From: Azospirillum sp. TSA2s
GTDB lineage: Bacteria; Pseudomonadota; Alphaproteobacteria; Azospirillales; Azospirillaceae
Assembly: GCF_004923315.1 (NCBI RefSeq)
Contig: NZ_CP039650.1
Coordinates: forward strand, 2,443,501-2,507,500
Reading direction: 5' to 3'
Length of the DNA stretch: 64,000 bases
A program made the translations under genes and the position numbers. Shown in pieces: positions 1 through 64,000 of the stretch (position 1 is its first letter; the number at the start of each line of letters is the position of its first letter). The notes under the pieces were generated by a model. That model saw only the letters and a list, made by a program, of their open reading frames with translations. It was not told the DNA's origin and made no database searches.

Positions 1-91
1 GGTCATCTTGCCCGGTGGACGTACCGCGTCAAGGATTTCGGGAGCCCCGAAAGGACCGTTGCATTCTCTGCATGGCGGCGGGGTCGGCTGC

Positions 92-116
92 GGAACCAAG
101 CCGCCGCAGCCCCGTT
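92..116 (+). promoter_or_regulatory. EcfG-type (general stress) promoter candidate
   Basis: GGAAC at 92-96 and CGTT at 113-116 are separated by 16 bases, which fits the consensus of alphaproteobacterial EcfG sigma factors (GGAAC, about 16-17 bases, cGTT). It lies about 80 bases upstream of the entericidin-like gene at 199, a type of gene often under stress control. The match is visible; its use by an EcfG sigma is inferred. Bases 1-91 hold nothing I can identify. Confidence 0.55.
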
Positions 117-198
117 GTCAAAAGCAGAGACGATCGACCCCCAGACCATCGCTCATCCCCGCCACCCCCGTCCCCTCACCCCAGACCGGAGAGACACC

Positions 199-384
199 AT
201 GCAGCACGCCACGAACCGCCGGCAGCGCGCCACCGCCCGCGCCATCCCGTTCCCCGCGCGCGAGGTGGTGATCCTGACCTTCCTGATGGCGCTCGCCGCC
301 ATGCTGACCGGCTGCAACACGGTCGAGGGGGCCGGGCAGGACCTCCAGTCCGGCGGCCGGGCGATTGAACGGACGGCCGAGTAA
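199..384 (+). CDS. Entericidin A/B-type small lipoprotein
   Basis: A 61-residue protein with a basic N-terminus, a hydrophobic stretch at about residues 22-38 and a lipobox ending LTGC with the lipidated cysteine at 39. The mature part CNTVEGAGQDLQSGG is the signature of the entericidin EcnA/EcnB family, small membrane lipoproteins linked to stress and stationary phase. ATG 199 was chosen because GGAGAG lies just upstream and the protein then begins right before the signal peptide. An in-frame start at 115 would add 28 residues unlike the family. A stress-type promoter match lies at 92-116. Family assignment is firm; the physiological role in this organism is not known from sequence. Confidence 0.85.
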   Translation: MQHATNRRQRATARAIPFPAREVVILTFLMALAAMLTGCNTVEGAGQDLQSGGRAIERTAE

Positions 385-423
385 AGCGTTATCCGAGGAA
401 CCCACCCAGTCAGGAGTTGCCGC

Positions 424-612
424 ATGAGCGATCCGCAGAAGCCGTCCACCCCCGGCGAGATTCCGGCCCCGTCCAATCCGAATCCGCCTCAGCCCGGCCG
501 CCCGACGACTCCCGATCCCTATCCGGTGCCCGACAACCCCGGCATCCTGCCGGAAGTCCCCCCGCCGGCCGACGAGCCGATGCCGGGCATGCCGAATCCG
601 ACGACGGCGTGA
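424..612 (+). CDS. Small proline-rich hypothetical protein
   Basis: A 62-residue protein, roughly one third proline, with no signal peptide, no membrane segment and no cysteine. It is acidic and likely disordered (for example PDPYPVPDNPGILPEVPPP). It follows the entericidin-like gene by 39 bases on the same strand and may share its transcript and its stress-type promoter. The upstream bases CAGGAGTTGCCGC give a good Shine-Dalgarno site for ATG 424, which supports real translation. I do not recognise a family. The function is unknown. Confidence 0.6.
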   Translation: MSDPQKPSTPGEIPAPSNPNPPQPGRPTTPDPYPVPDNPGILPEVPPPADEPMPGMPNPTTA

Positions 613-654
613 TTTACGGCAAAGGGTCTTAAAGTCCTTTGTTAACGACTTTCG

Positions 655-743
655 GCCGTCATCCCCGCGAAGGCTGGGATCCAGAGCAATGAGCGTCGAA
701 GTGGTCGAACGCCCTGGATTCCCGCCTTCGCGGGAATGACGGC
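655..743. repeat. REP-like palindromic element
   Basis: An inverted repeat of about 30 bases per arm: GCCGTCATCCCCGCGAAGGC reads outward at 655 and its near-complement ends at 743, around a loop of about 28 bases. The GTCATCCCCGCGAAGGC arm is the kind of dispersed intergenic palindrome seen many times in alphaproteobacterial genomes. It sits after the proline-rich gene and before the 3' end of the convergent transglycosylase gene, so it may also act as a transcription end or mRNA stabiliser for both. Only one copy is in this window. Confidence 0.7.
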
Positions 744-774
744 TGAAGGAGGTCCATGGCCCGGCTTTACCGCC

Positions 775-2760
775 CTACCGCCGCAGATCCTTATCCAGGT
801 TCGGTTCCGCCCGGTCGCCGTTCAGGCGGGCGCGATAGACCTGGACGGCTTCCAGCACGCGCTGGACATAGTTGCGGGTTTCTGAGATCGGGATCAGCTC
901 GATCCAATCGACCACGTCGACGGATTCGGTGCGCGGATCGCCATAGGTCTGCAGCCATTGGCGGACACGGTTCGGACCGGCGTTGTAGCCGGCGATGGCC
1001 AGCACCCAGGAGCCGTTGAAGCGATCGATCAGCTCAGCCAGATAGGCAGAGCCCAGCGTGACGTTATAGCCGGGGTCCGACGTCAGCCGCGCGTTCGTGT
1101 GCTTCAGCCCCAGCTTTCCCGCCACCAGCTGCGCCGTCGTCGGCATCAGCTGCATCAGCCCGCGCGCGCCGGCGGACGACACGATGGTCGGGTTGAAGGT
1201 GCTTTCCTGCCGGATGATGCCGTGAACCAGCGCCAGTTCCGGTGCCGACGGACGGGCGTCGATCATCGGATAGCCGGCCTCGACCAGGAACACGTCGTTC
1301 TGGGCGGCATCCTTCGCGGCGGCCACGGCCAGGTCGCGACGGCCGACATCGCTCGCCAGCCTCGCGGCCAGCACATAGTCGGCGGGCGTCTTGGCATCCA
1401 GGCTGATGCGGCGGACGAAGCCGGTCACCTGATCGGCGGCGTTCCCGCCGATCTCCGCCAACAGGCGGGCGACGCGCACCACCTCCCGCTTGTTGAAGGC
1501 CGCCGTCTCGGCGCTGGAGACCGACGGCGGGGTGGGCAGGGTGACCGCGCCGCCGGAAACATGGCGGAAGGCCAGCTGACCATAGAAGGTGGTGGAGTAG
1601 GTCGCGGCCTTGGCATACCACTCCCGCGCCGGGCCGGTCTGGCCCAACGCCTCGGCTGCGCGTCCGCACCAATAGGCACCGCGCGCCTTGCTGATCGGCG
1701 CGCTGACCGACCGGTACAGCTTGTGGAAATGGGCGAAGGCTTCCGACGGCTTGTCGAGGAAGCGCAGGGCCAGGAATCCCGACAGGAACTCCGCATCGGC
1801 GAAGGCGCTGCCGTCGCTCATGCCGTTGGCGCTGACCAGACGGTAGGCGAGGTTGTAGTCGCCCCGCTCCATCGCGCGGCGAGCCAGCAGATGGCGCTCC
1901 GACCACCAGGACTGCGGGCGGCCCATGTCGGCGCCGGCCTGGGCGATGATCTCCAGCGCGCCGGCATCGTCGCCCTTGCGCCGCAGGTAGCGGGCGCGGT
2001 CGAACATCAGCCCAGGATCGTTCAGAAGGCTGGGCGGCACGCGCGCCAAGGCCGCATCGGCCCCCGCTCGGTCGCCGTCCAGCGCGATACGCGCCTCGAT
2101 CAGCGTGTCATAGGCCTCGTCGAAGAAGGGCAGCATCCGCCGCACCGGCGCTTCCTGCCGGGCCCACAGCAGCCGGTCGATGCGCGCCTTGTGGTCCTGC
2201 TGGCGCAGATAAGGCGTGTAGTGGGCGAGGAAGGTCGCCTCCTCGTCGGCGGTGAAGGTGGCGTCGGCCCACTGCTTGCGGATCAGGGTGGTCGCGCGCT
2301 CCACGCTGCCGGTGGCGATCAGCGCGTCGGCATAGCGGACGAAGCCGTCGTTTGTCAGAGGCGGGCTCTGGCGGAACCATTCCACCACCTCGGCCGGCGG
2401 GATGTCGGGCATCGCCATTTCCGCCTGACGGCGCAGCGCCGCCATGTTCGGCCAGTCCGGATTGTCCCGGATGAAGGCGGCGATGTCGCTGAAGCTGCCG
2501 CCTCCGGGATTGGCCAGTGCGATCCAGCGCAGAACCTTCGCCGGTAACGGATCCTGCGCGCGGGACGCCGCGGCCAATGCCTCGGCCAGCCGTTCGTCAT
2601 CGGCGAGCTTGAAAGCCTCGCGATAGATGGCGATGTCCTGCGGGCTCAGCGCCGCGGCGGGAAGGGCGCCGGGAAGCGCCGCGAAAAGGGTGAGGAGACC
2701 CGCGAAAACAGAGATCCGGGCGCTCTTGCCGAGGGCGGCGGGGAGGGATAATGTGCGCAA
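775..2760 (-). CDS. slt: Soluble lytic murein transglycosylase (Slt family)
   Basis: Cleaves the glycan strands of peptidoglycan in the periplasm with formation of 1,6-anhydro-muramyl ends. About 661 residues: signal peptide at about 1-38, a long alpha-helical superhelix with TPR-like repeats, then a C-terminal SLT catalytic domain. Visible motifs are the catalytic Glu in [10 protein letters not shown] (about residue 519), the ARGLMQLMP segment and [10 protein letters not shown]. The start is uncertain: TTG at 2758-2760 gives a good signal peptide and usual family length, and no ATG or GTG is better placed. It is divergent from dapA, with only 36 bases between, so both promoters must share this gap or overlap the coding ends. 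Confidence 0.9.
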
Positions 2761-2796
2761 CTCTTTTTTCCAGCTAAGCCGACTGAGGAGGCAGCC

Positions 2797-3672
2797 ATGT
2801 TCCACGGTTCCATCGTCGCCCTTCTGACTCCGTTCAAGGGCGGGAAAGTGGACGAGAAGGCCTTCCAGTCCTTCGTGGAGTGGCAGGTCGCCCAGGGCAC
2901 CCACGGTCTGGTGCCCTGCGGCACGACCGGCGAGTCGCCGACCCTGTCCCACGAGGAACACAACCGCGTCGTGGAACTGTGCATCGAGGCGGCCGGCGGC
3001 AAGGTGCCGGTGATGGCCGGCACCGGTTCCAACTCGACCGACGAGGCGATCGCCCTGACCCGCCATGCCAAGCAGGCGGGCGCGCAGGCGGCGCTCGTGG
3101 TCACGCCCTACTACAACAAGCCGTCTCAAGAGGGTCTGTACCAGCATTTCAAGGCGATCCATGACGCGGCGGATTTGCCGATCTTCATTTACAACATTCC
3201 CGGCCGCAGTGTCGTGGATATGTCTGTGTCGACGATGGCGCGGCTTGCAAAGCTGCCCAACATCGTCGGTGTGAAGGACGCCACTGCCGACCTGTCCCGT
3301 CCGTCGCGCCTGCTGCAGGAGGTCGGTCCCGACTTCATCCAGCTGTCGGGCGAGGACGCCACCGCGCTGGGCTTCAACGCGCAGGGCGGTGTGGGCTGCA
3401 TCTCCGTCACCGCGAACATCGCACCGGCGCTGTGCTCCGCCATGCAGACCGCCTGGGCCAAGGGCGACCTGAAGGAGGCGTTCCGCCTGCGCGACGTGCT
3501 GTCGCCGCTGCACGACTCGATGTTCGTGGAGACCAGCCCGGCCCCGGTTAAGTTCGCCGCCAGCCTGCTGGGCCTCGGCACCGACGAGGTCCGCCTGCCG
3601 CTGGTTCCGGCTTCCGAGACCGCCCGCGCCGCCGTGCGCGGAGCCATGACCAAAGCCGGCCTGTTGTCCTAA
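2797..3672 (+). CDS. dapA: 4-hydroxy-tetrahydrodipicolinate synthase
   Basis: Condenses pyruvate with aspartate semialdehyde, the first committed step to diaminopimelate and lysine. 291 residues, the family's normal length. Visible active-site elements are CGTTGESP near residue 41, the catalytic tyrosine in FIYNIPGR (132) and the Schiff-base lysine in [10 protein letters not shown] (160). ATG 2797 has GAGGAG upstream. It is followed at 30 bases by smpB on the same strand, a gene order common in alphaproteobacteria. Its substrate is made by asd, also in this window at 30719. Confidence 0.97.
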
Positions 3673-3702
3673 GCGACAGAACGGGCCGTAGAGGAGAGAG
3701 AC

Positions 3703-4176
3703 TTGGCGACGCGCGAGGAAGCGAAAAAATTCGCGGCGCAGAACCGCCGCGCGCGGTTCGACTTCTTCATCGACGACGTCCTTGAGGCCGGCATCATGCT
3801 GACCGGGTCGGAGGTGAAATCGCTGCGCGGCGGTCGCGCCAGTGTGAACGAGGCCTACGCCGGCCTGAAGGGTGGGGAACTGTACCTGTTCAACGCGTAC
3901 ATCCCCGAATATCTCCAGGCCGGCCGCGTCGATCAGCACGAGCCGAAGCGTCCGCGCAAGCTGCTGGTCCGCCGCCGCGAGCTGGACAAGCTCGCGGCCG
4001 GCATCAAGCAGAAGGGTGTCACCCTGGTGCCGATGTCGGTCTATTTCAACGACCGCGGCATCGCCAAGGTCGAGATCGGCCTCGCCACCGGCAAGAAGAA
4101 GCACGACAAGCGGCAGAACGAGAAGGAACGCAGCTGGCAGCGCGACAAGGCGCGGCTGATGCGCGACAAGGGCTGA
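3703..4176 (+). CDS. smpB: SsrA-binding protein SmpB
   Basis: Binds tmRNA and takes it to stalled ribosomes for trans-translation. 157 residues with the full family pattern: [12 protein letters not shown] near the N-terminus, [13 protein letters not shown]-like motif ([16 protein letters not shown] at about 28), NEAYAGL, and a basic C-terminal tail ([20 protein letters not shown]) that mimics a codon-anticodon helix. The start is TTG at 3703, supported by GAGGAGAG at 3691-3698. It lies between dapA (30 bases) and an RsmC-like methyltransferase (4 bases). The tmRNA gene itself is not visible in this window. Confidence 0.97.
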
Positions 4177-4180
4177 TACG

Positions 4181-5203
4181 GTGGCACGTCTCGACAATCG
4201 GGCCACGGACCGCGACCAGACCGTCGCCGCCGTGGCCGCCGAAGCCCTGTCCGAAATCCGGCCGCAGGGTCGGATCCTTGTCGCTTTCGACAGTGACGGC
4301 GCCATTGCAGAGGCGCTCCGCGACGGCGGGGCCGAGGTGGTGGTTTGGAACCGACTCGCTGTTGGCGGGCAGGCCGCCACGCCCTGGCCGGCCGAGGGAC
4401 CGTTCGACGGTGCCGTGCTGCGCCTGCCGCGCGGCTGGGCCGGGTTCGAAATGGCCTTGCACGCGCTGGCCTCCCGCCTTGCCCCCGGCGCCCCGCTGTG
4501 GATCGCCGGCGGCAACGATGAGGGGGTGACCAGCGCACCCAAGCATCTCGACGGGCTGGCCGGGGAGCCGGAAACGCTCATCATCAAGCGGCGCGCCCGG
4601 CTGCTGTTGACCCGCCGCACCGATGCGCCGGCAAAGGGGGCATTGGAGGATTGGCGGCAGACCGTCACCCTGACGCTGCCCGACCGGACGCTGGATCTGG
4701 TGTCCTATCCCGGCCTGTTCGCCCACGGCCATCTCGATGCCGGCACCGAATGCCTGCTGAAGGTGCTGCCGGAGGTGGCCGCCGGCACCCGTGTGCTGGA
4801 TTTCGGCTGTGGCGCCGGGGTGATTGCGCGGGCCGTGCGCGAACGCCAGCCGGGCGCTCCGTTGACGTTGCTGGACATCGACGCGGTGGCTCTGCACGCC
4901 GCCCGCCAGAATGTTCCGGACGCCGAACTGGTGCTGAGCGACGGATTGGCCGGGCTAGGCACCCGCGAGCGCTTCGGCCTGATCCTGTCCAATCCGCCGC
5001 TCCACCGTGGCAAGGACGAGGATTTCGGCATGCTCGACGCGCTGGTCGCGGGGACAAAGCAGTACCTGAAGCTGCGCGGCACGCTGGTGGCGGTGACCCA
5101 GCGGACGGCCGGTGTCGGCAAGCTGTTCAAGACCGCATTCGGCCACAGCGACATGCTGATGGAGACCACGCAGTTCCAGGTCTGGGCGGGGACGCCGAAG
5201 TAG
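4181..5203 (+). CDS. RsmC-like 16S rRNA (guanine-N2) methyltransferase
   Basis: A 340-residue class I SAM-dependent methyltransferase. The N-terminal half is a degenerate methyltransferase-like domain and the C-terminal half is catalytic, as in RsmC. Visible are VLDFGCGAGVIA (SAM-binding loop, about residue 205) and LSNPPLHRG (about 270), which matches the NPP(F/L)H substrate motif of RsmC/RlmG enzymes acting on guanine N2. GTG 4181 starts 4 bases after the smpB stop, so translation is probably coupled. Proximity to smpB fits a ribosome-related role. The exact target base (G1207 in E. coli RsmC) is inferred from family only. Confidence 0.85.
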   Translation: MARLDNRATDRDQTVAAVAAEALSEIRPQGRILVAFDSDGAIAEALRDGGAEVVVWNRLAVGGQAATPWPAEGPFDGAVLRLPRGWAGFEMALHALASRLAPGAPLWIAGGNDEGVTSAPKHLDGLAGEPETLIIKRRARLLLTRRTDAPAKGALEDWRQTVTLTLPDRTLDLVSYPGLFAHGHLDAGTECLLKVLPEVAAGTRVLDFGCGAGVIARAVRERQPGAPLTLLDIDAVALHAARQNVPDAELVLSDGLAGLGTRERFGLILSNPPLHRGKDEDFGMLDALVAGTKQYLKLRGTLVAVTQRTAGVGKLFKTAFGHSDMLMETTQFQVWAGTPK

Positions 5204-5210
5204 GGAGAGC

Positions 5211-5235
5211 GGGGGCCTTGGCCGGCGAGGCCCCC
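5211..5235. terminator. GC-rich hairpin between convergent genes
   Basis: GGGGGCCT at 5211-5218 pairs with AGGCCCCC at 5228-5235 around a 9-base loop. It lies in the 42-base gap between the RsmC-like gene and the convergent aldo/keto reductase, so it could end transcription from either side. No T-run follows, so strength is uncertain. Confidence 0.5.
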
Positions 5236-5245
5236 CATCCTCCGT

Positions 5246-6229
5246 TCACACATTCACCCCCCGCATTCCCTCCGCCGTATAGCGGTCCCCCGCCGCCACG
5301 CCCGGCGGCAGCGCATCGCTCAGCGCCTTCACCTCCGCGTCTGTCAGCGTCACCGCCGCGGCGCCGACATTCTCCTCCAGGTACTTGATCCGCTTGGTCC
5401 CCGGAATCGGCAGGATCTCCGGCCCCTGGGCCAGCAGCCAAGCCAGCGCCACCTGCCCAGCCGTGCAGCCCTTCTGTGCCGCCAGCGCCTTCACCTGCTC
5501 CACCAGAGCCAGATTGCGGTCGAAATTGTCCCCGGCGAAGCGCGGCGCGATGCGCCGAAAGTCGTTCTCGGCGAACTGGTCGGGGCTGCTGACGGCGCCG
5601 GTCAGCATGCCGCGGCCGAGCGGGGCGTAGGCGACCAGCGAAATTCCCAACTCGCGGCAGGTCGGCAGCACCGCCGCCTCCAGGTCGCGGGTCCACAGCG
5701 AATATTCGCTCTGTACCGCGGCGATGGGGTGAACGGCATGGGCACGGCGCAGCGTGGCGGCCGACACCTCCGACAGGCCGAGCGCACGAACCTTCCCAGC
5801 CTTCACCAGATCGGCCATGGCGCCGACCGTCTCCTCCACCGGGATGTCCGGGTTCACGCGGTGCGCGTAGTAGAGATCGATGGTCTCCACCCCCAGACGC
5901 TTCAGCGAGGCGTCGCAGGCTTGGGCGACATAGGCGGGGCTGGTGTCGACCCGCCGGGCATACTCCCCAGGCTGGCGGACGATGCCGAACTTGGTCGCGA
6001 TTGTCACCCGGTCACGCTTGCCGGCCAGAAAACGGGCGAGCAGCGATTCGTTGTGACCGCTGCCGTACATGTCGGCGGTGTCGTAATGGGTGACGCCAAG
6101 CTCCAACGCCCGTTCCAGCGTGGCGAGCGACTGAGCGTCGTCGGTCGGGCCGTAGAACTCCGACATGCCCATGCAGCCGAGCCCGATTTCGGAAACCGCG
6201 AGAATACGGCCGATATTGCGCTGTTTCAT
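5246..6229 (-). CDS. Aldo/keto reductase
   Basis: NADPH-dependent oxidoreductase of the AKR superfamily, soluble, 327 residues. The catalytic tetrad is intact by position: Asp50, Tyr55 (DTADMYGSG), Lys80 (IATKFG) and His123 (YYAHRVNP). The C-terminal cofactor part [16 protein letters not shown] is also typical. Similar proteins are often annotated as YakC/pyridoxal-reductase-like or as oxidoreductases that reduce reactive aldehydes. The substrate cannot be read from sequence. It is divergent from a TetR-family gene, with a perfect palindrome between them at 6294-6309, so repression by that regulator is likely. Confidence 0.93.
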
Positions 6230-6293
6230 CGCTTTACCCCTCCCGTGCCGCGGCTGGGCGGATTACCCTGGGAGCCTGCGGCAACAACTACAC

Positions 6294-6309
6294 TACACTG
6301 TGCAGTGTA
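6294..6309. promoter_or_regulatory. Putative TetR operator palindrome
   Basis: TACACTG, two bases, CAGTGTA form a perfect 7-base inverted repeat in the 95-base gap between the divergent aldo/keto reductase and TetR genes. It sits 15 bases before the regulator's ATG. Size and symmetry fit a TetR-family binding site, so autoregulation plus control of the reductase is a natural reading. No binding evidence exists here beyond symmetry and location. Confidence 0.65.
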
Positions 6310-6324
6310 CTTAGAGGGTGGGGA

Positions 6325-6975
6325 ATGTCAACGTCTCTGACGGGAGGTGGCGCGCGCGGTTCGGCGAAGCGGGATGCTGTGGTGGAGGCGGCAACCCGCG
6401 CCTTCCTGACCCACGGGTACGAGGCGTCGTCGATGGATGCCATCGCCGCCGATGCGAATGTGTCGAAGCGCACCGTCTACAACCACTTCCCCGGCAAGCG
6501 CGAACTGTTCCAAGCCGTGGTGTCCGGCCTGTATGAGGGGTTCCGCAGTGCCGACGGCCAGAGCCTGCTCTCCCACGACCAGCCGCCTGAGAAAGCCCTG
6601 CCGGTCTTCCTGCGCTCCCTGCTGGTCCATACAGGGCGGCCGGAAGTGCGTGGCCTGCTCCGCCTGGTGATCGCCGAGCACCAGCGCTTCCCCGAACTGT
6701 CTCAGGACTATCTGGAGGGCGGGAAGAGCCAGGCTTATGCGCTGCTGGACGACTATCTTGCCGCCCAGCATGCGCGCGGACGCCTGAACGCGCCGGACCC
6801 GCATGTGGTGGCGACCCAACTGCTCGGTGGCATGAAGGAGGTGCTGTTCTGGCCGACCATGCTGGGGCTGCCGGTCACCGCCGATCCGGAGCGGGTGATC
6901 GCCGATTCGGTCGCGGCGCTGCTTCGCGCCTATGGCACCGAGCCGGTCAGCGCCCCCGCAGGCCCGAAGGGTTGA
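6325..6975 (+). CDS. TetR/AcrR family regulator, AefR-like C-terminal domain
   Basis: 216 residues. The N-terminal helix-turn-helix is clear (about residues 13-60: AVVEAATRAFLTHGYEASS, then ANVSKRTVYNHFPGKRELF). The C-terminal ligand domain resembles the AefR-like group (VRGLLRLVIAEHQRFPELS and a terminal LGGMKEVLFWP). ATG 6325 follows a GAGGGTGGGG site. The gene is divergent from an aldo/keto reductase with an operator-like palindrome between, so it probably represses both. Its last 29 bases overlap the end of the convergent AraC-family gene. Confidence 0.92.
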   Translation: MSTSLTGGGARGSAKRDAVVEAATRAFLTHGYEASSMDAIAADANVSKRTVYNHFPGKRELFQAVVSGLYEGFRSADGQSLLSHDQPPEKALPVFLRSLLVHTGRPEVRGLLRLVIAEHQRFPELSQDYLEGGKSQAYALLDDYLAAQHARGRLNAPDPHVVATQLLGGMKEVLFWPTMLGLPVTADPERVIADSVAALLRAYGTEPVSAPAGPKG

Positions 6976-7816
6976 CGCCCACCGCCGTCCGGATGCGGCG
7001 GGCGAAATGGGACCGGTTGGCATAGCCGCAGGCCTCCGCCGCCTCCTGAACGCTTCGCCCCTCGCCCTGCAAAAGGTCGCGGGCGTGGGCAACCCGCTCC
7101 TCCGTCAGGATGCTGCGGACCGAGCAGCCCTCTTCGGTCAGGCGGCGGCGCAGAGTGCCGGTGCTGAGATGGAGCGCGCCGGCCACGCGCTCGGCGGTCC
7201 AGGGCATGTCGGGCTGGGTACGCAGGAGCTGACGCACCGCATCGGCGATTCCCATCGGGGCCACCGGTCCCAGCCACCAGACGCCGTCTTCCAGAAGTGC
7301 CAGCAGGACCTCCATGCAGCGATGCTCCGCCAGCTTCGCCGGCAGCGGCGGATCGGCGGTCAGGCCGGTGGCGGCGTGCTGGATGGCGTCGGTCAGGGCC
7401 GGCGTCAGGGCGACATGCCAATCGCCGGGCCGGGCGCGCGGTGCCAGTCCATCGGTGCCATGGGCGCGCAGAAGCCGCCGGACCATCTCCGCCGGGAACT
7501 CCAGCACCAGGGCGCGGTAGCGGCCACCGGAGCCGGGATCGTTCACCACCGATCCGCACCAACCCGGAGGCAGCAGCATGGCGCTGCCGGCCGGGAAGCG
7601 GCGGGTGTTGCCGGATGGGTCGGTCAGCTCCTTGGTGCCCTCCAGAACCGCGATGAGGGCGGTGCGTTCGATCCGCACCTCGGCCAGCCGTTCGCGGTCA
7701 TGGGCGACGAAGGCCCACAGTTCCGGCCGATGCGGGCGGTCGCCGCCGCCGGGACGCAGGTCGCGGGCGGCGAAGCGGGACAGGCGGGCGAGAAGGTCTG
7801 GACCCATGGGCCTCAT
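6947..7816 (-). CDS. AraC family transcriptional regulator
   Basis: 289 residues: an N-terminal cupin-like sensing domain (LEGTKELTDPSGNTRRFPAG near 80), a linker, and a C-terminal AraC double helix-turn-helix (about 200-285: TAERVAGALHLSTGTLRRRL, then VQEAAEACGYANRSHFARRI). The length matches the family. The inducer and targets are not evident. It overlaps the 3' end of the convergent TetR gene by 29 bases and is followed upstream by the PEBP gene on the same strand, 24 bases away. ATG 7816 is used; an in-frame ATG at 7807 is an alternative. Confidence 0.9.
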   Translation of the reverse strand: MRPMGPDLLARLSRFAARDLRPGGGDRPHRPELWAFVAHDRERLAEVRIERTALIAVLEGTKELTDPSGNTRRFPAGSAMLLPPGWCGSVVNDPGSGGRYRALVLEFPAEMVRRLLRAHGTDGLAPRARPGDWHVALTPALTDAIQHAATGLTADPPLPAKLAEHRCMEVLLALLEDGVWWLGPVAPMGIADAVRQLLRTQPDMPWTAERVAGALHLSTGTLRRRLTEEGCSVRSILTEERVAHARDLLQGEGRSVQEAAEACGYANRSHFARRIRTAVGVNPSGLRGR

Positions 7817-7840
7817 CCTAGGACCGGCCGGCGCGACAGA

Positions 7841-8398
7841 TCAACGGCCGTAGCGGGCCGTCAACGTCGCCTTGCCCAAGCTGGCGGCGTTCAGGTTGAA
7901 GCCGACCATGGCGCCGGACGCATCGGCCGGCAACGGTAGCTTATCCACCTTCAGCGCATGGACGGTGACGATATAGCGGTGCGGCTTGTCGCCCTGCGGC
8001 GGGCAGGGACCGCCATAGCCGGAGGTGCCGAAATCGGTGCGACTCTGCACGGCGCCGCCGGGCAGGGCGGGCTTTTCCGGGTTGCCGGCCCCGGCGGGCA
8101 GGCCGCGGGTGTCGGCCGGCAGGTTGAACACCACCCAATGCCACCATCCGCTGCCGGTCGGCGCATCGGGATCATAGATCGTGACGGCGAGGCTGCGGGT
8201 GCCGGCCGGCGGCTCCGTCCAGCTGAGGGCCGGCGATTGGTTGCCGCCGCTGCAACCGAAACCGGCGAACAGATTCCGTTCCGGGATCGGCGCTTTGTCG
8301 GTGAAGTCGGGGCTGTGCAGCTCGAACGCGGCAGCGGGGGAGGCGACCAGCAGCACGGCGGCGACCAAGGCCGGGCGGAAGGGGATTTTCGGGCTCAT
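7841..8398 (-). CDS. YbhB/YbcL family PEBP-like protein, secreted
   Basis: 185 residues. A signal peptide ends near residue 24 (VLLVASPAAAF), so the protein is likely periplasmic. The phosphatidylethanolamine-binding-protein fold is shown by LTIYDPDAPTGSGWWHW-like sequence (VTIYDPDAPTGSGWWHWVVF), GYGGPCPPQGDKPHRY and the C-terminal segment. The biochemical role of bacterial family members is unsettled; small-ligand or lipid binding is the usual suggestion. ATG 8398 was chosen because an upstream in-frame extension would place 44 unrelated residues before the signal peptide. It lies just before the AraC gene on the same strand. Confidence 0.9.
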   Translation of the reverse strand: MSPKIPFRPALVAAVLLVASPAAAFELHSPDFTDKAPIPERNLFAGFGCSGGNQSPALSWTEPPAGTRSLAVTIYDPDAPTGSGWWHWVVFNLPADTRGLPAGAGNPEKPALPGGAVQSRTDFGTSGYGGPCPPQGDKPHRYIVTVHALKVDKLPLPADASGAMVGFNLNAASLGKATLTARYGR

Positions 8399-8435
8399 CG
8401 GGGCGTCTCCGTCGATTGGAATGCCCTGACGATAA

Positions 8436-8461
8436 AGGGCCGCGGATTTTCCCGCGGCCCT
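8436..8461 (-). terminator. Hairpin terminator after hemB
   Basis: AGGGCCGCGG at 8436-8445 and CCGCGGCCCT at 8452-8461 form a perfect 10-base stem with a 6-base loop. It lies 28 bases past the hemB stop on the minus strand and is followed there by TTTATCG, a weak T tract. It separates hemB from the PEBP gene. Confidence 0.7.
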
Positions 8462-8489
8462 GAACGGCTCAAAGATGGCCCCGAACTGC

Positions 8490-9530
<1,041 letters not shown>

Positions 9531-9611
9531 CTACGCCTTCCCGTATAGTGAACTCAAGCCGCGGCGGCGGCTCCAGTCCTTTGGGACCGGGCCGGCTGCC
9601 TTGCGCAGGTC

Positions 9612-10535
9612 TCATGCCCCGCCGTGGGCCTGCCCGCTTGCATGCCGGGCGACCTTGTCCCAATGGGTGGCCACGGGATCGTCGGTGGCCGCACCGCCGT
9701 CGACGGGCCGGAAGCCGGTGTCCTGTCCCTGCAGAGTCCAGCGGTGCCCCTGCTTGCGATAGCTGGACACCAGCCCGCCGGTGAAGGCCGCCCCCTCCCA
9801 CGACCGCACCTCGAACGTCACCGAAGGGTGATCGACGGTGATGAGATTGTAGGCGTTGGTTTCGTTCCGCAGCCGGGTGGAGGTGGCGGTGGAGGCCTGG
9901 GCGACCAGGATGGATCGGGCGATCTGGGTGTGGAAGCTCATGATGTCGCCGGAATAGGCCTTGTGCAGATGACCGGCCAGCAACAGGTCGACGCCGCAGC
10001 TTTCCAGTGCCGGCAGGGCCAGTTTGTGGCGGCCGACCAGCTGCGTCTTAGGCAGGTCTGGTGGCGGCAGGAAGGGATGGTGGGTGAAAAGCACCTTGAA
10101 CACGGTGTCGGGCATGCCGCAGAACACCTCGCGCACCCGCGCGATCTGGCGCCGGTTCATCCGCCCTTCGGAAAAATCCATGATGACCGGACGGGCGGTG
10201 TTGATGCCGAGCACCGCGATCTCGTCATCGACATGCAGCGGGCTGAAGTCGCTGGTGATGTAGCGGCGATAATGGCCGAACGGGTCGGTGAAGCGCTTGA
10301 ATACGTTATAAACCGGGATGTCATGATTTCCCGGTACCGCCATGTAAGGAAAGGGTAATTTCTCCAGAAAGGCGCGAGCTTCCTGGAAATGGCGCTCTTT
10401 GGCCCGCTGCACGAAGTCGCCGGAGATAACGATCAGGTCGGGGGCCTGTGCGGTCAGGTCGGCCAGCAGACCGTCCACCACGCGCTGGTCGATCCTCCCG
10501 AAATGCAGGTCGGAGATGTGAGCGAGCCGTTTCAC
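9612..10535 (-). CDS. Calcineurin-like metallophosphoesterase
   Basis: 307 residues with all signature blocks of the calcineurin-like phosphoesterase fold: HISDLHFGR at the N-terminus, LIVISGDFVQ near 36, VPGNHDIPV near 70, FTHHPFLPP near 150 and LAGHLHKAY near 195. These supply the dimetal ligands. The substrate could be a cyclic nucleotide, a phospholipid or a nucleotide; the sequence does not decide. It starts 19 bases after the lipid-kinase-like gene on the same strand, so the two form an operon, possibly adding and removing phosphate groups on lipids. The upstream gene has a stress-type promoter match. Confidence 0.92.
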   Translation of the reverse strand: MKRLAHISDLHFGRIDQRVVDGLLADLTAQAPDLIVISGDFVQRAKERHFQEARAFLEKLPFPYMAVPGNHDIPVYNVFKRFTDPFGHYRRYITSDFSPLHVDDEIAVLGINTARPVIMDFSEGRMNRRQIARVREVFCGMPDTVFKVLFTHHPFLPPPDLPKTQLVGRHKLALPALESCGVDLLLAGHLHKAYSGDIMSFHTQIARSILVAQASTATSTRLRNETNAYNLITVDHPSVTFEVRSWEGAAFTGGLVSSYRKQGHRWTLQGQDTGFRPVDGGAATDDPVATHWDKVARHASGQAHGGA

Positions 10536-10554
10536 GCCATCCTCATCCTTTTTC

Positions 10555-11448
10555 TCAGCCTGGTGCCAGAACCTTCAGAGCCCCCGGGAGAATCCGGTAG
10601 TGAAGCGGCGCATGCAGCTTCCGGATCTCGCCATCGTTGACCATCTTCAGGTGGTGGCGGCGGCTGTGGACCGTCAGGCTGGTCACCGCATAGGTTTCCA
10701 GCGCTTCGTCCTGTTTCCAGGAACCGGCAACCAGCCTCCCCATCAACCGCAGCATCGCGAATGCGTTCCGTTCGCGGGCCACATAGACCCCGAGCTTTCC
10801 TGCGTCGAGCGACTGACGGGACAGGACGAGACCGAACCCGTCGTCATAGACGTTGTTGGAAACGACCAGGATGGGCGTGCGCATGCGGCGCGGACCGTCG
10901 CCCCAATCCAGGCGGACATCCAGCAGCGGGAGCCGGTAGAGCGTTTTCGCCATGGCCACCGCGGCTCCCGGCCATTTCAGCAGCCTGTGCTGCTTGCGCT
11001 GACGCTCGCGCTCCTGGACCACCTGCGGATAGAAGCCGAGGACGGAGCTGTTGGTGTAGGGCTCCCCATTCACCTCGGCGATGTCGATGACCCGAACCCG
11101 CCCGGCGGCCAGAGCCTCCGCCGCACCCTCCAGTTCAAGTGGAATGCGAAGATCGCGGGCCAACAGATTGAGAGTGCCCAAGGGAATGACGCCCAGCGTC
11201 TTGCCTGTCGGCAGCGCCAGCTTCACCGCGCTGTGCAACGTGCCGTCACCGCCGCCGACCACCACCGTCTCGGCATCGGAGTCCAGCACCCGCCGGATCG
11301 TGTCGGTGCATTGCGCACCGTCGACCGTGTGCAGGTCCACCGTTGCGCCGTGCCGTTGAAAGGCGTTGCGGATCGCCGCTTCGGCGCCGTCGATGGGGCG
11401 GTCGACCAGCGAGCCCGCCTGCCGGTTGAGAATGATTCCAACCTTCAT
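10555..11448 (-). CDS. Diacylglycerol/lipid kinase family protein
   Basis: 297 residues of the diacylglycerol kinase catalytic family (DagK/YegS/LCB5-like). The N-terminal ILNRQAGS and the nucleotide loop VVVGGGDGTLHSAV (65-70 GGGDGT) are plain, as is GVIPLGTLNLLARDL. Such enzymes phosphorylate diacylglycerol, sphingoid bases or phosphatidylglycerol at the inner membrane. The exact lipid is unknown. It is the first gene of a two-gene operon with a metallophosphoesterase, and an EcfG-type promoter match lies about 90 bases upstream (11540-11564). Confidence 0.92.
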   Translation of the reverse strand: MKVGIILNRQAGSLVDRPIDGAEAAIRNAFQRHGATVDLHTVDGAQCTDTIRRVLDSDAETVVVGGGDGTLHSAVKLALPTGKTLGVIPLGTLNLLARDLRIPLELEGAAEALAAGRVRVIDIAEVNGEPYTNSSVLGFYPQVVQERERQRKQHRLLKWPGAAVAMAKTLYRLPLLDVRLDWGDGPRRMRTPILVVSNNVYDDGFGLVLSRQSLDAGKLGVYVARERNAFAMLRLMGRLVAGSWKQDEALETYAVTSLTVHSRRHHLKMVNDGEIRKLHAPLHYRILPGALKVLAPG

Positions 11449-11539
11449 GCGTCACCCGGCAGGATGTGGAGCGGCATCGGCATCTGACCTTCCGTAATGC
11501 TTCAGAGGAGGAGCCGTTCTCAGATGAGAGCGTGACCGC

Positions 11540-11564
11540 AACGGTCCAAGAGGGGTGTTGTTCC
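11540..11564 (-). promoter_or_regulatory. EcfG-type promoter candidate before the lipid kinase operon
   Basis: On the minus strand GGAAC (11564-11560) and CGTT (11543-11540) are spaced by 16 bases, an exact fit to the EcfG consensus. A start of transcription near 11532 would leave a leader of about 85 bases before the lipid kinase ATG at 11448. The rest of the 283-base gap 11449-11731 shows no gene. Confidence 0.5.
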
Positions 11565-11731
11565 TAATCAGCGGATCAGCGAACATCCGGATCCGTATGG
11601 TAGGTTTGACAGCGCCGCCGGCTCCCGTATCATCGCGGTGGGCCGGTCTCCACGCCCTGGAGCATCGCGGGGATGGAACAGACTGCTCGCCACCGCCCGA
11701 TTCGCAACGATAACCGAGAAAATACAAGACG

Positions 11732-12793
11732 ATGAGCGACGTTGCTGAGATTCTGTTCGAACGTCGGGGCGCGATCGGCCTCGTCACGCTCAACCGCCCC
11801 AAGGCGCTGAACGCGCTGACGCTGGGTATGATCAGGCTGTTCGATCCGCAGCTCCGGGTGTGGGATGCCGATCCGGAGGTCAAGGCCGTCGTGATTCGCG
11901 GTGCCGGCGAAAAGGCGTTCTGCGCAGGCGGTGACGTCGTCAGCCTGTACGAGGCCGGCAAGGCGGTGAAGGAGGGGCGCGGCGATACGGGGCCGATCCG
12001 CGCCTTCTTCAGCGAGGAATATGTGCTGAACCGGCGGATCAAGCGCCTGTCCAAGCCCTATGTCGCGCTGATCGACGGCATCTCCATGGGCGGCGGCGTC
12101 GGCCTGTCGGTCCACGGCACCCACCGCATCGTCACAGAGCGCACGATGTTCGCCATGCCGGAAACTGGCATCGGCCTCTATCCCGACGTCGGCGGCACCT
12201 ATTTCCTGCCGCGGCTGCCGGGGCAGGTCGGCATCTGGCTGGGGCTGACCGGCGACCGGCTGAAAGCGGCCGACTTGCTGGCCATCGGCGCCGCCGACGC
12301 CTTCGTGCCGAGCGTCGGGATCGAGGCGCTGATCGACGATCTCGCCGCCGGCGTCCCGGCCGACGAGGCCATCGCGGCCCATCGCGGCGAAGCCGGCGAG
12401 GCGGCGGTGAGCGCCATCCGCGCCGCGGTCGACCGCTGCTATGCCTTCGACAGCGTGGAGGCCATCGTCAAGGCGCTGGAGGCCGAGGGGACCGACTGGG
12501 CGGCCGGGCAACTCGCCACCCTGCGCCGGGTCTCGCCGACCAGCCTGAAGGTGACGCTGGCCGCACTCCGTCGCGGCGCCAAGCTGGATTTCGAAGGCTG
12601 CATGGTGCAGGAACTGCGCCTCAGCCTCGCCTGCCTTGCCGGCGATGATTTCTACGAAGGCATTCGCGCGGTGCTGGTCGACAAGGACAAGAACCCGAAA
12701 TGGAAGCCGGCGGAACTGGCCGATGTCGGCCCGTCCGATGTCGAGCGGCACTTCGCCGAACCGGCGGGCGGCGATCTGGTGTTCTGCGACTGA
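11732..12793 (+). CDS. 3-hydroxyisobutyryl-CoA hydrolase / enoyl-CoA hydratase family
   Basis: 353 residues of the crotonase superfamily. The length and the segments GLVTLNRPKALNALT, GAGEKAFCAGGDV, DGISMGGGVGLSVHG and FAMPETGIGLYPDVGGTYFL are those of 3-hydroxyisobutyryl-CoA hydrolase, a valine-degradation enzyme that frees 3-hydroxyisobutyrate from CoA. Ordinary enoyl-CoA hydratases are about 100 residues shorter. ATG 11732 was chosen as the first Met of the conserved domain. A hairpin lies downstream at 12822. No other valine-degradation genes are next to it. Confidence 0.9.
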   Translation: MSDVAEILFERRGAIGLVTLNRPKALNALTLGMIRLFDPQLRVWDADPEVKAVVIRGAGEKAFCAGGDVVSLYEAGKAVKEGRGDTGPIRAFFSEEYVLNRRIKRLSKPYVALIDGISMGGGVGLSVHGTHRIVTERTMFAMPETGIGLYPDVGGTYFLPRLPGQVGIWLGLTGDRLKAADLLAIGAADAFVPSVGIEALIDDLAAGVPADEAIAAHRGEAGEAAVSAIRAAVDRCYAFDSVEAIVKALEAEGTDWAAGQLATLRRVSPTSLKVTLAALRRGAKLDFEGCMVQELRLSLACLAGDDFYEGIRAVLVDKDKNPKWKPAELADVGPSDVERHFAEPAGGDLVFCD

Positions 12794-12821
12794 GGAACCG
12801 CCGTCGGGGAAAGATCCCGGG

Positions 12822-12860
12822 GGAATGGTCGCGCAGGCGGTCGCGGGACCATTCCTTTCC
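12822..12860 (+). terminator. Hairpin terminator after the hydrolase gene
   Basis: GGAATGGTC at 12822-12830 pairs with GACCATTCC at 12847-12855 around a GC-rich loop and is followed by TTTCC. It lies 29 bases after the stop codon. The remaining 200 bases up to the MarR gene show no gene. Confidence 0.6.
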
Positions 12861-13058
12861 GCTTATGCCGGTGGTGCCGCCCGGCCGAAAACCTTGGTGT
12901 GGGGACACCCGGCGAAAGGCGCCTGTACAGACGGGTTGTGCCAGACTTTTTCTGGAATTATTAGGATGATTGCCGACGAATGATCGGTTAATCTCGCTTT
13001 AAGGTCCCGGTATCGTCCTTGCGCGGGGAACGGCCGGTTAGAGCCAAAGGAGACCGCG

Positions 13059-13532
13059 GTGCGCAAACCCTATTACGAGAGCATTCTGTTGATCGAGCGG
13101 CTTCACCGCCACTTTCTTGAAGTGCTCAAGACTGAGTTGGACCGGCTCGGGATCCAGGACATCAATAACGTCCAGAGCCTGATCCTGTACAACATCGGCG
13201 AAGATGAGATGACGGTCGGCGAACTGACCGCGCGCGGTTACTATCTGGGTTCCAACGTCTCCTACAACGTCAAGAAGATGGTCGAGAACGGCTATCTTGG
13301 CCAGGAACGCTCCCCGCACGATCGCCGGTCGGTCCGTGTCCGCCTGTCGGAGAAGGGCCTGGACCTGCGCGAAAAGATCAGCGTCATGTTCGAACGTCAT
13401 CTGACCGCCCTGGAAAAGGCCGGCTTCAGCGACGAGGAACTGACCAAGGCCAACGAGACCCTGCGCAAGCTGGAACGCTTCTGGTCGGCGTCGCTCGACT
13501 ACAGCGGCTTTCCGATGACCTCTGCGGCCTGA
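13059..13532 (+). CDS. MarR family winged-helix regulator (LdtR-like)
   Basis: 157 residues. The winged helix is visible at about 50-105 (EMTVGELTARGYYLGSNVSY, then MVENGYLGQERSPHDRRSVR). The N-terminus with PYYESILLIERLHRHFLEV and DINNVQSLILYNIGEDE is typical of a conserved alphaproteobacterial MarR subgroup that includes LdtR, linked to L,D-transpeptidase and osmotic-stress control. GTG 13059 follows AAAGGAG at about 13047. It stands alone between unrelated genes. The target is not evident. Subgroup assignment is from memory of the family. Confidence 0.85.
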   Translation: MRKPYYESILLIERLHRHFLEVLKTELDRLGIQDINNVQSLILYNIGEDEMTVGELTARGYYLGSNVSYNVKKMVENGYLGQERSPHDRRSVRVRLSEKGLDLREKISVMFERHLTALEKAGFSDEELTKANETLRKLERFWSASLDYSGFPMTSAA

Positions 13533-13811
13533 CCGGCCGGTATTTGCGAGGCCCCCGCGGTTCCGGCTCCCGCGGGCGGCATCGGGTTCCCGCTTCCCAT
13601 CGGCCTCCACCCTTATCGTGGCCGGCAGCGGAGCGAAGTCGAGCGAGCCGGCACCTCCGCCAACCATTCCGCATCGTTCCTGCATCCGCCCTGAACCCAT
13701 CGGCGCCTTCGCGTGTTGACCGGGATTGGCCTTCGCGCGGCCGCAGTTGGTCCGGCCGGACGATTTCCGGCCGCCGAGCCGTGCCGAAGGCGTCACGGCA
13801 ACGGGCGGCTT

Positions 13812-15104
13812 ATGTCTTATATCGTCATGATGGTGGGGCTTGGGGTCCTGATCCTGTTGGTGGCCTGGCTGCCGATGGTGCTGAAGGAACTGCCGCTTTC
13901 CCTGCCGATCATCTGCGTCGGGCTTGGCTTCGCGGTCTTCAGCACCCTGCGGCTGGAGAACCCGGAGCCGCTGGCCTTCCCCCAGGCCACCGAGCGGCTG
14001 ACCGAACTGATCGTCATCGTCTCGCTGATGGGCGCGGGGCTGAAACTGGATCGCCGCATCGGCTGGCGCCGCTGGATCATCACCTGGCGGCTGCTGGGCA
14101 TCACCATGCCTCTGTCGATCCTGATGATCGCCCTGATCGGCTGGTACTGGCTCGATTTCCCGTTACCGGCGTCGATCCTGCTGGGGGCCGCGCTGGCACC
14201 CACCGATCCGGTCCTCGCCTCCGACGTCCAGGTCGGTCCGCCCAAGTCCGGCGAGGAGGATGAGATCCGCTTCAGCCTGACCTCCGAAGCCGGACTGAAT
14301 GACGGCTTGGCCTTTCCCTTCGTCCATCTCGCCATTGGGGTCGCGCTGCTGAACGGCAACCCGCCTTGGGACATGCTGAAACATTGGGTGCTGCTGGATG
14401 TGGTGTGGAAGCTGGGGGCCGGCGTCGGAGTCGGCTGGCTGGTCGGACGGTTCCTCGGCTATGTCACCTTTCGGGTGCCGAATCGGGCGAACCTGTCACG
14501 GACCGGCGACGGCTTCGTGTCGCTCGGCATCACGCTGATTGCGTACGGCCTGACGGAGCTGGTCGGCGGATACGGCTTTCTCGCGGTGTTCGTCGCAGCG
14601 CTCGCATTGCGCGATGCGGAACGGAACAGCGAGTATCATGAACGCCTGCATGATTTCGTCGAGCAGACCGAGCGGCTGATGATGATGCTGATGCTGGTGC
14701 TGTTCGGCGGCACGCTGGCCCATGGATTGATCGACGCCTTGTCCTGGAGTGCCGTCGGTGCCGCGGCCGTCATCCTGCTTCTGGTGCGTCCGGTTGCCGG
14801 AGTGGTGGGGCTGGCCGGCGTGCCGATGCCGGTCGGCGAGAAGCTGGCCATCGGCTTCTTCGGTATCCGCGGCATGGGCAGCATCTATTACGTCGCCTAT
14901 GCGCTGAACGCCGCGGAATTCGACGTGCCCAACGCCCTGTGGGCGGTCACCGGCCTGATCGTGCTTCTCTCGATTCTCGTCCATGGCATCAGTGTGACGC
15001 CGGTCATGCGGCGGATCGACCGGCGCCGGCAGGCCGCGGTGGCGTCACCGCCGCCCTCCATACACCGCCGAATGGAAAAAGCGCGCGTTTCGGCCGACTC
15101 TTGA
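13812..15104 (+). CDS. Cation:proton antiporter (CPA family)
   Basis: 430 residues with about 12 hydrophobic segments from residue 5 to about 405. The ion-binding segment LAPTDPVLASDVQVG (near 135) is characteristic of CPA1/NhaP-type Na+/H+ or K+/H+ exchangers, as is RFSLTSEAGLNDGLAFPFV. The C-terminus is short, with no regulatory domain. It probably exchanges Na+ or K+ for H+ across the inner membrane. ATG 13812 was preferred to an in-frame start at 13713 because it begins directly before the first membrane helix. The 279-base gap before it shows no gene. Confidence 0.88.
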   Translation: MSYIVMMVGLGVLILLVAWLPMVLKELPLSLPIICVGLGFAVFSTLRLENPEPLAFPQATERLTELIVIVSLMGAGLKLDRRIGWRRWIITWRLLGITMPLSILMIALIGWYWLDFPLPASILLGAALAPTDPVLASDVQVGPPKSGEEDEIRFSLTSEAGLNDGLAFPFVHLAIGVALLNGNPPWDMLKHWVLLDVVWKLGAGVGVGWLVGRFLGYVTFRVPNRANLSRTGDGFVSLGITLIAYGLTELVGGYGFLAVFVAALALRDAERNSEYHERLHDFVEQTERLMMMLMLVLFGGTLAHGLIDALSWSAVGAAAVILLLVRPVAGVVGLAGVPMPVGEKLAIGFFGIRGMGSIYYVAYALNAAEFDVPNALWAVTGLIVLLSILVHGISVTPVMRRIDRRRQAAVASPPPSIHRRMEKARVSADS

Positions 15105-15314
15105 TGAAAATTGTTGGTGAAGCTGAAATTCCGCTTTCCGTACAAGGTGATGCACCTGCATAGTGGTCGGGAAGGGGCGGCGTGGACGATCTGACGGTTT
15201 CGAATGAAACCAAATGGGCAGGCCGACACGACCACCCGGGAACCGCCGGACGAACCGATCCGGACGGTCATCCGCAATCTGCGCAACGCAACGCTGATGG
15301 GGAGGAATTCACGT

Positions 15315-16544
15315 ATGATCGCACGTCTTCTGGCCGGTGCCGCCCTTGCTGCCCTGACGATCGGTGTCCTGTCCACCGGGCCCGCCATGGCCCAACAGGG
15401 CAAGCTTTCCGGCGATATGGTCAAGATCGGTGTGCTGAATGACCGCTCCGGCCTCTATGCCGATCTCGGCGGCGAGGGGTCGGTTGTCGCCGCCAAGATG
15501 GCGGCCGAGGAGTTCGGCAACAAGATTCTCGGCAAGCCCATCGAGTTCGTTGCGGCCGACCACCAGAACAAGCCCGACATCGGCGCCAACCTTGCCCGCC
15601 AGTGGATCGACCAGGACGGTGTCGACGTGATCGTCGACGTGCCGAATTCCGGCGTCGCGCTCGCCGTGCAGGAGGTGACGAAGGAGAAAAAGAAGATCTT
15701 CCTGATGGAAGGTCCGGCGACCTCGCGCCTGACCGGCGACGCCTGTTCCCCCACCGGTTTCCACTGGCCCTACGACACTCATGCGCTGGCCGTCGGTACG
15801 GGACAGGCCATGGTTAAGGAGGGCGGCGACAGCTGGTTCTTCATCACCGCCGACTATGCCTTCGGCCATCAGTTGGAGGCCGACACCTCCGTCGAAGTGA
15901 AAAAGGCCGGCGGCAAGATTGTCGGTTCGGTGAAGGCACCGCTGAACACCGCCGACTTCTCCTCCTTCCTTCTGCAGGCCCAGGCCTCGGGCGCAAAGGT
16001 CGTCGGTCTTGCCAATGCCGGCGGCGACACCATCACCTCGATCAAGCAGGCGGCCGAATTCGGCCTGACGCAAAGCGGTCAGCAGAAGCTGGCGGGCCTG
16101 CTGATCTTCCTGTCGGACGTGCATGCGCTCGGACTGCAGGTCGCCCAGGATCTGGTGCTGACCACCGGCTTCTACTGGGACCGTGACGACGAGACCCGCG
16201 CCTGGTCCAAGAAGTTCTTCGACCGCTACGGCAAGATGCCGACGATGGTGCAGGCCGGCAGCTATTCCGCCGTCCGCCACTATCTGAAGGCGATCGAGGC
16301 CGCCGGGACCGACGACGGCCCGACCGTCGCCGCCAAGATGAAGGAGATGCCGGTCAACGACATGTTCGCCAAGAACGGCACGATCCTACCGAACGGCCGC
16401 ATGGTCCATGACATGTATCTGGCCCGCGTGAAGAAGCCGTCGGAGTCCAAGGGCGCCTGGGATTATTACCAGATCCTGCGCACCATCCCCGGCAAGGACG
16501 CCTTCGCCACCTTCGAGGAAAGCGGCTGCAAGCTGCCGAAGTGA
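15315..16544 (+). CDS. ABC transporter substrate-binding protein, branched-chain amino acid type
   Basis: 409 residues. A signal peptide ends at about residue 24 (STGPAMAQ), so it is periplasmic. The mature protein is a Leu/Ile/Val-binding-protein-like (HAAT family) receptor: VKIGVLNDRSGLYADLGGEG near 35 and YAFGHQLEAD are typical. Ligands in this family include branched-chain amino acids, amides, urea and aromatic acids; the real ligand is open. ATG 15315 has GGGGAGG at 15299-15305 and gives a clean signal peptide. livH and livM follow, but no ATPase genes. Confidence 0.9.
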   Translation: MIARLLAGAALAALTIGVLSTGPAMAQQGKLSGDMVKIGVLNDRSGLYADLGGEGSVVAAKMAAEEFGNKILGKPIEFVAADHQNKPDIGANLARQWIDQDGVDVIVDVPNSGVALAVQEVTKEKKKIFLMEGPATSRLTGDACSPTGFHWPYDTHALAVGTGQAMVKEGGDSWFFITADYAFGHQLEADTSVEVKKAGGKIVGSVKAPLNTADFSSFLLQAQASGAKVVGLANAGGDTITSIKQAAEFGLTQSGQQKLAGLLIFLSDVHALGLQVAQDLVLTTGFYWDRDDETRAWSKKFFDRYGKMPTMVQAGSYSAVRHYLKAIEAAGTDDGPTVAAKMKEMPVNDMFAKNGTILPNGRMVHDMYLARVKKPSESKGAWDYYQILRTIPGKDAFATFEESGCKLPK

Positions 16545-16664
16545 TCGCGTCGGTAAACAGGACGACGGGGCATAAGCCGTGACGTGACGGAGCGGCATTC
16601 CCGCCAGGGCGGCGGTTTTCGGACCAATGCCGCGGCGGGGATGCCGCTGAGGAGAGCGACGCTC

Positions 16665-17555
16665 ATGATGGGAACGATTTTCGGCATTCCGCCCCAGGCG
16701 CTGTTCGGTCAGCTTCTGCTGGGGCTGATCAACGGATCGTTTTACGCGCTGCTCAGCCTCGGGCTGGCGGTGATCTTCGGCATGTTGAACGTCATCAACT
16801 TCGCCCATGGCGCCCTCTACATGATGGGCGCCTTCGTGGCGTGGCTGCTGCTGAACCAGCTCGGCATCGGCTATTGGTGGGCGCTGCTGCTGGCGCCGCT
16901 GATCGTCGGCGCGTTCGGGGTCGTGCTGGAAAAGACGCTGCTGTCGCGGCTCTACAAGCTCGACCATCTCTATGGGTTGCTGCTGACCTTCGGGCTGGCG
17001 TTGATCGTCGAGGGGGCGTTCCGCCACCAGTATGGCGTCTCCGGCCAGCCTTATCCCATTCCCGCCGAACTCAGCGGCGGCCGGAACCTGGGCTTCATGT
17101 TCCTGCCCAATTACCGCGGCTGGGTGGTTGTGGCGTCGCTGATCGTCTGCATCAGCACCTGGATCGCCATCGAGAAGACGAAGCTGGGCGCCTATCTGCG
17201 CGCGGCGACCGAGAATCCGGTGCTGGTCCAGGCCTTCGGCATCAATGTGCCGCGGATGGTCACACTGACCTACGCCTTCGGCGTGGCGCTGGCCGGGCTC
17301 GCCGGCGTGCTGGCGGCACCTATCTATCAGGTATCGCCGCTGATGGGCTCGCACCTCATCATCGTCGTGTTCGCGGTGGTGGTGATCGGCGGCATGGGCT
17401 CCATCATCGGCGCCGTCCTGACCGGTTACGGGCTCGGCCTGTTGGAAGGATTGACCAAGGTCTTCTACCCGGAGGCCTCGAACATCGTGGTCTTCGTCAT
17501 CATGGCGGTGGTGCTGATGGTAAAGCCCGCCGGTCTGTTCGGACGGGAGAGGTAA
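16665..17555 (+). CDS. livH: Branched-chain amino acid ABC transporter permease, LivH-like
   Basis: 296 residues, about eight membrane helices. LivH features are LINGSFYALLSLGLAVIFG and MLNVINFAHGALYMMGAF near the N-terminus, and FGINVPRMVTLTYAFGVALAG followed by VVIGGMGSIIGA (the EAA-like loop). It forms the inner-membrane channel together with LivM. The start at 16665 has GGAGAG at 16651-16656; ATG 16668 is also possible. It follows the binding-protein gene by 120 bases and precedes livM by 4. Confidence 0.92.
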   Translation: MMGTIFGIPPQALFGQLLLGLINGSFYALLSLGLAVIFGMLNVINFAHGALYMMGAFVAWLLLNQLGIGYWWALLLAPLIVGAFGVVLEKTLLSRLYKLDHLYGLLLTFGLALIVEGAFRHQYGVSGQPYPIPAELSGGRNLGFMFLPNYRGWVVVASLIVCISTWIAIEKTKLGAYLRAATENPVLVQAFGINVPRMVTLTYAFGVALAGLAGVLAAPIYQVSPLMGSHLIIVVFAVVVIGGMGSIIGAVLTGYGLGLLEGLTKVFYPEASNIVVFVIMAVVLMVKPAGLFGRER

Positions 17556-17559
17556 GCGC

Positions 17560-18558
17560 ATGAGCCTTCATTCGCAGAGCAGCGGCCGGGCGTCCGCACA
17601 GACCGCCGGCGCACCGGCAACGGCGGGCCTGACCATGGCGAGAGTTGGCGCGCTGGTGGTGTTGGCCGCTCTGCTGGCGGTGCCGTTCGTGCTCTATCCG
17701 GTCTTTTTGATGAAGGTGCTGTGCTTCGCACTGTTCGCCTGCGCCTTCAATCTGCTGATCGGCTTCGGCGGGCTGCTCAGCTTCGGTCATGCGGCATTCT
17801 TCGGCAGCGCCGCCTATGTCACCGCCCATGCGGTGAAGGAGTGGGGATGGTCGCCTGAACTGGGGATCCTGCTGGGCACCCTGACCGCGGTCGTCCTGGG
17901 GCTGGTCTTCGGCCTGATCGCCATCCGCCGGCAGGGCATCTATTTCGCCATGATCACGCTGGCGTTGAGCCAGATGGTCTATTTTCTCGCCCTGCAACTG
18001 CCCTTCACCCATGGCGAGGATGGCATTCAGGCGGTGCCGCGCGGCGTCCTGTTCGGCGTCTTCGACCTGCACAACCCGCTGGCGATGTACTACACGGTGC
18101 TGGGCGTCTTCCTGATCGGATTCGCCATCATCTGGCGAACGGTGCATTCGCCCTTCGGTCAGGTGCTGAAAGCGATCCGTGAGAACGAGGCACGCGCCAT
18201 TTCGCTGGGCTACCGCACCGACCGCTACAAACTGCTGGCCTTCGTGCTGTCGGCGTCGCTGGCCGGGCTGGCGGGCGGCACCAAGGCCATCGTCTTCCAA
18301 TTGGCGACGCTGACCGACGTGACGTGGCAGATGTCGGGCGAAGTCGTGCTGATGACGCTGCTGGGCGGAATGGGCACGCTGAGCGGCCCGGTCATCGGTG
18401 CCGCTTTGGTGGTGACGCTGGAGAATTATCTGGCGGCGACCAGCCTGCCGGTGCCGGTCGTGATCGGCTGCATCTTCGTCGCCTGCGTGCTGGTGTTCCG
18501 TCGGGGAATAGCCGGGGAAATCGCGGCGCGTTTTGGGAAGCACAGCCAGAATAGTTAA
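17560..18558 (+). CDS. livM: Branched-chain amino acid ABC transporter permease, LivM-like
   Basis: 332 residues with about ten membrane helices after a polar N-terminus of 25 residues. LivM hallmarks are LLIGFGGLLSFGHAAFFG, IRRQGIYFAMITLALSQM, LKAIRENEARAISLGY and the loop TLLGGMGTLSGPVIGAA. It pairs with LivH to form the transmembrane part of a HAAT-type ABC importer. The cytoplasmic ATPases LivG and LivF, which usually follow, are absent here; the next gene is a phasin behind a terminator. Confidence 0.92.
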   Translation: MSLHSQSSGRASAQTAGAPATAGLTMARVGALVVLAALLAVPFVLYPVFLMKVLCFALFACAFNLLIGFGGLLSFGHAAFFGSAAYVTAHAVKEWGWSPELGILLGTLTAVVLGLVFGLIAIRRQGIYFAMITLALSQMVYFLALQLPFTHGEDGIQAVPRGVLFGVFDLHNPLAMYYTVLGVFLIGFAIIWRTVHSPFGQVLKAIRENEARAISLGYRTDRYKLLAFVLSASLAGLAGGTKAIVFQLATLTDVTWQMSGEVVLMTLLGGMGTLSGPVIGAALVVTLENYLAATSLPVPVVIGCIFVACVLVFRRGIAGEIAARFGKHSQNS

Positions 18559-18626
18559 GTCACTGCACAGAAAAACAGCAAGCACATTAAGGATGGTTTC
18601 GTTCTTAAGACACTATGGTTGCAAAA

Positions 18627-18667
18627 AACCGCATACCCCGAAAGAATGGGTGTGCGGTTATTATTTT
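18627..18667 (+). terminator. Hairpin terminator after livM
   Basis: AACCGCATACCCC at 18627-18639 can pair with GGGTGTGCGGTT at 18648-18659 (one G-T type pair) around a short loop, followed by ATTATTTT. A-rich sequence precedes the stem, so it could work in both directions. It ends the binding-protein/livH/livM unit and isolates it from the phasin gene. Confidence 0.7.
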
Positions 18668-18674
18668 GCGTCCT

Positions 18675-18698
18675 GGAACGTTTTGCTTTCTGGGTGTT
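18675..18698 (+). promoter_or_regulatory. EcfG-type promoter candidate before the phasin gene
   Basis: GGAAC at 18675-18679 and GTT at 18696-18698 are 16 bases apart, close to the EcfG consensus though one base short and without the preferred C before GTT. It lies right after the upstream terminator and about 97 bases before the phasin ATG, so it is well placed as that gene's promoter. Confidence 0.45.
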
Positions 18699-18794
18699 AT
18701 AGGTCTCAACGCGTGCGGCGGTGCAGCAAAATGACCGACGCGAGGTTTGGGAAGAGGCGTCCACCCGGACGAACGTATTCGAGGAGCATCCCGC

Positions 18795-19457
18795 ATGGCT
18801 ATGGACAAGGATACCACGACCAGCGCGCGTGAAACCGCTGACCGGGCAAAAGGCACGGTGGAGGACATGACGCGCGCCGGTGAGGCCACCACCCGCCGCG
18901 CCGCCGATGCCGCCCGCTCGATGGGTGAGAACGCGGCAGAGACCGGCCGGGAGGCCGCCGATGCCAGCCTGAACGCTGGTCAGAAGGCAATGGGGGTGGG
19001 TGCGGACATGACCCGCCGCAGCGCTGAGACTGCCGGCACCATGATGAACAAGGCCTCCGATGTCGCCGGCCGCACGACCGAGCAGCTCCAGCGCGCGCTG
19101 GGCCTGTCGAAGGAAGCGCAGGGCGCGGTCGCCAGCCAGACCCGCGAAACCATGGACGTCATGGTCCAGTGCGGCAGCGTTCTGGCCGATGGCTGGCAGA
19201 ATGCCTGGCGCGAATGGATGGGGCTGGCGCAGGACGTCGCCTCGCGCAATGCCGAGGGAATGAACGCGCTGATGCGCAGCCGGACCGTCCCCGATTTCTA
19301 CGCGGCGCAGAGCCGTATGCTGAAGGACAACATGCAGATGGTCCTCAGCCGCAGCGTCAAGATCTCGGAGATGTCGGCGAGCACCGCCAACACGGCGATG
19401 GGCAAGCTGAACGCCCGTCTGGAAGGTGCGGCGCAGCAGACGGAGCGCCGCTTCTGA
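18795..19457 (+). CDS. Phasin family protein
   Basis: 220 residues. The C-terminal half is the Phasin_2-like domain (MDVMVQCGSVLADGWQNAWR, then FYAAQSRMLKDNMQMVLSRS). The N-terminal half is an unusual alanine/threonine-rich amphipathic helix region with repeated ARETADRAKGTVEDM-like segments, as in LEA-type proteins. Phasins coat polyhydroxyalkanoate granules; Azospirillum-type bacteria store polyhydroxybutyrate. ATG 18795 has GAGGAG at 18781-18786. It is monocistronic, between a promoter-like site at 18675 and a strong terminator at 19515. The LEA-like half and stress-type promoter suggest a stress role too. Confidence 0.85.
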   Translation: MAMDKDTTTSARETADRAKGTVEDMTRAGEATTRRAADAARSMGENAAETGREAADASLNAGQKAMGVGADMTRRSAETAGTMMNKASDVAGRTTEQLQRALGLSKEAQGAVASQTRETMDVMVQCGSVLADGWQNAWREWMGLAQDVASRNAEGMNALMRSRTVPDFYAAQSRMLKDNMQMVLSRSVKISEMSASTANTAMGKLNARLEGAAQQTERRF

Positions 19458-19514
19458 AGACCTGGCCGACTGCACCGGCACGCTATCGATAACGAACGAT
19501 CTCCATCCTGACTG

Positions 19515-19546
19515 AACCCCGGCCCGCAAGGACCGGGGTTTTTTCT
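19515..19546 (+). terminator. Rho-independent terminator after the phasin gene
   Basis: AACCCCGG at 19515-19522 pairs with CCGGGGTT at 19533-19540 around a 10-base loop and is followed by TTTTCT. This is a classic stem plus T-run, 58 bases after the phasin stop. Confidence 0.9.
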
Positions 19547-19573
19547 GTGGCGGATACGCCGCCTGCCCGCCGG

Positions 19574-20416
19574 TTAGGGCGCTTCAGGCGTGAGCCAGCT
19601 CACCGCGGCCCCGCCGCCGGTGGAGGGCAGGGCGTCGTGCAGGGCCGGCAGCAACTCCTTCAGCGTCTCGTCGAGCTTCCAGGGCGGATTGACGATCAGC
19701 AGGCCGGAGCCGTTCAGCCGCAGATGGGTGTCTTCGGGATGCCAGGTCAGTTCGGCGATCAGCACCTTGGGGATGCCGGTCTTCTCCACCGCATCCTGGA
19801 ACCGCCAGACCGCCGCGCGCTCCTTGATCGGATACCACAGGGCGAAGATGCCGGTGGACCAGCGGCGGTGCGCCTGCGCCAACCCCTCCGCCATGCGGGC
19901 GAACTCGTCGGGCTGCTCGAATGGCGGATCGATCAGGACCAGCCCACGCTTCTCCTTGGGCGGCAGATGGGCCTTCAGCGCGGTATAGGCATCGGACTGG
20001 TGGACGGCGACGGAGCGGTCGCCGGCGAACTCCGCCTTCAGGCTGACGGCGTCGTCGGGGTGCAGTTCGACCAGCACCATGCGGTCCTGCGGGCGGAGCG
20101 CGGCACGGGCGATTCGCGGGGAGCCGGGATACCAGCGCAGGGTGCCGTCGGGGTTCAGCGCCTGGACGGCATCCAGATAGGGCGCCAGTGCCGGGTGCGG
20201 CAGGGGATGGCCGAACAGCCGGCCGATGCCCTCGTCGCTCTCACCGGTCTTGCGGGCCGCCTCGGAGGTCAGGTCGTAACGGCCGATGCCGGCATGGGTG
20301 TCCAGCACGCAGAAAGGCGTCGGTTTGGCGCGCAGATGATCCAGGATCAGCGCCAGCACGGCGTGCTTCATCACGTCGGCCGGGTTGCCGGCGTGGAAGA
20401 TGTGGCGGTAGTTCAT
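19574..20416 (-). CDS. rlmJ: 23S rRNA (adenine(2030)-N(6))-methyltransferase RlmJ
   Basis: 280 residues. The N-terminus MNYRHIFHAGNPADVMKHAV is the RlmJ signature, followed by LDTHAGIGRYDL (SAM binding, about 38-49) and the catalytic DPPFE motif at 163-167 for N6-adenine methylation. The enzyme methylates A2030 of 23S rRNA in E. coli; the same target is inferred here. Length is normal. It is convergent with the phasin gene and separated from the next minus-strand gene by 70 bases with no clear signal. Confidence 0.95.
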   Translation of the reverse strand: MNYRHIFHAGNPADVMKHAVLALILDHLRAKPTPFCVLDTHAGIGRYDLTSEAARKTGESDEGIGRLFGHPLPHPALAPYLDAVQALNPDGTLRWYPGSPRIARAALRPQDRMVLVELHPDDAVSLKAEFAGDRSVAVHQSDAYTALKAHLPPKEKRGLVLIDPPFEQPDEFARMAEGLAQAHRRWSTGIFALWYPIKERAAVWRFQDAVEKTGIPKVLIAELTWHPEDTHLRLNGSGLLIVNPPWKLDETLKELLPALHDALPSTGGGAAVSWLTPEAP

Positions 20417-20486
20417 GCGTCGGGGTTTACCCGATCACGCAACGCGGCGCCAGCGCTCTTGCCGGCGCGACCGGTCGGCGGACGGA

Positions 20487-21170
20487 TCAGTTGATCGCCG
20501 CGACCTGCTGTGCGTTGTGGAAGCTGCGGCGGGTGCGCGGAGCGACGCTGACGGGATCGGTATCCTCGCAGCGGGAAGAGGCCAGCAGCTTGGCGCTCTG
20601 CGTGTCCAGTTCGCCCAGGCTCTGCCAGATCTTGCAGACATAGGCCTGGGCGCGACGGCCGGAGCTGCCGTTGTAGCGGGCCAGCGCGGTCTTCCAGTTG
20701 CCTTCCTCGCCATGGAAGCGGACGAGAAGCTGGCCGGCGTAGAACACGTTGTCGCGCGGCTCGACGATCTTCTCCAGCGGCTGGAACTCGCCACGGTGGG
20801 TGGCGACCGACAGCTGCATGCAGCCGACATAGGTGTTGGAGCGAAGCTGGCCGCGGTGATCGCGAAGATGACGGGCGGCGTCACTGACGTTGCGGGCGTA
20901 GTAGGGACGGCCCTGCACGCTCATGGCGAAGGGGTGGGGGGTACCGTCCTGGCCGCTTTCGACCAGGGCGATGGCCACCAGCATGCCGGAGGGAATGCCG
21001 AGTTTCTGTTCGGCCTCCACCGCGTGGGTGACGCAGCTTTCTTTCGAAACGGTCTGGGCCTGGGCGGTTCCGGAAACGGAGAGCGCCACCAGGGGAGCCG
21101 TCAGCAGTCCCGCAGCCAGTGCGAAGCGTCCACACTTTGTGGCGCCTGCGCGCTGATTTCGTCCCCGCAT
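20487..21170 (-). CDS. Secreted SLT-domain (lytic transglycosylase-like) protein
   Basis: 227 residues. A signal peptide ends at about residue 38 (SVSGTAQAQ). The domain resembles a short lytic transglycosylase: KLGIPSGMLVAIALVESGQD carries the putative catalytic Glu, YVGCMQLSVATHRGEF replaces the usual GLMQ block, and WKTALARYNGSSG matches the AxYN block. Three cysteines in the mature part could form disulfides. It probably cleaves peptidoglycan locally. ATG 21170 was chosen because AAGGAG lies 7-12 bases upstream; longer in-frame starts lack this. Small SLT proteins of this kind are sometimes linked to secretion or flagella, but no such genes are near. Confidence 0.82.
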   Translation of the reverse strand: MRGRNQRAGATKCGRFALAAGLLTAPLVALSVSGTAQAQTVSKESCVTHAVEAEQKLGIPSGMLVAIALVESGQDGTPHPFAMSVQGRPYYARNVSDAARHLRDHRGQLRSNTYVGCMQLSVATHRGEFQPLEKIVEPRDNVFYAGQLLVRFHGEEGNWKTALARYNGSSGRRAQAYVCKIWQSLGELDTQSAKLLASSRCEDTDPVSVAPRTRRSFHNAQQVAAIN

Positions 21171-21758
21171 CCCAAATCTCCTTCTGCTGTCGCCCCGTCT
21201 TGTACGGCGGCTGTTTGACCCCCCGCGCGGGGCCGTTGTTCCGGTCACCGAGTCGCTTACGGCGACCGCCTCCTACCCAGATGTTCAGCGCCTCCCGATT
21301 GGGCGCCGCGGCAACACTTCCAAAAATTTGATCCATCGTCAACCCGCTTGCGCCCTGGTAATACCACAGCTTTCGTCCGTCAGATGTCACTCAGGCTCGC
21401 CGAACGGACGGCTTAGGCGCTTCGGTTAGGTTCATAAGCCATTGAATCGCCACATTTGCCGGCAAAATCGATTGGGGTGGTACTGCTGCCTCTCTTGACC
21501 CTTCGGAGGGGGGACAAAAAAAGGGCTACTGCGACCGCGTGTCGCCCGAATCACACTTCGGAAGGATTTTCGCGTCCCCCTTGCGCGGCGCAGCATGTTG
21601 GGGCAGTAAACTCCGCCGCCCTGTTTCCCTGGACTCGGTTCCCTGGGTCAAGTCGGTGCCGCAGCGACGCCCGGGACGGCCCGATGGCGAGCGGAGGCGG
21701 GCTATCCGGGCCGGCGGCATTCCCCTGGTCGAAGCCCGCGATCAGAGGAACTCCATCC
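21171..21758. other. 588-base intergenic region, no gene assigned
   Basis: This gap separates the divergent SLT-domain and TPR-methyltransferase genes. I find no tRNA, known riboswitch or convincing hairpin. On the minus strand an open frame begins with ATG at 21388-21390 and reads plausibly for about 60 codons before running into the SLT gene in another frame, but its third positions lack the strong G/C preference of neighbouring genes. I leave it unannotated. Confidence 0.5.
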
Positions 21759-23114
21759 GTGTCCGCGGATCCCTCCATTGGCGACGAGCCGCAAATCTAC
21801 AATCTCGATCAAATGTTCCGGTTCGGTTACGACCGGCTCTACGCGGGGGATAATGCCGGAGCCGTCCGCGCATTTCGCGCCGGCGTCGCAGTCGACCCCT
21901 CCCATGCGGAGGCATGGTCGGCACTGGCGGAAGCCGGCGGCGGGACCGATGCGGCAGGGCAGGCGGCGGCCTGTTTCCGGCGCGCCGTCACTCTGGAACC
22001 GGGCAATTGGGGCTGGCGGCTGATGCTGGCCGATGCCCTGCGGCAGTGCGGCAAAACCGATGCTGCACACGCGTTGTTCCAGTCCCTTGCGGCGGAGCGG
22101 AGCGATTCGGCACAGGCACGACTCGGACTCGCCCGTTGCCTCGCCGCGGCCGGCCGCCAAGAGGAAGCGCTGGAGGAGTACCGGGAGGCGGTGGCGCTGC
22201 GCCCCAACGACCGCGATGCCATCCTCGCGCTGGCGGATGCGCAGGCTCTGTCGGGGGATGCGCTGGCGGCGGTTGAACTGCTTCAGCCGCTGGCCCGGCG
22301 GCTTGAGGATGATGCGTCCGTCCATCACGCGCTGGGCCGCAGCTGGCTTGCCCTGCGCGAACCGGCCAAGGCGCTGACCGCGCTACGCCACGCCGCAAGA
22401 ATCGCCGAAGGGGACGAGGCGGCGGCGATCGAACGCCTGATCGAGGCGCTGGAGGCAGGGGAGGGTGCCGACCTGTCCGCCTCCTATGTCCGCGCCCTGT
22501 TCGACCGCTACGCCGACCGCTTCGACCAGGATCTGGTGGGCAAGCTCGGCTACGCGGCACCCGAACTGCTGCGGTCGGCGGTGGACCGCGTCACGCCCGG
22601 CGCTGCGGGATTGCGCATCCTCGATCTCGGTTGCGGCACCGGACTGGCGGGCGTCGCCTTCAAGCCGCTGGCCTCCCGGCTCGCCGGAGTCGATCTGTCG
22701 CCGCGGATGGTCGAGAAGGCGCGGCAACGCCGGCTCTATGACGAACTGACCGTCGGCGACGTCGTTGAGGCGATGGAGCGGGCGCCCGGCGGCTGGGACC
22801 TGCTGGTCGCCGCCGACGTGCTGGTCTATATCGGCGACCTCGCCCCCGTCTTCGCGGCGGCAGCCCGCGCCCTTCCTCCGGGAGGCCGTTTCGCCGCCAC
22901 CGTGGAACGCCTGCCGGGCGAACCGGCCTCGCTTACGGGCGGGTCATTCGTGCTTGGCGCGACCCGCCGTTATGCCCATGCCAAACATTATGTCCGGGCG
23001 ACGGCAGAAGCGGCCGGCTTCCTCATCCGCCTGATGGAACCCTGCAGCCCGCGACGGGAAAAGGGCATACCGGTTCCTGGCCTCCTGTTCGTGGTGGAAC
23101 GGGCGGCGCGGTAG
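21759..23114 (+). CDS. TPR-repeat SAM-dependent methyltransferase
   Basis: 451 residues. Residues about 15-235 form TPR-like helical repeats (GYDRLYAGDNAGAVRAFRAG, LGLARCLAAAGRQEEALEEY). Residues about 240-451 are a class I methyltransferase with LRILDLGCGTGLAG near 287 and LAGVDLSPRMVEKA after it. It matches the COG4976-type group of predicted TPR-containing methyltransferases. The substrate is unknown; the TPR part suggests a protein partner. GTG 21759 was chosen because AGAGGA sits 9-14 bases upstream; ATG 21684 is an alternative. It ends 15 bases before the convergent PhoD-like gene. Confidence 0.82.
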   Translation: MSADPSIGDEPQIYNLDQMFRFGYDRLYAGDNAGAVRAFRAGVAVDPSHAEAWSALAEAGGGTDAAGQAAACFRRAVTLEPGNWGWRLMLADALRQCGKTDAAHALFQSLAAERSDSAQARLGLARCLAAAGRQEEALEEYREAVALRPNDRDAILALADAQALSGDALAAVELLQPLARRLEDDASVHHALGRSWLALREPAKALTALRHAARIAEGDEAAAIERLIEALEAGEGADLSASYVRALFDRYADRFDQDLVGKLGYAAPELLRSAVDRVTPGAAGLRILDLGCGTGLAGVAFKPLASRLAGVDLSPRMVEKARQRRLYDELTVGDVVEAMERAPGGWDLLVAADVLVYIGDLAPVFAAAARALPPGGRFAATVERLPGEPASLTGGSFVLGATRRYAHAKHYVRATAEAAGFLIRLMEPCSPRREKGIPVPGLLFVVERAAR

Positions 23115-23129
23115 CGATCCGGTTGCGGG

Positions 23130-24620
23130 TCAGATCGCCTGCGTATAGCGGCCGGCATCGCCGGGCAGGCACCAGCGTGCATGCAGTTGCCCCTTGGTGT
23201 CGAAGCTGCAGGCGATCCAGCCGGAACCGTACAGCAGGCGTCGCCCGCCCTCTGCGAAGGGCGGCATCTCGAACCGGTGGGCGGGCAGGGGATGGTCAGG
23301 GCGGGTCGCCAGCGGCTCCGCCAGCCGCGACTTCCATCCCCCCGCCGGGGTGGCGGACTTGGTGAAGCGTGGCGCGTAGAGCTGCCACATCTCCAGTCCG
23401 CCGCCGCGCAGCACGCCCCGCGCCGCCGCTCCACCAGCGATTCCCCGCGAGGCGACCGTGATGCGGCAGCCGCTGCGTCGGGAGAAATCGGCCAATGTGC
23501 GGACCATCCGCTCCCATTCGGCATGGCGGCCCGGTGCCGCCCAGTGATCGCCCAACCGACCGCGCAGCCGGGAAGGGAGCACGCCGCCCAGCCGGTCGAG
23601 CAAGGCGGCGGCCGGGGTCAGCAATGGCCCGCCGCTGACCAGGATCAGGTGACGACAGGCGGCGAAGCGGTCGAGCCAGTCCGGCAGCATGCTCCAGCCC
23701 CGTTCCGACAGCATGTGCCGGCCGTTGCGGTCGCTCCAGCTGTCGAGCGTCAGCAATCCGACTTCGCCCATGGTGAAACCTTGGGCCAGCGTTCCGCACG
23801 CCGATCCCCACAGGCAATCGGGCGGGCCGTTGGCGACGGATCCGGTCTGGAAGAGCTGGACCTGCCGGCGGGTCGCCGCGAACAGCGGGCGCAGGCTGCG
23901 CGAGGCGGCGTCGCCCTCCTCCCGGCCGCCCCAGGCGCCGGCCAGCAACCGGCCGAGATCGCTGCCGTCCCACACCATCACCGAGGGAATCGACGCCAAC
24001 GCCGACGCCGCGGCGGCACTGCTCCAGGTCCGCAGCATGCGGTCGAAGCCGGCGGCCATCAGTTCTTCCGCCACGCCGGGCAGTGCGGGGCCAAGCCGGC
24101 GGGAGACATCGGACAGCAGGCCATTCGCCTGGGGAGCGGCGGCCGTCACGGCGTCGCCGTCGATCTGTCCGCCGGCCTGGACCATCAGGTGATAGCGGTC
24201 GGTGGACTGCCGGGACAGCAGGTCGGACCAGAGGGCCGGTGACGCGCCCGCAGGGCCTTCGGCCTCCGGATCGCCACCGCCTGTCATTCCGCTCCCGTAA
24301 AGGATGGCCATGCGTGGGAGTGAATGACGACCCGGAACGACCACGGTCCAGCGGGGGCCGTCGGGAAATCCGTAGGTGACGTCGGTGTCGCGCATGCCGC
24401 GCGGGACAGCGAAGTCGAATCGCCAGAGCTGGCGGTGGCGCCAGTGCGTCAGGTGGCGCGGCGGGACGGGCAGGGTGACGCCATCCACCCGCAGATCGTC
24501 GGGTTCGACCTCTCCGTCCAGAACGAACAGTGCCGACAGCCACCAACGGTCGCGCTGCTCACCACGGAAATACAGGATGGGACCGAGCAGGATGCTCGGT
24601 TCCGCTCGTCTCGGCGCCAT
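23130..24620 (-). CDS. PhoD-like phosphatase-family protein lacking metal-site motifs
   Basis: 496 residues. The overall layout is that of PhoD-like alkaline phosphatase-family proteins: ILLGPILYFRGEQRDRWWLS at the N-terminus, an N-terminal beta domain, then a metallophosphatase-like domain with LLTLDSWSDRNGRHMLSERG and CRHLILVSGGPLL. The metal-binding blocks are altered: where the family has GGDQxYAD this protein has QAGGQIDGD (148-156), where it has WDDHDI it has WDGSDLG (217-223), and where it has SGDVH it has ASRGIAGG (390-397). It therefore looks like a pseudoenzyme, perhaps structural or regulatory. No signal peptide is seen. It is convergent with a TPR-methyltransferase. Confidence 0.7.
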   Translation of the reverse strand: MAPRRAEPSILLGPILYFRGEQRDRWWLSALFVLDGEVEPDDLRVDGVTLPVPPRHLTHWRHRQLWRFDFAVPRGMRDTDVTYGFPDGPRWTVVVPGRHSLPRMAILYGSGMTGGGDPEAEGPAGASPALWSDLLSRQSTDRYHLMVQAGGQIDGDAVTAAAPQANGLLSDVSRRLGPALPGVAEELMAAGFDRMLRTWSSAAAASALASIPSVMVWDGSDLGRLLAGAWGGREEGDAASRSLRPLFAATRRQVQLFQTGSVANGPPDCLWGSACGTLAQGFTMGEVGLLTLDSWSDRNGRHMLSERGWSMLPDWLDRFAACRHLILVSGGPLLTPAAALLDRLGGVLPSRLRGRLGDHWAAPGRHAEWERMVRTLADFSRRSGCRITVASRGIAGGAAARGVLRGGGLEMWQLYAPRFTKSATPAGGWKSRLAEPLATRPDHPLPAHRFEMPPFAEGGRRLLYGSGWIACSFDTKGQLHARWCLPGDAGRYTQAI

Positions 24621-24726
24621 GCTTCATCCGTCCGAACCGGCCCTTCCCCCAAAGATGGGCCTGCCGCATGAGATAGCGCAAGGCGCCGCCGGACGGCGAA
24701 AAAATATCGCGCTCCGAGACGTACGG

Positions 24727-24951
24727 TCAGCCGTTCCGCTTGCGCAACAGCTCCAGCATTCGGGGCGGCACCTCTTCGTTCAGGACCGGGTCGTACAGGC
24801 GATGAAGCTCCTCCACATGCTGGCGATGCTGGGCGAGCAGCGCCTTTGCGTCGGGATCGCTCTCGACCACGCTTTCGAATTCTGCGCGCTCCCGCTCGTC
24901 CAGGGCGCCGTCCAGATAGGCGTTGATATCGGTCATCGTCACACGCTTCAT
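24727..24951 (-). CDS. Short anti-sigma-factor-like protein
   Basis: 74 residues, no cysteine, no membrane helix. It opens MTDINAYLDGALDERERAEF like the N-terminal cytoplasmic domain of alphaproteobacterial anti-sigma factors and ends LYDPVLNEEVPPRMLELLRK, a segment shared by such proteins and similar to the sigma-binding helix of NepR. Ordinary members continue with a transmembrane and periplasmic part that is missing here. ATG 24951 is used; ATG 24936 is an alternative. An ECF sigma gene lies 1.3 kb away at 26296-26769, with only an SDR gene between, so the two may be partners. That pairing is inference. Confidence 0.7.
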   Translation of the reverse strand: MKRVTMTDINAYLDGALDERERAEFESVVESDPDAKALLAQHRQHVEELHRLYDPVLNEEVPPRMLELLRKRNG

Positions 24952-25217
24952 CTCTGTCGTTCCCGGATGGGTCGCCGGGGTTCTCCCCTGGGACACGATC
25001 AACCGTGACACGTCCGGTGGCCCCGCCGTTCCCGGAAAGCTTGGCCTAAAGGACGCCTACCCCATCTTATGGGCATGATCCTGAGCCATACCAGTCCGAC
25101 AAACGGCGCGATCACTGCTCACTTTCGAGGCGAGCAAACCGGCACTGCCATCCTCTTTCGCGTCGCCCGGCCAAGTAACAGGGCGGTGCAGCCGATTGTT
25201 CCGATTTCCGTTGGTGC

Positions 25218-25242
25218 GGAACGCCGCGCAATAGGGACTGTT
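25218..25242 (+). promoter_or_regulatory. EcfG-type promoter candidate before the SDR gene
   Basis: GGAAC at 25218-25222 and GTT at 25240-25242 are 17 bases apart. The site lies 61 bases before the SDR start. On the opposite strand GGAAC (25202-25198) and GTT (25179-25177), 18 bases apart, is a weaker match that could serve the anti-sigma-like gene. The 351-base gap 24952-25302 holds no other feature I can see. Confidence 0.5.
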
Positions 25243-25302
25243 GTGATTGTGCAACTCACCCCATGCGCGCCCCGACAGGGTTGCCGAAGAAGGAGAATGC
25301 CA

Positions 25303-26163
25303 ATGGCGCAACAGGAGGGCAGACAACCGCCCCAGCACCAGAACACGCAGCCGGGCCATCAGGCGCCCATGACTCCCCAGCCGTCGGAAACGCGCCCCGC
25401 CTACCGCGGCAGCGGCAAGCTGCGCGACAAGGTGGCGTTGATCACCGGCGGCGACAGCGGCATCGGCCGGGCCATCGCCGTGCTGTACGCGCGCGAAGGC
25501 GCGAAGGTCGGCATCCTGTACCTGAATGAGGACGACGATGCCCGCGAGACCCGCCGGCTGGTCGAAGCCGAAGGCCAGCCCTGCACCATCCTGAGCGGCG
25601 ACGTCGGCAGTGAGGAAACCTGCAGAAAGGCGGTGGAGCGCATCGTCGGCGAGCATGGCCGCCTCGACATCCTGATCAACAACGCGGCCGAACAGCATCC
25701 GCAGAAGTCGATCGAGGACATCACCGCCGAGCAGCTGGAGCGGACCTTCCGCACCAACATCTTCGGACAGTTCTATATGGTGAAGGCCGCCCTGCCGCAC
25801 ATGCACGAGGGTGCCAGCATCATCAACACCACCTCCGTCACCGCCTACAAGGGCAGTCCGGAACTGCTGGACTATTCGGCGACCAAGGGCGCCATCGTCG
25901 CCTTCACCCGGTCGTTGTCGATGGCCCTGAGCGACCGCGGCATCCGCGTCAACGCGGTGGCTCCCGGTCCGATCTGGACCCCGCTGATCCCCTCCACCTT
26001 CGACGAGAAGAAGGTCGAGAACTTCGGCGGCAATGTGCCGATGAAGCGGGCCGGCCAGCCGGACGAGGTGGCGCCGTCCTATGTGTTCCTGGCATCCGAT
26101 GACTCTTCATATATGTCGGGACAGGTGCTGCACCCGAACGGCGGCACGGTGGTGAACGGCTGA
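25303..26163 (+). CDS. SDR family oxidoreductase, YghA-like
   Basis: 286 residues. A Gln/Pro-rich N-terminal tail of about 35 residues precedes a Rossmann domain: ALITGGDSGIGRAIAV (cofactor loop), DILINNAAEQHPQ, the catalytic Ser in NTTSVTAYKG and Tyr/Lys in YSATKGA. This is the YghA/stress-type subgroup of classical short-chain dehydrogenases, often general-stress regulated. The substrate is unknown. ATG 25303 was chosen because AAGGAG at 25290-25295 is correctly spaced; ATG 25297 is too close. A GGAAC-N17-GTT promoter-like site lies upstream and a perfect terminator downstream. Confidence 0.92.
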   Translation: MAQQEGRQPPQHQNTQPGHQAPMTPQPSETRPAYRGSGKLRDKVALITGGDSGIGRAIAVLYAREGAKVGILYLNEDDDARETRRLVEAEGQPCTILSGDVGSEETCRKAVERIVGEHGRLDILINNAAEQHPQKSIEDITAEQLERTFRTNIFGQFYMVKAALPHMHEGASIINTTSVTAYKGSPELLDYSATKGAIVAFTRSLSMALSDRGIRVNAVAPGPIWTPLIPSTFDEKKVENFGGNVPMKRAGQPDEVAPSYVFLASDDSSYMSGQVLHPNGGTVVNG

Positions 26164-26210
26164 GCGGACTGGCTGACCGGAAGGGCGCTCTCACAAGGTG
26201 GCCCCATGAG

Positions 26211-26243
26211 AAAAGCCCCCGTGCAGAGTGCACGGGGGCTTTT
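26211..26243. terminator. Bidirectional rho-independent terminator
   Basis: AAAAGCCCCCGTGC at 26211-26224 and GCACGGGGGCTTTT at 26230-26243 form a perfect 14-base stem with a 5-base loop. A-tract and T-tract on both sides let it end transcription of the SDR gene (+) and of the convergent ECF sigma gene (-). Confidence 0.95.
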
Positions 26244-26295
26244 CATTCGTGGAGCATTCGAAGCTGGCCGGCGGGTCATCAGGAAAGGTGTCGGA

Positions 26296-26769
26296 TCAGG
26301 CGGTCATCAGGTTGTTCAGCCGCTCCCGCGCACGGCACAGGCGGGAACGGATGGTGCCGATCGACACGTTCAGCGTCTCGGCCGCTTCCTGATAGGGACG
26401 CCCCTCGATGGCGACCAGCTTCACGACCTTGCGCTGGCTGGGGGTGAGGGAGGAAAAGGCGCGGTCGACATCGCGGAAGACCAGACGCGACATCTGCGCC
26501 GCGTCGACCGACATGGCGCCGTCCCACAGCTCCACCTTCGTCACATGGCGGTCACGCTGCAGGTTGTTGAAATGCAGGTTCTTTAGCATGGTGGTCAGCC
26601 ACGCCTGCATATTCGTGCCGGGTTCGAAACGATGCTGGCGCGACAGGGCGCGGGCCAGGCAGTCCTGCAGCAGGTCCTCTGCGGCGTTGGCGTCACGGGT
26701 CAGCTTGCAGGCATAGCGCTGCAGGTTCGGCATGCAGCGGATCAGTTCGTTTTCGAACGAGTACGCCAT
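26296..26769 (-). CDS. ECF-type RNA polymerase sigma factor
   Basis: 157 residues with sigma region 2 (LQRYACKLTRDANAAEDLLQ, then FEPGTNMQAWLTTMLKNLHF) and region 4 (FSSLTPSQRKVVKLVAIEGR, then AAETLNVSIGTIRSRLCRAR). Length and the FEPGTNMQAWL segment recall the EcfG/ECF15 general-stress group or a close relative. ATG 26769 has GGAGGAAGGAAA directly upstream. A short anti-sigma-like gene lies 1.3 kb downstream beyond the SDR gene. An EcfG-type promoter match at 27097-27122 points at this gene, so it may be autoregulated. The exact ECF group needs a profile search. Confidence 0.9.
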   Translation of the reverse strand: MAYSFENELIRCMPNLQRYACKLTRDANAAEDLLQDCLARALSRQHRFEPGTNMQAWLTTMLKNLHFNNLQRDRHVTKVELWDGAMSVDAAQMSRLVFRDVDRAFSSLTPSQRKVVKLVAIEGRPYQEAAETLNVSIGTIRSRLCRARERLNNLMTA

Positions 26770-27236
26770 GGTCTTTCCTTCCTCCACGGTCTGTGTACGT
26801 CTCCCGCCGGCCGGGTGAGCGGCAGCGCCCTTCGCGGTACGGGCGGGGCGCAGGGCGGGGACGGCATTGGGCTTTCCGGCGCGCAATGGCGGCGCCACCG
26901 GTTCGAAGGGCTGACAGTGTCTTTGCGGTCTTGAGCGCTCAGTATGCCCTGGCGGTCGTCTCCAGGGCGCTTCCGGCCCGGCCCGTCATCCGGTGCGGGT
27001 CGGCGGTCCCTGGGGGGTGTTGCGGAACGATCCGGTCGGCGGTGGCGTCATTGAGGCGGTCCCGTTGTTGCCCGTCGTTGATCGTGTCGGGAGCTAAACG
27101 CGCCGTCCGCCGCGGATGTTCCACCGCAGGATCCGGAAAGAGTGACATCGGTGGCAGATCGCGGAGATTCCGGTCCCGCCTCCGCTTGCCGGGCTTACCA
27201 CCATCGAACGCGCCCGCCGGTGCGCCGCTGCAACAC
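26770..27236. other. 467-base gap upstream of the ECF sigma gene
   Basis: I see no gene here. The visible signal is the minus-strand promoter-like site at 27097-27122. If it is used, the sigma-factor mRNA would have a leader of more than 300 bases, long enough for further control. Confidence 0.5.
27097..27122 (-). promoter_or_regulatory. EcfG-type promoter candidate before the ECF sigma gene
   Basis: On the minus strand GGAAC (27122-27118) and CGTT (27100-27097) are separated by 17 bases, within the EcfG consensus. It lies about 330 bases before the sigma-factor ATG, in a region with no other gene. Confidence 0.4.
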
Positions 27237-27746
27237 TCAGTCGTCGGAAAACAGAGGCTTTTCCAGGCGAAGCGCCGCCATTCCATCCTCGTAGTAATCG
27301 GGATATTCCGCGAAGCGCCGATAGCCGGCCGCGGTATAGAGCGCGATGGCGGCGGCATTGTCCGCCCGCACCTCCAGCCTGATGCCGCCGCAGCCATGGG
27401 CGGTCGCGGCTTTTTCCAGCGCCGCCAGCAGGCGGCGGCCGATCCCCTGTCCGCGGTTGCCCGGCGCCACCGCGAAGGAGGTCAGGCGGGCTAAGCGCGT
27501 GCCGGCATGGAAACCGACCACCCCATAGGCAAGTGGCGGCCCCTCCATATTCGGCACTTGGCGGTATGCCACCAGCACCACACCTTTTGCCTTCCGGATC
27601 GCATAACGGAAGTTGCGCTGCGTCATCCGGTCGGTCGGGAAGCTTCGCTCCTCTATCGCCAGCAGCGCGGCTATGTCGGCCAATTCGGCATGGCGGATGC
27701 GGATGCATGCTGCATCGCAGTGGACAGGATCGGATTCGTGAAGCAT
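27237..27746 (-). CDS. GNAT family N-acetyltransferase (RimI-like)
   Basis: 169 residues. The GNAT fold is shown by IRIRHAELADIAALLAIEER at the N-terminus, the acetyl-CoA-binding segment RLTSFAVAPGNRGQGIGRRL (about 90-108) and VRADNAAAIALYTAAGYRRF, which is RimI-like. It may acetylate a protein N-terminus or a small amine; the substrate is not decided by sequence. It is divergent from glycogen phosphorylase, with 179 bases between. ATG 27746 is used. Confidence 0.88.
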   Translation of the reverse strand: MLHESDPVHCDAACIRIRHAELADIAALLAIEERSFPTDRMTQRNFRYAIRKAKGVVLVAYRQVPNMEGPPLAYGVVGFHAGTRLARLTSFAVAPGNRGQGIGRRLLAALEKAATAHGCGGIRLEVRADNAAAIALYTAAGYRRFAEYPDYYEDGMAALRLEKPLFSDD

Positions 27747-27925
27747 CGTTGACGGGAAAAAGGGGAGGGGACGACAGCCTACTCCCTTTTACCACAGCGA
27801 AACGATGGTGCGTTCCATGTGGGGAAAGCTTTGCTTAACCAACAGGGCAGACACTTCCGCCATAATTGGAGCGCCGTCCTTCCAGCCGCCCGCTCCTATT
27901 GGCCTTTCACGCAGAAAGTCAGGAC

Positions 27926-30424
27926 ATGGACGCTCGGTTTAAATCTCGCGACATCGAACGCCGCAGCCTTGATGTCGATGGCCTCAAACGGTCGTTCCTG
28001 GAATGGCTGGTCTATTCGGTCGGCAAGGATGCACGCGCCGCCACGCGCCGCGACTGGTTCCACACCGTGGCGCTGGCCGTTCGCGACCGCGTCGTCGACC
28101 GCTGGATGGACACGACCCGCAGCTATTACCAGGAAGACGCCAAGCGCGTTTACTACCTGTCCCTGGAATTCCTGATCGGGCGACTGCTGACCAACAGCCT
28201 GTCGAACCTGGGCATCATGGACGAATGCCGTCAGGCGCTCGACCGCCTGGGCCTGTCGATGGACGACGTGGTCGATGCCGAGCCGGACGCGGCGCTGGGC
28301 AACGGCGGCCTCGGCCGTTTGGCCGCCTGCTTCCTCGACAGCATGGCCTCGCAGGGGCTGCCCGGCTACGGCTATGGCATCCGCTACGAGTTCGGCCTGT
28401 TCGAGCAGCGCTTCGAGAATGGCTGGCAGGTCGAATATCCCGAGCAGTGGCTGCAATTCGGCAACCCGTGGGAGTTCGCCCGGCCGGAGGTGCTGTACCC
28501 GGTCCAGTTCTATGGCCGCGTCGAGGAGTTCCGCGACAGCGTCGGCGAGCGCGCCTATCGCTGGGTCGATGCCGACCGCGTGCTGGCGATGGCCTATGAC
28601 ACGCCGGTCGTCGGCTTCGGCGGCGAGACGATCAACACGCTGCGCCTGTGGTCGGCCCGCGCCACCCGCGACTTCAACTTCGGCCACTTCAACGACGGCG
28701 CCTATATGAAGGCGGTCGAGCAGAAGATCCTGTCGGAGAATCTCAGCCGCGTCCTCTATCCCAACGACGCGACGGAGACCGGCAAGGAACTGCGGCTGAA
28801 GCAGGAGTATTTCTTCACGTCGGCCTCGCTGCAGGACATCCTGCGCCGCTATCTGCAGCATCACTCCACCTTCGAGAATCTGCCCAACAAGGCGGCGATC
28901 CAGCTGAACGACACCCACCCGGCCATCGGCATCGCCGAGTTGATGCGCCTGCTGGTCGATCAGCACGCCCTGCGCTGGGACGATGCGTGGGAAATCACCC
29001 GCGCCACCTTCGCCTACACCAACCACACCCTGCTGCCCGAGGCGCTGGAAGCCTGGCCGGTGCGGATGATCGAGCGGGTGCTGCCGCGCCACATGCAGAT
29101 CATCTACGAGATCAACGCCAAGTTCCTGAACCGCACCAAGGCCAAGGCGGACGGCGACAATGTCAAGCTGTCGCGACTGTCGCTGATCGACGAGCGCGGC
29201 GAGCGCCGGGTCCGCATGGGCAATCTCGCCTTCCTCGGCTCGCACAAGGTCAATGGCGTGTCGGCCCTGCACACCGAGCTGATGAAACAGACGGTGTTCG
29301 CCGATTTCCACGAGGAATTCCCGGACCGCATCAACAACAAGACCAACGGCATCACCCCGCGCCGCTGGCTGAAGCAGGCCAACCCGGCCCTGTCGGAGCT
29401 GATCACCACCCGCATCGGCGAGGGCTGGATTTCCGACCTGTCGCAGATCGCGGCATTGCGCGAGAAGGCCGACGACGTGGTGTTCCGCGAGGAGTTCCGC
29501 CGGGCCAAGCGCAAGAACAAGAAGCGTCTGGCCGCCTACATCGCCCGTCAGACCGGCGAGGAGGTGCTGGTCGACAGCATCTTCGACGTGCAGGTCAAGC
29601 GCATGCACGAGTACAAGCGCCAGCTTCTGAACGTGCTGCACACCATCGCGCTCTACAACGAGATGCGCGACAATCCGACGGTCAGCTGGGTCCCGGTGAC
29701 CAAGGTGTTCGCCGGCAAGGCGGCGCCGTCCTACCACATGGCCAAGCTGATCATCAAACTGATCAACGACGTCGCCAAGGTGGTGAACCACGACCCGTCG
29801 GTGCATGACAACCTGAAGGTCGTTCTGCTGCCGAACTACAACGTCACCGCGGCCGAGATCATCATCCCCGCCGCCGACCTGTCGGAGCAGATCTCCACCG
29901 CCGGCATGGAGGCGTCGGGCACCGGCAACATGAAGCTGGCGCTGAACGGCGCCCTGACCATCGGCACGCTGGACGGCGCCAACGTCGAGATCCGCGAGCA
30001 TGTCGGTCCGGACAACATCTTCATCTTCGGCATGACCGCGGAGGAGGTGAACGACCTGCGCGCCAGCGGCGGCTTCAACCCGCGCGATGTGATCGCGTCG
30101 AACCCCAGCCTGAAGCGGGCGCTCGACATGATCTCCACCGGTGCCTTCTCGCCGGACGACCGCAATCGCTACCACCCGATCGTCCAGGCGCTGACCGACG
30201 GCGGCGACCATTTCCTGGTGACGGCGGACTTTGCCGACTATTGCCGGGCGCAGGACGCCGCGATGGAACTGTACCGCGATTCGGAGGAATGGACCCGCAA
30301 GGCGATCCTGAACACCGCCAACATGGGATGGTTCTCGTCCGACCGTACGGTCAACGAGTACGCCCAGGAGATCTGGGACGTACACCCGGTACACCCGAGC
30401 CATGACGGCGAGGGGTTCCGGTAA
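27926..30424 (+). CDS. glgP: Glycogen/starch/alpha-glucan phosphorylase
   Basis: Releases glucose 1-phosphate from glycogen using pyridoxal phosphate. 832 residues, full length. The N-terminal RVYYLSLEFLIGRLLTNSL, central LPNKAAIQLNDTHPAIGIAE and KVFAGKAAPSYHMAK are family blocks. The cofactor motif EASGTGNMKLALNGAL places the PLP lysine at about 670. ATG 27926 was preferred to a TTG at 27866 because it gives the family's usual N-terminus. Other glycogen genes are not in the window. A palindrome at 30453-30488 follows. Confidence 0.97.
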   Translation: MDARFKSRDIERRSLDVDGLKRSFLEWLVYSVGKDARAATRRDWFHTVALAVRDRVVDRWMDTTRSYYQEDAKRVYYLSLEFLIGRLLTNSLSNLGIMDECRQALDRLGLSMDDVVDAEPDAALGNGGLGRLAACFLDSMASQGLPGYGYGIRYEFGLFEQRFENGWQVEYPEQWLQFGNPWEFARPEVLYPVQFYGRVEEFRDSVGERAYRWVDADRVLAMAYDTPVVGFGGETINTLRLWSARATRDFNFGHFNDGAYMKAVEQKILSENLSRVLYPNDATETGKELRLKQEYFFTSASLQDILRRYLQHHSTFENLPNKAAIQLNDTHPAIGIAELMRLLVDQHALRWDDAWEITRATFAYTNHTLLPEALEAWPVRMIERVLPRHMQIIYEINAKFLNRTKAKADGDNVKLSRLSLIDERGERRVRMGNLAFLGSHKVNGVSALHTELMKQTVFADFHEEFPDRINNKTNGITPRRWLKQANPALSELITTRIGEGWISDLSQIAALREKADDVVFREEFRRAKRKNKKRLAAYIARQTGEEVLVDSIFDVQVKRMHEYKRQLLNVLHTIALYNEMRDNPTVSWVPVTKVFAGKAAPSYHMAKLIIKLINDVAKVVNHDPSVHDNLKVVLLPNYNVTAAEIIIPAADLSEQISTAGMEASGTGNMKLALNGALTIGTLDGANVEIREHVGPDNIFIFGMTAEEVNDLRASGGFNPRDVIASNPSLKRALDMISTGAFSPDDRNRYHPIVQALTDGGDHFLVTADFADYCRAQDAAMELYRDSEEWTRKAILNTANMGWFSSDRTVNEYAQEIWDVHPVHPSHDGEGFR

Positions 30425-30452
30425 TCTCCAAGCCCGGCAATCTTTGATCAGG

Positions 30453-30488
30453 CGAATGCGCAGGCGCTTTACAATGCCTGCGCATTCG
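30453..30488. promoter_or_regulatory. 13-base perfect palindrome with -10-like loop
   Basis: CGAATGCGCAGGC at 30453-30465 and GCCTGCGCATTCG at 30476-30488 are perfect complements around the 10-base loop 30466-30475, which contains TACAAT (30470-30475), a good -10 hexamer. TTGATC at 30444-30449 could be a -35 though the 20-base spacing is long. No T-run follows. It is either the glgP terminator or an operator over the asd leader promoter; position just before the leader peptide favours the second or both. Confidence 0.5.
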
Positions 30489-30502
30489 GATAAGAAGGCC
30501 CC

Positions 30503-30580
30503 ATGAACCGCAAGGCCATCACCACCACTACGACCAAAAAAGCGACTCGCTTCGGCGGGCAGCGGCGTGGTGTGTGCTGA
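30503..30580 (+). CDS. Putative Thr/Lys/Ile-rich leader peptide of asd
   Basis: A 25-residue open frame beginning MNRKAITTTTTKKAT and ending with TGA at 30578-30580. AAGAAGG at 30492-30498 is a suitable ribosome site. Six Thr, three Lys and one Ile make up 40 percent of it, with five consecutive Thr codons (30521-30535) followed by two Lys codons (30536-30541). Thr, Lys and Ile are all end products of aspartate semialdehyde, made by the gene that follows at 30719. This is the pattern of an attenuation leader such as E. coli thrL. Hairpins downstream support the idea. Translation and regulation are inferred. Confidence 0.65.
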   Translation: MNRKAITTTTTKKATRFGGQRRGVC

Positions 30581-30604
30581 TCGGATCGACCAGCGTTTCT
30601 TCCA

Positions 30605-30688
30605 CGAGGCAGGCCCCGCCGGACAACGGACGGGGCCTCGTCGTATCCGGGGTCCGCTGTCCGAACGACCGATAGGCCGGTCCGATCA
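30605..30688 (+). promoter_or_regulatory. Candidate attenuator structures before asd
   Basis: CGAGG (30605-30609) plus CCCCG (30614-30618) can pair with CGGGGCCTCG at 30631-30640, a strong terminator-like hairpin but without a T-run. Its loop and right side can instead join another structure: CGGACAACGGA at 30620-30630 pairs with TCCGCTGTCCG at 30653-30663 with one mismatch. In addition TGATCGGA at 30578-30585, which overlaps the leader stop codon, pairs perfectly with TCCGATCA at 30681-30688. Mutually exclusive hairpins next to a biased leader peptide are what attenuation predicts. The absence of a T-run leaves open translational or Rho-dependent versions. Confidence 0.5.
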
Positions 30689-30718
30689 ACAGTGCGATAG
30701 ACAGGACGGAACCCCGCA

Positions 30719-31759
30719 ATGAGCAGCAACAACGCCTCCGCTTCTTCCAAGTCCCTCCGCGTCGCCGTGGTCGGCGCCACCGGCGCCGTCGGCCGCGAGA
30801 TGGTCAAGGTCCTGCACGACCGCAACTTCCCGGTCGCCGAACTCGGCCTGTTCGCTTCCGAGCGCTCCGCCGGTAAGGTGCAGGAGACCCCCTATGGCGC
30901 CCTGACCCTGCAGGCCTTCGACGCCGCGGTGGTGAAGGGTTATGACGTTGTCCTGCTGGCGGTGTCGGGCGACTTCGCCAAGGCGCACGCCAAGGATCTG
31001 GCCTCGGCCGGCGCGCTGGTGATCGACAACAGCTCCGCCTTCCGCTACGACGCCGACATCCCGCTGATCGTTCCGGAAATCAACGCCCACGTCTTCCGCG
31101 AGGCGTACGCCGCCGGTTCGCGCCTGATCGCCAACCCGAACTGCACCACGGCCATCGCCGTGGTCGCGCTCGGGCCGCTGCACAAGGCCTTCGGCATCAA
31201 GCGCGCCATCGTCTCCACCTATCAGGCCACCAGCGGCGCCGGTGCCGAGGGCATGGCCGAGCTGGAGGAGCAGACGCGCAACCAGCTGGACGGCAAGCCG
31301 GTCACCAACAGCGTGTTCCGCCACCCGATCCCCTTCAACCTGATCCCCCAGATCGACGCCTTCCAGGAGAACGGCTACACGAAGGAGGAGATGAAGGTGA
31401 CGTGGGAGACGCGGAAGATCATGGAGGTCCCGGACCTGCTGGTCAGCTGCACCGCCGTGCGCATCCCGACCTACCGCGCCCATTCCGAAGCCATCACGCT
31501 GGAGACGATCCAGCCGGTCACGCCCGACGCCGCCCGCGCCGTCCTGGCCGATGCCGCCGGCGTGAAGGTGGTGGACGATCCGGCCAACGGCGCCTACCCG
31601 ATGCCACTGAACGCCACTGGCCAGTATGACGTCGAGGTCGGCCGCATCCGCACCAACGTGGTGTTCGGCGATCATGGCCTCGACCTGTTCGTCTGCGGCG
31701 ACCAGCTGCTGAAGGGCGCCGCCCTGAACGCCGTGCAGATCGCCGAGCTGGCCCTGTAA
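30719..31759 (+). CDS. asd: Aspartate-semialdehyde dehydrogenase
   Basis: Reduces aspartyl phosphate to aspartate semialdehyde, the branch point to threonine, isoleucine, methionine, lysine and diaminopimelate. 346 residues. Visible are the NADP loop [14 protein letters not shown] (about 15-28), the catalytic cysteine in NPNCTT (Cys142), and the substrate segments [12 protein letters not shown] and [13 protein letters not shown] 30719 has GGACGG upstream. It is preceded by a Thr/Lys-rich leader peptide and alternative hairpins, so its expression may be attenuated by end-product amino acids. A small hairpin follows the stop. Confidence 0.97.
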
Positions 31760-31780
31760 GGTCCAGGGCAAGGCTGGACC
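31760..31780 (+). terminator. Short hairpin directly after asd
   Basis: GGTCCAG at 31760-31766 pairs with CTGGACC at 31774-31780 around a 7-base loop, starting right after the asd stop codon. There is no T-run, so it may act weakly or protect the mRNA end. Confidence 0.45.
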
Positions 31781-31813
31781 CAAGGATCTGGAATCCCCAA
31801 GGATCTGGAATCC
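31780..31813. repeat. Two tandem copies of a 17-base unit
   Basis: CCAAGGATCTGGAATCC occurs at 31780-31796 and again at 31797-31813 without a gap, in the 160-base space between asd and prfC. It is a local duplication. The unit GGATCTGGAATCC resembles half of the dispersed palindromes of such genomes (compare GGGATCCAG at 677). No function is apparent. Confidence 0.7.
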
Positions 31814-31919
31814 AAGTGCCGGCACTGCTATGTAATGCGACGGGGGCCGATGGGCGTGTTTCGCCTGTCGGCCCTTTCGCCGTTCACACGATCACCTTCT
31901 CTTGTCACGGGACCCGCGC

Positions 31920-33527
<1,608 letters not shown>

Positions 33528-33531
33528 AATC

Positions 33532-33571
33532 GACGCCCGCCACCCGGCACAGGCCGCGGGCGGGCGTCTTT
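33532..33571 (+). terminator. Rho-independent terminator after prfC
   Basis: GACGCCCGCC at 33532-33541 and GGCGGGCGTC at 33559-33568 form a perfect 10-base stem followed by TTTCC. It begins 4 bases after the prfC stop. The 150 bases from here to the kinase gene hold no further feature. Confidence 0.85.
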
Positions 33572-33720
33572 CCATGAGATAAATCTGTACAGCTCGACCC
33601 GAACGGACTGACGGCTTGACGGCGTCGGTCCGGTGGCGGACCTTGTGCGGGTGCGTGTGATGGTTTCGACACTTAAGCGATGGCCTCCGTCGGACGGGTA
33701 TGGTCGGAAAAGAGGCGGAC

Positions 33721-35292
33721 ATGGCACTGGGATTGGACGAGCTTCTGGATAGCGGCGGGTTCATACCCCATGGGGTCTGCCTGCTCTGGCGCCCCGATAT
33801 CCTGATGCTGCATGTCGGGTCCGATATTCTGATCGGCCTGTCCTATTTCTCGATTCCTGTGGCGCTGACCTATTTCGTCATGCGGCGCCGCGACGTGGCC
33901 TTCGGTTGGGTGGCGCTGCTGTTCGCGCTGTTCATTATCGCCTGCGGCACCACCCATTTCCTGTCGGTCTGGACGCTGTGGACTCCCGACTATGTGCTGG
34001 AAGGGCTGGTGAAGTTCATCACCGCCTTGGCCTCGCTGGCGACGGCGGGGGCACTCTGGTGGCTGATGCCGCGCCTGCTGGCCCTGCCCAGCCCACGTGA
34101 ACTGGAGGCCAGCAACCGGGCCTTGGCGCTGGAGGTGGCGACACGGCGGGAGATGGAAACCCGCTATTCCGGCTTCTTCAACAATCTGGCCGAGGCGCTG
34201 TTCATCGTCCAGGTCCTTCCGGACGGTGATTTCGCCTACGAGGCGATCAACCCGGCGCTGGCGCGGATCGGCGGCCTGGATCCTGAGCAATTGCGTGACC
34301 GCCGTGTCCGGGATGCTGTGGCGCCGGAGTTGGCCAATCTGGTAATTCCCCGGTACACCGCCTGCCGCGATAGCGGTAAGACCATTGATTACGAAGAAAC
34401 GCTGGACATGCCGGCCGGTCAGCGTGTCTTCCACACCATGCTGGTGCCGGTGAAGGATGCCGCCGGACGGGTAATCCAAATTCTGGGCAGCGGCCGTGAC
34501 GTGACCGAGCGCAAACGCCTTCAGGAGGAGGTGATCCAGACCTCCAAGCTGGCGACGCTGGGCACGCTGGCCGCCGGCATGGCGCACGAGATGAGCCAGC
34601 CGCTGAACGTCATCCGGCTTTGGAGCGAAAACACCCTGAACCGCCTGCAGGAGAATCTGCTCGAACCGGCCCGTGCCGAAAAGGCCTTGAAGCTGGTGAT
34701 CGAGCAGACCGAACGCATGGGCAAGCTGATCGACCATGTCCGCACCTTCGGCCGGCGGGACGGCGGCGGCATGCGGGCCTTCCAACCCGCCAACTGCGTG
34801 CAGAGTGCGGTCGAGCTTGTGCGCCATCAATATGCGCTGGAAGACGTCGAGATCGTCGAAAGCTCAGGCTCGGCGCAACTGCCGGTAACCGGACGCCCCC
34901 TTGAATTGGAGCAGGTGATACTCAACCTGTTTTCGAACGCGCGCGATGCTATCGTCGCGCTTCGTGCAAATGGTGGGAAGGCGGGACGCATCGTGGTGGC
35001 AGTCGGCGACGACCCGGACAGACAGAGCGTGGTCATCCAGGTGACCGACGACGGCGGCGGCATCGATCCCACGGTGTTGCCGCATATCTTCGATCCCTTC
35101 TTCACCACCAAGGAAGTCGGGAAGGGATCCGGCCTCGGCCTGTCGATCGGCTACGGCATCATCGACGGCATGGGCGGACGGATCGAAGCCCGCAATGTCG
35201 AGTTGGAGGGCGGAAGCCGCGGCGTCCGCTTCAGCATCACGCTGCCGAGCCAGCCGGTCTCCTCATCCGACAGGGAGTTCTCGCATGCCTGA
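33721..35292 (+). CDS. Ethylene-receptor-like sensor histidine kinase
   Basis: 523 residues: a three-helix membrane domain (about 30-120), a PAS domain (about 150-265), a dimerisation/phosphoacceptor domain with His289 (GTLAAGMAHEMSQPLN) and a HATPase domain (NLFSNARDA near 403, DDGGGIDP, GSGLGLSIGYG). The membrane domain is an ethylene-binding domain. Asp35, Tyr42, Ile45, Pro46, Ile72, Cys75 and His79 match ETR1 Asp25, Tyr32, Ile35, Pro36, Ile62, Cys65 and His69 with identical spacing; Cys and His hold the copper ion that binds ethylene. The start at 33721 follows AGAGGCGG; ATG 33700 is possible. It overlaps the response regulator by 8 bases and so forms a two-component pair. Confidence 0.93.
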   Translation: MALGLDELLDSGGFIPHGVCLLWRPDILMLHVGSDILIGLSYFSIPVALTYFVMRRRDVAFGWVALLFALFIIACGTTHFLSVWTLWTPDYVLEGLVKFITALASLATAGALWWLMPRLLALPSPRELEASNRALALEVATRREMETRYSGFFNNLAEALFIVQVLPDGDFAYEAINPALARIGGLDPEQLRDRRVRDAVAPELANLVIPRYTACRDSGKTIDYEETLDMPAGQRVFHTMLVPVKDAAGRVIQILGSGRDVTERKRLQEEVIQTSKLATLGTLAAGMAHEMSQPLNVIRLWSENTLNRLQENLLEPARAEKALKLVIEQTERMGKLIDHVRTFGRRDGGGMRAFQPANCVQSAVELVRHQYALEDVEIVESSGSAQLPVTGRPLELEQVILNLFSNARDAIVALRANGGKAGRIVVAVGDDPDRQSVVIQVTDDGGGIDPTVLPHIFDPFFTTKEVGKGSGLGLSIGYGIIDGMGGRIEARNVELEGGSRGVRFSITLPSQPVSSSDREFSHA

Positions 35293-35665
35293 TCCGTTGC
35301 ACATCCTGATCGCGGAGGACGAGGTGCTGGCGGCGATGGCGCTTGAGGATTTCCTGACCTTCAAGGGCTTCCGCGTCACCGTCGCCGCCAACGGGGTGGA
35401 GGCGCTTGAACGCTATGCCCGCGAGCGGGTGCACGCGCTGGTGACCGACCTGCGCATGCCGCGAATGGACGGCGAGACGCTGATCCGGGAAATCCGCGAA
35501 CGGGATGCCACCCTGCCGGTGGTGGTGATGACCGGTTACCTGACCCAGGACAGTGACCTGAAACACGAGCGCTGGAAGCCGCTGGAGATCTTCAGCAAGC
35601 CCGTGAATCCGCGCACCATTTGCAACACGCTGCACCGCATGCTGGGCTTGCCGCAGGAGGCGTGA
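35285..35665 (+). CDS. Single-domain response regulator
   Basis: 126 residues, a receiver domain with no output domain. Acidic pocket Glu11/Asp12, phosphoacceptor Asp55 (ALVTDLRMPRMDG), Thr83 (VVMTGY) and Lys105 (FSKPVNP) are all present. It begins inside the last codons of the ethylene-type kinase gene, so the two are translationally coupled and almost certainly partners. Having only a receiver, it must act by protein contact or phosphotransfer to another protein. ATG 35285 is preceded by AGGGAG. Confidence 0.93.
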   Translation: MPDPLHILIAEDEVLAAMALEDFLTFKGFRVTVAANGVEALERYARERVHALVTDLRMPRMDGETLIREIRERDATLPVVVMTGYLTQDSDLKHERWKPLEIFSKPVNPRTICNTLHRMLGLPQEA

Positions 35666-35675
35666 GCGGGATCGC

Positions 35676-36614
35676 TCAGTCCTCCAGCGGTTCGACGTCG
35701 ACGCTGACGGTCAGGCCATGGCCGGCCCCGCCGACCAGCACGCCGCGGGCCGGGCTGACATCGTCGTAATCGCGCCCCCAGGCCACGGTGATGAAATCGC
35801 GATTGGCGACGCAGGCGTTGGTCGGGCAGATGTCCAACCAGCCAGCGGCGATCCCGCACCAGACCGATGCCCAGGCATGGCTGACGTCGGCGCCGACCAG
35901 CCGTGGCTGTCCCGGCGGGGGCAGGGTGCGCAGATAGCCGGAGACATAGCGTGCAGGCAGGCCGACGGCGCGGGCGCAGCCGACGGCGATATGGGCGAAG
36001 TCCTGGCAGACGCCGCGGCGGTTGCGCATCACCGCCGCCAGCGGGGTCGCCACCGTCGTCGCGGTGGGATCGAAGGCGAATTCGCGGTTGATGCGGTTCA
36101 TCAGGTCGATGGCCGCCGCCACCGCCGGACGGCTGGGGGTGAAGCTGCCCCGGGCATACTCCAGCAACTCCGGGCTGGAAGCGACGAGCGCGCTGTCGAA
36201 GCAATATTGCGTGATCTCCGCCCCGTCGTCCGGCCCGGTCAGACCGCGCAGACTGTCGCGCGCCTGTTCCCACGGCTGCGATTCGTTCGGAGCCAGCGCG
36301 GGCGGCTCGAACACCTCCACCTCGCTTTCGGCGATCACGGAGAAGGTCCGGTGCGGTTCCTGAACCGCGACATAGGTGACGGTGTTGCCGAAATAATCCA
36401 CCCGCTCGGCCCGCACCGCCGGGACCGGATCGATGGTCAGCAGGCTGCGCCGGATGCGCTGGCGCGGGTGCGGCCGGGCGCTGAGATGCAGCAGATGGTG
36501 GGAGATCGGCACATCCTCGCCATAGTCGTAGGCGGTGGCATGGCGCACGCGATAGCGCGTCGAAAGGCCGCCACTGCTGGGGGAGGGGCCGGGAGCGGGG
36601 GAAGGGGGCGTCAT
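35676..36614 (-). CDS. Transglutaminase-like cysteine protease family protein
   Basis: 312 residues, cytoplasmic. An N-terminal bacterial transglutaminase-like beta domain (YRVRHATAYDYGEDVPISHH) precedes the transglutaminase core with a complete triad: Cys203 (RGVCQDFAH), His247 (SHAWASVW) and Asp261 (GWLDICPTN). Such proteins are expected to hydrolyse or transfer peptide amide bonds. It starts 4 bases after the ATP-grasp/alpha-E gene stop and belongs to the same conserved gene group predicted to make and process peptide-like products. It is convergent with the response regulator. The actual substrate is unknown. Confidence 0.9.
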   Translation of the reverse strand: MTPPSPAPGPSPSSGGLSTRYRVRHATAYDYGEDVPISHHLLHLSARPHPRQRIRRSLLTIDPVPAVRAERVDYFGNTVTYVAVQEPHRTFSVIAESEVEVFEPPALAPNESQPWEQARDSLRGLTGPDDGAEITQYCFDSALVASSPELLEYARGSFTPSRPAVAAAIDLMNRINREFAFDPTATTVATPLAAVMRNRRGVCQDFAHIAVGCARAVGLPARYVSGYLRTLPPPGQPRLVGADVSHAWASVWCGIAAGWLDICPTNACVANRDFITVAWGRDYDDVSPARGVLVGGAGHGLTVSVDVEPLED

Positions 36615-36618
36615 CGCG

Positions 36619-39228
36619 TCAGGCCGATCGTGCGAAGGCATGGCTGAAATAGGCGTGCGCCAGGAAATTGGACACATCGGGCAACGACATCGCCAGCGTG
36701 TCGAGCAGCGTGCGCAACCCCTCGCCGGACGCCATCGCGTCGGTCCGTTCCAGGCTGTTGCGTGCGGCGGCGACGATGGCCAGCGCGCCGCCGGTCGGGT
36801 CCGTCCCGGTGCCGACGCCCTGGCTGGGCAGCGCCCGCATGTGACGGTCCAGCGCCACAAGCTGGAAAGCCAGCGCGCGGGGATTCGCCTCCTCCCCCAG
36901 CAGCAGGTCGAGCACGGGTGTGCGCAGCACGCTGGTCAGGTGGCGCGCGCGGTAGGTCATCACGCTCTCGCCCAGTTCCAGCAGCACCGACAGGGTGGCG
37001 GCCTGCACCGGCTCGTCCTCTCGGTCCAGGTCGGCGACATGGACCCCGCGCATCAGCGCGATCATGTGCAGCGAGCGTTCGATCCGCCGTCCGATGTCGA
37101 GGAAGCGCCAGCCGGCGCCCCGCGTCATGCTTTCCTGCTCGAGGCCGGAAAAGGCGGCCAGCGTGATCATCACGTCGTCCAGCCGCAGCAGCAGCGAGGC
37201 CGCGTCCATCCGTCCCTTCGGCGGCTGGGTCTGGCGGTCGATCGCCGAAACCACCCGCCACATGTCCATCGACAGGCGGTCGCGCACCGAATAGGCGGTG
37301 CGGTGCAGGCGAAGCACCTGGGAACGCAGGCTGTTGGGATGGTCGGGGTCTGTCACCGCCGCGTGCAGCGCCTCGCGCAGGCCGCGGTTGGCGCCGCTCT
37401 CCGTCACCCGCGCCATCTCCGCCGGAATCATGCTCTGCGAACTGAGCAGGTCGAGCAACGGGCGAAGCTGCAGGGTGGCACCCGGCATGTTGCTGTCGAT
37501 CAGCCGACCCTGGGTGGCGCGCAGCAGGCGCAAAGCGCCCTCCGCCCGCTCGGCATAGCGGCCGAGCCAATAGAGCCCGTCGGCGACGCGGCTGGGGAGG
37601 TCGTTGGCGGACGGGCGGGCGCCGCTGGCCGTCGGCTCCGTCGCCAGCGCCGGGCGCGGCTGGGTGGAGGCGACGTCGGCCCGGCGCGGCGCCAGGATCC
37701 AGGTGTCCTTGCTGCCGCCGCCGCTCTGCATCGACACCACCAGACGGCCGGATTCGCTCGACACGCGGGTCAGGCCGCCGGGCATCACCGCGTAGCCGCC
37801 GCTGGGGGTGGCGCAGAGGAAGACGCGCAGCACCAGCGGGCGCGGCTGCAGCCGGCCATCCTGCCAGACCGGTGCGGTGGAGAGCGCCATCTGCTCCTGC
37901 GCCACGAAATACCAGGGGCGGCGCTTGATCCGCTCGACAAGGACGGAGCGCTCGGCAGCCGACAACTGGGCGCCGAAGATCGGCTCGAAGGACAGCGACG
38001 GGAAGGCCGGCTTGACCACCAGCCCGTCGAGATGGTCGATGACGTAGGCGCGTTCCGCGTCGTTGCCGCACCACCAGCTGGCGACGCCGGGCAGCCGCAG
38101 CTCCTCCCCCAACAGATGGCGGCAGAGCGTCGGCAGCGACGACTTCATCGCCATCGATTCCATCAGGCCGGAGCCCAGCGCGTTGGCCATCACGACATAG
38201 CCGGCCCGCACCGCCTCGATCAGCCCGGCGACGCCGAGCGAGCTGTCGGCGCGCATCTCCAGCGGATCGGCGAAATCGGCGTCGAGCCGGCGCAGGATCA
38301 CGTCGACCTGCTCCAGCCCCGACAGGGTCTTGAGATAGACGGTCCGGTCGCGCACCGTCAGGTCCGCCCCCTCCACCAGCGTCAGGCCGAGGTAGCGGGC
38401 GAGATAGACGTGCTCGAAATAGGTCTCGTTGTAGGGACCCGGGGTCAGCAGGACCACGCGCGGCAACCGGCCGGCGCCGCCGTTCCGCGGCGCGATGGAC
38501 AGCAGGGTTTCCTTGAAGGTGTCGAAGAAGCCGGTCAGCCGCTCCACCTGGCAATGGCGGAAGCTGTCGGGCAGCACCTTGGCGATCACCGCGCGGTTTT
38601 CCAGCGCATAGCCGCTGCCGCTCGGCGCCTGGGTGCGGTCGGACAGCACCCACCAGCGCCCGTCGGGGGCGCGGGCGAGGTCGACGGCGTAGAAATGCAG
38701 ATGCACGTCGTTCGGCACCCGGATGCCGTGGACCGCGCGGCGGAAGCCAGGGTCGGCATGGATCACGGACGGCGGCAGCCGGCCGTAACGGGTCAGCGTC
38801 TGCGGCCCGTACAGGTCGGTCAGGATGGCGTTCAGCAACGACGCCCGCTGGATCAACCCCGATTCGATGGCCTTCCATTCATGGGCCGGCAGCAGAAGCG
38901 GCATCATGTCGAGCGGCCATGGCCGCTCCATCCCATTGGGATCGCCGTAGATGTTGTAGGTGACGCCGTTCTGGTGCAGCAGCCGCCGCGCCTCCTCCCA
39001 GCGTTGCGCCATCTGTTCGGCGTCGAGGGGGCCAAGCGTGCTCATGAAGGTCTGCCAGTGCGGCCGAAGCCGGCCCTGGCCGTTCACCATCTCGTCATAG
39101 ACCTGGCCCGAGCCATAGCCGATGGCGTCGGCCTCGCCGAACAGCGATCCCTGGGTGAAGGGAACCGGCGGCATCCCGGACGGGACCACGGATGCCGGCG
39201 CGCGGAATGGCTGGTCAGATTGGGACAA
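36619..39228 (-). CDS. Circularly permuted ATP-grasp and alpha-E domain fusion
   Basis: 869 residues. Residues about 25-540 are a circularly permuted ATP-grasp enzyme (DUF404/DUF407 type: GVTYNIYGDPNGMERPWPLD, LLTPGPYNETYFEHVYLARY, AFPSLSFEPIFGAQL). Residues about 560-869 are an alpha-E helical domain (DUF403: ADGLYWLGRYAERAEGALRL, LDIGRRIERSLHMI). In many bacteria these are separate genes; here they are fused. The ATP-grasp part is predicted to form peptide-type amide bonds (Iyer and Aravind's amidoligase work), and alpha-E is its usual partner. It is cotranscribed with the transglutaminase-like gene. The product is not known. Confidence 0.92.
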   Translation of the reverse strand: MSQSDQPFRAPASVVPSGMPPVPFTQGSLFGEADAIGYGSGQVYDEMVNGQGRLRPHWQTFMSTLGPLDAEQMAQRWEEARRLLHQNGVTYNIYGDPNGMERPWPLDMMPLLLPAHEWKAIESGLIQRASLLNAILTDLYGPQTLTRYGRLPPSVIHADPGFRRAVHGIRVPNDVHLHFYAVDLARAPDGRWWVLSDRTQAPSGSGYALENRAVIAKVLPDSFRHCQVERLTGFFDTFKETLLSIAPRNGGAGRLPRVVLLTPGPYNETYFEHVYLARYLGLTLVEGADLTVRDRTVYLKTLSGLEQVDVILRRLDADFADPLEMRADSSLGVAGLIEAVRAGYVVMANALGSGLMESMAMKSSLPTLCRHLLGEELRLPGVASWWCGNDAERAYVIDHLDGLVVKPAFPSLSFEPIFGAQLSAAERSVLVERIKRRPWYFVAQEQMALSTAPVWQDGRLQPRPLVLRVFLCATPSGGYAVMPGGLTRVSSESGRLVVSMQSGGGSKDTWILAPRRADVASTQPRPALATEPTASGARPSANDLPSRVADGLYWLGRYAERAEGALRLLRATQGRLIDSNMPGATLQLRPLLDLLSSQSMIPAEMARVTESGANRGLREALHAAVTDPDHPNSLRSQVLRLHRTAYSVRDRLSMDMWRVVSAIDRQTQPPKGRMDAASLLLRLDDVMITLAAFSGLEQESMTRGAGWRFLDIGRRIERSLHMIALMRGVHVADLDREDEPVQAATLSVLLELGESVMTYRARHLTSVLRTPVLDLLLGEEANPRALAFQLVALDRHMRALPSQGVGTGTDPTGGALAIVAAARNSLERTDAMASGEGLRTLLDTLAMSLPDVSNFLAHAYFSHAFARSA

Positions 39229-39383
39229 GGTCGGACTGGTGCGTATTGCCTATGAAGGAAGAAACAGTCTGAACGTCCCCGTCCGGTGATGCAAGGCTGG
39301 CGGCCGGGCGATCCATCCGAAACAGGAAAGATTCCGCCCATATCCGTTCGCAGCCGTATCGGCCATGGGTGACCCTTGCGAAT

Positions 39384-39423
39384 GAAAAAAGCCGGAGCGC
39401 CGCGGATGGCGACGCTCCGGCTT
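39384..39423 (-). terminator. Rho-independent terminator after the cytochrome gene
   Basis: On the minus strand AAGCCGGAGCG (39423-39413) pairs with CGCTCCGGCTT (39399-39389) and is followed by TTTTT from the A-run 39385-39390. It lies 30 bases past the cytochrome stop. The 224-base gap 39229-39452 otherwise serves as upstream region of the ATP-grasp gene. Confidence 0.9.
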
Positions 39424-39452
39424 GCCGGATGCAGCGGAGATCCCGGAAACGG

Positions 39453-41489
39453 TCAGAGCGTCTTCAGGTATTCCACCAGCTGCCAACGCTGGTCGTCGGT
39501 CAGGCCGGCGCCGAATTCGTGGCCGCTGTTGTGGTTGCCGGGCTTCGTCGTGTCATAGACGAAGGTGGCATCCTTGGCGGAGGAATCCACGCCGACCTTG
39601 ACCGGGTCGATGGAGGTGCTGCCCATGCGGAAGGTCACCGACCGCTGGGACGCCGGCAGCAGCATCTCATACAGGTTGGGCACCGACCCGTTGTGCATGA
39701 AGGGCGCCGTAGCCCACACGCCGTCCAGCGGACGCGCCTTGTAGGCCAGCAGCTGCTTGATGGTGCCGGCCAGCGCCTCCTCGTCGGCGGTCGCCCCGCC
39801 GGAGGTGGACTTCGGCGGAGCGGCAGCCGCCTTCGCCGCACGGCCACCGGCGGGAACCGCGCCGACGGTCGGCTTGCTCTCGCCGCGGCCGGTCAGGGCG
39901 GCGATCACCTTCTGGTGGTCGGCGGTCATCCTGGCGCCCGGCTTCACGAAGGGCGTGGTGTCGAGCGTGCCGCCCTTCGTCTGCGATTCGGGCGACCAGC
40001 CGGCCGGCGCGCTGGCGGTCAGCCACGGCGCCGGGGCGTTGTCACCCTTGAGCAGGTCGGCCAGCAGGCCCTGTTCACGCACCAGATCGCCGAAGATCGC
40101 GCCGATCACCGCGTTGGACAGCAGGTTCGCCGCCAGATCCGGGTTCTTCAGCGGCTTGCCGCCCAGCAGCTGCGGCGGCATGGCGACGTTGGCGAGGACG
40201 CCGGTATCGACCTGACGGCACAGCGCGTCGACCGCCATCTTCGGATCGGCGGCATAATTGACCGTCACCATCCCGGCGGAGACGGCGGCATCGACGCCCT
40301 TGGTGCAGATCGTGCCGAAGGCCGCGATCACCGCCTTGGCATCGTCAGGCTTCGCCCAGTTGAACAGCGGCACCATCTCGATCGGCGCGGTGGTGTAGGT
40401 TTCGCCGCGCGGCAGGACGGCGTGGCAGCTCTGGCAGCTTTCCTTGTAGATCGTCTCGCCGGCCGCCGCCTTGACGATGTCGACATTGCCGGCAAGGCTG
40501 TCCGGCCACACCGGCGAGCGCAGCTTGCGCAGCTGGTTTTCCATGTCGACCAGATTCCGGCCGCGGACCGTCGACTTGTAATAGTAATGCGCGGCGTCGG
40601 CCGGCGGCTTCAGCGCCACCTTGCCGAACACGCCCAGAACCTCGCCGGCATTGCGGCCCAGCGCGTCGAAGGCGGTGGCGTTCGGCAGCAGGCCGTTCCA
40701 TTGCACCCGCGGCTGGTGCGGCGCATCCCACAGGAAGGGATAGCTGACCGGGGCGTTCGGCGCGCGGTTGTTCTTGGGCAGGTTCAGGTCGATGGCCGAA
40801 ACCCGGTTGAAGATCATGCCGAAGGCGTCGGTGCGCATCGACCCCCAGGGCGTGTCCGGGGTGCTGGCGGCGACGAAGGCGGCGAAGGACTGGTCGAAGG
40901 CCTTCAGGTCGTTGTACAGCGCCAGCTTCTGCTGATCGGTGGCGCCGGCGCCCAGCACGCGGGTGGCGAAGGGCTGGAAGGCCGCGTCGCTGGTCACGGT
41001 GGTGTGGACCGCGCCGCTCAGCCCGCTGATGAAGCCATAGAGGTCGCCGGTGGTGACCGCGCCGTCGATGCGCATGGTCTTGCCGTTCACCGTCACGTCG
41101 CCGGTGTGGCAGGCGGCGCAGGTCATGCCGAACCAAGTGGTCTTGTCGGGATCGGTGTCCTTGACGAAGCCGACCGGCAGCAGATCGGGGTTCCAGCTGC
41201 TGGCCGTGCCGGCGGCATAGCCGTAGCGGGTGATGCTCTTGACGAAGGGCTGCTTGGTCTGCGGATCCTCCAACGCCATGAACCAGTCATAGCGCATGAT
41301 CTGCGAGCCCTGCGTGGTGTTGTAGTACCACTGGCGGGCCTCGTCCGACCAACCCTGGTCCAGGTACCACAGCCCGTTGACCTCGACCGGCGGCTTGACC
41401 GGCACCGGACGCGGCGGCTGCGGCGGCTCGGCGCAGGAGCTGAGCATCAGCGCAGTGGCCGCCAGCGTCGCGTAGAAGGGCAGCTTCAT
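39453..41489 (-). CDS. Diheme c-type cytochrome, RoxA/CcpA-like lipoprotein
   Basis: 678 residues. A lipoprotein signal ends LMLSSC (Cys19). Two haem c sites are present: CAACH at 124-128 and CQSCH at 352-356. Length, two widely spaced haem motifs and FMHNGSVPNLYEML near the C-terminus recall the diheme cytochrome-c peroxidase superfamily, and in particular rubber-oxygenase-like (RoxA-type) proteins. It probably faces the periplasm and oxidises an organic substrate or reduces peroxide. A low-complexity Ala/Pro/Gly-rich insert lies at about 515-550. It separates two blocks of the ATP-grasp/transglutaminase group and has its own terminator, so it is probably an independent unit. Confidence 0.85.
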   Translation of the reverse strand: MKLPFYATLAATALMLSSCAEPPQPPRPVPVKPPVEVNGLWYLDQGWSDEARQWYYNTTQGSQIMRYDWFMALEDPQTKQPFVKSITRYGYAAGTASSWNPDLLPVGFVKDTDPDKTTWFGMTCAACHTGDVTVNGKTMRIDGAVTTGDLYGFISGLSGAVHTTVTSDAAFQPFATRVLGAGATDQQKLALYNDLKAFDQSFAAFVAASTPDTPWGSMRTDAFGMIFNRVSAIDLNLPKNNRAPNAPVSYPFLWDAPHQPRVQWNGLLPNATAFDALGRNAGEVLGVFGKVALKPPADAAHYYYKSTVRGRNLVDMENQLRKLRSPVWPDSLAGNVDIVKAAAGETIYKESCQSCHAVLPRGETYTTAPIEMVPLFNWAKPDDAKAVIAAFGTICTKGVDAAVSAGMVTVNYAADPKMAVDALCRQVDTGVLANVAMPPQLLGGKPLKNPDLAANLLSNAVIGAIFGDLVREQGLLADLLKGDNAPAPWLTASAPAGWSPESQTKGGTLDTTPFVKPGARMTADHQKVIAALTGRGESKPTVGAVPAGGRAAKAAAAPPKSTSGGATADEEALAGTIKQLLAYKARPLDGVWATAPFMHNGSVPNLYEMLLPASQRSVTFRMGSTSIDPVKVGVDSSAKDATFVYDTTKPGNHNSGHEFGAGLTDDQRWQLVEYLKTL

Positions 41490-41624
41490 CCCTGTTATTC
41501 CCTCATCTGGTGTATGGCGCTTTGGCCTTCGACCGATGAGGGTAAATTCGATAACCGTTATACGGGTAGTGCTATCGCGTTATGACGCTGAAAAATGGAT
41601 GACGGGGTGGACATGGGTGAAGCT

Positions 41625-41647
41625 CCCTCTCCCGGGGCGGGAGAGGG
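41625..41647. terminator. Palindromic hairpin after the DUF2126 gene
   Basis: CCCTCTCCC at 41625-41633 and GGGAGAGGG at 41639-41647 pair perfectly around a 5-base loop. It lies 26 bases beyond the minus-strand gene that ends at 41673. There is no T-run. This CTCTCCC palindrome type is often dispersed in such genomes, so it may be a repeat as well as a terminator. Confidence 0.6.
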
Positions 41648-41672
41648 CAATTATCACCATGGGCGATAGGCT

Positions 41673-44600
41673 TCACCCCCGCCGCAGATCCAGGGTCATC
41701 GGGAACTGCGGATTGCGTTCCTCCGTGGGGGCGTTCATCGGGCCGGGGGTATGGCCGAAGGGGAAGAAGCGGGCCAAGCGGCGGCCCTCCGCCTCGTTGG
41801 CGTTGACCGGGAAGGTCTCGTAGTTGCGGCCGCCCGGATGCATGACGTGATAGGTGCAGCCGCCGATCGACCGGCCGGCCCAACTATCCAAGATGTCGAA
41901 GATCAGCGGGGTGTGGACGGGAATCGTCGGGTGCAGGCAGGACGGCGGCTGCCACGCGCGATAGCGCACGCCGCCGACGAACTCGCCCTCCACCCCGGTC
42001 GGGATCAGCGGCACCCGCCGGCCGTTGCAGGTGATGACGTGGCGGGCGTCGATCAGGCCGGTGACGCGGACCTGCACCCGCTCCACCGAGCTGTCGACAT
42101 AGCGCACCGTGCCGCCGCCGCCCGGCTCCTCGCCCAGGACATGCCAGGGCTCCAGCGCCATGCGCAGTTCCATGGTGATGCCGCGCTGGCTGACATGGCC
42201 GTAGACCGGGAAACGGAAGTTGAAGTGCGGCGCGAACCAGCTGTCCTCCAGCGGATAGCCGTGATCGCGCAGGTCCTGCAGCACGTCGGCCATGTCCTGC
42301 TGGACGAAGTGCGGCAGCATGAAGCGGTCGTGCAGTTCGGTGCCCCAGCGGACCAGCTTGCCCTTGTAGGGATGCTTCCAGAAGCGCGCGACCAGCGCCC
42401 GCATCAGAAGCTGCTGGGTCAGGCTCATCTCCGCATGCGGTGGCATCTCGAAGGCGCGGAACTCGACAAGGCCGAGGCGGCCGGTGGAGCTGTCCGGCGA
42501 ATAGAGCTTGTCGATGCAGAACTCCGCCCGGTGGGTGTTGCCCTGCACATCGACCAGCAGGTTGCGCAGCACCCGGTCGACCAGCCAGGGCGGGCAGTTG
42601 CCGCTCGCCGCCGCCTGATCGATCTGGTTGAAGGCGATCTCCAGCTCATAGAGCTGGTCGTCGCGCGCCTCGTCCACGCGCGGAGCCTGACTGGTCGGGC
42701 CGATGAACAGGCCGGAGAAGACGTAGGACAGGGCAGGGTGGTTCTGCCAATAGGTGATGAGGCTGCGCAGCAGGTCGGGCCGGCGCAGGAAGGGGCTGTC
42801 GGCCGCGGTGGCGCCGCCCATCACCACATGGTTGCCGCCGCCGGTGCCGCAATGGCGCCCGTCGATCATGAACTTCTCCGCCCCCAGGCGGGACTGGCGC
42901 GCATCCTCGTACAGGGCGATGGTGTTGCGCACCAGATCGTCCCAGCTGTGGGCGGGGTGGATGTTCACCTCGATCACGCCGGGGTCGGGGGTGACGGCCA
43001 TGGAGTTCAGGCGCGGGTCCTTCGGCGGCTGATAGCCCTCAATGACGACCGGCATCTCCAGTTCGACCGCCGTTGCCTCGATCTCCACCAGCATCGCCAG
43101 ATAGTCCTCCAGCGTGCTCATCGGCGGCATGAACAGGTGCAGGCGGCCGTTGCGCGCCTCGCAGCTCAGGGCGGTGCGCACCACCCACCAGGCCGACTTG
43201 CCCTGTTCAGGCAGTTCGTCGCGGATCTCCGCCATGATGCGCTGGCGCTGGGCGATCCGCTTGTCGGTGTGGACGCCTCGGTCGGATTCCTGGACGGCAC
43301 CGCGGATCTCCTGCCGGCGTTGGACCGGATGCGGAGGAAGCGGGCCGCGATCCTCGAACGGATCGGTTTCCCAGGCATAGGGATAGTCGGACTTCGACAC
43401 CCAGGGCAGGGAGCCCAGCGGCAGGCGGTAGCCAACCGGGCTGTCGCCGGGGATCAGCAGCAGCTTCTCCTGGCGCAGCGGCCATGTGCTGGACAGCCAG
43501 ACCGGCCCCTGCTGGGTCATGCGGCGGTTGATCGGCATGACGAAGCCCACCGGCTCGTTCAGGCCGCTGGTGAAGACGCGGGTCAGCCGCTCGCGCTCCT
43601 CCTTGTCGTCGAGCCTGCTGTTCAGCGGATCGACATTGACCGGAAGCTGCGATTCCTTGCGCAAGTAATGCCAGGGATCCTCATAGGCGCCGAGCACGAG
43701 GTTGGGGTCCAGGCCCAGCCGCTTCGCCAGCGTCATCAGGAACACGCCGGCATCCTGGGCGGTGTGGCCGTAATCGGTGTCCTCGCGCGCCAGCAGGTCG
43801 CTGTTGGCCCACAGCGCCCCGCCGTCGCGGCGCCAGTAGAGCGTCATCGCCCAGCGCGGCAGCGATTCGCCGGGATACCATTTGCCCTGGCCGAAATGCA
43901 GCAGGCCGCCGGGAGCGAAGCGTGCCATCAGCCGGTGGATCAGATCGGCAGCCATCTTGCGCTTCTGGGGACCCAGCGCGGTGGTGTTCCACTCGGCGCC
44001 GTCCATGTCGTCGATGGAGACGAAGGTCGGCTCGCCACCCATGGTCAGGCGGACGTCCTCGGCCTTCAGATCCTCGTCGACGCGGTGGCCCAGCGCTTCG
44101 ATCGCCGCCCATTGCTGTGGGGTGTAGGGCTTGGTGACGCGCGGTGCCTCGTAGATGCGGGTGACCGACATCTCATGGCCGAATTCGACCTCGGCCTCGT
44201 CGACGAGGCCGGAAATCGGGGCGGCGGAGGAGGCGTCCGGCGTGCAGGCCAGCGGAATGTGCCCCTCGCCCGCCAGCAGGCCGGAGGTGGGGTCCAGCCC
44301 GACCCAGCCGGCGCCGGGCAGGAACACCTCCACCCAGGCATGCAGGTCGGTGAAGTCGCTCTCCGGACCCGACGGGCCGTCGAGCGCCTTCTGGTCGGCG
44401 GTCAGCTGGATCAGGTAGCCGGAGACGAAGCGGGTGGCCAGACCCAGGTGACGCAGGATCTGCACCAGCAGCCACGCCGAATCGCGGCAGGAGCCGGTGC
44501 GCCTGGTCAGCGTCTCCGCACAGCTCTGGATGCCCGGCTCCATCCGGATGACATAGCCGATGTCCTGCTGCAGCCGCTGGTTGACCGCGACCAGGAAATC

Positions 44601-45026
44601 GATGGTCGGCGTCCTTTCCCGCGGAATGTCCCTCAGATAGGCGATCAGTTCCGGCCCCGGCTCCTCCGTCTCCAGGTACGGGCGCAGCTCGCGCTGCAGC
44701 CAGTCTTCGTAGGCGAAGGGGATGTGGCTCGCCTTCTCCTCCAGGAAGAAGTCGAAGGGGTTGATCGCGGCGATCTCGGCGACCAGATCGACCTCGACGA
44801 TGAACTCGCGCGTCTTTTCCGGAAAGACGAAGCGGGCCTGGAAGTTCGATTGCGGATCCTGCTGCCAGTTCAGGAAATGCTGTTTGGGCGTGACCTTCAG
44901 GGAGTAGCTGAGGATCGGTGTCCGGCAATGGGGCGCCGGCCGCAACCGGATGATCTGTGGGCCGAGCGACACCGGCCGGTCGTAACGATAGATCGTCTTA
45001 TGGTTCAGCGCGACGTGGATCGCCAT
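41673..45026 (-). CDS. Transglutaminase-like protein with DUF2126 domain
   Basis: 1117 residues. Residues 1-90 are a bacterial transglutaminase-like N-domain. The transglutaminase core follows with a complete triad Cys180 (RTGSCRDSAW), His229 (DLHAWVEVF) and Asp245 (GLDPTSG). From about 300 to the end is DUF2126, with LTMGGEPTFVSIDDMDGAEW and GGGNHVVMGGATAADSPFLR, distantly related to glutamine-synthetase/GCS-type ligases in published analyses. It is a regular partner of ATP-grasp/alpha-E proteins; here the partner genes lie on the same strand, beyond the cytochrome gene. A role in making or editing a peptide-like compound is predicted only. Confidence 0.93.
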   Translation of the reverse strand: MAIHVALNHKTIYRYDRPVSLGPQIIRLRPAPHCRTPILSYSLKVTPKQHFLNWQQDPQSNFQARFVFPEKTREFIVEVDLVAEIAAINPFDFFLEEKASHIPFAYEDWLQRELRPYLETEEPGPELIAYLRDIPRERTPTIDFLVAVNQRLQQDIGYVIRMEPGIQSCAETLTRRTGSCRDSAWLLVQILRHLGLATRFVSGYLIQLTADQKALDGPSGPESDFTDLHAWVEVFLPGAGWVGLDPTSGLLAGEGHIPLACTPDASSAAPISGLVDEAEVEFGHEMSVTRIYEAPRVTKPYTPQQWAAIEALGHRVDEDLKAEDVRLTMGGEPTFVSIDDMDGAEWNTTALGPQKRKMAADLIHRLMARFAPGGLLHFGQGKWYPGESLPRWAMTLYWRRDGGALWANSDLLAREDTDYGHTAQDAGVFLMTLAKRLGLDPNLVLGAYEDPWHYLRKESQLPVNVDPLNSRLDDKEERERLTRVFTSGLNEPVGFVMPINRRMTQQGPVWLSSTWPLRQEKLLLIPGDSPVGYRLPLGSLPWVSKSDYPYAWETDPFEDRGPLPPHPVQRRQEIRGAVQESDRGVHTDKRIAQRQRIMAEIRDELPEQGKSAWWVVRTALSCEARNGRLHLFMPPMSTLEDYLAMLVEIEATAVELEMPVVIEGYQPPKDPRLNSMAVTPDPGVIEVNIHPAHSWDDLVRNTIALYEDARQSRLGAEKFMIDGRHCGTGGGNHVVMGGATAADSPFLRRPDLLRSLITYWQNHPALSYVFSGLFIGPTSQAPRVDEARDDQLYELEIAFNQIDQAAASGNCPPWLVDRVLRNLLVDVQGNTHRAEFCIDKLYSPDSSTGRLGLVEFRAFEMPPHAEMSLTQQLLMRALVARFWKHPYKGKLVRWGTELHDRFMLPHFVQQDMADVLQDLRDHGYPLEDSWFAPHFNFRFPVYGHVSQRGITMELRMALEPWHVLGEEPGGGGTVRYVDSSVERVQVRVTGLIDARHVITCNGRRVPLIPTGVEGEFVGGVRYRAWQPPSCLHPTIPVHTPLIFDILDSWAGRSIGGCTYHVMHPGGRNYETFPVNANEAEGRRLARFFPFGHTPGPMNAPTEERNPQFPMTLDLRRG

Positions 45027-45263
45027 GGAAAACCCCGCCTCATGCCTGTTCGATGATGTTCGCGCCCCGGTTTGGTCCAGGGTCGCCGATGCAACGGTAA
45101 CACCGTTGAATCGGACCCGACAGAGCGCCCCGGCACCGATCCTACCGCAGTTGCGAAAAAGTCACGAAGTTGCGAATGACGCGCGCTGCGGCTTTCTTCC
45201 GTTCGCGTTACCCTTTATATCCTAAGCGATCGGAGTATCGCGGCGGCGGGAATTCGCGTCTGG

Positions 45264-46205
45264 ATGGTGTCGGTGGCGGCTTCTTCACTCATGGGCGGCA
45301 ACCGCGGTGCGGGCGGTTCGGGCGATGCCGGCCCCGGCGGCGCCGGACGGGGCGTCGTCACCGGAAAATACTTCAATTTCAAGCCTCTGCCCCCGTCGGC
45401 CGACATTCTCGGCAATCCGCTGATCGTCCCCAACCTGCCGACACACAAACTGCCGAAGGAAACCTTCGGCAGCCGTGTGAAGCGGTTTTTCGCCCGCATG
45501 AATCTCGGCAGCCAATCGGCCGACACCAAGCTGCGCTGGAAGCTGCACGACACGATCCAGGCGACCATGGCCTCGCTGTCGCCCGCCGTCACGCTGGTGG
45601 CCGAAAAGCGGGCGCCGGCGAAGAACAGGAAGCTGTCTGTTCCGGTCGTCGTCGTGCGTCATCCCTATCACCTGCGCCATGTGTTCGAGATGCTGCCGAC
45701 CATCCCCGACAGGTTCGCGGTGGAGCGGCGCTTCCTTGAACTGCTGATGACCCGTGCGCTGAAGCGGTACGGCGAGCAGATGGCCCTGATCAAGGGCAGT
45801 GCCTTTTCCTTCGAGCACGAGGCACGGGAGTATTTCTTCGCCGGATTTCGCCTGGAAAAGCAGATCAAGAAGGTCAACAATCCGGACGAGCGATTCGCGG
45901 CGCTGCAGGCGATCCACACCAACTATTTCCATGGCCGCAACTATTATTACTTTGCGTTGCTGCGGCGGGAGAAGCTGGCGCCGGACAACAAACTGTTCAT
46001 GCTGTTCGCCCGCGCGGTCTATTTCATGGCGCGGGTCGACTGGAACGGCGAACTGCTGGAAAAGCCGAATCCGCGCATGTTGCCAAGCCGCGACGACATG
46101 CTGTTTTTCGTGGAGCGTGACAAGTCGGTCGTGACGCGCTATCGCACCGACCAGGATTTCCAGCGTCAGGTCAAGGCCGTGCTGGAGGCCTTCCCCGCTT
46201 CGTGA
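45264..46205 (+). CDS. Hypothetical protein
   Basis: 313 residues that I cannot assign. The first 35 residues are Gly/Ala-rich (GGNRGAGGSGDAGPGGAGRG). The rest is a soluble mixed region with a basic stretch KETFGSRVKRFFARMNLGSQ, the segment VVVVRHPYHLRHVFEMLPTI, and an aromatic block YFHGRNYYYFALLRREKLAP. There is no membrane helix and no obvious catalytic motif. ATG 45264 is used; ATG 45291 is an alternative. It is divergent from the DUF2126 gene and lies 31 bases before the LprI-like gene, so those two may be cotranscribed. Codon use looks like the neighbours. Confidence 0.75.
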   Translation: MVSVAASSLMGGNRGAGGSGDAGPGGAGRGVVTGKYFNFKPLPPSADILGNPLIVPNLPTHKLPKETFGSRVKRFFARMNLGSQSADTKLRWKLHDTIQATMASLSPAVTLVAEKRAPAKNRKLSVPVVVVRHPYHLRHVFEMLPTIPDRFAVERRFLELLMTRALKRYGEQMALIKGSAFSFEHEAREYFFAGFRLEKQIKKVNNPDERFAALQAIHTNYFHGRNYYYFALLRREKLAPDNKLFMLFARAVYFMARVDWNGELLEKPNPRMLPSRDDMLFFVERDKSVVTRYRTDQDFQRQVKAVLEAFPAS

Positions 46206-46236
46206 CGTTCCGCTTCCTTATCCAAGGTTTCCTGCG

Positions 46237-47136
46237 ATGCGCGCCCTGTCCCTGGTTGGCGGTTTCCTGGCTGCCGGCTCCCTGTTCGCGGTGATGGCCG
46301 CGGTCCCGGCTCTTTCGGCTCCGGTGGACACTCCCCCGCCGGAGGCCGCCGCTCCCGAGGCGGCGGCGCGCGGCTGCGAGGCGGCGGAGACGCCCACCGC
46401 GCAGCTGATGTGCGGCGATGCGAAGCTGGCGGCGGCCGGTGCGGCGATGGATGCGGCGCTGGCGGCCCTTGGCGCCACCACCGACGACAGCGGCCGTGCG
46501 GCGATCGACGACAGCCAGACCGTCTGGCGGGCAAAGCGGGACGAATCCTGTCCGGTGACCGCGGCCGATCTGGCCGACGCGAAATTGGCAAAGACGCGCG
46601 CGGATTGCCTGGCGCGTGTCATCCGCAAGCGCACGGCGGCGCTGGAGGCGGAGCGGCAGTCCCGGTCCCGGCCGGTCGGCGATCTGCCGCTGTCCGTCAC
46701 TGGCGCCGCGGCCCGCCGGTTCGCCGCACCCCAGCCGCCGGTGCCGCCGATCAGCCGCAAGGTCTCGCTGGAGACTCTGGCCGGCCGCTGGGCCAAGGCC
46801 GATCCGGGCGACCGCACCGCCATCGACGATTGCCGAAGCTCCTATCTGGACATCGGCACCGACCGCAGCCTCCACGCCGTGGAGCCGCGGCTGCAGTTGT
46901 TCCCGTTGGATGGCACCCTGGCGGCCGACAGCGACCCGGTGCAGGGGGTGGCGCTTCTGCCGGCCGCTCCGGTGGACGGTGCTCGGCCCGAGGCAACGGC
47001 GGGCACTGCGCCAGGAAACCGGGCACCGCTGGCGACCCTGCGGCTTCTGCCGGCCGATTCACCGCGTTTCGACCGGCTGATCCTGCGCATGGAACCGCCG
47101 GCCAGCTTCGCGGCGGAATTCGTCCGCTGCCGCTGA
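46237..47136 (+). CDS. Secreted protein with LprI-like (DUF1311) domain
   Basis: 299 residues. A signal peptide ends near residue 27 (AAVPALSAP). Residues about 45-135 match the lysozyme-inhibitor LprI/DUF1311 pattern: CEAAETPTAQLMCGDAKLAA, an internal WRAKRDESC and a later DCLARVIRKR, with four spaced cysteines likely in two disulfides. The C-terminal half has two more cysteines and is unassigned. A role in binding or inhibiting a muramidase at the cell envelope is possible by family; it is not shown here. It follows the unknown gene at 45264 by 31 bases. Confidence 0.8.
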   Translation: MRALSLVGGFLAAGSLFAVMAAVPALSAPVDTPPPEAAAPEAAARGCEAAETPTAQLMCGDAKLAAAGAAMDAALAALGATTDDSGRAAIDDSQTVWRAKRDESCPVTAADLADAKLAKTRADCLARVIRKRTAALEAERQSRSRPVGDLPLSVTGAAARRFAAPQPPVPPISRKVSLETLAGRWAKADPGDRTAIDDCRSSYLDIGTDRSLHAVEPRLQLFPLDGTLAADSDPVQGVALLPAAPVDGARPEATAGTAPGNRAPLATLRLLPADSPRFDRLILRMEPPASFAAEFVRCR

Positions 47137-47181
47137 GGGGTGGCGGCAGAATCCGGATCCGCTTGTACCGCCGGTCGTGCG

Positions 47182-47961
47182 TCACACGGTTGGAATGGTA
47201 CCGCCGTCGATGACGTATTCGGTGCCGGTTATGGTCCCGGCACGGTCGGATGCGAGGAACGCGATCAGGTTGGCGACTTCGTCCGGCTTCGATGGCCTCC
47301 CGATGGGAATGCCGCCGAGCGAGTCCATGATGATCCGCTTGCCGCCTTCATAGTCGGTGCCGGCGTCCTTCGCGAGCCGCTCGGCGAAATGGACCGCGGC
47401 CTCGGTCTCGATCCAGCCGGGCGAAACGCGCACCACGCGTACGCCCTTGGGTGAGACCTCCTTCGACAGGCTCTTGCTGTAGGTCGAGAGCGCGGCCTTT
47501 GCTGCGGCATAGGCTGTGGTCGACTGCGGCAAGGGCAGCTCGCGCTGTATCGAGGTCACGTGAATGACCACGCCATGGCCCTGAGCCACCATCTCCGGCA
47601 CAAGCTTGCGGTCGAGCCGGATGGCGGGCATCAGATTCAGATCGAGTTCCCTGCTCCAGACTTCGTCGTTCAACGCAGCGAATCCGCCTGTGGGAGCGGA
47701 GGAACCACCCAGCATGTGAACGATGACGTCGATCCCGCCCAAGCGTTCGCGCGCCGCCGCCGCGAGCTTGGCACACCCGTCCGGGGTCGTCAGATCCGCG
47801 GAGACGAACATCGCCTCGTCCATCCCGTCCGGACGCGAGCGGGCCGCAGTCAGCACACGGGCCCCGAGTTCGCGAAACAGCGCGACGGTGGCCGCACCAG
47901 CGCCCCGTGTGCCCGATGTGACGAGCGCTCGCTTGCCGTCCAGATTGATGAAGGGGCTCAT
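47182..47961 (-). CDS. SDR family oxidoreductase
   Basis: 259 residues, classical short-chain dehydrogenase. The cofactor loop reads [17 protein letters not shown], with Ser-Gly-Thr in place of the usual Gly-Gly. [13 protein letters not shown], the catalytic Ser in [10 protein letters not shown] and Tyr/Lys in YAAAKAAL are present, as is a normal C-terminus [10 protein letters not shown]. The start overlaps the SnoaL-like gene stop by 4 bases, so the two are coupled. The pair is divergent from a LysR gene and probably controlled by it. The substrate is unknown. Confidence 0.93.
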
Positions 47962-48281
47962 GGGTTGATCTCCAGGCCGGCAATCCGGCTGCCCTCGACC
48001 CGGAACGCAAAGACCATCCTGGCGGGACTGCCGGGGAATTGCCCAGCCACGTTCATGAGAACTCTGGTGGTCTGGCCGTCTTCTGTCGATTCGAGCGGTT
48101 CGATCACGTGTTGGTACTTGGCCTTTGCAGCCCGCCACCACGCGCCGATCGCTTTTTTGCCAAAGTGAGTGCCGTCTTCATCCTTGACGGCGGCATCGGG
48201 CGTGAAGGCATCGATCAGCGCCACGCCGTCGTTCCTTCCGTCTGCATCGATGTAGGCCAAGACCGGTGAAGGGAGTGTCAT
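47958..48281 (-). CDS. SnoaL-like (NTF2-fold) protein
   Basis: 107 residues with the NTF2/SnoaL pattern: [20 protein letters not shown], then [20 protein letters not shown] and [13 protein letters not shown]. Members are small isomerase-like or ligand-binding proteins. ATG 48281 was chosen because AGGAGGA precedes it by 8 bases. It is the first gene of a two-gene unit with an SDR (4-base overlap), facing a LysR regulator, an arrangement common for small inducible detoxification or catabolic units. Confidence 0.88.
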
Positions 48282-48316
48282 CGCGTCATTCCTCCTGATC
48301 GAAGTTTCCTGTCCTT

Positions 48317-48333
48317 TCCAAACTAAGTTTGGA
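48317..48333. promoter_or_regulatory. Putative LysR-type operator palindrome
   Basis: TCCAAACT (48317-48324) and AGTTTGGA (48326-48333) form a perfect 8-base inverted repeat around one base, in the 107-base gap between the divergent SnoaL/SDR unit and the LysR gene. Location and AT-rich symmetric sequence fit a LysR-type binding site. Confidence 0.65.
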
Positions 48334-48388
48334 CATCTGTTTCGATAATCGGGATAAAACGGGATGAGGGGTTTTGATTGGCGGGACA

Positions 48389-49303
48389 ATGCGCGAGGCT
48401 GAACTGAACGATCTGGATGCGGTCATCGCCATTGCGCGACGGGGCACCTTTCGCGCAGCGGCGCTCGACCTGGGCATGTCGACGACAGCGCTCAGCAATG
48501 CGATCGGCAAACTCGAAGCGGGCCTTGGCGTTCGCCTGTTCAACCGGACGACACGGAGCGTCTCGCTCACCGATGCCGGGCGGGTGTTCGTCGAGCAGGT
48601 TGGTCCGGCATTGCAGGATGTCCACGGCGCCTTGGAAGCCGTGCGGTCGCAGCAGATCATTCCGTCGGGCACACTTCGCATCAATGCCTTCGCCACAGCG
48701 GCGCGCGAACTCCTCTCGCCTCTGGTGCTGGAGTTCCTGCGCCGTCATCCGCAGGTCCATGTCGACGTCGTCACCGAAGGGCGGCTGGTGGATATCGTCG
48801 CCGAGGGGTTCGACCTTGGTGTACGTGCGGCCGACCTTGTACCGAGCGACATGATCGCGGTTCCCCTGGGTCGGCCGCAGCGTTATGCGGTCGTCGGGTC
48901 GCCGGCATATTTCGCGGCGCATGAGCGGCCGCGCCTGCCGCCCGACCTGCTCGTTCACCCGTGCATTCGCGTCCGTTTGCCGAACGGAGCGCTATTCCGG
49001 TGGCAGTTCGAGAAGGACGGGCAGTCGGCACAGATCGAGGTCAATGGACCGATCACGCTGGACGAGGCCAGTCTGGCGCGAATCGCCGTCCTCGAAGGCG
49101 TAGGCCTAGGCTTCTTCATGGAACCGGACGTCCGGGCCGACATGGAGGCGGGGCGTCTCGTTCGCGTGCTCGATGACTGGACGCCGCCGCGTTCCGGGCT
49201 CTGCCTCTACTATTCCGGACGGCGAAACCCGTCGGCCGCCTTCAGGGCCTTCATCGGCCTTGCTCGCGAACTCGTTACGACAGGCGGCGCTCTAGGATCG
49301 TGA
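48389..49303 (+). CDS. LysR family transcriptional regulator
   Basis: 304 residues. The N-terminal winged helix-turn-helix is typical ([20 protein letters not shown], then [20 protein letters not shown] and [14 protein letters not shown]). The effector domain follows with [16 protein letters not shown] and a C-terminal [19 protein letters not shown], of the CrgA/DmlR-like subgroup. ATG 48389 was chosen; a TTG at 48374 would add five residues. It is divergent from the SnoaL-SDR pair, with a palindrome between, and so probably regulates it. Its end overlaps the convergent aldose epimerase gene by 12 bases. Confidence 0.93.
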
Positions 49304-50188
49304 CACGAGGAATCGGACGGTCATCGACAGCTGTTCACCCGGCGGCAGCGCGATCACCCCGGCACCGGGTTCCTGCGGACGGTTCAGCGCATCGGTCATG
49401 TGGGTGACCGGCTCCAGGCACAGATAGGGTTCGCCGGGCGGGGCATAGACGATCAGGTGTCCGACCGGCCCGTCGGCCAGCATGGTCAGGCGCAGCCGTT
49501 CGCGCGGGCGGTCCAGCGTCGCGGAGCCGTTCCAGCCGGTAAAGCAGTTGTCCAGCTCCACATTGTCCATCGTCACGCCTTGGCTGAAGTCCCAGGCGGC
49601 AGGCACCGGACGATTCCGGCAGGGCAGGATGGTGTCGTCATTTTCCCAGACGGATTGGACGCCGGCGGTCACGCGGCTGCCCGGCGACCTGACCAGATAG
49701 GGATGCAGCCCCAGTCCGGCCGGCATGTCGCTGTCCGAGTCGTTGATGAGGTCGAGCGTGACGGTCAGCCCTTCGCCGTCCAGCGACACCGTCTGTGCCG
49801 CGCGATAGCTCCAGGGCCAGTCGTCGGCCCGGTGGGCGAATGCCATGCGCAGGGCGTCGTCGGTGACGGCCTCCACGCTCCAGGGGGATGACCAGCCATG
49901 GCCGTGGATCCTGTGGGGTGATCCGGGATCGGTGGCGAGCACGACCTCCCGGCCCTGGAAGACGAACCGGCCGCCGCCGATGCGGTTGGAAAAGGGGACC
50001 AGCGGGAAACAGGCCATGTCCGGGGCGAAATTCCCGGCCAGCGCGTGGTCGGACGCCCGCCGGAACAGCTCGACCGGGCCATCGGCGGTGGACAGGCTCC
50101 AGCTCGCCAGCGAACCGCCGCATTGGGGGGCCGCGGTGAGCGTCATCGGTCCGTGCCGCAACGCGATGATGGTGCCCGTCCGGATCAT
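49292..50188 (-). CDS. Aldose 1-epimerase family protein
   Basis: 298 residues with the galactose-mutarotase fold. Visible are [20 protein letters not shown] near 60, [12 protein letters not shown] with the catalytic-type His, [12 protein letters not shown] and [17 protein letters not shown] with the catalytic Glu. It interconverts sugar anomers, though many family members act on other sugars or on sugar phosphates; the substrate is undecided. It stands alone, convergent with LysR. The 284-base gap after its start (50189-50472) shows no other gene. Confidence 0.9.
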
Positions 50189-50472
50189 GCGTTTCTCCCA
50201 TCGTCGGCATCCCGATTCTTATCGCACATGCGAAGGCCGAAGGAAACGGTCGCCACCGGCAAGGCGCCGACTGCCTCGACGCTGACACAGTTCACCTGTT
50301 TTTGTCGAAAAATGTGGGTATCGTACACTCGTCATTTACCCTCCTTGCGCGACGATGCCCGTCCGGCACCGCTCCCCGGCGGGTGCGGAATGCCGGTTGT
50401 ATCGACAACGCGGAAGGGGCGCCGGTGTTGCAGCCCGGCCGCGCAATCCGTCACGTCCAGGAAAGGCCCGGA

Positions 50473-53109
50473 GTGTCCACTCCCCAACTCAGCCGCGCGA
50501 TGCCGACTCCGTCGTCGGCCATGGCCACGCTCGACGAGGTGGAGCCATGCGACTCGCTGCCGGACTACCACGCGCTGCCGGCGCGGCTGCTGATCGGCAC
50601 GGTGCTGCGGTCTTACCTGGACCCGCTGTTCCTGACCCCGACGGAGTTGATCCATCTGCCCAAGCCGCTGAAAGCCTGCCTGGAACAGGGGACGCTGATC
50701 GAGGCGGCCCTGAGCAAGGTCGCGGCGGCCCAGGCGCGTGCGCCGGGACAGGAGCAGCAGACGCGCAAACGCGCCATCCGCGCCGCGTTGGACGAAAGCT
50801 GGGCCAAGGCGCGCGCCGCCCAGGCCGCATTCGCCGCCATGCCGCGCGGCCGCAAGCCGGTGGACTGGCTGCTCTCCCAGGGGGCCAAGACCCCCACCGG
50901 CGATGCGGAGTACGACCTGCGTGTCGCCATCGCCCTGGAACTGGTGGAGATCAAGAGCTGGAATGGCAAGCTGGACCGCCTGCTTGAACTGCACCAGTGG
51001 GACCGGGACGAGCGGCTGGCCGCGGCGGTCGATGGGGTGATCGGCGATGTCCTGGCCTCCTCCGCCGCCGGTGCGGAGCTGTTCGGAACCAATCTGCTGC
51101 CGGGAACATTGCTGTCCAGCCTCTGCGACATGCTGTTCGGCCGTATCGGCATGGAGGCCATCGGGCCGAACCGCGTCGGCGTGCTGAACGCCCTGTTCCG
51201 CCAGGGCAAGCTGCCCCATGCGAAGGCCGCCGTCCTCGACCGCATCCGCCGCCAGTTGAAGGCACCCCAGCCGCTGGGCCGCGGCGCCTTCGACCAGGAG
51301 GCGGAGATGCTGAAGACGCTGGTCGGGCATCTGCTGACCCGCGACGGGCTGGTCGGCGGTGCGGCCATGGCCGACGCGCTGACCGTCCGCTATTCGCGCC
51401 GGCTGGAGCAGGGTGGGGCCAGCGCCTATCGCCGCTCCATCATCGGGATGGGCGAAGGGCAATCGGACCTGATCTGCCGCATCCATTACCTGACCCGTGT
51501 CGCTGCCGCCCCGGCCGCCGAACGGCATGCCGACGAGATCCTCGCGTCGCTCGACGCGGCGGTCTGCAACGAGTTGCTGATCGAGAACATGCTGGTGCAG
51601 ACGCCGGACACCGCCTTGCTGGAGCGCGATTTCGCCCGCGCACTGGCGGCCATCCGCGCCGCACCGCTGCCGGCGGACGCCTGCGAGCGGATCGCCGGAC
51701 GGGCAGAGCGCGCGGTCGACGATTTCGTGAAGACCGGGCAGCTCGCGGTTCGTCTGAAGCAGGTGGAACCGGTCCTGCGCCGCCGCACCGTCCGGCTGGC
51801 GGAGGTCGCCTGTTCGGGCCTGATCCGCGAGGACGGCGCCCTGCCGCTGATGCGCCAGCACATCCTGGAAATCGTCCGCCAGCCGCAATTCCAGGCCGAA
51901 CTCGCCCAGCCCGAAAGCGAGGTCGCCCAGGCGGAGGTGAGAAGGCTGCTGGAACTGCTGGATCGGCTGCGCCAGATGGCGACCGCACCCGCACCCCCGC
52001 CCGTTCTGCCGCCCGCTCCGCCGGCCACCGTGGAAGTCGCGCCTCCGCCGTCCCGGGCCGCTCGCAGCGCCGACACGGTTCTTCATCCGGCCAGCCAGCA
52101 ACGGGGTGCGGCCGGCACCATCCCCGCGGTCGCCGACGATACGGCGGGGCTGTGCCCAAGCTGCTATTCCGCGAAAGGACGGTCGGAGACCTGCGGCGCC
52201 TGCGGCTTCCCGGCCAAATCGGACAACCGGCCGGGCGTGCATCTGGTGCCGGGGACGCTGCTGCATGGCCGCTACCGTGCCGGGCGCGTGCTGGGGCAGG
52301 GCGGGTTCGGCGCCACCTACCTGGGATGGGATGATCGGCTGCAGGTGAAGGTGGCGATCAAGGAATATTATCCATCCAACCTGATCTCCCGCGTTCCCAA
52401 CGCCGCCGCCGTCTCCCCCTTCTCCGACGAGCATGCGGAGACCTTCGCCGCCGGCCTCGCCAAGTTCCTGGAGGAGGCGCGGACGCTCGCCCGCCTGCGC
52501 GAGGTGCGCGAGATCGTCGGCATCCAGGATTTCTTCGAAGAGAACGCCACCGCCTATCTGGTCATGGAGCTGCTGGAAGGCCGCACGATGAAGAAATATC
52601 TGGCCGATTGCGGCGGCCGGATCGACGTGAAGCGGACGCTGTCGGTGGTGATGCCGATCGCCAAGGCGTTGCAGGCCATCCACGAGCAGGGACTGATCCA
52701 CCGCGACATCAGTCCGGACAACATCTTCCTGACCAACGGCGGCGACCGCAAGCTGCTGGACTTCGGCGCTGCAAGGCAGACCGCCCGTCCGGGCGCCGGA
52801 CTGACGGTGATCCTCAAGCCCGGCTACGCCCCGCCGGAGCAATATTCCAACGAAGGGCGGCAGGGGCCCTGGTCCGACGTCTATGCGCTCTGCGCCACGA
52901 TCTATCTGGCACTGACCGGCCGCACCCCACCCGATGCGACCGCACGCTTCATGAACGACAAGGTGCCGAAGCCGTCCGAACTGGGCGTGGCGCTGGCCCC
53001 CGGGTTCGAGAAGGTGCTGCTGTCCGGGCTGGCCATGCGCTGGCAGGACCGGCCGCAATCGATGAAGGACCTGCTGCGCGCCATGACCAATTCGCTGGCC
53101 GGCGGTTGA
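50473..53109 (+). CDS. Serine/threonine protein kinase with large N-terminal helical region
   Basis: 878 residues. About 1-500 is an unassigned, mostly alpha-helical region (for example PKPLKACLEQGTLIEAALSK). A Pro/Ala-rich linker (about 510-555) leads to a zinc-ribbon-like CPSCYSAKGRSETCGACG near 560. The C-terminal kinase (about 596-870) has the Gly loop LGQGGFGATYLG, VAIKEYYPSN, HRDISPDN near 742, LDFGAAR near 766 and GYAPPEQY. The catalytic loop has Ser where most kinases have Lys (HRDLKPEN), a variant seen in some bacterial kinases. No membrane helix is seen. GTG 50473 has AGGAAAGG at 50459-50466; ATG 50500 is an alternative. It is followed by a strong terminator. Confidence 0.88.
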   Translation: MSTPQLSRAMPTPSSAMATLDEVEPCDSLPDYHALPARLLIGTVLRSYLDPLFLTPTELIHLPKPLKACLEQGTLIEAALSKVAAAQARAPGQEQQTRKRAIRAALDESWAKARAAQAAFAAMPRGRKPVDWLLSQGAKTPTGDAEYDLRVAIALELVEIKSWNGKLDRLLELHQWDRDERLAAAVDGVIGDVLASSAAGAELFGTNLLPGTLLSSLCDMLFGRIGMEAIGPNRVGVLNALFRQGKLPHAKAAVLDRIRRQLKAPQPLGRGAFDQEAEMLKTLVGHLLTRDGLVGGAAMADALTVRYSRRLEQGGASAYRRSIIGMGEGQSDLICRIHYLTRVAAAPAAERHADEILASLDAAVCNELLIENMLVQTPDTALLERDFARALAAIRAAPLPADACERIAGRAERAVDDFVKTGQLAVRLKQVEPVLRRRTVRLAEVACSGLIREDGALPLMRQHILEIVRQPQFQAELAQPESEVAQAEVRRLLELLDRLRQMATAPAPPPVLPPAPPATVEVAPPPSRAARSADTVLHPASQQRGAAGTIPAVADDTAGLCPSCYSAKGRSETCGACGFPAKSDNRPGVHLVPGTLLHGRYRAGRVLGQGGFGATYLGWDDRLQVKVAIKEYYPSNLISRVPNAAAVSPFSDEHAETFAAGLAKFLEEARTLARLREVREIVGIQDFFEENATAYLVMELLEGRTMKKYLADCGGRIDVKRTLSVVMPIAKALQAIHEQGLIHRDISPDNIFLTNGGDRKLLDFGAARQTARPGAGLTVILKPGYAPPEQYSNEGRQGPWSDVYALCATIYLALTGRTPPDATARFMNDKVPKPSELGVALAPGFEKVLLSGLAMRWQDRPQSMKDLLRAMTNSLAGG

Positions 53110-53130
53110 TGGACGGAAATCGGTGCCAAG

Positions 53131-53161
53131 AAAAAAGGGACCGGCGCACCGGTCCCCTTTT
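53131..53161. terminator. Bidirectional rho-independent terminator
   Basis: GGGACCGG at 53137-53144 and CCGGTCCC at 53149-53156 form a stem with a 4-base loop, flanked by AAAAAA before and CTTTT after. It serves the kinase gene (+) and the convergent cyclophilin gene (-). Confidence 0.93.
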
Positions 53162-53185
53162 CCCTGAACGACTGCGGAGGCGACG

Positions 53186-53755
53186 TTACTTTACGTCGGC
53201 CGCGACCTGCATCTTGATGATCTTGTCCGGGTCGGTGACCTGTCCGTTGCGGGACTGGCTGCCCTTCTTGATCATGTCGACGAATTCCATGCCCTCGACC
53301 ACGCGGCCCCAGACGGTGTACTGGCGGTCCAGGAACTGGGACGGGGCGAAGCAGATGAAGAACTGGCTGTCGGCGCTGTCCGGATCCTGGGCGCGGGCCA
53401 TCGACAGGGTGCCGCGGATGTGCGGAGCGCTGGAGAACTCGGCCTTCAGCTTCTTGCCGGAGCCGCCCATGCCGGTGCCGGTCGGGTCGCCGGTCTGGGC
53501 CATGAAGCCGTCGATGACGCGGTGGAAGACGACGCCGTCATAGAAGCCCTGGCGGGTCAGTTCCTTGATGCGGGCGACGTGGTTCGGCGCCAGGTCGGGC
53601 CGCAGTTCGATCACCACGCGACCGTCCTTCAGGTCGAGGTAAATGGTGTTTTCCGGATCCAAGGCCTTCGCCTCCCCTTGAGAAACTGTAAAGAACGAGA
53701 CAGTGAAGATTGTGGCGAACAGGGCCGCCAGCAACGCGCGGGTCCACCGCTTCAT
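53186..53755 (-). CDS. Peptidyl-prolyl cis-trans isomerase, cyclophilin type, exported
   Basis: 189 residues. A signal peptide or anchor covers about 1-31 (RALLAALFATIFTVSFFTVS). The cyclophilin domain contains the catalytic Arg in VVFHRVIDGFMAQTGDPTGT and the block SQFFICFAPSQFLDRQYTVW. It speeds proline isomerisation during folding, here in the periplasm. ATG 53755 was chosen because an upstream in-frame extension of 36 residues has no signal-peptide character. It is convergent with the kinase gene and divergent from the YdbH-like gene. Confidence 0.95.
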   Translation of the reverse strand: MKRWTRALLAALFATIFTVSFFTVSQGEAKALDPENTIYLDLKDGRVVIELRPDLAPNHVARIKELTRQGFYDGVVFHRVIDGFMAQTGDPTGTGMGGSGKKLKAEFSSAPHIRGTLSMARAQDPDSADSQFFICFAPSQFLDRQYTVWGRVVEGMEFVDMIKKGSQSRNGQVTDPDKIIKMQVAADVK

Positions 53756-53928
53756 GCGAAACACTCCGATGAGCCGAAATCCGCGCCACGGACCATAGGG
53801 GAAAAGCGCGGGAATGCAAAGCCGCGCTGGCGGGGATGGCGATCCGCCGAAAGTCTCCGCCAAAAGTCACGGATGACGGCCACTCGTCCGGGTGTTCATC
53901 CGGACATGGACGTGGCATGGGACGTGGC

Positions 53929-55638
53929 ATGCCGGTCATGACGGGACTTTGGGGAAAGGACAGGGGCTTGAGGCTGGGACGGGCGATAGCCGGCACGGTG
54001 GCGGTCACGGTGACCTTGGCCGTGGTCGGGCTGGGCGGTGCGATCCTGGCCGGTCCGGCGCTGATCGGCGGGACGGCGACGCAGATCTTGCGCGATGCCG
54101 GCTTCACCGAAGCCGCGGTGACCGTCACCAGCCTGCGCATCGCCGATGGCTGGCGCGGCCTGCGGCTGGAGTTTGCCGTCGACAGTGGCCCGCTGGAGGC
54201 CGCGGCCAAAGCGCTCGACCTGCCGATGTCGGGGCGCGTGACGCTGTCCGGCGCGCTGGTGATCGGGAAGGACGGCGGTGCGGTGACCGTCGCCCCCGCC
54301 GGCTGCCTGCCTGCCAAGGCGGAACGGCTCACGGTCGCCGGGCAGCCGCTCGGCCTGCCGCAGGGGGCGACGCTGTGTCCGGTGGGGGAAACCCCGCTCC
54401 TGCGCTGGTCGCCCGATGCCATGACGGTCGTGGCGGAGCTGCAGGCGCCGCGCCTGGAGGCTCCCGCCAGTGACCTGCGCGCCGACAAGGTCGTGCTGCG
54501 CCTGGCGCAGGATGGCGACGATCGGCGGGCGGACGTCGTGGTCGCGCAATTGACCAACACGACCAAGCCCGCGCCTGTCGTCCCGCTGGCCGTCACAATG
54601 CAGGCGGTGCAGGCAGGGCAGGGGCCATGGGCGATCGACGGCACCGCCAAGGGCGCAAACGGCCTCCTCACCGTCACGCTCGACGGCACCTATGACCAGA
54701 CCGCCGGCGCCGGGAAGCTGGAGGCGGTGGCGAAGCCGTTCCGCCTTGCCGCCGATGGCCCCGGTCTCGCCGCCGTTTCGCCGCTCGCCGCAACCTTCCT
54801 CGAAAAGGCGTCGGGCACCCTGTCGGGCAAGGCGACGGTCGCCTTGACCGCGAAGGGCATGACCACGTCCGGACAGGCGGTGGTGAAGGGGCTTGCCGGT
54901 GCCGCCGGGCCGGTGACCGTCGCCGGGGTCAGCGGCACCATCGCCTTGTCCAGCCTGTCGCCGCCGGTGATCCCGGACGGGCAGAAGCTGTCCATCGGCC
55001 TGCTGGACGTCGGCATTCCGCTGACGGATGGCACGCTGCTGTTCGGCTATGGCCGCGACGGGCGGCTGGATGTGGACCGGGCGGAATGGAACTGGGCCGG
55101 CGGCCTTCTGCGCGCCGACCCGTTCGAGCTGTCGCCCGAAAAGCCCAAGGGGCGGGTGACCCTGCATGCCGACCGGATCGACGCCGCCAAGCTGCTGAAC
55201 CTGATCGCCGTCGACGGGCTGGCGGCCAGTGGCAAGCTGGCCGGCTCCCTGCCGGTGGTGTTCGCCGGCGATAAGGTGACAATCGACGGCGGCGTTCTCG
55301 AATCGTCCGGTCCCGGCACCCTGCGCTACGACCCGGCCAAGCCGCCGCCCGCCCTGAAGGGGGAGGAGGGCAGCCCGACCGCCATGCTGATGGGGGCGCT
55401 GACCGATTTCCATTACGACACGCTGCGGATCACCATCGACGGGCAGGCCGGCGGCGAACTCAGCGCCGGCTTCTCGCTGCGCGGATCGAACCCGTCATTC
55501 TACGATGGCTATCCGGTCGCGCTTAACCTTAAGCTGTCCGGCGCGCTCGACCGGATTCTGCGCCAGAACCTCGACGTCTACCGGATCCCCGACACGCTGC
55601 GGGACCGGATGACCGGCTTCGACCAGAAGGACCCCTGA
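53929..55638 (+). CDS. ydbH: YdbH-family (AsmA-like) intermembrane transport protein
   Basis: About 569 residues: an N-terminal membrane anchor (about 16-45) and a long periplasmic beta-rich part ending in the YdbH/dicarboxylate-transport-like domain (FHYDTLRITIDGQAGGELSA, then GSNPSFYDGYPVALNLKLSG). YdbH belongs to the AsmA-like proteins that bridge inner and outer membranes for phospholipid transport in E. coli, with YnbE and YdbL as partners; both follow directly here. The start is unsure: ATG 53929 puts the anchor at the N-terminus, while an in-frame ATG at 53836 would add 31 Gly/His-rich residues. The 173-base gap before it is shared with the cyclophilin promoter. Confidence 0.85.
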   Translation: MPVMTGLWGKDRGLRLGRAIAGTVAVTVTLAVVGLGGAILAGPALIGGTATQILRDAGFTEAAVTVTSLRIADGWRGLRLEFAVDSGPLEAAAKALDLPMSGRVTLSGALVIGKDGGAVTVAPAGCLPAKAERLTVAGQPLGLPQGATLCPVGETPLLRWSPDAMTVVAELQAPRLEAPASDLRADKVVLRLAQDGDDRRADVVVAQLTNTTKPAPVVPLAVTMQAVQAGQGPWAIDGTAKGANGLLTVTLDGTYDQTAGAGKLEAVAKPFRLAADGPGLAAVSPLAATFLEKASGTLSGKATVALTAKGMTTSGQAVVKGLAGAAGPVTVAGVSGTIALSSLSPPVIPDGQKLSIGLLDVGIPLTDGTLLFGYGRDGRLDVDRAEWNWAGGLLRADPFELSPEKPKGRVTLHADRIDAAKLLNLIAVDGLAASGKLAGSLPVVFAGDKVTIDGGVLESSGPGTLRYDPAKPPPALKGEEGSPTAMLMGALTDFHYDTLRITIDGQAGGELSAGFSLRGSNPSFYDGYPVALNLKLSGALDRILRQNLDVYRIPDTLRDRMTGFDQKDP

Positions 55639-55646
55639 CCGCCATT

Positions 55647-55895
55647 ATGCTTACCAGATTCCCATCTACCGGCCTTGCGGCTGCTCTGCTGATTTCGGCC
55701 GCCGCTGCCGCCTGCGCCCCGACGGTGAAGATCGAAGCGCCCGACAAGCCCATCGAGATCAACCTGAACGTCCGGATCGAGCAGGAGGTGCGGGTCAAGC
55801 TGGAGCGCGACGTCGACGACGCCATCCGCAACGATCCCGCCCTGTTCGGCCTGCCAACCGACTCCACGACCTCTTCCACGAAGGGGAAGAAGTGA
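55647..55895 (+). CDS. ynbE: YnbE-like lipoprotein
   Basis: 82 residues. The signal ends ISAAAAAC with lipidated Cys23, and the mature part carries the YnbE motif CAPTVKIEAPDKPIEINLNV and KLERDVDDAI. In E. coli YnbE is an outer-membrane lipoprotein that stacks against YdbH to complete an intermembrane bridge. It starts 8 bases after ydbH and its stop overlaps the ydbL start, so all three are one operon. Confidence 0.93.
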   Translation: MLTRFPSTGLAAALLISAAAAACAPTVKIEAPDKPIEINLNVRIEQEVRVKLERDVDDAIRNDPALFGLPTDSTTSSTKGKK

Positions 55896-56263
55896 TGAAG
55901 ACCGCTTCCATCAGCCGCCGCCGTTTCAACCGGCTCGCCCTGTCCGCGCTGGCCGCCGGACTGCTGGTGTCCGCCATGCCGCAGCTGGCCTTGGCGCAGG
56001 ATGCGCTGGCCGCCGCAAAGGCTGCCGGCCAGTTGGGCGAGCGTCCCGACGGTATGGTCGGCGTCGTCCCCGGCGCGCCGGCCTCGGCCCAGGCGCTGGC
56101 GCAGCAGGTGAACGCCCAGCGTCTCGCCCGCTATCAGGAGATCGCCAAGGGCAACGGCACGGCGCTGGACAAGGTCCAGGCGGTGGCCGGCCAGCAGTTG
56201 ATCGAGCGTACCCCGGCCGGCCAGTTCGTGATGACCGCCGCGGGCCAGTGGCAGCGCAAGTGA
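55895..56263 (+). CDS. ydbL: YdbL family (DUF1318) periplasmic protein
   Basis: 122 residues. A signal peptide, with basic start MKTASISRRRFNRLAL and cleavage near residue 35 (MPQLALAQ), is followed by DUF1318: DALAAAKAAGQLGERPDGMV, INAQR-like VNAQRLARYQEIAKGNGTAL and VAGQQLIERTPAGQFV. YdbL controls YnbE assembly in E. coli. ATG 55895 shares one base with the ynbE stop (TGATG) and has AAGGGGAAG upstream; GTG 55892 is possible. Its own stop overlaps the next gene's GTG start. Confidence 0.93.
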   Translation: MKTASISRRRFNRLALSALAAGLLVSAMPQLALAQDALAAAKAAGQLGERPDGMVGVVPGAPASAQALAQQVNAQRLARYQEIAKGNGTALDKVQAVAGQQLIERTPAGQFVMTAAGQWQRK

Positions 56264-58302
56264 CCTCCTCCGTATCCGTGTCCGGCCAGCGCGCCGTCGC
56301 CGATCTGCGCCGCCGTCTGGCCGCCAAGCCGGGCGACGGCGCGCTGCTGTCGGCCCTGTTCTCGGCCCTCGACACGCTGGGTCAGGCCGGCACGCCGGAT
56401 GAGGCGGTCGCCCGCTCCAACCTCGGCGAGGCGTTGCGGCGCCAGGGCCGCCTTGCGGAAGCGGAATTGCATCACCGCAAGGCGCTGGCTTGGCTGCCCG
56501 ATTTTGGCGGTAACCATTATAATTGGGGCGTGACCATGCAGGCGCTCGGCCGTCCGGTGGAGGCGTCAGCGGCTTATGGCGAGGCCGCCCGGCTGATGCC
56601 ACAATTCGCCCCCGCCCACTGCAACCAGGGCGTCCTGCTGCGCGAGCTTGGCCGGCTGGACGAGGCCGAACCTGCCTTGCACCGGGCGCTTGCGCTCGAC
56701 CCCACCCTGGTGCCGGCCCGGCTGGCCCTGGCCGCCCTCCACCGCGATCGCGGTGACCTGGACAGCGCCGTTGCCGGCTTTCGTGCCTGCCTGACCCTGC
56801 GGCCCGATCTGGCGGAGGGACAGGCGAACCTCGCCCTGACGCTGAAGGAACGCGGGCAGCGCGGCGGCCCGGCGGAAGACGGCGCGGCGAGCATCGTCGG
56901 CTTCGAACGCGCGATGCGCATTGGCCTGCCCGACGCCGGCGGGGTGTTGGCCCAACTGGTGCAACAGTGCCGCCACCTTTGCCGCTGGGACGGGCTGACC
57001 GCTCTGTCGGGCAGGCTGGTCGAGTTGGTGCGGGAGGGGCGGACGCAACAGGCCCATCCCTGGATCTTTCTCGGCGAAGGGGCGGGACCGGCACTGGAGC
57101 GCGCCTGCGCCGAACGCTATGCCGCCTGGAAGACGCGCGGCATCCGGCCCGCATTTCCGACCCGCAGCATCCGCGGATCGAAGCTGCGCATCGGCTATCT
57201 CTCCGCCGACTTCCACGAACATGCGACCGCGGTTCTGATCGCCGAACTGATCGAATGGCACGACCGCGACCGCTTCGAGATCGTCGGCTGCTCCTATGGT
57301 CCCGACGACGACGGTCCGTTGCGCCGCCGGCTGGTCGCCGGGTTCGACCGCTTCATCGACCTGTCCGCCCTTACCGACGAGCAGGCGGCCGGCCTGATCC
57401 ACGAGGCCGGCATCGATATCCTGGTCGACCTCAAGGGCCACACCCAGAACGCCCGCCCCGGCATTGCCGCCCACCGGCCGGCACCGCTGCAGGCGCAGTG
57501 GCTGGGCTATCCGGGCACGCTGGGCAGCCCGGCCATCGACTATGTCATCGCTGATCCAATCGTGGTCCCGGTCGATCACCAGCGCTTCTACAGCGAGCGA
57601 ATCGTCCATCTGCCCGACAGCTACCAGCCGAACGACCGCAAGCGCGCCATCGGCCCGGTGCCGGCTCGCTCCGACTGCGGGCTTCCTGACGACGGCGTGG
57701 TCTTCTGCGTCTTCAACGCCTCCTACAAGATCGGCTCCGAGCTGTTCGGCCGCTGGTGCCGGATACTGCAGCGCGTTCCGGGATCGGTGCTGTGGCTGCT
57801 GGAAGGACCGGCGGAGGTCGCGGTCAACTTGCGGCGCGCGGCAACGGACCGGGGAGTGGCGCCGGAGCGGCTGGTCTTCGCCCCGCGCCTGCCGGGTCCC
57901 GCACATCTGGCGCGCCACCGGCTGGCCGACCTGTTCCTCGATTCGAGCCCGGTCGGCGCCCACACCACGGCGAGCGACGCTTTGTGGGCCGGCCTGCCGG
58001 TGCTGACGGTCCTTGGTCGCTCCTTCGCCGGGCGGGTGGCCGCCAGCCTGCTGCACGCGGTCGGACTGCCGGAACTGGCGGTGTCGGACTGGGACGCGTA
58101 TGAGGCGACGGCGCGGCGTCTGGCCGGGCAGCCCGCCGAACTGGCGGCATTGAAGCTGCGGCTGGAGCAGGCGCGGGCGACCGCCCCGCTGTTCGACACC
58201 GGCCGCCTCACCCGGTCGATCGAAGCGGCCTATGCCACGATGTGGGACATCCACGCGGCAGGCGAGCCGCCGCGCGGGTTCGCCGTTACGCCTCAGGGAT
58301 AG
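56260..58302 (+). CDS. TPR protein with SPINDLY/O-GlcNAc-transferase-type domain (GT41)
   Basis: 680 residues. Residues about 10-200 are TPR repeats (ARSNLGEALRRQGRLAEAEL, FAPAHCNQGVLLRELGRLDE). Residues about 290-660 are a GT41 glycosyltransferase-like domain: KLRIGYLSADFHEHATAVLI, DILVDLKGHTQNARPGIAAH, PLQAQWLGYPGTLGSPAIDY, VFNASYKIGSELFGRWCRIL and SSPVGAHTTASDALWAGLPV. Such enzymes transfer GlcNAc, fucose or other sugars to proteins. The GTG at 56260 overlaps the ydbL stop, so it belongs to the ydbH operon. The acceptor is unknown; a link to envelope proteins is inferred from context. It overlaps the next, convergent gene by 10 bases. Confidence 0.9.
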   Translation: MTSSVSVSGQRAVADLRRRLAAKPGDGALLSALFSALDTLGQAGTPDEAVARSNLGEALRRQGRLAEAELHHRKALAWLPDFGGNHYNWGVTMQALGRPVEASAAYGEAARLMPQFAPAHCNQGVLLRELGRLDEAEPALHRALALDPTLVPARLALAALHRDRGDLDSAVAGFRACLTLRPDLAEGQANLALTLKERGQRGGPAEDGAASIVGFERAMRIGLPDAGGVLAQLVQQCRHLCRWDGLTALSGRLVELVREGRTQQAHPWIFLGEGAGPALERACAERYAAWKTRGIRPAFPTRSIRGSKLRIGYLSADFHEHATAVLIAELIEWHDRDRFEIVGCSYGPDDDGPLRRRLVAGFDRFIDLSALTDEQAAGLIHEAGIDILVDLKGHTQNARPGIAAHRPAPLQAQWLGYPGTLGSPAIDYVIADPIVVPVDHQRFYSERIVHLPDSYQPNDRKRAIGPVPARSDCGLPDDGVVFCVFNASYKIGSELFGRWCRILQRVPGSVLWLLEGPAEVAVNLRRAATDRGVAPERLVFAPRLPGPAHLARHRLADLFLDSSPVGAHTTASDALWAGLPVLTVLGRSFAGRVAASLLHAVGLPELAVSDWDAYEATARRLAGQPAELAALKLRLEQARATAPLFDTGRLTRSIEAAYATMWDIHAAGEPPRGFAVTPQG

Positions 58303-59018
58303 GCGCAACGGTCGGCGGTGACCTCGACGAAGGAGCGCTGGGCAGCGGCGATGGTGAAGCGGTATTCGCTGTTGTCTACCACCAGCGACTGGTGCAGCGG
58401 CAGGACGCCGCTGACAGTGGTGCCCTTGCCGCCCATGCCGGTGATGCGAATCGTCACCGGCTGGCCCGGATCGAACCAGCTTTCGGCGTTGCCCTGAGGA
58501 TTGTGGGCCGACTGCCCCTCGCCGGTGACCGTGACGGTGCCATTGCCGAAAGTGACGCCGCGAGCGCCGCCCTTCAGCAGCGGCGTGCTGAGCGTGAAGC
58601 GCTTGGTGTCGGTCGGCTGGCAATTGCGCGGAATCTGCGCCTGCGAAATGACGAAGGCGAGGCGGTTGGCGTCCAGCCCACCCTTCAGCCGCTCCGCAAC
58701 CAGTTGGGTTAGCTTGGCGAGGTCGCCGGTCGGCACTTCGCGCTGCAGGCGGCCCTCCAGCTCGCCCACCCGCGCCTCCGCGGTGCGGGCGGCGTGCTGC
58801 ATCTGGCTGGCCAGCAGTTCCAGCTCGGCCTTCTGGCGCGACAGGGTGGCGATCTCCTCCCGCAGGGTGACGTCGCGGCCTTTCAGCTGCTCGATCCCCA
58901 TCTGGTAGGAAAACAACCCGACACCGAGCACCAGTGCCGCCAGCAGCGCGAACTTGATCACGCCGGCCCGCATGCGTTTGCGGTAGCGTCTTTCGTAGTC
59001 GTAACGTCCCAGGGTCAT
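58293..59018 (-). CDS. Hypothetical membrane-anchored coiled-coil protein
   Basis: 241 residues. A basic N-terminus (YDYERRYRKRMRAG) precedes one membrane helix at about 20-40 (KFALLAALVLGVGLFSYQMG). A coiled coil covers about 45-95 (LREEIATLSRQKAELELLAS). The C-terminal part is beta-rich and probably periplasmic, with two cysteines (RNCQPTD and DRCAYP). This architecture recalls divisome- or envelope-assembly proteins, but I recognise no family. It lies between the ydbH operon and lptD, 111 bases beyond lptD's stop on the same strand, with a hairpin between. Codon use matches the neighbours. Confidence 0.8.
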   Translation of the reverse strand: MTLGRYDYERRYRKRMRAGVIKFALLAALVLGVGLFSYQMGIEQLKGRDVTLREEIATLSRQKAELELLASQMQHAARTAEARVGELEGRLQREVPTGDLAKLTQLVAERLKGGLDANRLAFVISQAQIPRNCQPTDTKRFTLSTPLLKGGARGVTFGNGTVTVTGEGQSAHNPQGNAESWFDPGQPVTIRITGMGGKGTTVSGVLPLHQSLVVDNSEYRFTIAAAQRSFVEVTADRCAYP

Positions 59019-59067
59019 GATTCCGGTCGCGGCGGGCTGTCTCGTCGGGCGTTAATGGCTAACGGCA

Positions 59068-59096
59068 ACGGCCAAGGGATGCAACCCCCTGGCCGT
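59068..59096 (-). terminator. Weak hairpin upstream of the coiled-coil gene, after lptD
   Basis: ACGGCC at 59068-59073 pairs with GGCCGT at 59091-59096, extended by GGG with CCC after one mismatch. On the minus strand it follows lptD by 33 bases, but only a short T-poor sequence comes after it, so read-through into the coiled-coil gene is possible. Confidence 0.5.
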
Positions 59097-59129
59097 CGGT
59101 GACCGCCGCCTTTTCCCACCGATCCGCGC

Positions 59130-61496
59130 TTACTGGTTGGCCGAACCGCCGCCCAGGAAGCTGGCGTTGATGCCGGGGCTCTTGAACTCGCCGACATTCT
59201 TGAAGACCAGACGGAAGAAGATGGTGTTGCCATCCTTCTCGCCGGTCGTGCTGACGGTGTAATCGCGGCGCGCGATGGTCTGGAAGACCAGGCATTCGTC
59301 GGAATAGGACAGCACGGCAAGGCTGGAGCGCGGACCCGGCTGCGGCTCCATCGCCTGGGTGTGGCTGACGCCCAGGCTCCAGTAATCGGTGAACTGCGAC
59401 GACACCCCGAAGCTTGCCTGCTCCACCCGGTTGCGGGTGACCGCGTTGCGCGCGGTCGTCTGGTCGACATAGGTGTAGGAGGTCGACAGGCGCAGCAGCG
59501 GCACGCCGGCCGTCGCGTTCAGCGAGTGGCGGCGCGGACGGAAGGTCTCGTGGTCGATGCGGAAGCCGTAATTGACGTCCAGCCAGTCGGCCGGCTGCAG
59601 GTCCAGGCGGCCGACATAGTCGGACACCCGCTCTTCCAGGCCGGAATCGCCGGTGAAGCCGACATTGCTGTCGGTCAGGCGGATGCTCTGGCCCAGGAAC
59701 AGGCTGGCCGACCCCTGGCTATTGCCGTAGATCGCCGTGCGCAGGCCGTAGGTGAAGCGCATGCCGTCGTCCAGCCGGTCGATGCCGGTGAAGCGGTTGG
59801 GCTGCAGCAGGTTCACGTCGTCGAACTCGACGTCCAGGCTGTCTTCGTTCGGGAAGACGCGGCCGTTCGGCAGCTTCGGCGCGAAGGTCAGCTGGCCGAT
59901 CGGCTCCACCAGTTGGGACGAGCTTTCGCCGTAGCGGACGAACGGATAGCGGACGGTGGCCTGCCCCTGCGGGAAGAAGCGGAAGCGGCTGATGTTGTCG
60001 TTCCCGCGGGTGGTGGGGTCGGCCGTGTTGAACTGCTGCGCGGTATAGCCGGCGACCAGCACGCTGCCCGACAGGGTGGTGACGAAGCCGGCGTTGGAGA
60101 CGATGTTGCGCTCCCACCCCGGCTGCGCCATGAAGCGCTGAGTGTCCGGGCCGGCATTCTTGAAGCGGGACACCGCCAGCAGGCTGGTATCGAACGACCA
60201 CCGGCCGCCGAGCAGGCTGCCCGGCTCGCCCAGCGCGTTGTACTGCGCATAGGGCAGGGCGACCGGCTCGGGAACGGTGTTCCCGTACCGCATGTCCTGG
60301 AAGCTGTAGCCGGTGATCGCCGCATAGTTCCGCCCGCGGAAGCCCTCCACGTAGGCCTTGCTGGTCAGGTAATCTTCGCGGAAATCGTAATAGCGGCGCA
60401 GGAAGGTCGGGTCGCTGGCCCGCTTCACATCAAAGCCCGCGCGCCAGGTCTCGTCGATGTCGAACAGGCCGCGCGCCGCGACATAGCCGCGGGTGCGCGT
60501 TTCCTTCGGCACGATGGTGGTGTTGGCCACGTCGCCGCGGGTGATCGCGCCTTCCAGTTCCAGCCGCCCGCTCTCGAACCGCTTGCGGTACTGGCCGCCG
60601 AGCAGCGGCCCCTGCTGCGAATAGTAATGCAGGTCGAAGGTGGCGTCCTGGTCCGGCGCGATGTCCCAGTAGTAATGGGTCTTGAGGATCGCGCCGAGAT
60701 TGGAGTTGTTGCCGAAGGACGGCGTCAGGAAGCCGCTCTTGCGGTCCACCGACGGATCGGGATGCGACAGATAGGGCGTGTAGGCGACGGGGATCCCGAA
60801 GATCTCCATCGTGGCGTCCTTGTAGCGGACCTCGTGCTCCTCGTTGTCGTGAACGATGCGCACGGCGCGGATCTGCCACAGCGGCGGACGGGTCGGGTCT
60901 TCCTTGCACAGGTCGCATGGGCTGTAGACGCCGCGGTTGACGCGCGTCAGGCGGCCCTCGCGCCGCTCGCCCTCATTGCCGGCCATGCGGCCGTTGTCTG
61001 TCATCAGGACGCGGATGTTCTCGATGAACACGTCCTTCAGATTGTCGGTCAGTTCGGCATAATCGGCGAAGATGATGTCGCCCGACGGCTCCACCAGCCG
61101 GATCTTGCCAGTGGCGGTGACGACCTTGGTCTTCTGGTTGTAGGTGATCTTGTCGGCGCGGACGCTGCGCTTGCCCTGCGCAAGCTCCACATTGCCGCTG
61201 GCGGTGACGACGCTGTTCACCTCGTCGAAGGTGACCTGATCGGCGGTCAGCAGGACCGGTTCCTGCTTGGACGCGGTGGCGTTTCCCTGGGCGGCGTTTC
61301 CCTGCACGGCCGCGGCATCCGGCTTCGTTCCCGGAGCCTGGGTCGCGGGCGATTGGGCGTTCGCCGGATCCGGAATGGCCAGATCCACGACGGCAATCCC
61401 GCAAGTAACCATGAGCCCGACGATGCCGGAGCGCATGACGAGGGTGGCGGCGGTCGGAGCTTTGGCGCGGGCGCGCCGGGAGACGTGCTTGGGCAT
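59130..61496 (-). CDS. lptD: LPS-assembly outer membrane protein LptD
   Basis: 788 residues, the usual size. After a signal peptide (about 1-45) comes the periplasmic LptA/OstA-like jellyroll (VLLTADQVTFDEVNSVVTAS, SVRADKITYNQKTKVVTATG) and then the large outer-membrane barrel (SGFLTPSFGNNSNLGAILKT, FRFFPQGQATVRYPFVRYGE). It inserts lipopolysaccharide into the outer leaflet. Few cysteines are present (CDLC near 192 and one near the C-terminus), so disulfide wiring can be compared with E. coli. ATG 61496 begins directly before the basic part of the signal. The usual neighbours surA and lptFG are not in the window beside it. Confidence 0.95.
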   Translation of the reverse strand: MPKHVSRRARAKAPTAATLVMRSGIVGLMVTCGIAVVDLAIPDPANAQSPATQAPGTKPDAAAVQGNAAQGNATASKQEPVLLTADQVTFDEVNSVVTASGNVELAQGKRSVRADKITYNQKTKVVTATGKIRLVEPSGDIIFADYAELTDNLKDVFIENIRVLMTDNGRMAGNEGERREGRLTRVNRGVYSPCDLCKEDPTRPPLWQIRAVRIVHDNEEHEVRYKDATMEIFGIPVAYTPYLSHPDPSVDRKSGFLTPSFGNNSNLGAILKTHYYWDIAPDQDATFDLHYYSQQGPLLGGQYRKRFESGRLELEGAITRGDVANTTIVPKETRTRGYVAARGLFDIDETWRAGFDVKRASDPTFLRRYYDFREDYLTSKAYVEGFRGRNYAAITGYSFQDMRYGNTVPEPVALPYAQYNALGEPGSLLGGRWSFDTSLLAVSRFKNAGPDTQRFMAQPGWERNIVSNAGFVTTLSGSVLVAGYTAQQFNTADPTTRGNDNISRFRFFPQGQATVRYPFVRYGESSSQLVEPIGQLTFAPKLPNGRVFPNEDSLDVEFDDVNLLQPNRFTGIDRLDDGMRFTYGLRTAIYGNSQGSASLFLGQSIRLTDSNVGFTGDSGLEERVSDYVGRLDLQPADWLDVNYGFRIDHETFRPRRHSLNATAGVPLLRLSTSYTYVDQTTARNAVTRNRVEQASFGVSSQFTDYWSLGVSHTQAMEPQPGPRSSLAVLSYSDECLVFQTIARRDYTVSTTGEKDGNTIFFRLVFKNVGEFKSPGINASFLGGGSANQ

Positions 61497-61651
61497 GGCT
61501 GAACGATTGGGGGAAGCGAAAGCCCAAGTCAACGGTTTCAGAGCCCTTCGGCGGGCAATGTCACCGTGTCGCCATGCGCCCTGTGGCAGCACTGCCGCAG
61601 CCGACGCGGCCCGATGGGCGGCGACGGCTGCGGTCCTTCATCCGATTTCTC

Positions 61652-63073
61652 TCAAACGACCCGGAAGTTCTTGAACTGCCAAGGGTCATCCTCGTCGATG
61701 TCCTCGGGGAACAGGACATTGCGGTCCTGCAGCGGCGTCCAGTCGCCATAGGCGCCGACCACCTCGCCGAGATAGGGGGTGGCAATGTCCAGCACCCGGC
61801 GGAAGTCCACCTCGTCCGGTTCCACGAGGCCCCGATTCGGGTTCTCCAGCGTCCAGACGATGCCGCCCAGAACGGTGGAAGTCACCTGCATCGAGGTCGC
61901 GTTGTTGTAGGGGGCAAGCGACCGTGCCGTGTCGATTTCGAGCCGCGAGCCGTACCAGTAGGCGCCCTTGGGATGACCCATCAGCAGGACGCCAAGCTCG
62001 TCCATGCCGCCGGAGATCTCGTGCATCATCAGCCGCTGTTCGGCCTGCATGTTGAAGTTCTTGCCGGCCAGTTCATGCAGCGACATCACCGCGTCGTCGC
62101 AGGGGTGATAGGCATAGTGGCAGGTCGGGCGGTAGACGACGGTGTCGCCCTCGCGCACGGTGAAATAGTCGGAGATCGAGATCGACTCGCTGTGGGTGAT
62201 GAGAAAGCCGTGGAACGGCCCCTCCAACGGGGTCCAGGTGCGCACGCGGGTGGCCGCACCCGGCCGCATCAGATAGATGGCGGAGTCGCAGCCGAACTCG
62301 TGCCGGCGGCCGTCGGGCGGCAAGGCCTTCTCATGCGTGCCCCAGCCCAGTTCGGCCGGCTGGCAGCCCTCGCTGACGAAGCCGTCGATCGACCAGGTGT
62401 TGACGAACTCGCCGATCTGCTTGGGCTGGTTCGATACCTGGGTGTCGCGCTCCGCCACATGGATGGTCTTGATCCCCAGCTTCTGCGCCAGCCGTCCCCA
62501 GCCGTCGCGATCGGTGGGGACATCGGTCTCGACCCCGGTGTCGGCGGCGATGTTCAGCAGCGCCTGCTTGACGAAATGCGACACCAGACCCGGATTCGCC
62601 CCATGGGTGATCAACGCGGTCGGGCCGCCTTCGAAACGGCGGCGCAGCGCCAGCGCCGATTCGCGCAGCGCATAGTTGGAGCGGAGCGACGGCGACAGGT
62701 TGGAATCGGTATAGCCGCCGGCCCACGGCTCGGTGCAGGTGTCGGTGTAGAAGGCGCCGACCCGTTGGCAGAATTCGATCAGCGCGATCGACGAGACGTC
62801 GACCGACAGGTTGACCAGGAAATCGCCCTTGTCGATCAGCGGCTTCAGAACCTGGAAGAAATTGTCGTTGTCCAGCGGGTTGTTGTGGAACGCGACGCCG
62901 TAAAGCTCCGCCTCCTCCCGACCGCGCTCCTCGGCGGTGACGATGGTGATTCGGTCGGCCGTAAGTCCGTCGATGTGACGGAGAAGCAGCGGCAAGACAC
63001 CCTGGCCGATCGAACCGAATCCAATGATGACCATACGGCCTGTGAACGTGCAGAGCTTCGTGTCCAGGGCCAT
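61652..63073 (-). CDS. hss: Homospermidine synthase
   Basis: Makes homospermidine from putrescine in an NAD-dependent reaction. 473 residues, normal length. The N-terminal Rossmann loop MVIIGFGSIGQGVLPLLLRH and the blocks DTCTEPWAGGYTD, ALITHGANPGLVSHFVKQAL and SGGMDELGVLLMGHPKGAYW are those of bacterial homospermidine synthases. ATG 63073 is used. The gene lies downstream, on the same strand, of an ornithine-decarboxylase-type gene that would supply putrescine, with 144 bases between. Homospermidine is the typical long polyamine of many alphaproteobacteria. Confidence 0.95.
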   Translation of the reverse strand: MALDTKLCTFTGRMVIIGFGSIGQGVLPLLLRHIDGLTADRITIVTAEERGREEAELYGVAFHNNPLDNDNFFQVLKPLIDKGDFLVNLSVDVSSIALIEFCQRVGAFYTDTCTEPWAGGYTDSNLSPSLRSNYALRESALALRRRFEGGPTALITHGANPGLVSHFVKQALLNIAADTGVETDVPTDRDGWGRLAQKLGIKTIHVAERDTQVSNQPKQIGEFVNTWSIDGFVSEGCQPAELGWGTHEKALPPDGRRHEFGCDSAIYLMRPGAATRVRTWTPLEGPFHGFLITHSESISISDYFTVREGDTVVYRPTCHYAYHPCDDAVMSLHELAGKNFNMQAEQRLMMHEISGGMDELGVLLMGHPKGAYWYGSRLEIDTARSLAPYNNATSMQVTSTVLGGIVWTLENPNRGLVEPDEVDFRRVLDIATPYLGEVVGAYGDWTPLQDRNVLFPEDIDEDDPWQFKNFRVV

Positions 63074-63217
63074 GATTTTTTGTCTCCCCGAGGTAGTTTA
63101 GGCCAACGACATAGCCCGACGCTCCCGCCCACTTCGGAGAAGAGGAATCGGGATGCGCCGGGCCACTGAATGTTACGGAGGTCTTTACGCTTTATCCACG
63201 GAAAACCGGCCTCGATT

Positions 63218-64000
63218 TCAGGCCGCGCAGGAGCGCAGCTCGTAGCCGGGGGTGGCGAGCAGCGGCGCGTCCGAGACTTCGACGACCCGCGCCTGATCGA
63301 AACCGTTGAAGGCGGTGCGCAGGCAGGAGCCGTAGGCGCCGAGCTGCCCCAGCTCGATCCAGTCGCCGGCCTTCACGTCGGCCGGCAGATGGAAGGGGCC
63401 AGCCATCTTGTCGGCGCTGTCGCAGGTCGGGCCGTAGAAGCTGAAGGCTTCGCTCTCGGCGTCGGTCATCGCCTCGAACGGGCGGATCAGCCGTGCCGGG
63501 AAGCGGAAGCCCGGCACGCCGGCATCCGACAGGGCGCCATAGACGCCATCGTTGATGAACAGCTCGCTCCCGCGCCGCTTGACCACCTGCACCACCAGCG
63601 AGACGCCGGGGGCGACCAGCGCGCGGCCGGGCTCGCACCACAGGCGGCAGTGCGCCGGCAGGTCGATGGCGGCGATCCCGCGGGCGATGGCGGCCATGAA
63701 ATCGCCGAGCGGCGGCGGGGTGACGCCCGGATAGGACACCGGGAAGCCGCCGCCGACGTCCAGCACGTCGATGTCGACGCCGCTCTCCGCGATGACGCGG
63801 CCGGCCAGCGCGATGGCGCGCTCGTAGGCCGACGGGTCGAGCATCTGCGAGCCGACATGGAAGGACAGCCCGACCTTCGGCGCGACGGCGCGCGCGGCGC
63901 GCAGCAGGTCCACCGCGTCGGCCGTGGCGGCGCCGAACTTGCCCGACAGGTCGTAGACCGCGTTGCCCTTCGGCAGTGCCAGCCGCACGACGAGGCCGAG
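63218..64000 (-). CDS. Type III PLP decarboxylase (ornithine-decarboxylase-like), 5' end outside window
   Basis: The last 260 residues or so of an alanine-racemase-fold decarboxylase; the start lies beyond 64000. Visible are GLSFHVGSQMLDPSAYERAI, LDVGGGFPVSYPG (PLP phosphate loop), CEPGRALVAP, and FYGPTCDSADKMAGPFHLP with the catalytic Cys from the partner subunit. Ending GQLGAYGSCLRTAFNGF is also typical. It most likely makes putrescine from ornithine, or acts on lysine/ornithine, for the homospermidine synthase that follows. The N-terminal PLP lysine (PxYAVKxN) is not in view, so the activity is inferred. Confidence 0.9.
   Translation of the reverse strand, partial: LGLVVRLALPKGNAVYDLSGKFGAATADAVDLLRAARAVAPKVGLSFHVGSQMLDPSAYERAIALAGRVIAESGVDIDVLDVGGGFPVSYPGVTPPPLGDFMAAIARGIAAIDLPAHCRLWCEPGRALVAPGVSLVVQVVKRRGSELFINDGVYGALSDAGVPGFRFPARLIRPFEAMTDAESEAFSFYGPTCDSADKMAGPFHLPADVKAGDWIELGQLGAYGSCLRTAFNGFDQARVVEVSDAPLLATPGYELRSCAA

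Follow-up and report, generated by a model that had tools for sequence, protein, structure and literature searches.

A candidate ribosome-mediated attenuator with threonine and lysine codons upstream of a second asd copy in Azospirillum

The leader of the thr operon in E. coli and other gammaproteobacteria encodes a short peptide rich in Thr (and Ile), folds into alternative hairpins and controls an aspartate-family target. Attenuators of the ilvGMEDA type are multivalent, a single leader responding to more than one product of a branched pathway. In Sinorhizobium meliloti, the trpL RNA is described as beginning at its own AUG (PMC7298713). In the same species, Ribo-seq and Western blot identified translation of the small frame SEP5, which has six Thr and three Lys codons and lies in the 5′-UTR of a gene that the authors name aspartate dehydrogenase; their brief account reads it as possibly a leader peptide and as conserved only in Sinorhizobium (PMC10117765). 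The main text of a broad survey of attenuators does not contain the word 'asd' (PMC2965389). In the literature searched, which did not extend to subscription papers such as the comparative study of Vitreschak et al. 2004 (where some of this may be mentioned), no leader-peptide attenuator of an alphaproteobacterial asd, thrS or dapA was found beyond SEP5.

Here we analyse a locus of Azospirillum sp. TSA2s (NZ_CP039650.1). The window is the whole 64,000-nt stretch of DNA analysed, and the window locus is the leader plus asd inside it. Comparison of related sequences leads us to propose, with a probability of roughly 0.8, that the window locus is a ribosome-mediated attenuator of asd whose leader peptide carries Thr and Lys codons. 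It would very probably be an attenuator of a known kind in a new setting. The features are the following:

30468 to 30473, + strand: −35-like box TTTACA of a probable promoter
30491 to 30496, + strand: −10 region TAAGAA
30503 to 30580, + strand: leader peptide frame, MNRKAITTTTTKKATRFGGQRRGVC, present in 44 of the 44 Azospirillum genomes with this asd copy
30521 to 30547, + strand: control codons Thr7-11, Lys12-13 and Thr15 (codon 14 is Ala), with Thr kept by different codons and the rare ACT and AAA enriched
30546 to 30550, + strand: strand 1, which can form hairpin 1:2 with 30555-30559, closing a UUCG loop
30551 to 30559, + strand: strand 2, UUCGGCGGG, with strand 1 or strand 3 as alternative partner; CGGCGGG is invariant in 21 rows
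30611 to 30638, + strand: terminator-like hairpin 3:4; strand 3 of the putative antiterminator is its 5′ arm, 30615-30623
30627 to 30637: strand 4, the 3′ arm of hairpin 3:4
30639 to 30648, + strand: tail after the hairpin, without a U-run (U-tract score 2.61)
30648 to 30661, + strand: strand 5, a possible anti-SD strand, paired with 30700-30716 in the minimum free energy fold of 30639-30724
30700 to 30716, + strand: strand 6, partner of strand 5, around the asd SD (AGGACGGA, 30703-30710)
30719 to 31759, + strand: asd, second (paralogous) copy

Upstream of the leader frame is a glycogen phosphorylase gene, in the same orientation as the frame and asd. An earlier note, made from the letters of this DNA, had placed asd directly after the leader, and a profile search agreed: the gene starting at 30719 scored above the cut-offs of both NF011456 and TIGR01296 (379.3 bits for the latter, cut-off 324.2). 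A canonical asd copy is present elsewhere in the genome; this second-copy status, the −35-like box and strand 2 with its two partners were absent from the earlier note. The 25-codon frame that it had read at 30503-30580 is there as described, with six Thr, three Lys and one Ile in 10 of its 25 positions. Among 45 genomes searched, 44 had this asd at ≥80% identity, all of them with a leader of 25-27 codons and a Thr run, and the 45th (G014) had only the other asd copy, which is 48% identical. Six further family members had a close asd match (E ≤ 1e-120): four of genus g13 with a leader (e.g. MNRSRAIKTTTPKTTRCGG), and two outside g13 whose asd is 69-70% identical and has no such leader upstream. 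The records that carry this asd in A. brasilense, A. argentinense and strain TSH58 (NZ_CP032346.1, NZ_CP022367.1 and five others) are filed as plasmids and measure 1.75-2.05 Mb, so that the second asd there is on a chromid-size replicon.

Aligning the regions upstream of asd, as had been suggested, showed that the Thr and Lys codons are conserved in Azospirillum and g13, and the leader is indeed a short frame rich in codons for products of the pathway. Codon 11 was Thr in 19 of 19 distinct 25-codon leaders, with three different codons used; at Thr7-10 these leaders had Ile, or more rarely Met or Ala, as substitutes, and g13 leaders also had Lys, Pro, Ser and Cys at these positions. Codons 12 and 13 were AAA in 18/19 and 19/19 of them. 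Over 30 distinct leaders Lys was AAA in 48 of 73 codons and Thr was ACT in 50 of 180; in three neighbouring genes the corresponding figures were 4 of 70 and 2 of 84. The idea of an asd attenuator that senses Thr, Lys and Ile finds good comparative support for Thr and Lys, on account of the conserved and rare codons, the exclusive pairings and the gene-matched composition given below; Ile falls away as a sensed product, being unenriched (4.6%, 2.1% and 7.1% of leader residues before asd, thrS and dapA-type genes). It is likely that the asd leader senses two products, Thr and Lys.

An RNA model (R1) built from 21 Azospirillum and g13 leaders matched in 41 of 385 genomes of the class at E ≤ 0.01, and a second model (R2), built from 39 rows that R1 had found, including one chance antisense fragment, matched in 76 of 385 at E ≤ 0.001; both counts are biased to Thr-rich leaders because the training leaders were Thr-rich and, for R2, included loci detected with R1. 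We read 68 model-match loci, comprising 24 asd (3 of them Azospirillum or g13), 14 thrS, 10 dapA-type and 20 other or unclear targets; weaker R2 matches lie outside these 68. Profile checks of a few targets gave 436 bits for thrS (cut-off 384), 410 for asd (324), and 227 and 206.3 for two dapA-type genes (206.15), the latter barely over; the remaining dapA-type genes are so assigned from the look of their N-terminus, and the thrS assignments are backed by the thrS model search described below. Composition and structure were counted over 56 loci (32 asd, 14 thrS and 10 dapA-type), whose asd part consists of 11 representatives of the 44 extracted Azospirillum-group leaders and 21 others. The loci L067, L069, L072, L074 and 16 of L121-L158 were left out of these counts, the leader of L139 is unsure (TTG start), and the rows behind all comparative counts are related by descent.

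Within residues 2-18, asd leaders contained 187/544 Thr (34%) and 78/544 Lys (14%), thrS leaders 81/238 Thr (34%) and 8/238 Lys (3%), and dapA-type leaders 7/169 Thr (4%) and 20/169 Lys (12%). Fisher tests gave 1.4e-6 for Lys in asd vs thrS leaders and 7e-18 for Thr in asd vs dapA-type leaders, treating residues as independent, which they are not. Leader codon content tracks the regulated gene. Because the RNA models had been trained on Thr-rich leaders, retrieval by protein was added, the query being six aligned attenuated Asd proteins and the mark of a leader a short frame with ≥7 Thr/Lys in 12 residues. Among the best 80 of 591 loci, 13 had a Thr/Lys leader, all under alphaproteobacterial titles (seven Bradyrhizobium, Yoonia, Marivivens, Acidisphaera, a Rhizobium MAG and two other MAGs; one MAG locus, L257, is apparently from the same genome as L128). 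No other of these 80 reached seven Thr/Lys; four loci with alphaproteobacterial titles (L255, L259, L283 and L308) were among those without a leader. The gene-to-gene contrast in composition and the protein retrieval depend little or not at all on the training bias of R1 and R2. Rfam, whose families include the thr leader and the T-box, gave no match at the gathering score for the window and 15 related loci, and at E ≤ 1 just two miRNA families far below that score.

The same scaffold was also seen with other leaders. Those of L133, L140, L144 and L124, before apparent ABC-transporter ATPase genes, are not rich in Thr or Lys (e.g. MFTSPKLCIVTLMEAMTRPLGERVR); L126 has MSEFRFSGMWFSYWSTGRG, with Phe, Trp and Tyr; L067 and L122 have leaders with NRNH or NRKH, and L069 and L072 have MLALRHLNKAAMTRSGG.

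TTGAC or TTTAC was found 29-40 bases 5′ of the leader start in 47 of the 56 leaders (background 0.007). The −10 region, recognized by eye in the window and its relatives, lies 17 bases past the −35 box, and this spacing would place the transcript start at or just before the leader AUG. An SD-like 4-mer before the leader start was rarer than in the background (3 of 56 leaders vs 0.199); the window, with AAGG, is among the three, and the leader ribosome site proposed earlier (AGAAGG, around 30493) is accordingly unconserved. The pattern over the 56 loci, a −35 box about 35 bases 5′ and no SD between it and the frame, suggests that the leader is translated from a leaderless start; it would be read without a ribosome site because the transcript probably begins at or next to the AUG.

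Strand 2 occupies codons 17-19 of the leader. In the window, hairpin 1:2 (30539-30563) has −9.7 kcal/mol (z −1.7), and 14 of 200 shuffles were equally good. The GC-rich hairpin that the earlier note had seen within 30605-30640 is robust, with −28.6 kcal/mol for 30605-30644 (z −4.8) and 0 of 200 shuffles equal to it. Covariation was analysed on the alignment A3, which is CM-fitted to 1:2 and 3:4 and contains one chance antisense fragment (L018 +). Hairpin 1:2 was paired in 92.8% of cells, and 13 cells had changed on both sides, compared with 2.3 in shuffled and 0-4 in slid versions; hairpin 3:4 was paired in 99.3%, with 4 cells changed on both sides. Covariation was thus above the controls for 1:2, and 3:4 stays paired where both of its sides have changed; helix 2:3 showed no covariation above shuffles on A3, since its strands hardly vary and divergent rows are badly aligned or absent there.

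The duplex energy of 2:3 beat the mean of shuffled leaders in 32/32 asd loci (p<0.05 in 22) and in 13/14 thrS loci (p<0.05 in 6); for the window alone p was 0.093. Own strands paired better than swapped ones in 41 of 56 loci (p 0.002), and in the divergent loci L078, L154 and L155 the helix is formed with other letters. Before dapA-type genes, 4 of 10 loci were above the shuffle mean and none had p<0.05, so that 2:3 is not claimed for them. Mutually exclusive pairings 1:2, 2:3 and 3:4, with strand 1 beside the control codons, were found over the asd loci. The likely antiterminator is helix 2:3 and not the competing pairing of 30620-30630 with 30653-30663 named in the earlier note, which can be drawn; in the window, the hairpin loop and 3′ arm pair with the downstream strand no better than in shuffles (p 0.58). 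A further proposed pairing, of 30578-30585 at the leader stop with 30681-30688, does exist in the window, where it beats shuffles (p 0.003) and can be extended to 11 pairs (30578-30588 with 30678-30688), but of 21 distinct Azospirillum-group sequences just 9 show it at a significant level; in the L024 type this long-range pairing uses other letters.

Sequence comparison supports the leader with its codon content, both hairpins (1:2 and 3:4) and, over the asd and thrS loci, the antiterminator helix; on these elements the following scheme is predicted. With charged tRNA-Thr and tRNA-Lys plentiful, the ribosome would reach the stop codon; once it had passed, strand 1 (30546-30550) would pair with 30555-30559, leaving strand 3 free, hairpin 3:4 would form and asd expression would be low. 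With Thr or Lys scarce, the ribosome would wait in the Thr7-Lys13 run and cover strand 1, strand 2 (30551-30559) would pair with strand 3 (30615-30623), hairpin 3:4 would be blocked and asd would be expressed. A ribosome with codon 11-13 in its A site should mask strand 1 with strand 2 still mostly accessible, and one waiting at Thr15 should mask strand 2 too; this geometry predicts that Lys12-13 and Thr11 matter most. In this way leader and hairpin switch would probably raise asd when the amino acids of the pathway run short. The step that cuts asd off could be termination or hiding of the SD.

In many relatives the hairpin is followed by a U-run. In the window it is not, as the earlier note had remarked, and the U-tract score of 2.61 compares with background 95th and 99th percentiles of 2.67 and 3.29. 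Scores above the 99% background were found in 13/14 thrS, 9/10 dapA-type and 13/32 asd loci, and in 4 of 11 Azospirillum-group representatives, the window not among them; L079, and perhaps L156, was wrongly anchored for this score, and L079 was re-anchored for the SD and duplex tests. The window locus thus does not have the intrinsic terminator with a U-run that defines the transcriptional subtype, which we do not claim for it because its score is below the background cut. In the lineage of the window, the same sensor could act on translation instead, strand 5 (30648-30661) hiding the asd SD in strand 6 while hairpin 3:4 terminates poorly; under starvation the freed strand 4 (30627-30637) would capture strand 5 and release the SD. 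Such an output, which we consider somewhat unlikely, would fit the weak U-tract of the window and 19 of the 32 asd loci, and SD pairing is in excess over the 32 asd loci (0.74 vs 0.61 in shuffles, Wilcoxon 8e-4) and the 14 thrS loci (0.85 vs 0.67, 1e-4), with p<0.1 singly in 15 of 56 loci. Likewise, pairing 4:5 is above the shuffle mean in 26/32 asd and 14/14 thrS loci (p<0.05 in 6 and 9).

The window alone, however, is at shuffle level for SD pairing (0.51 vs 0.51, p 0.49) and for 4:5 (p 0.58), and the fold of 30639-30724 is no better than that of shuffles (z −0.97). Lack of a U-run does not go with a larger SD excess (0.72 vs 0.58 in the 21 loci without one, 0.81 vs 0.69 in the 35 with one), and SD pairing over the dapA-type loci is not above that in shuffles (Wilcoxon 0.11). 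When strands 5 and 6 were swapped between species, own strands were better in 13 of 25 cases (p 0.12; permutation p 0.11 for 12 representatives), and the four Azospirillum-group representatives with a U-tract above the 99% background also speak against a translational output. Because SD and 4:5 pairing in the window are at shuffle level, strand swaps reveal no covariation and the excess is no larger without a U-run, a translational cascade before asd is put forward only as a hypothesis.

A search of the 385 class genomes with asd_B (E ≤ 1e-85) found the gene in 326, of which 47 list ≥2 copies. All 24 class-sample genomes in which an attenuated asd was read are among these 47, as is G284, which was found via its protein. 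The attenuated asd is an extra paralogue in every genome checked. In a tree of 81 Asd proteins, 31 canonical copies, none attenuated, lie on one side of a branch (100/99), and the 33 attenuated rows fall into three lineages, which also contain 17 rows classed as other copies that lack a leader (upstream read for all but L231; the check for a second copy did not cover the genomes of L049 and L050). The leader label requires 4-5 gains or losses on this tree. Outside the Azospirillum/g13 clade, the five nearest rows are four with no leader (L049, L050, and L232 and L233, read through L201 and L202) and the unread L231. Among 20 further copies from two-copy genomes, some probably canonical, 18 were readable and one (L204) had a leader.

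The possibility that any asd carries such a leader was rejected, as 0 of 18 readable canonical copies (20 fetched from attenuator genomes) show one; the highest Thr+Lys count upstream of these copies was 5/10 (L226), apparently the end of the upstream gene. A leader before the thrS of Azospirillum in general was rejected too: 16 genomes had no Thr-rich short frame (at most 2 Thr in 10 codons). One Azospirillum, G011 (L136), has the Thr leader MRTHPVLRSTATTTTTATGG before its only listed thrS, which is full-length.

In 12 of 14 genomes, the thrS with the leader is likewise a second copy and is shortened at its N-terminus. These are G310, G450, G414, G370, G373, G282, G342, G118, G247, G343, G432 and G418; the match of the extra copy to the model begins only at about position 160-170, and 11 of the 12 genomes also have a full-length copy. 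In G370 the other thrS matches are pieces on two contigs.

A wider reading joins these observations into one leaderless alphaproteobacterial scaffold whose codons are rewritten for the gene that follows (both Thr and Lys where this is the extra, branch-point asd, Thr where it encodes the short additional threonyl-tRNA synthetase, Lys where it is of the dapA type) and, in the Azospirillum lineage of the window, would have lost the terminator tail and act by a translational cascade of six strands in which the 3′ arm of the hairpin would mimic the asd ribosome site. We regard this combined reading as unlikely. Less probable still is that Thr is the only signal and that the Lys codons serve other ends, e.g. 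AT-rich spacing. The Thr run is the longest feature and two of 32 asd leaders (L028 and L044) have a single Lys, but Lys is far more frequent before asd than before thrS on the same scaffold (14% vs 3%), codons 12 and 13 remain AAA in 18/19 and 19/19 leaders, and codons 11-13 would be the best placed to mask strand 1.

We think it quite improbable that the leader peptide or a short RNA acts in trans, in the manner of peTrpL/rnTrpL of Sinorhizobium meliloti: an attenuated RNA with its 5′ end at the leader AUG would look like rnTrpL as described in PMC7298713, but the peptide tails vary by lineage, and it is the control codons and pairing strands that are conserved. That a chance frame stands before an ordinary terminator or a conserved untranslated region can practically be dismissed, for although GC-rich hairpins are common in genomes of this sort and the window alone gives modest p values, the gene-matched codon content, the protein retrieval and the 18 readable canonical copies of the same genomes without such a leader all contradict it.

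If the attenuator reading of the window locus is true, a branch-point enzyme is controlled by a leader peptide that senses two end products together. It would also give a reason for keeping a second Asd and, elsewhere, a second, shortened threonyl-tRNA synthetase, as reserve copies for starvation. Since the family varies its codons, tail type and target within a common scaffold, it offers a natural series in which to study how the signal and output level of an attenuator change, and it predicts leader peptides, probably unannotated, in many genomes.

Among described systems, SEP5 resembles the asd leader as a translated Thr/Lys frame in a 5′-UTR, with a target named aspartate dehydrogenase; its brief account does not describe an RNA structure or connect the frame with thrS, dapA or other orders (PMC10117765). 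The trpL/trpE(G) attenuator of S. meliloti, as described in PMC7298713, is experimental, whereas ours is predicted only, and it reads Trp instead of Thr and Lys; the likeness lies in an alphaproteobacterial leader with an RNA that begins at the AUG, a terminator and an antiterminator, all predicted here. The asd locus differs from the thr leader in its single asd target, its setting in Alphaproteobacteria and its pairing of Thr with Lys and not with Ile, as well as in having no conserved leader ribosome site, a weak U-run in the window and no Rfam match at the gathering score. It shares with it a short Thr-rich peptide, alternative hairpins and an aspartate-family target. Compared with attenuators of the ilvGMEDA type, which read branched-chain amino acids, the asd leader would read the Thr and Lys branches of the aspartate family.
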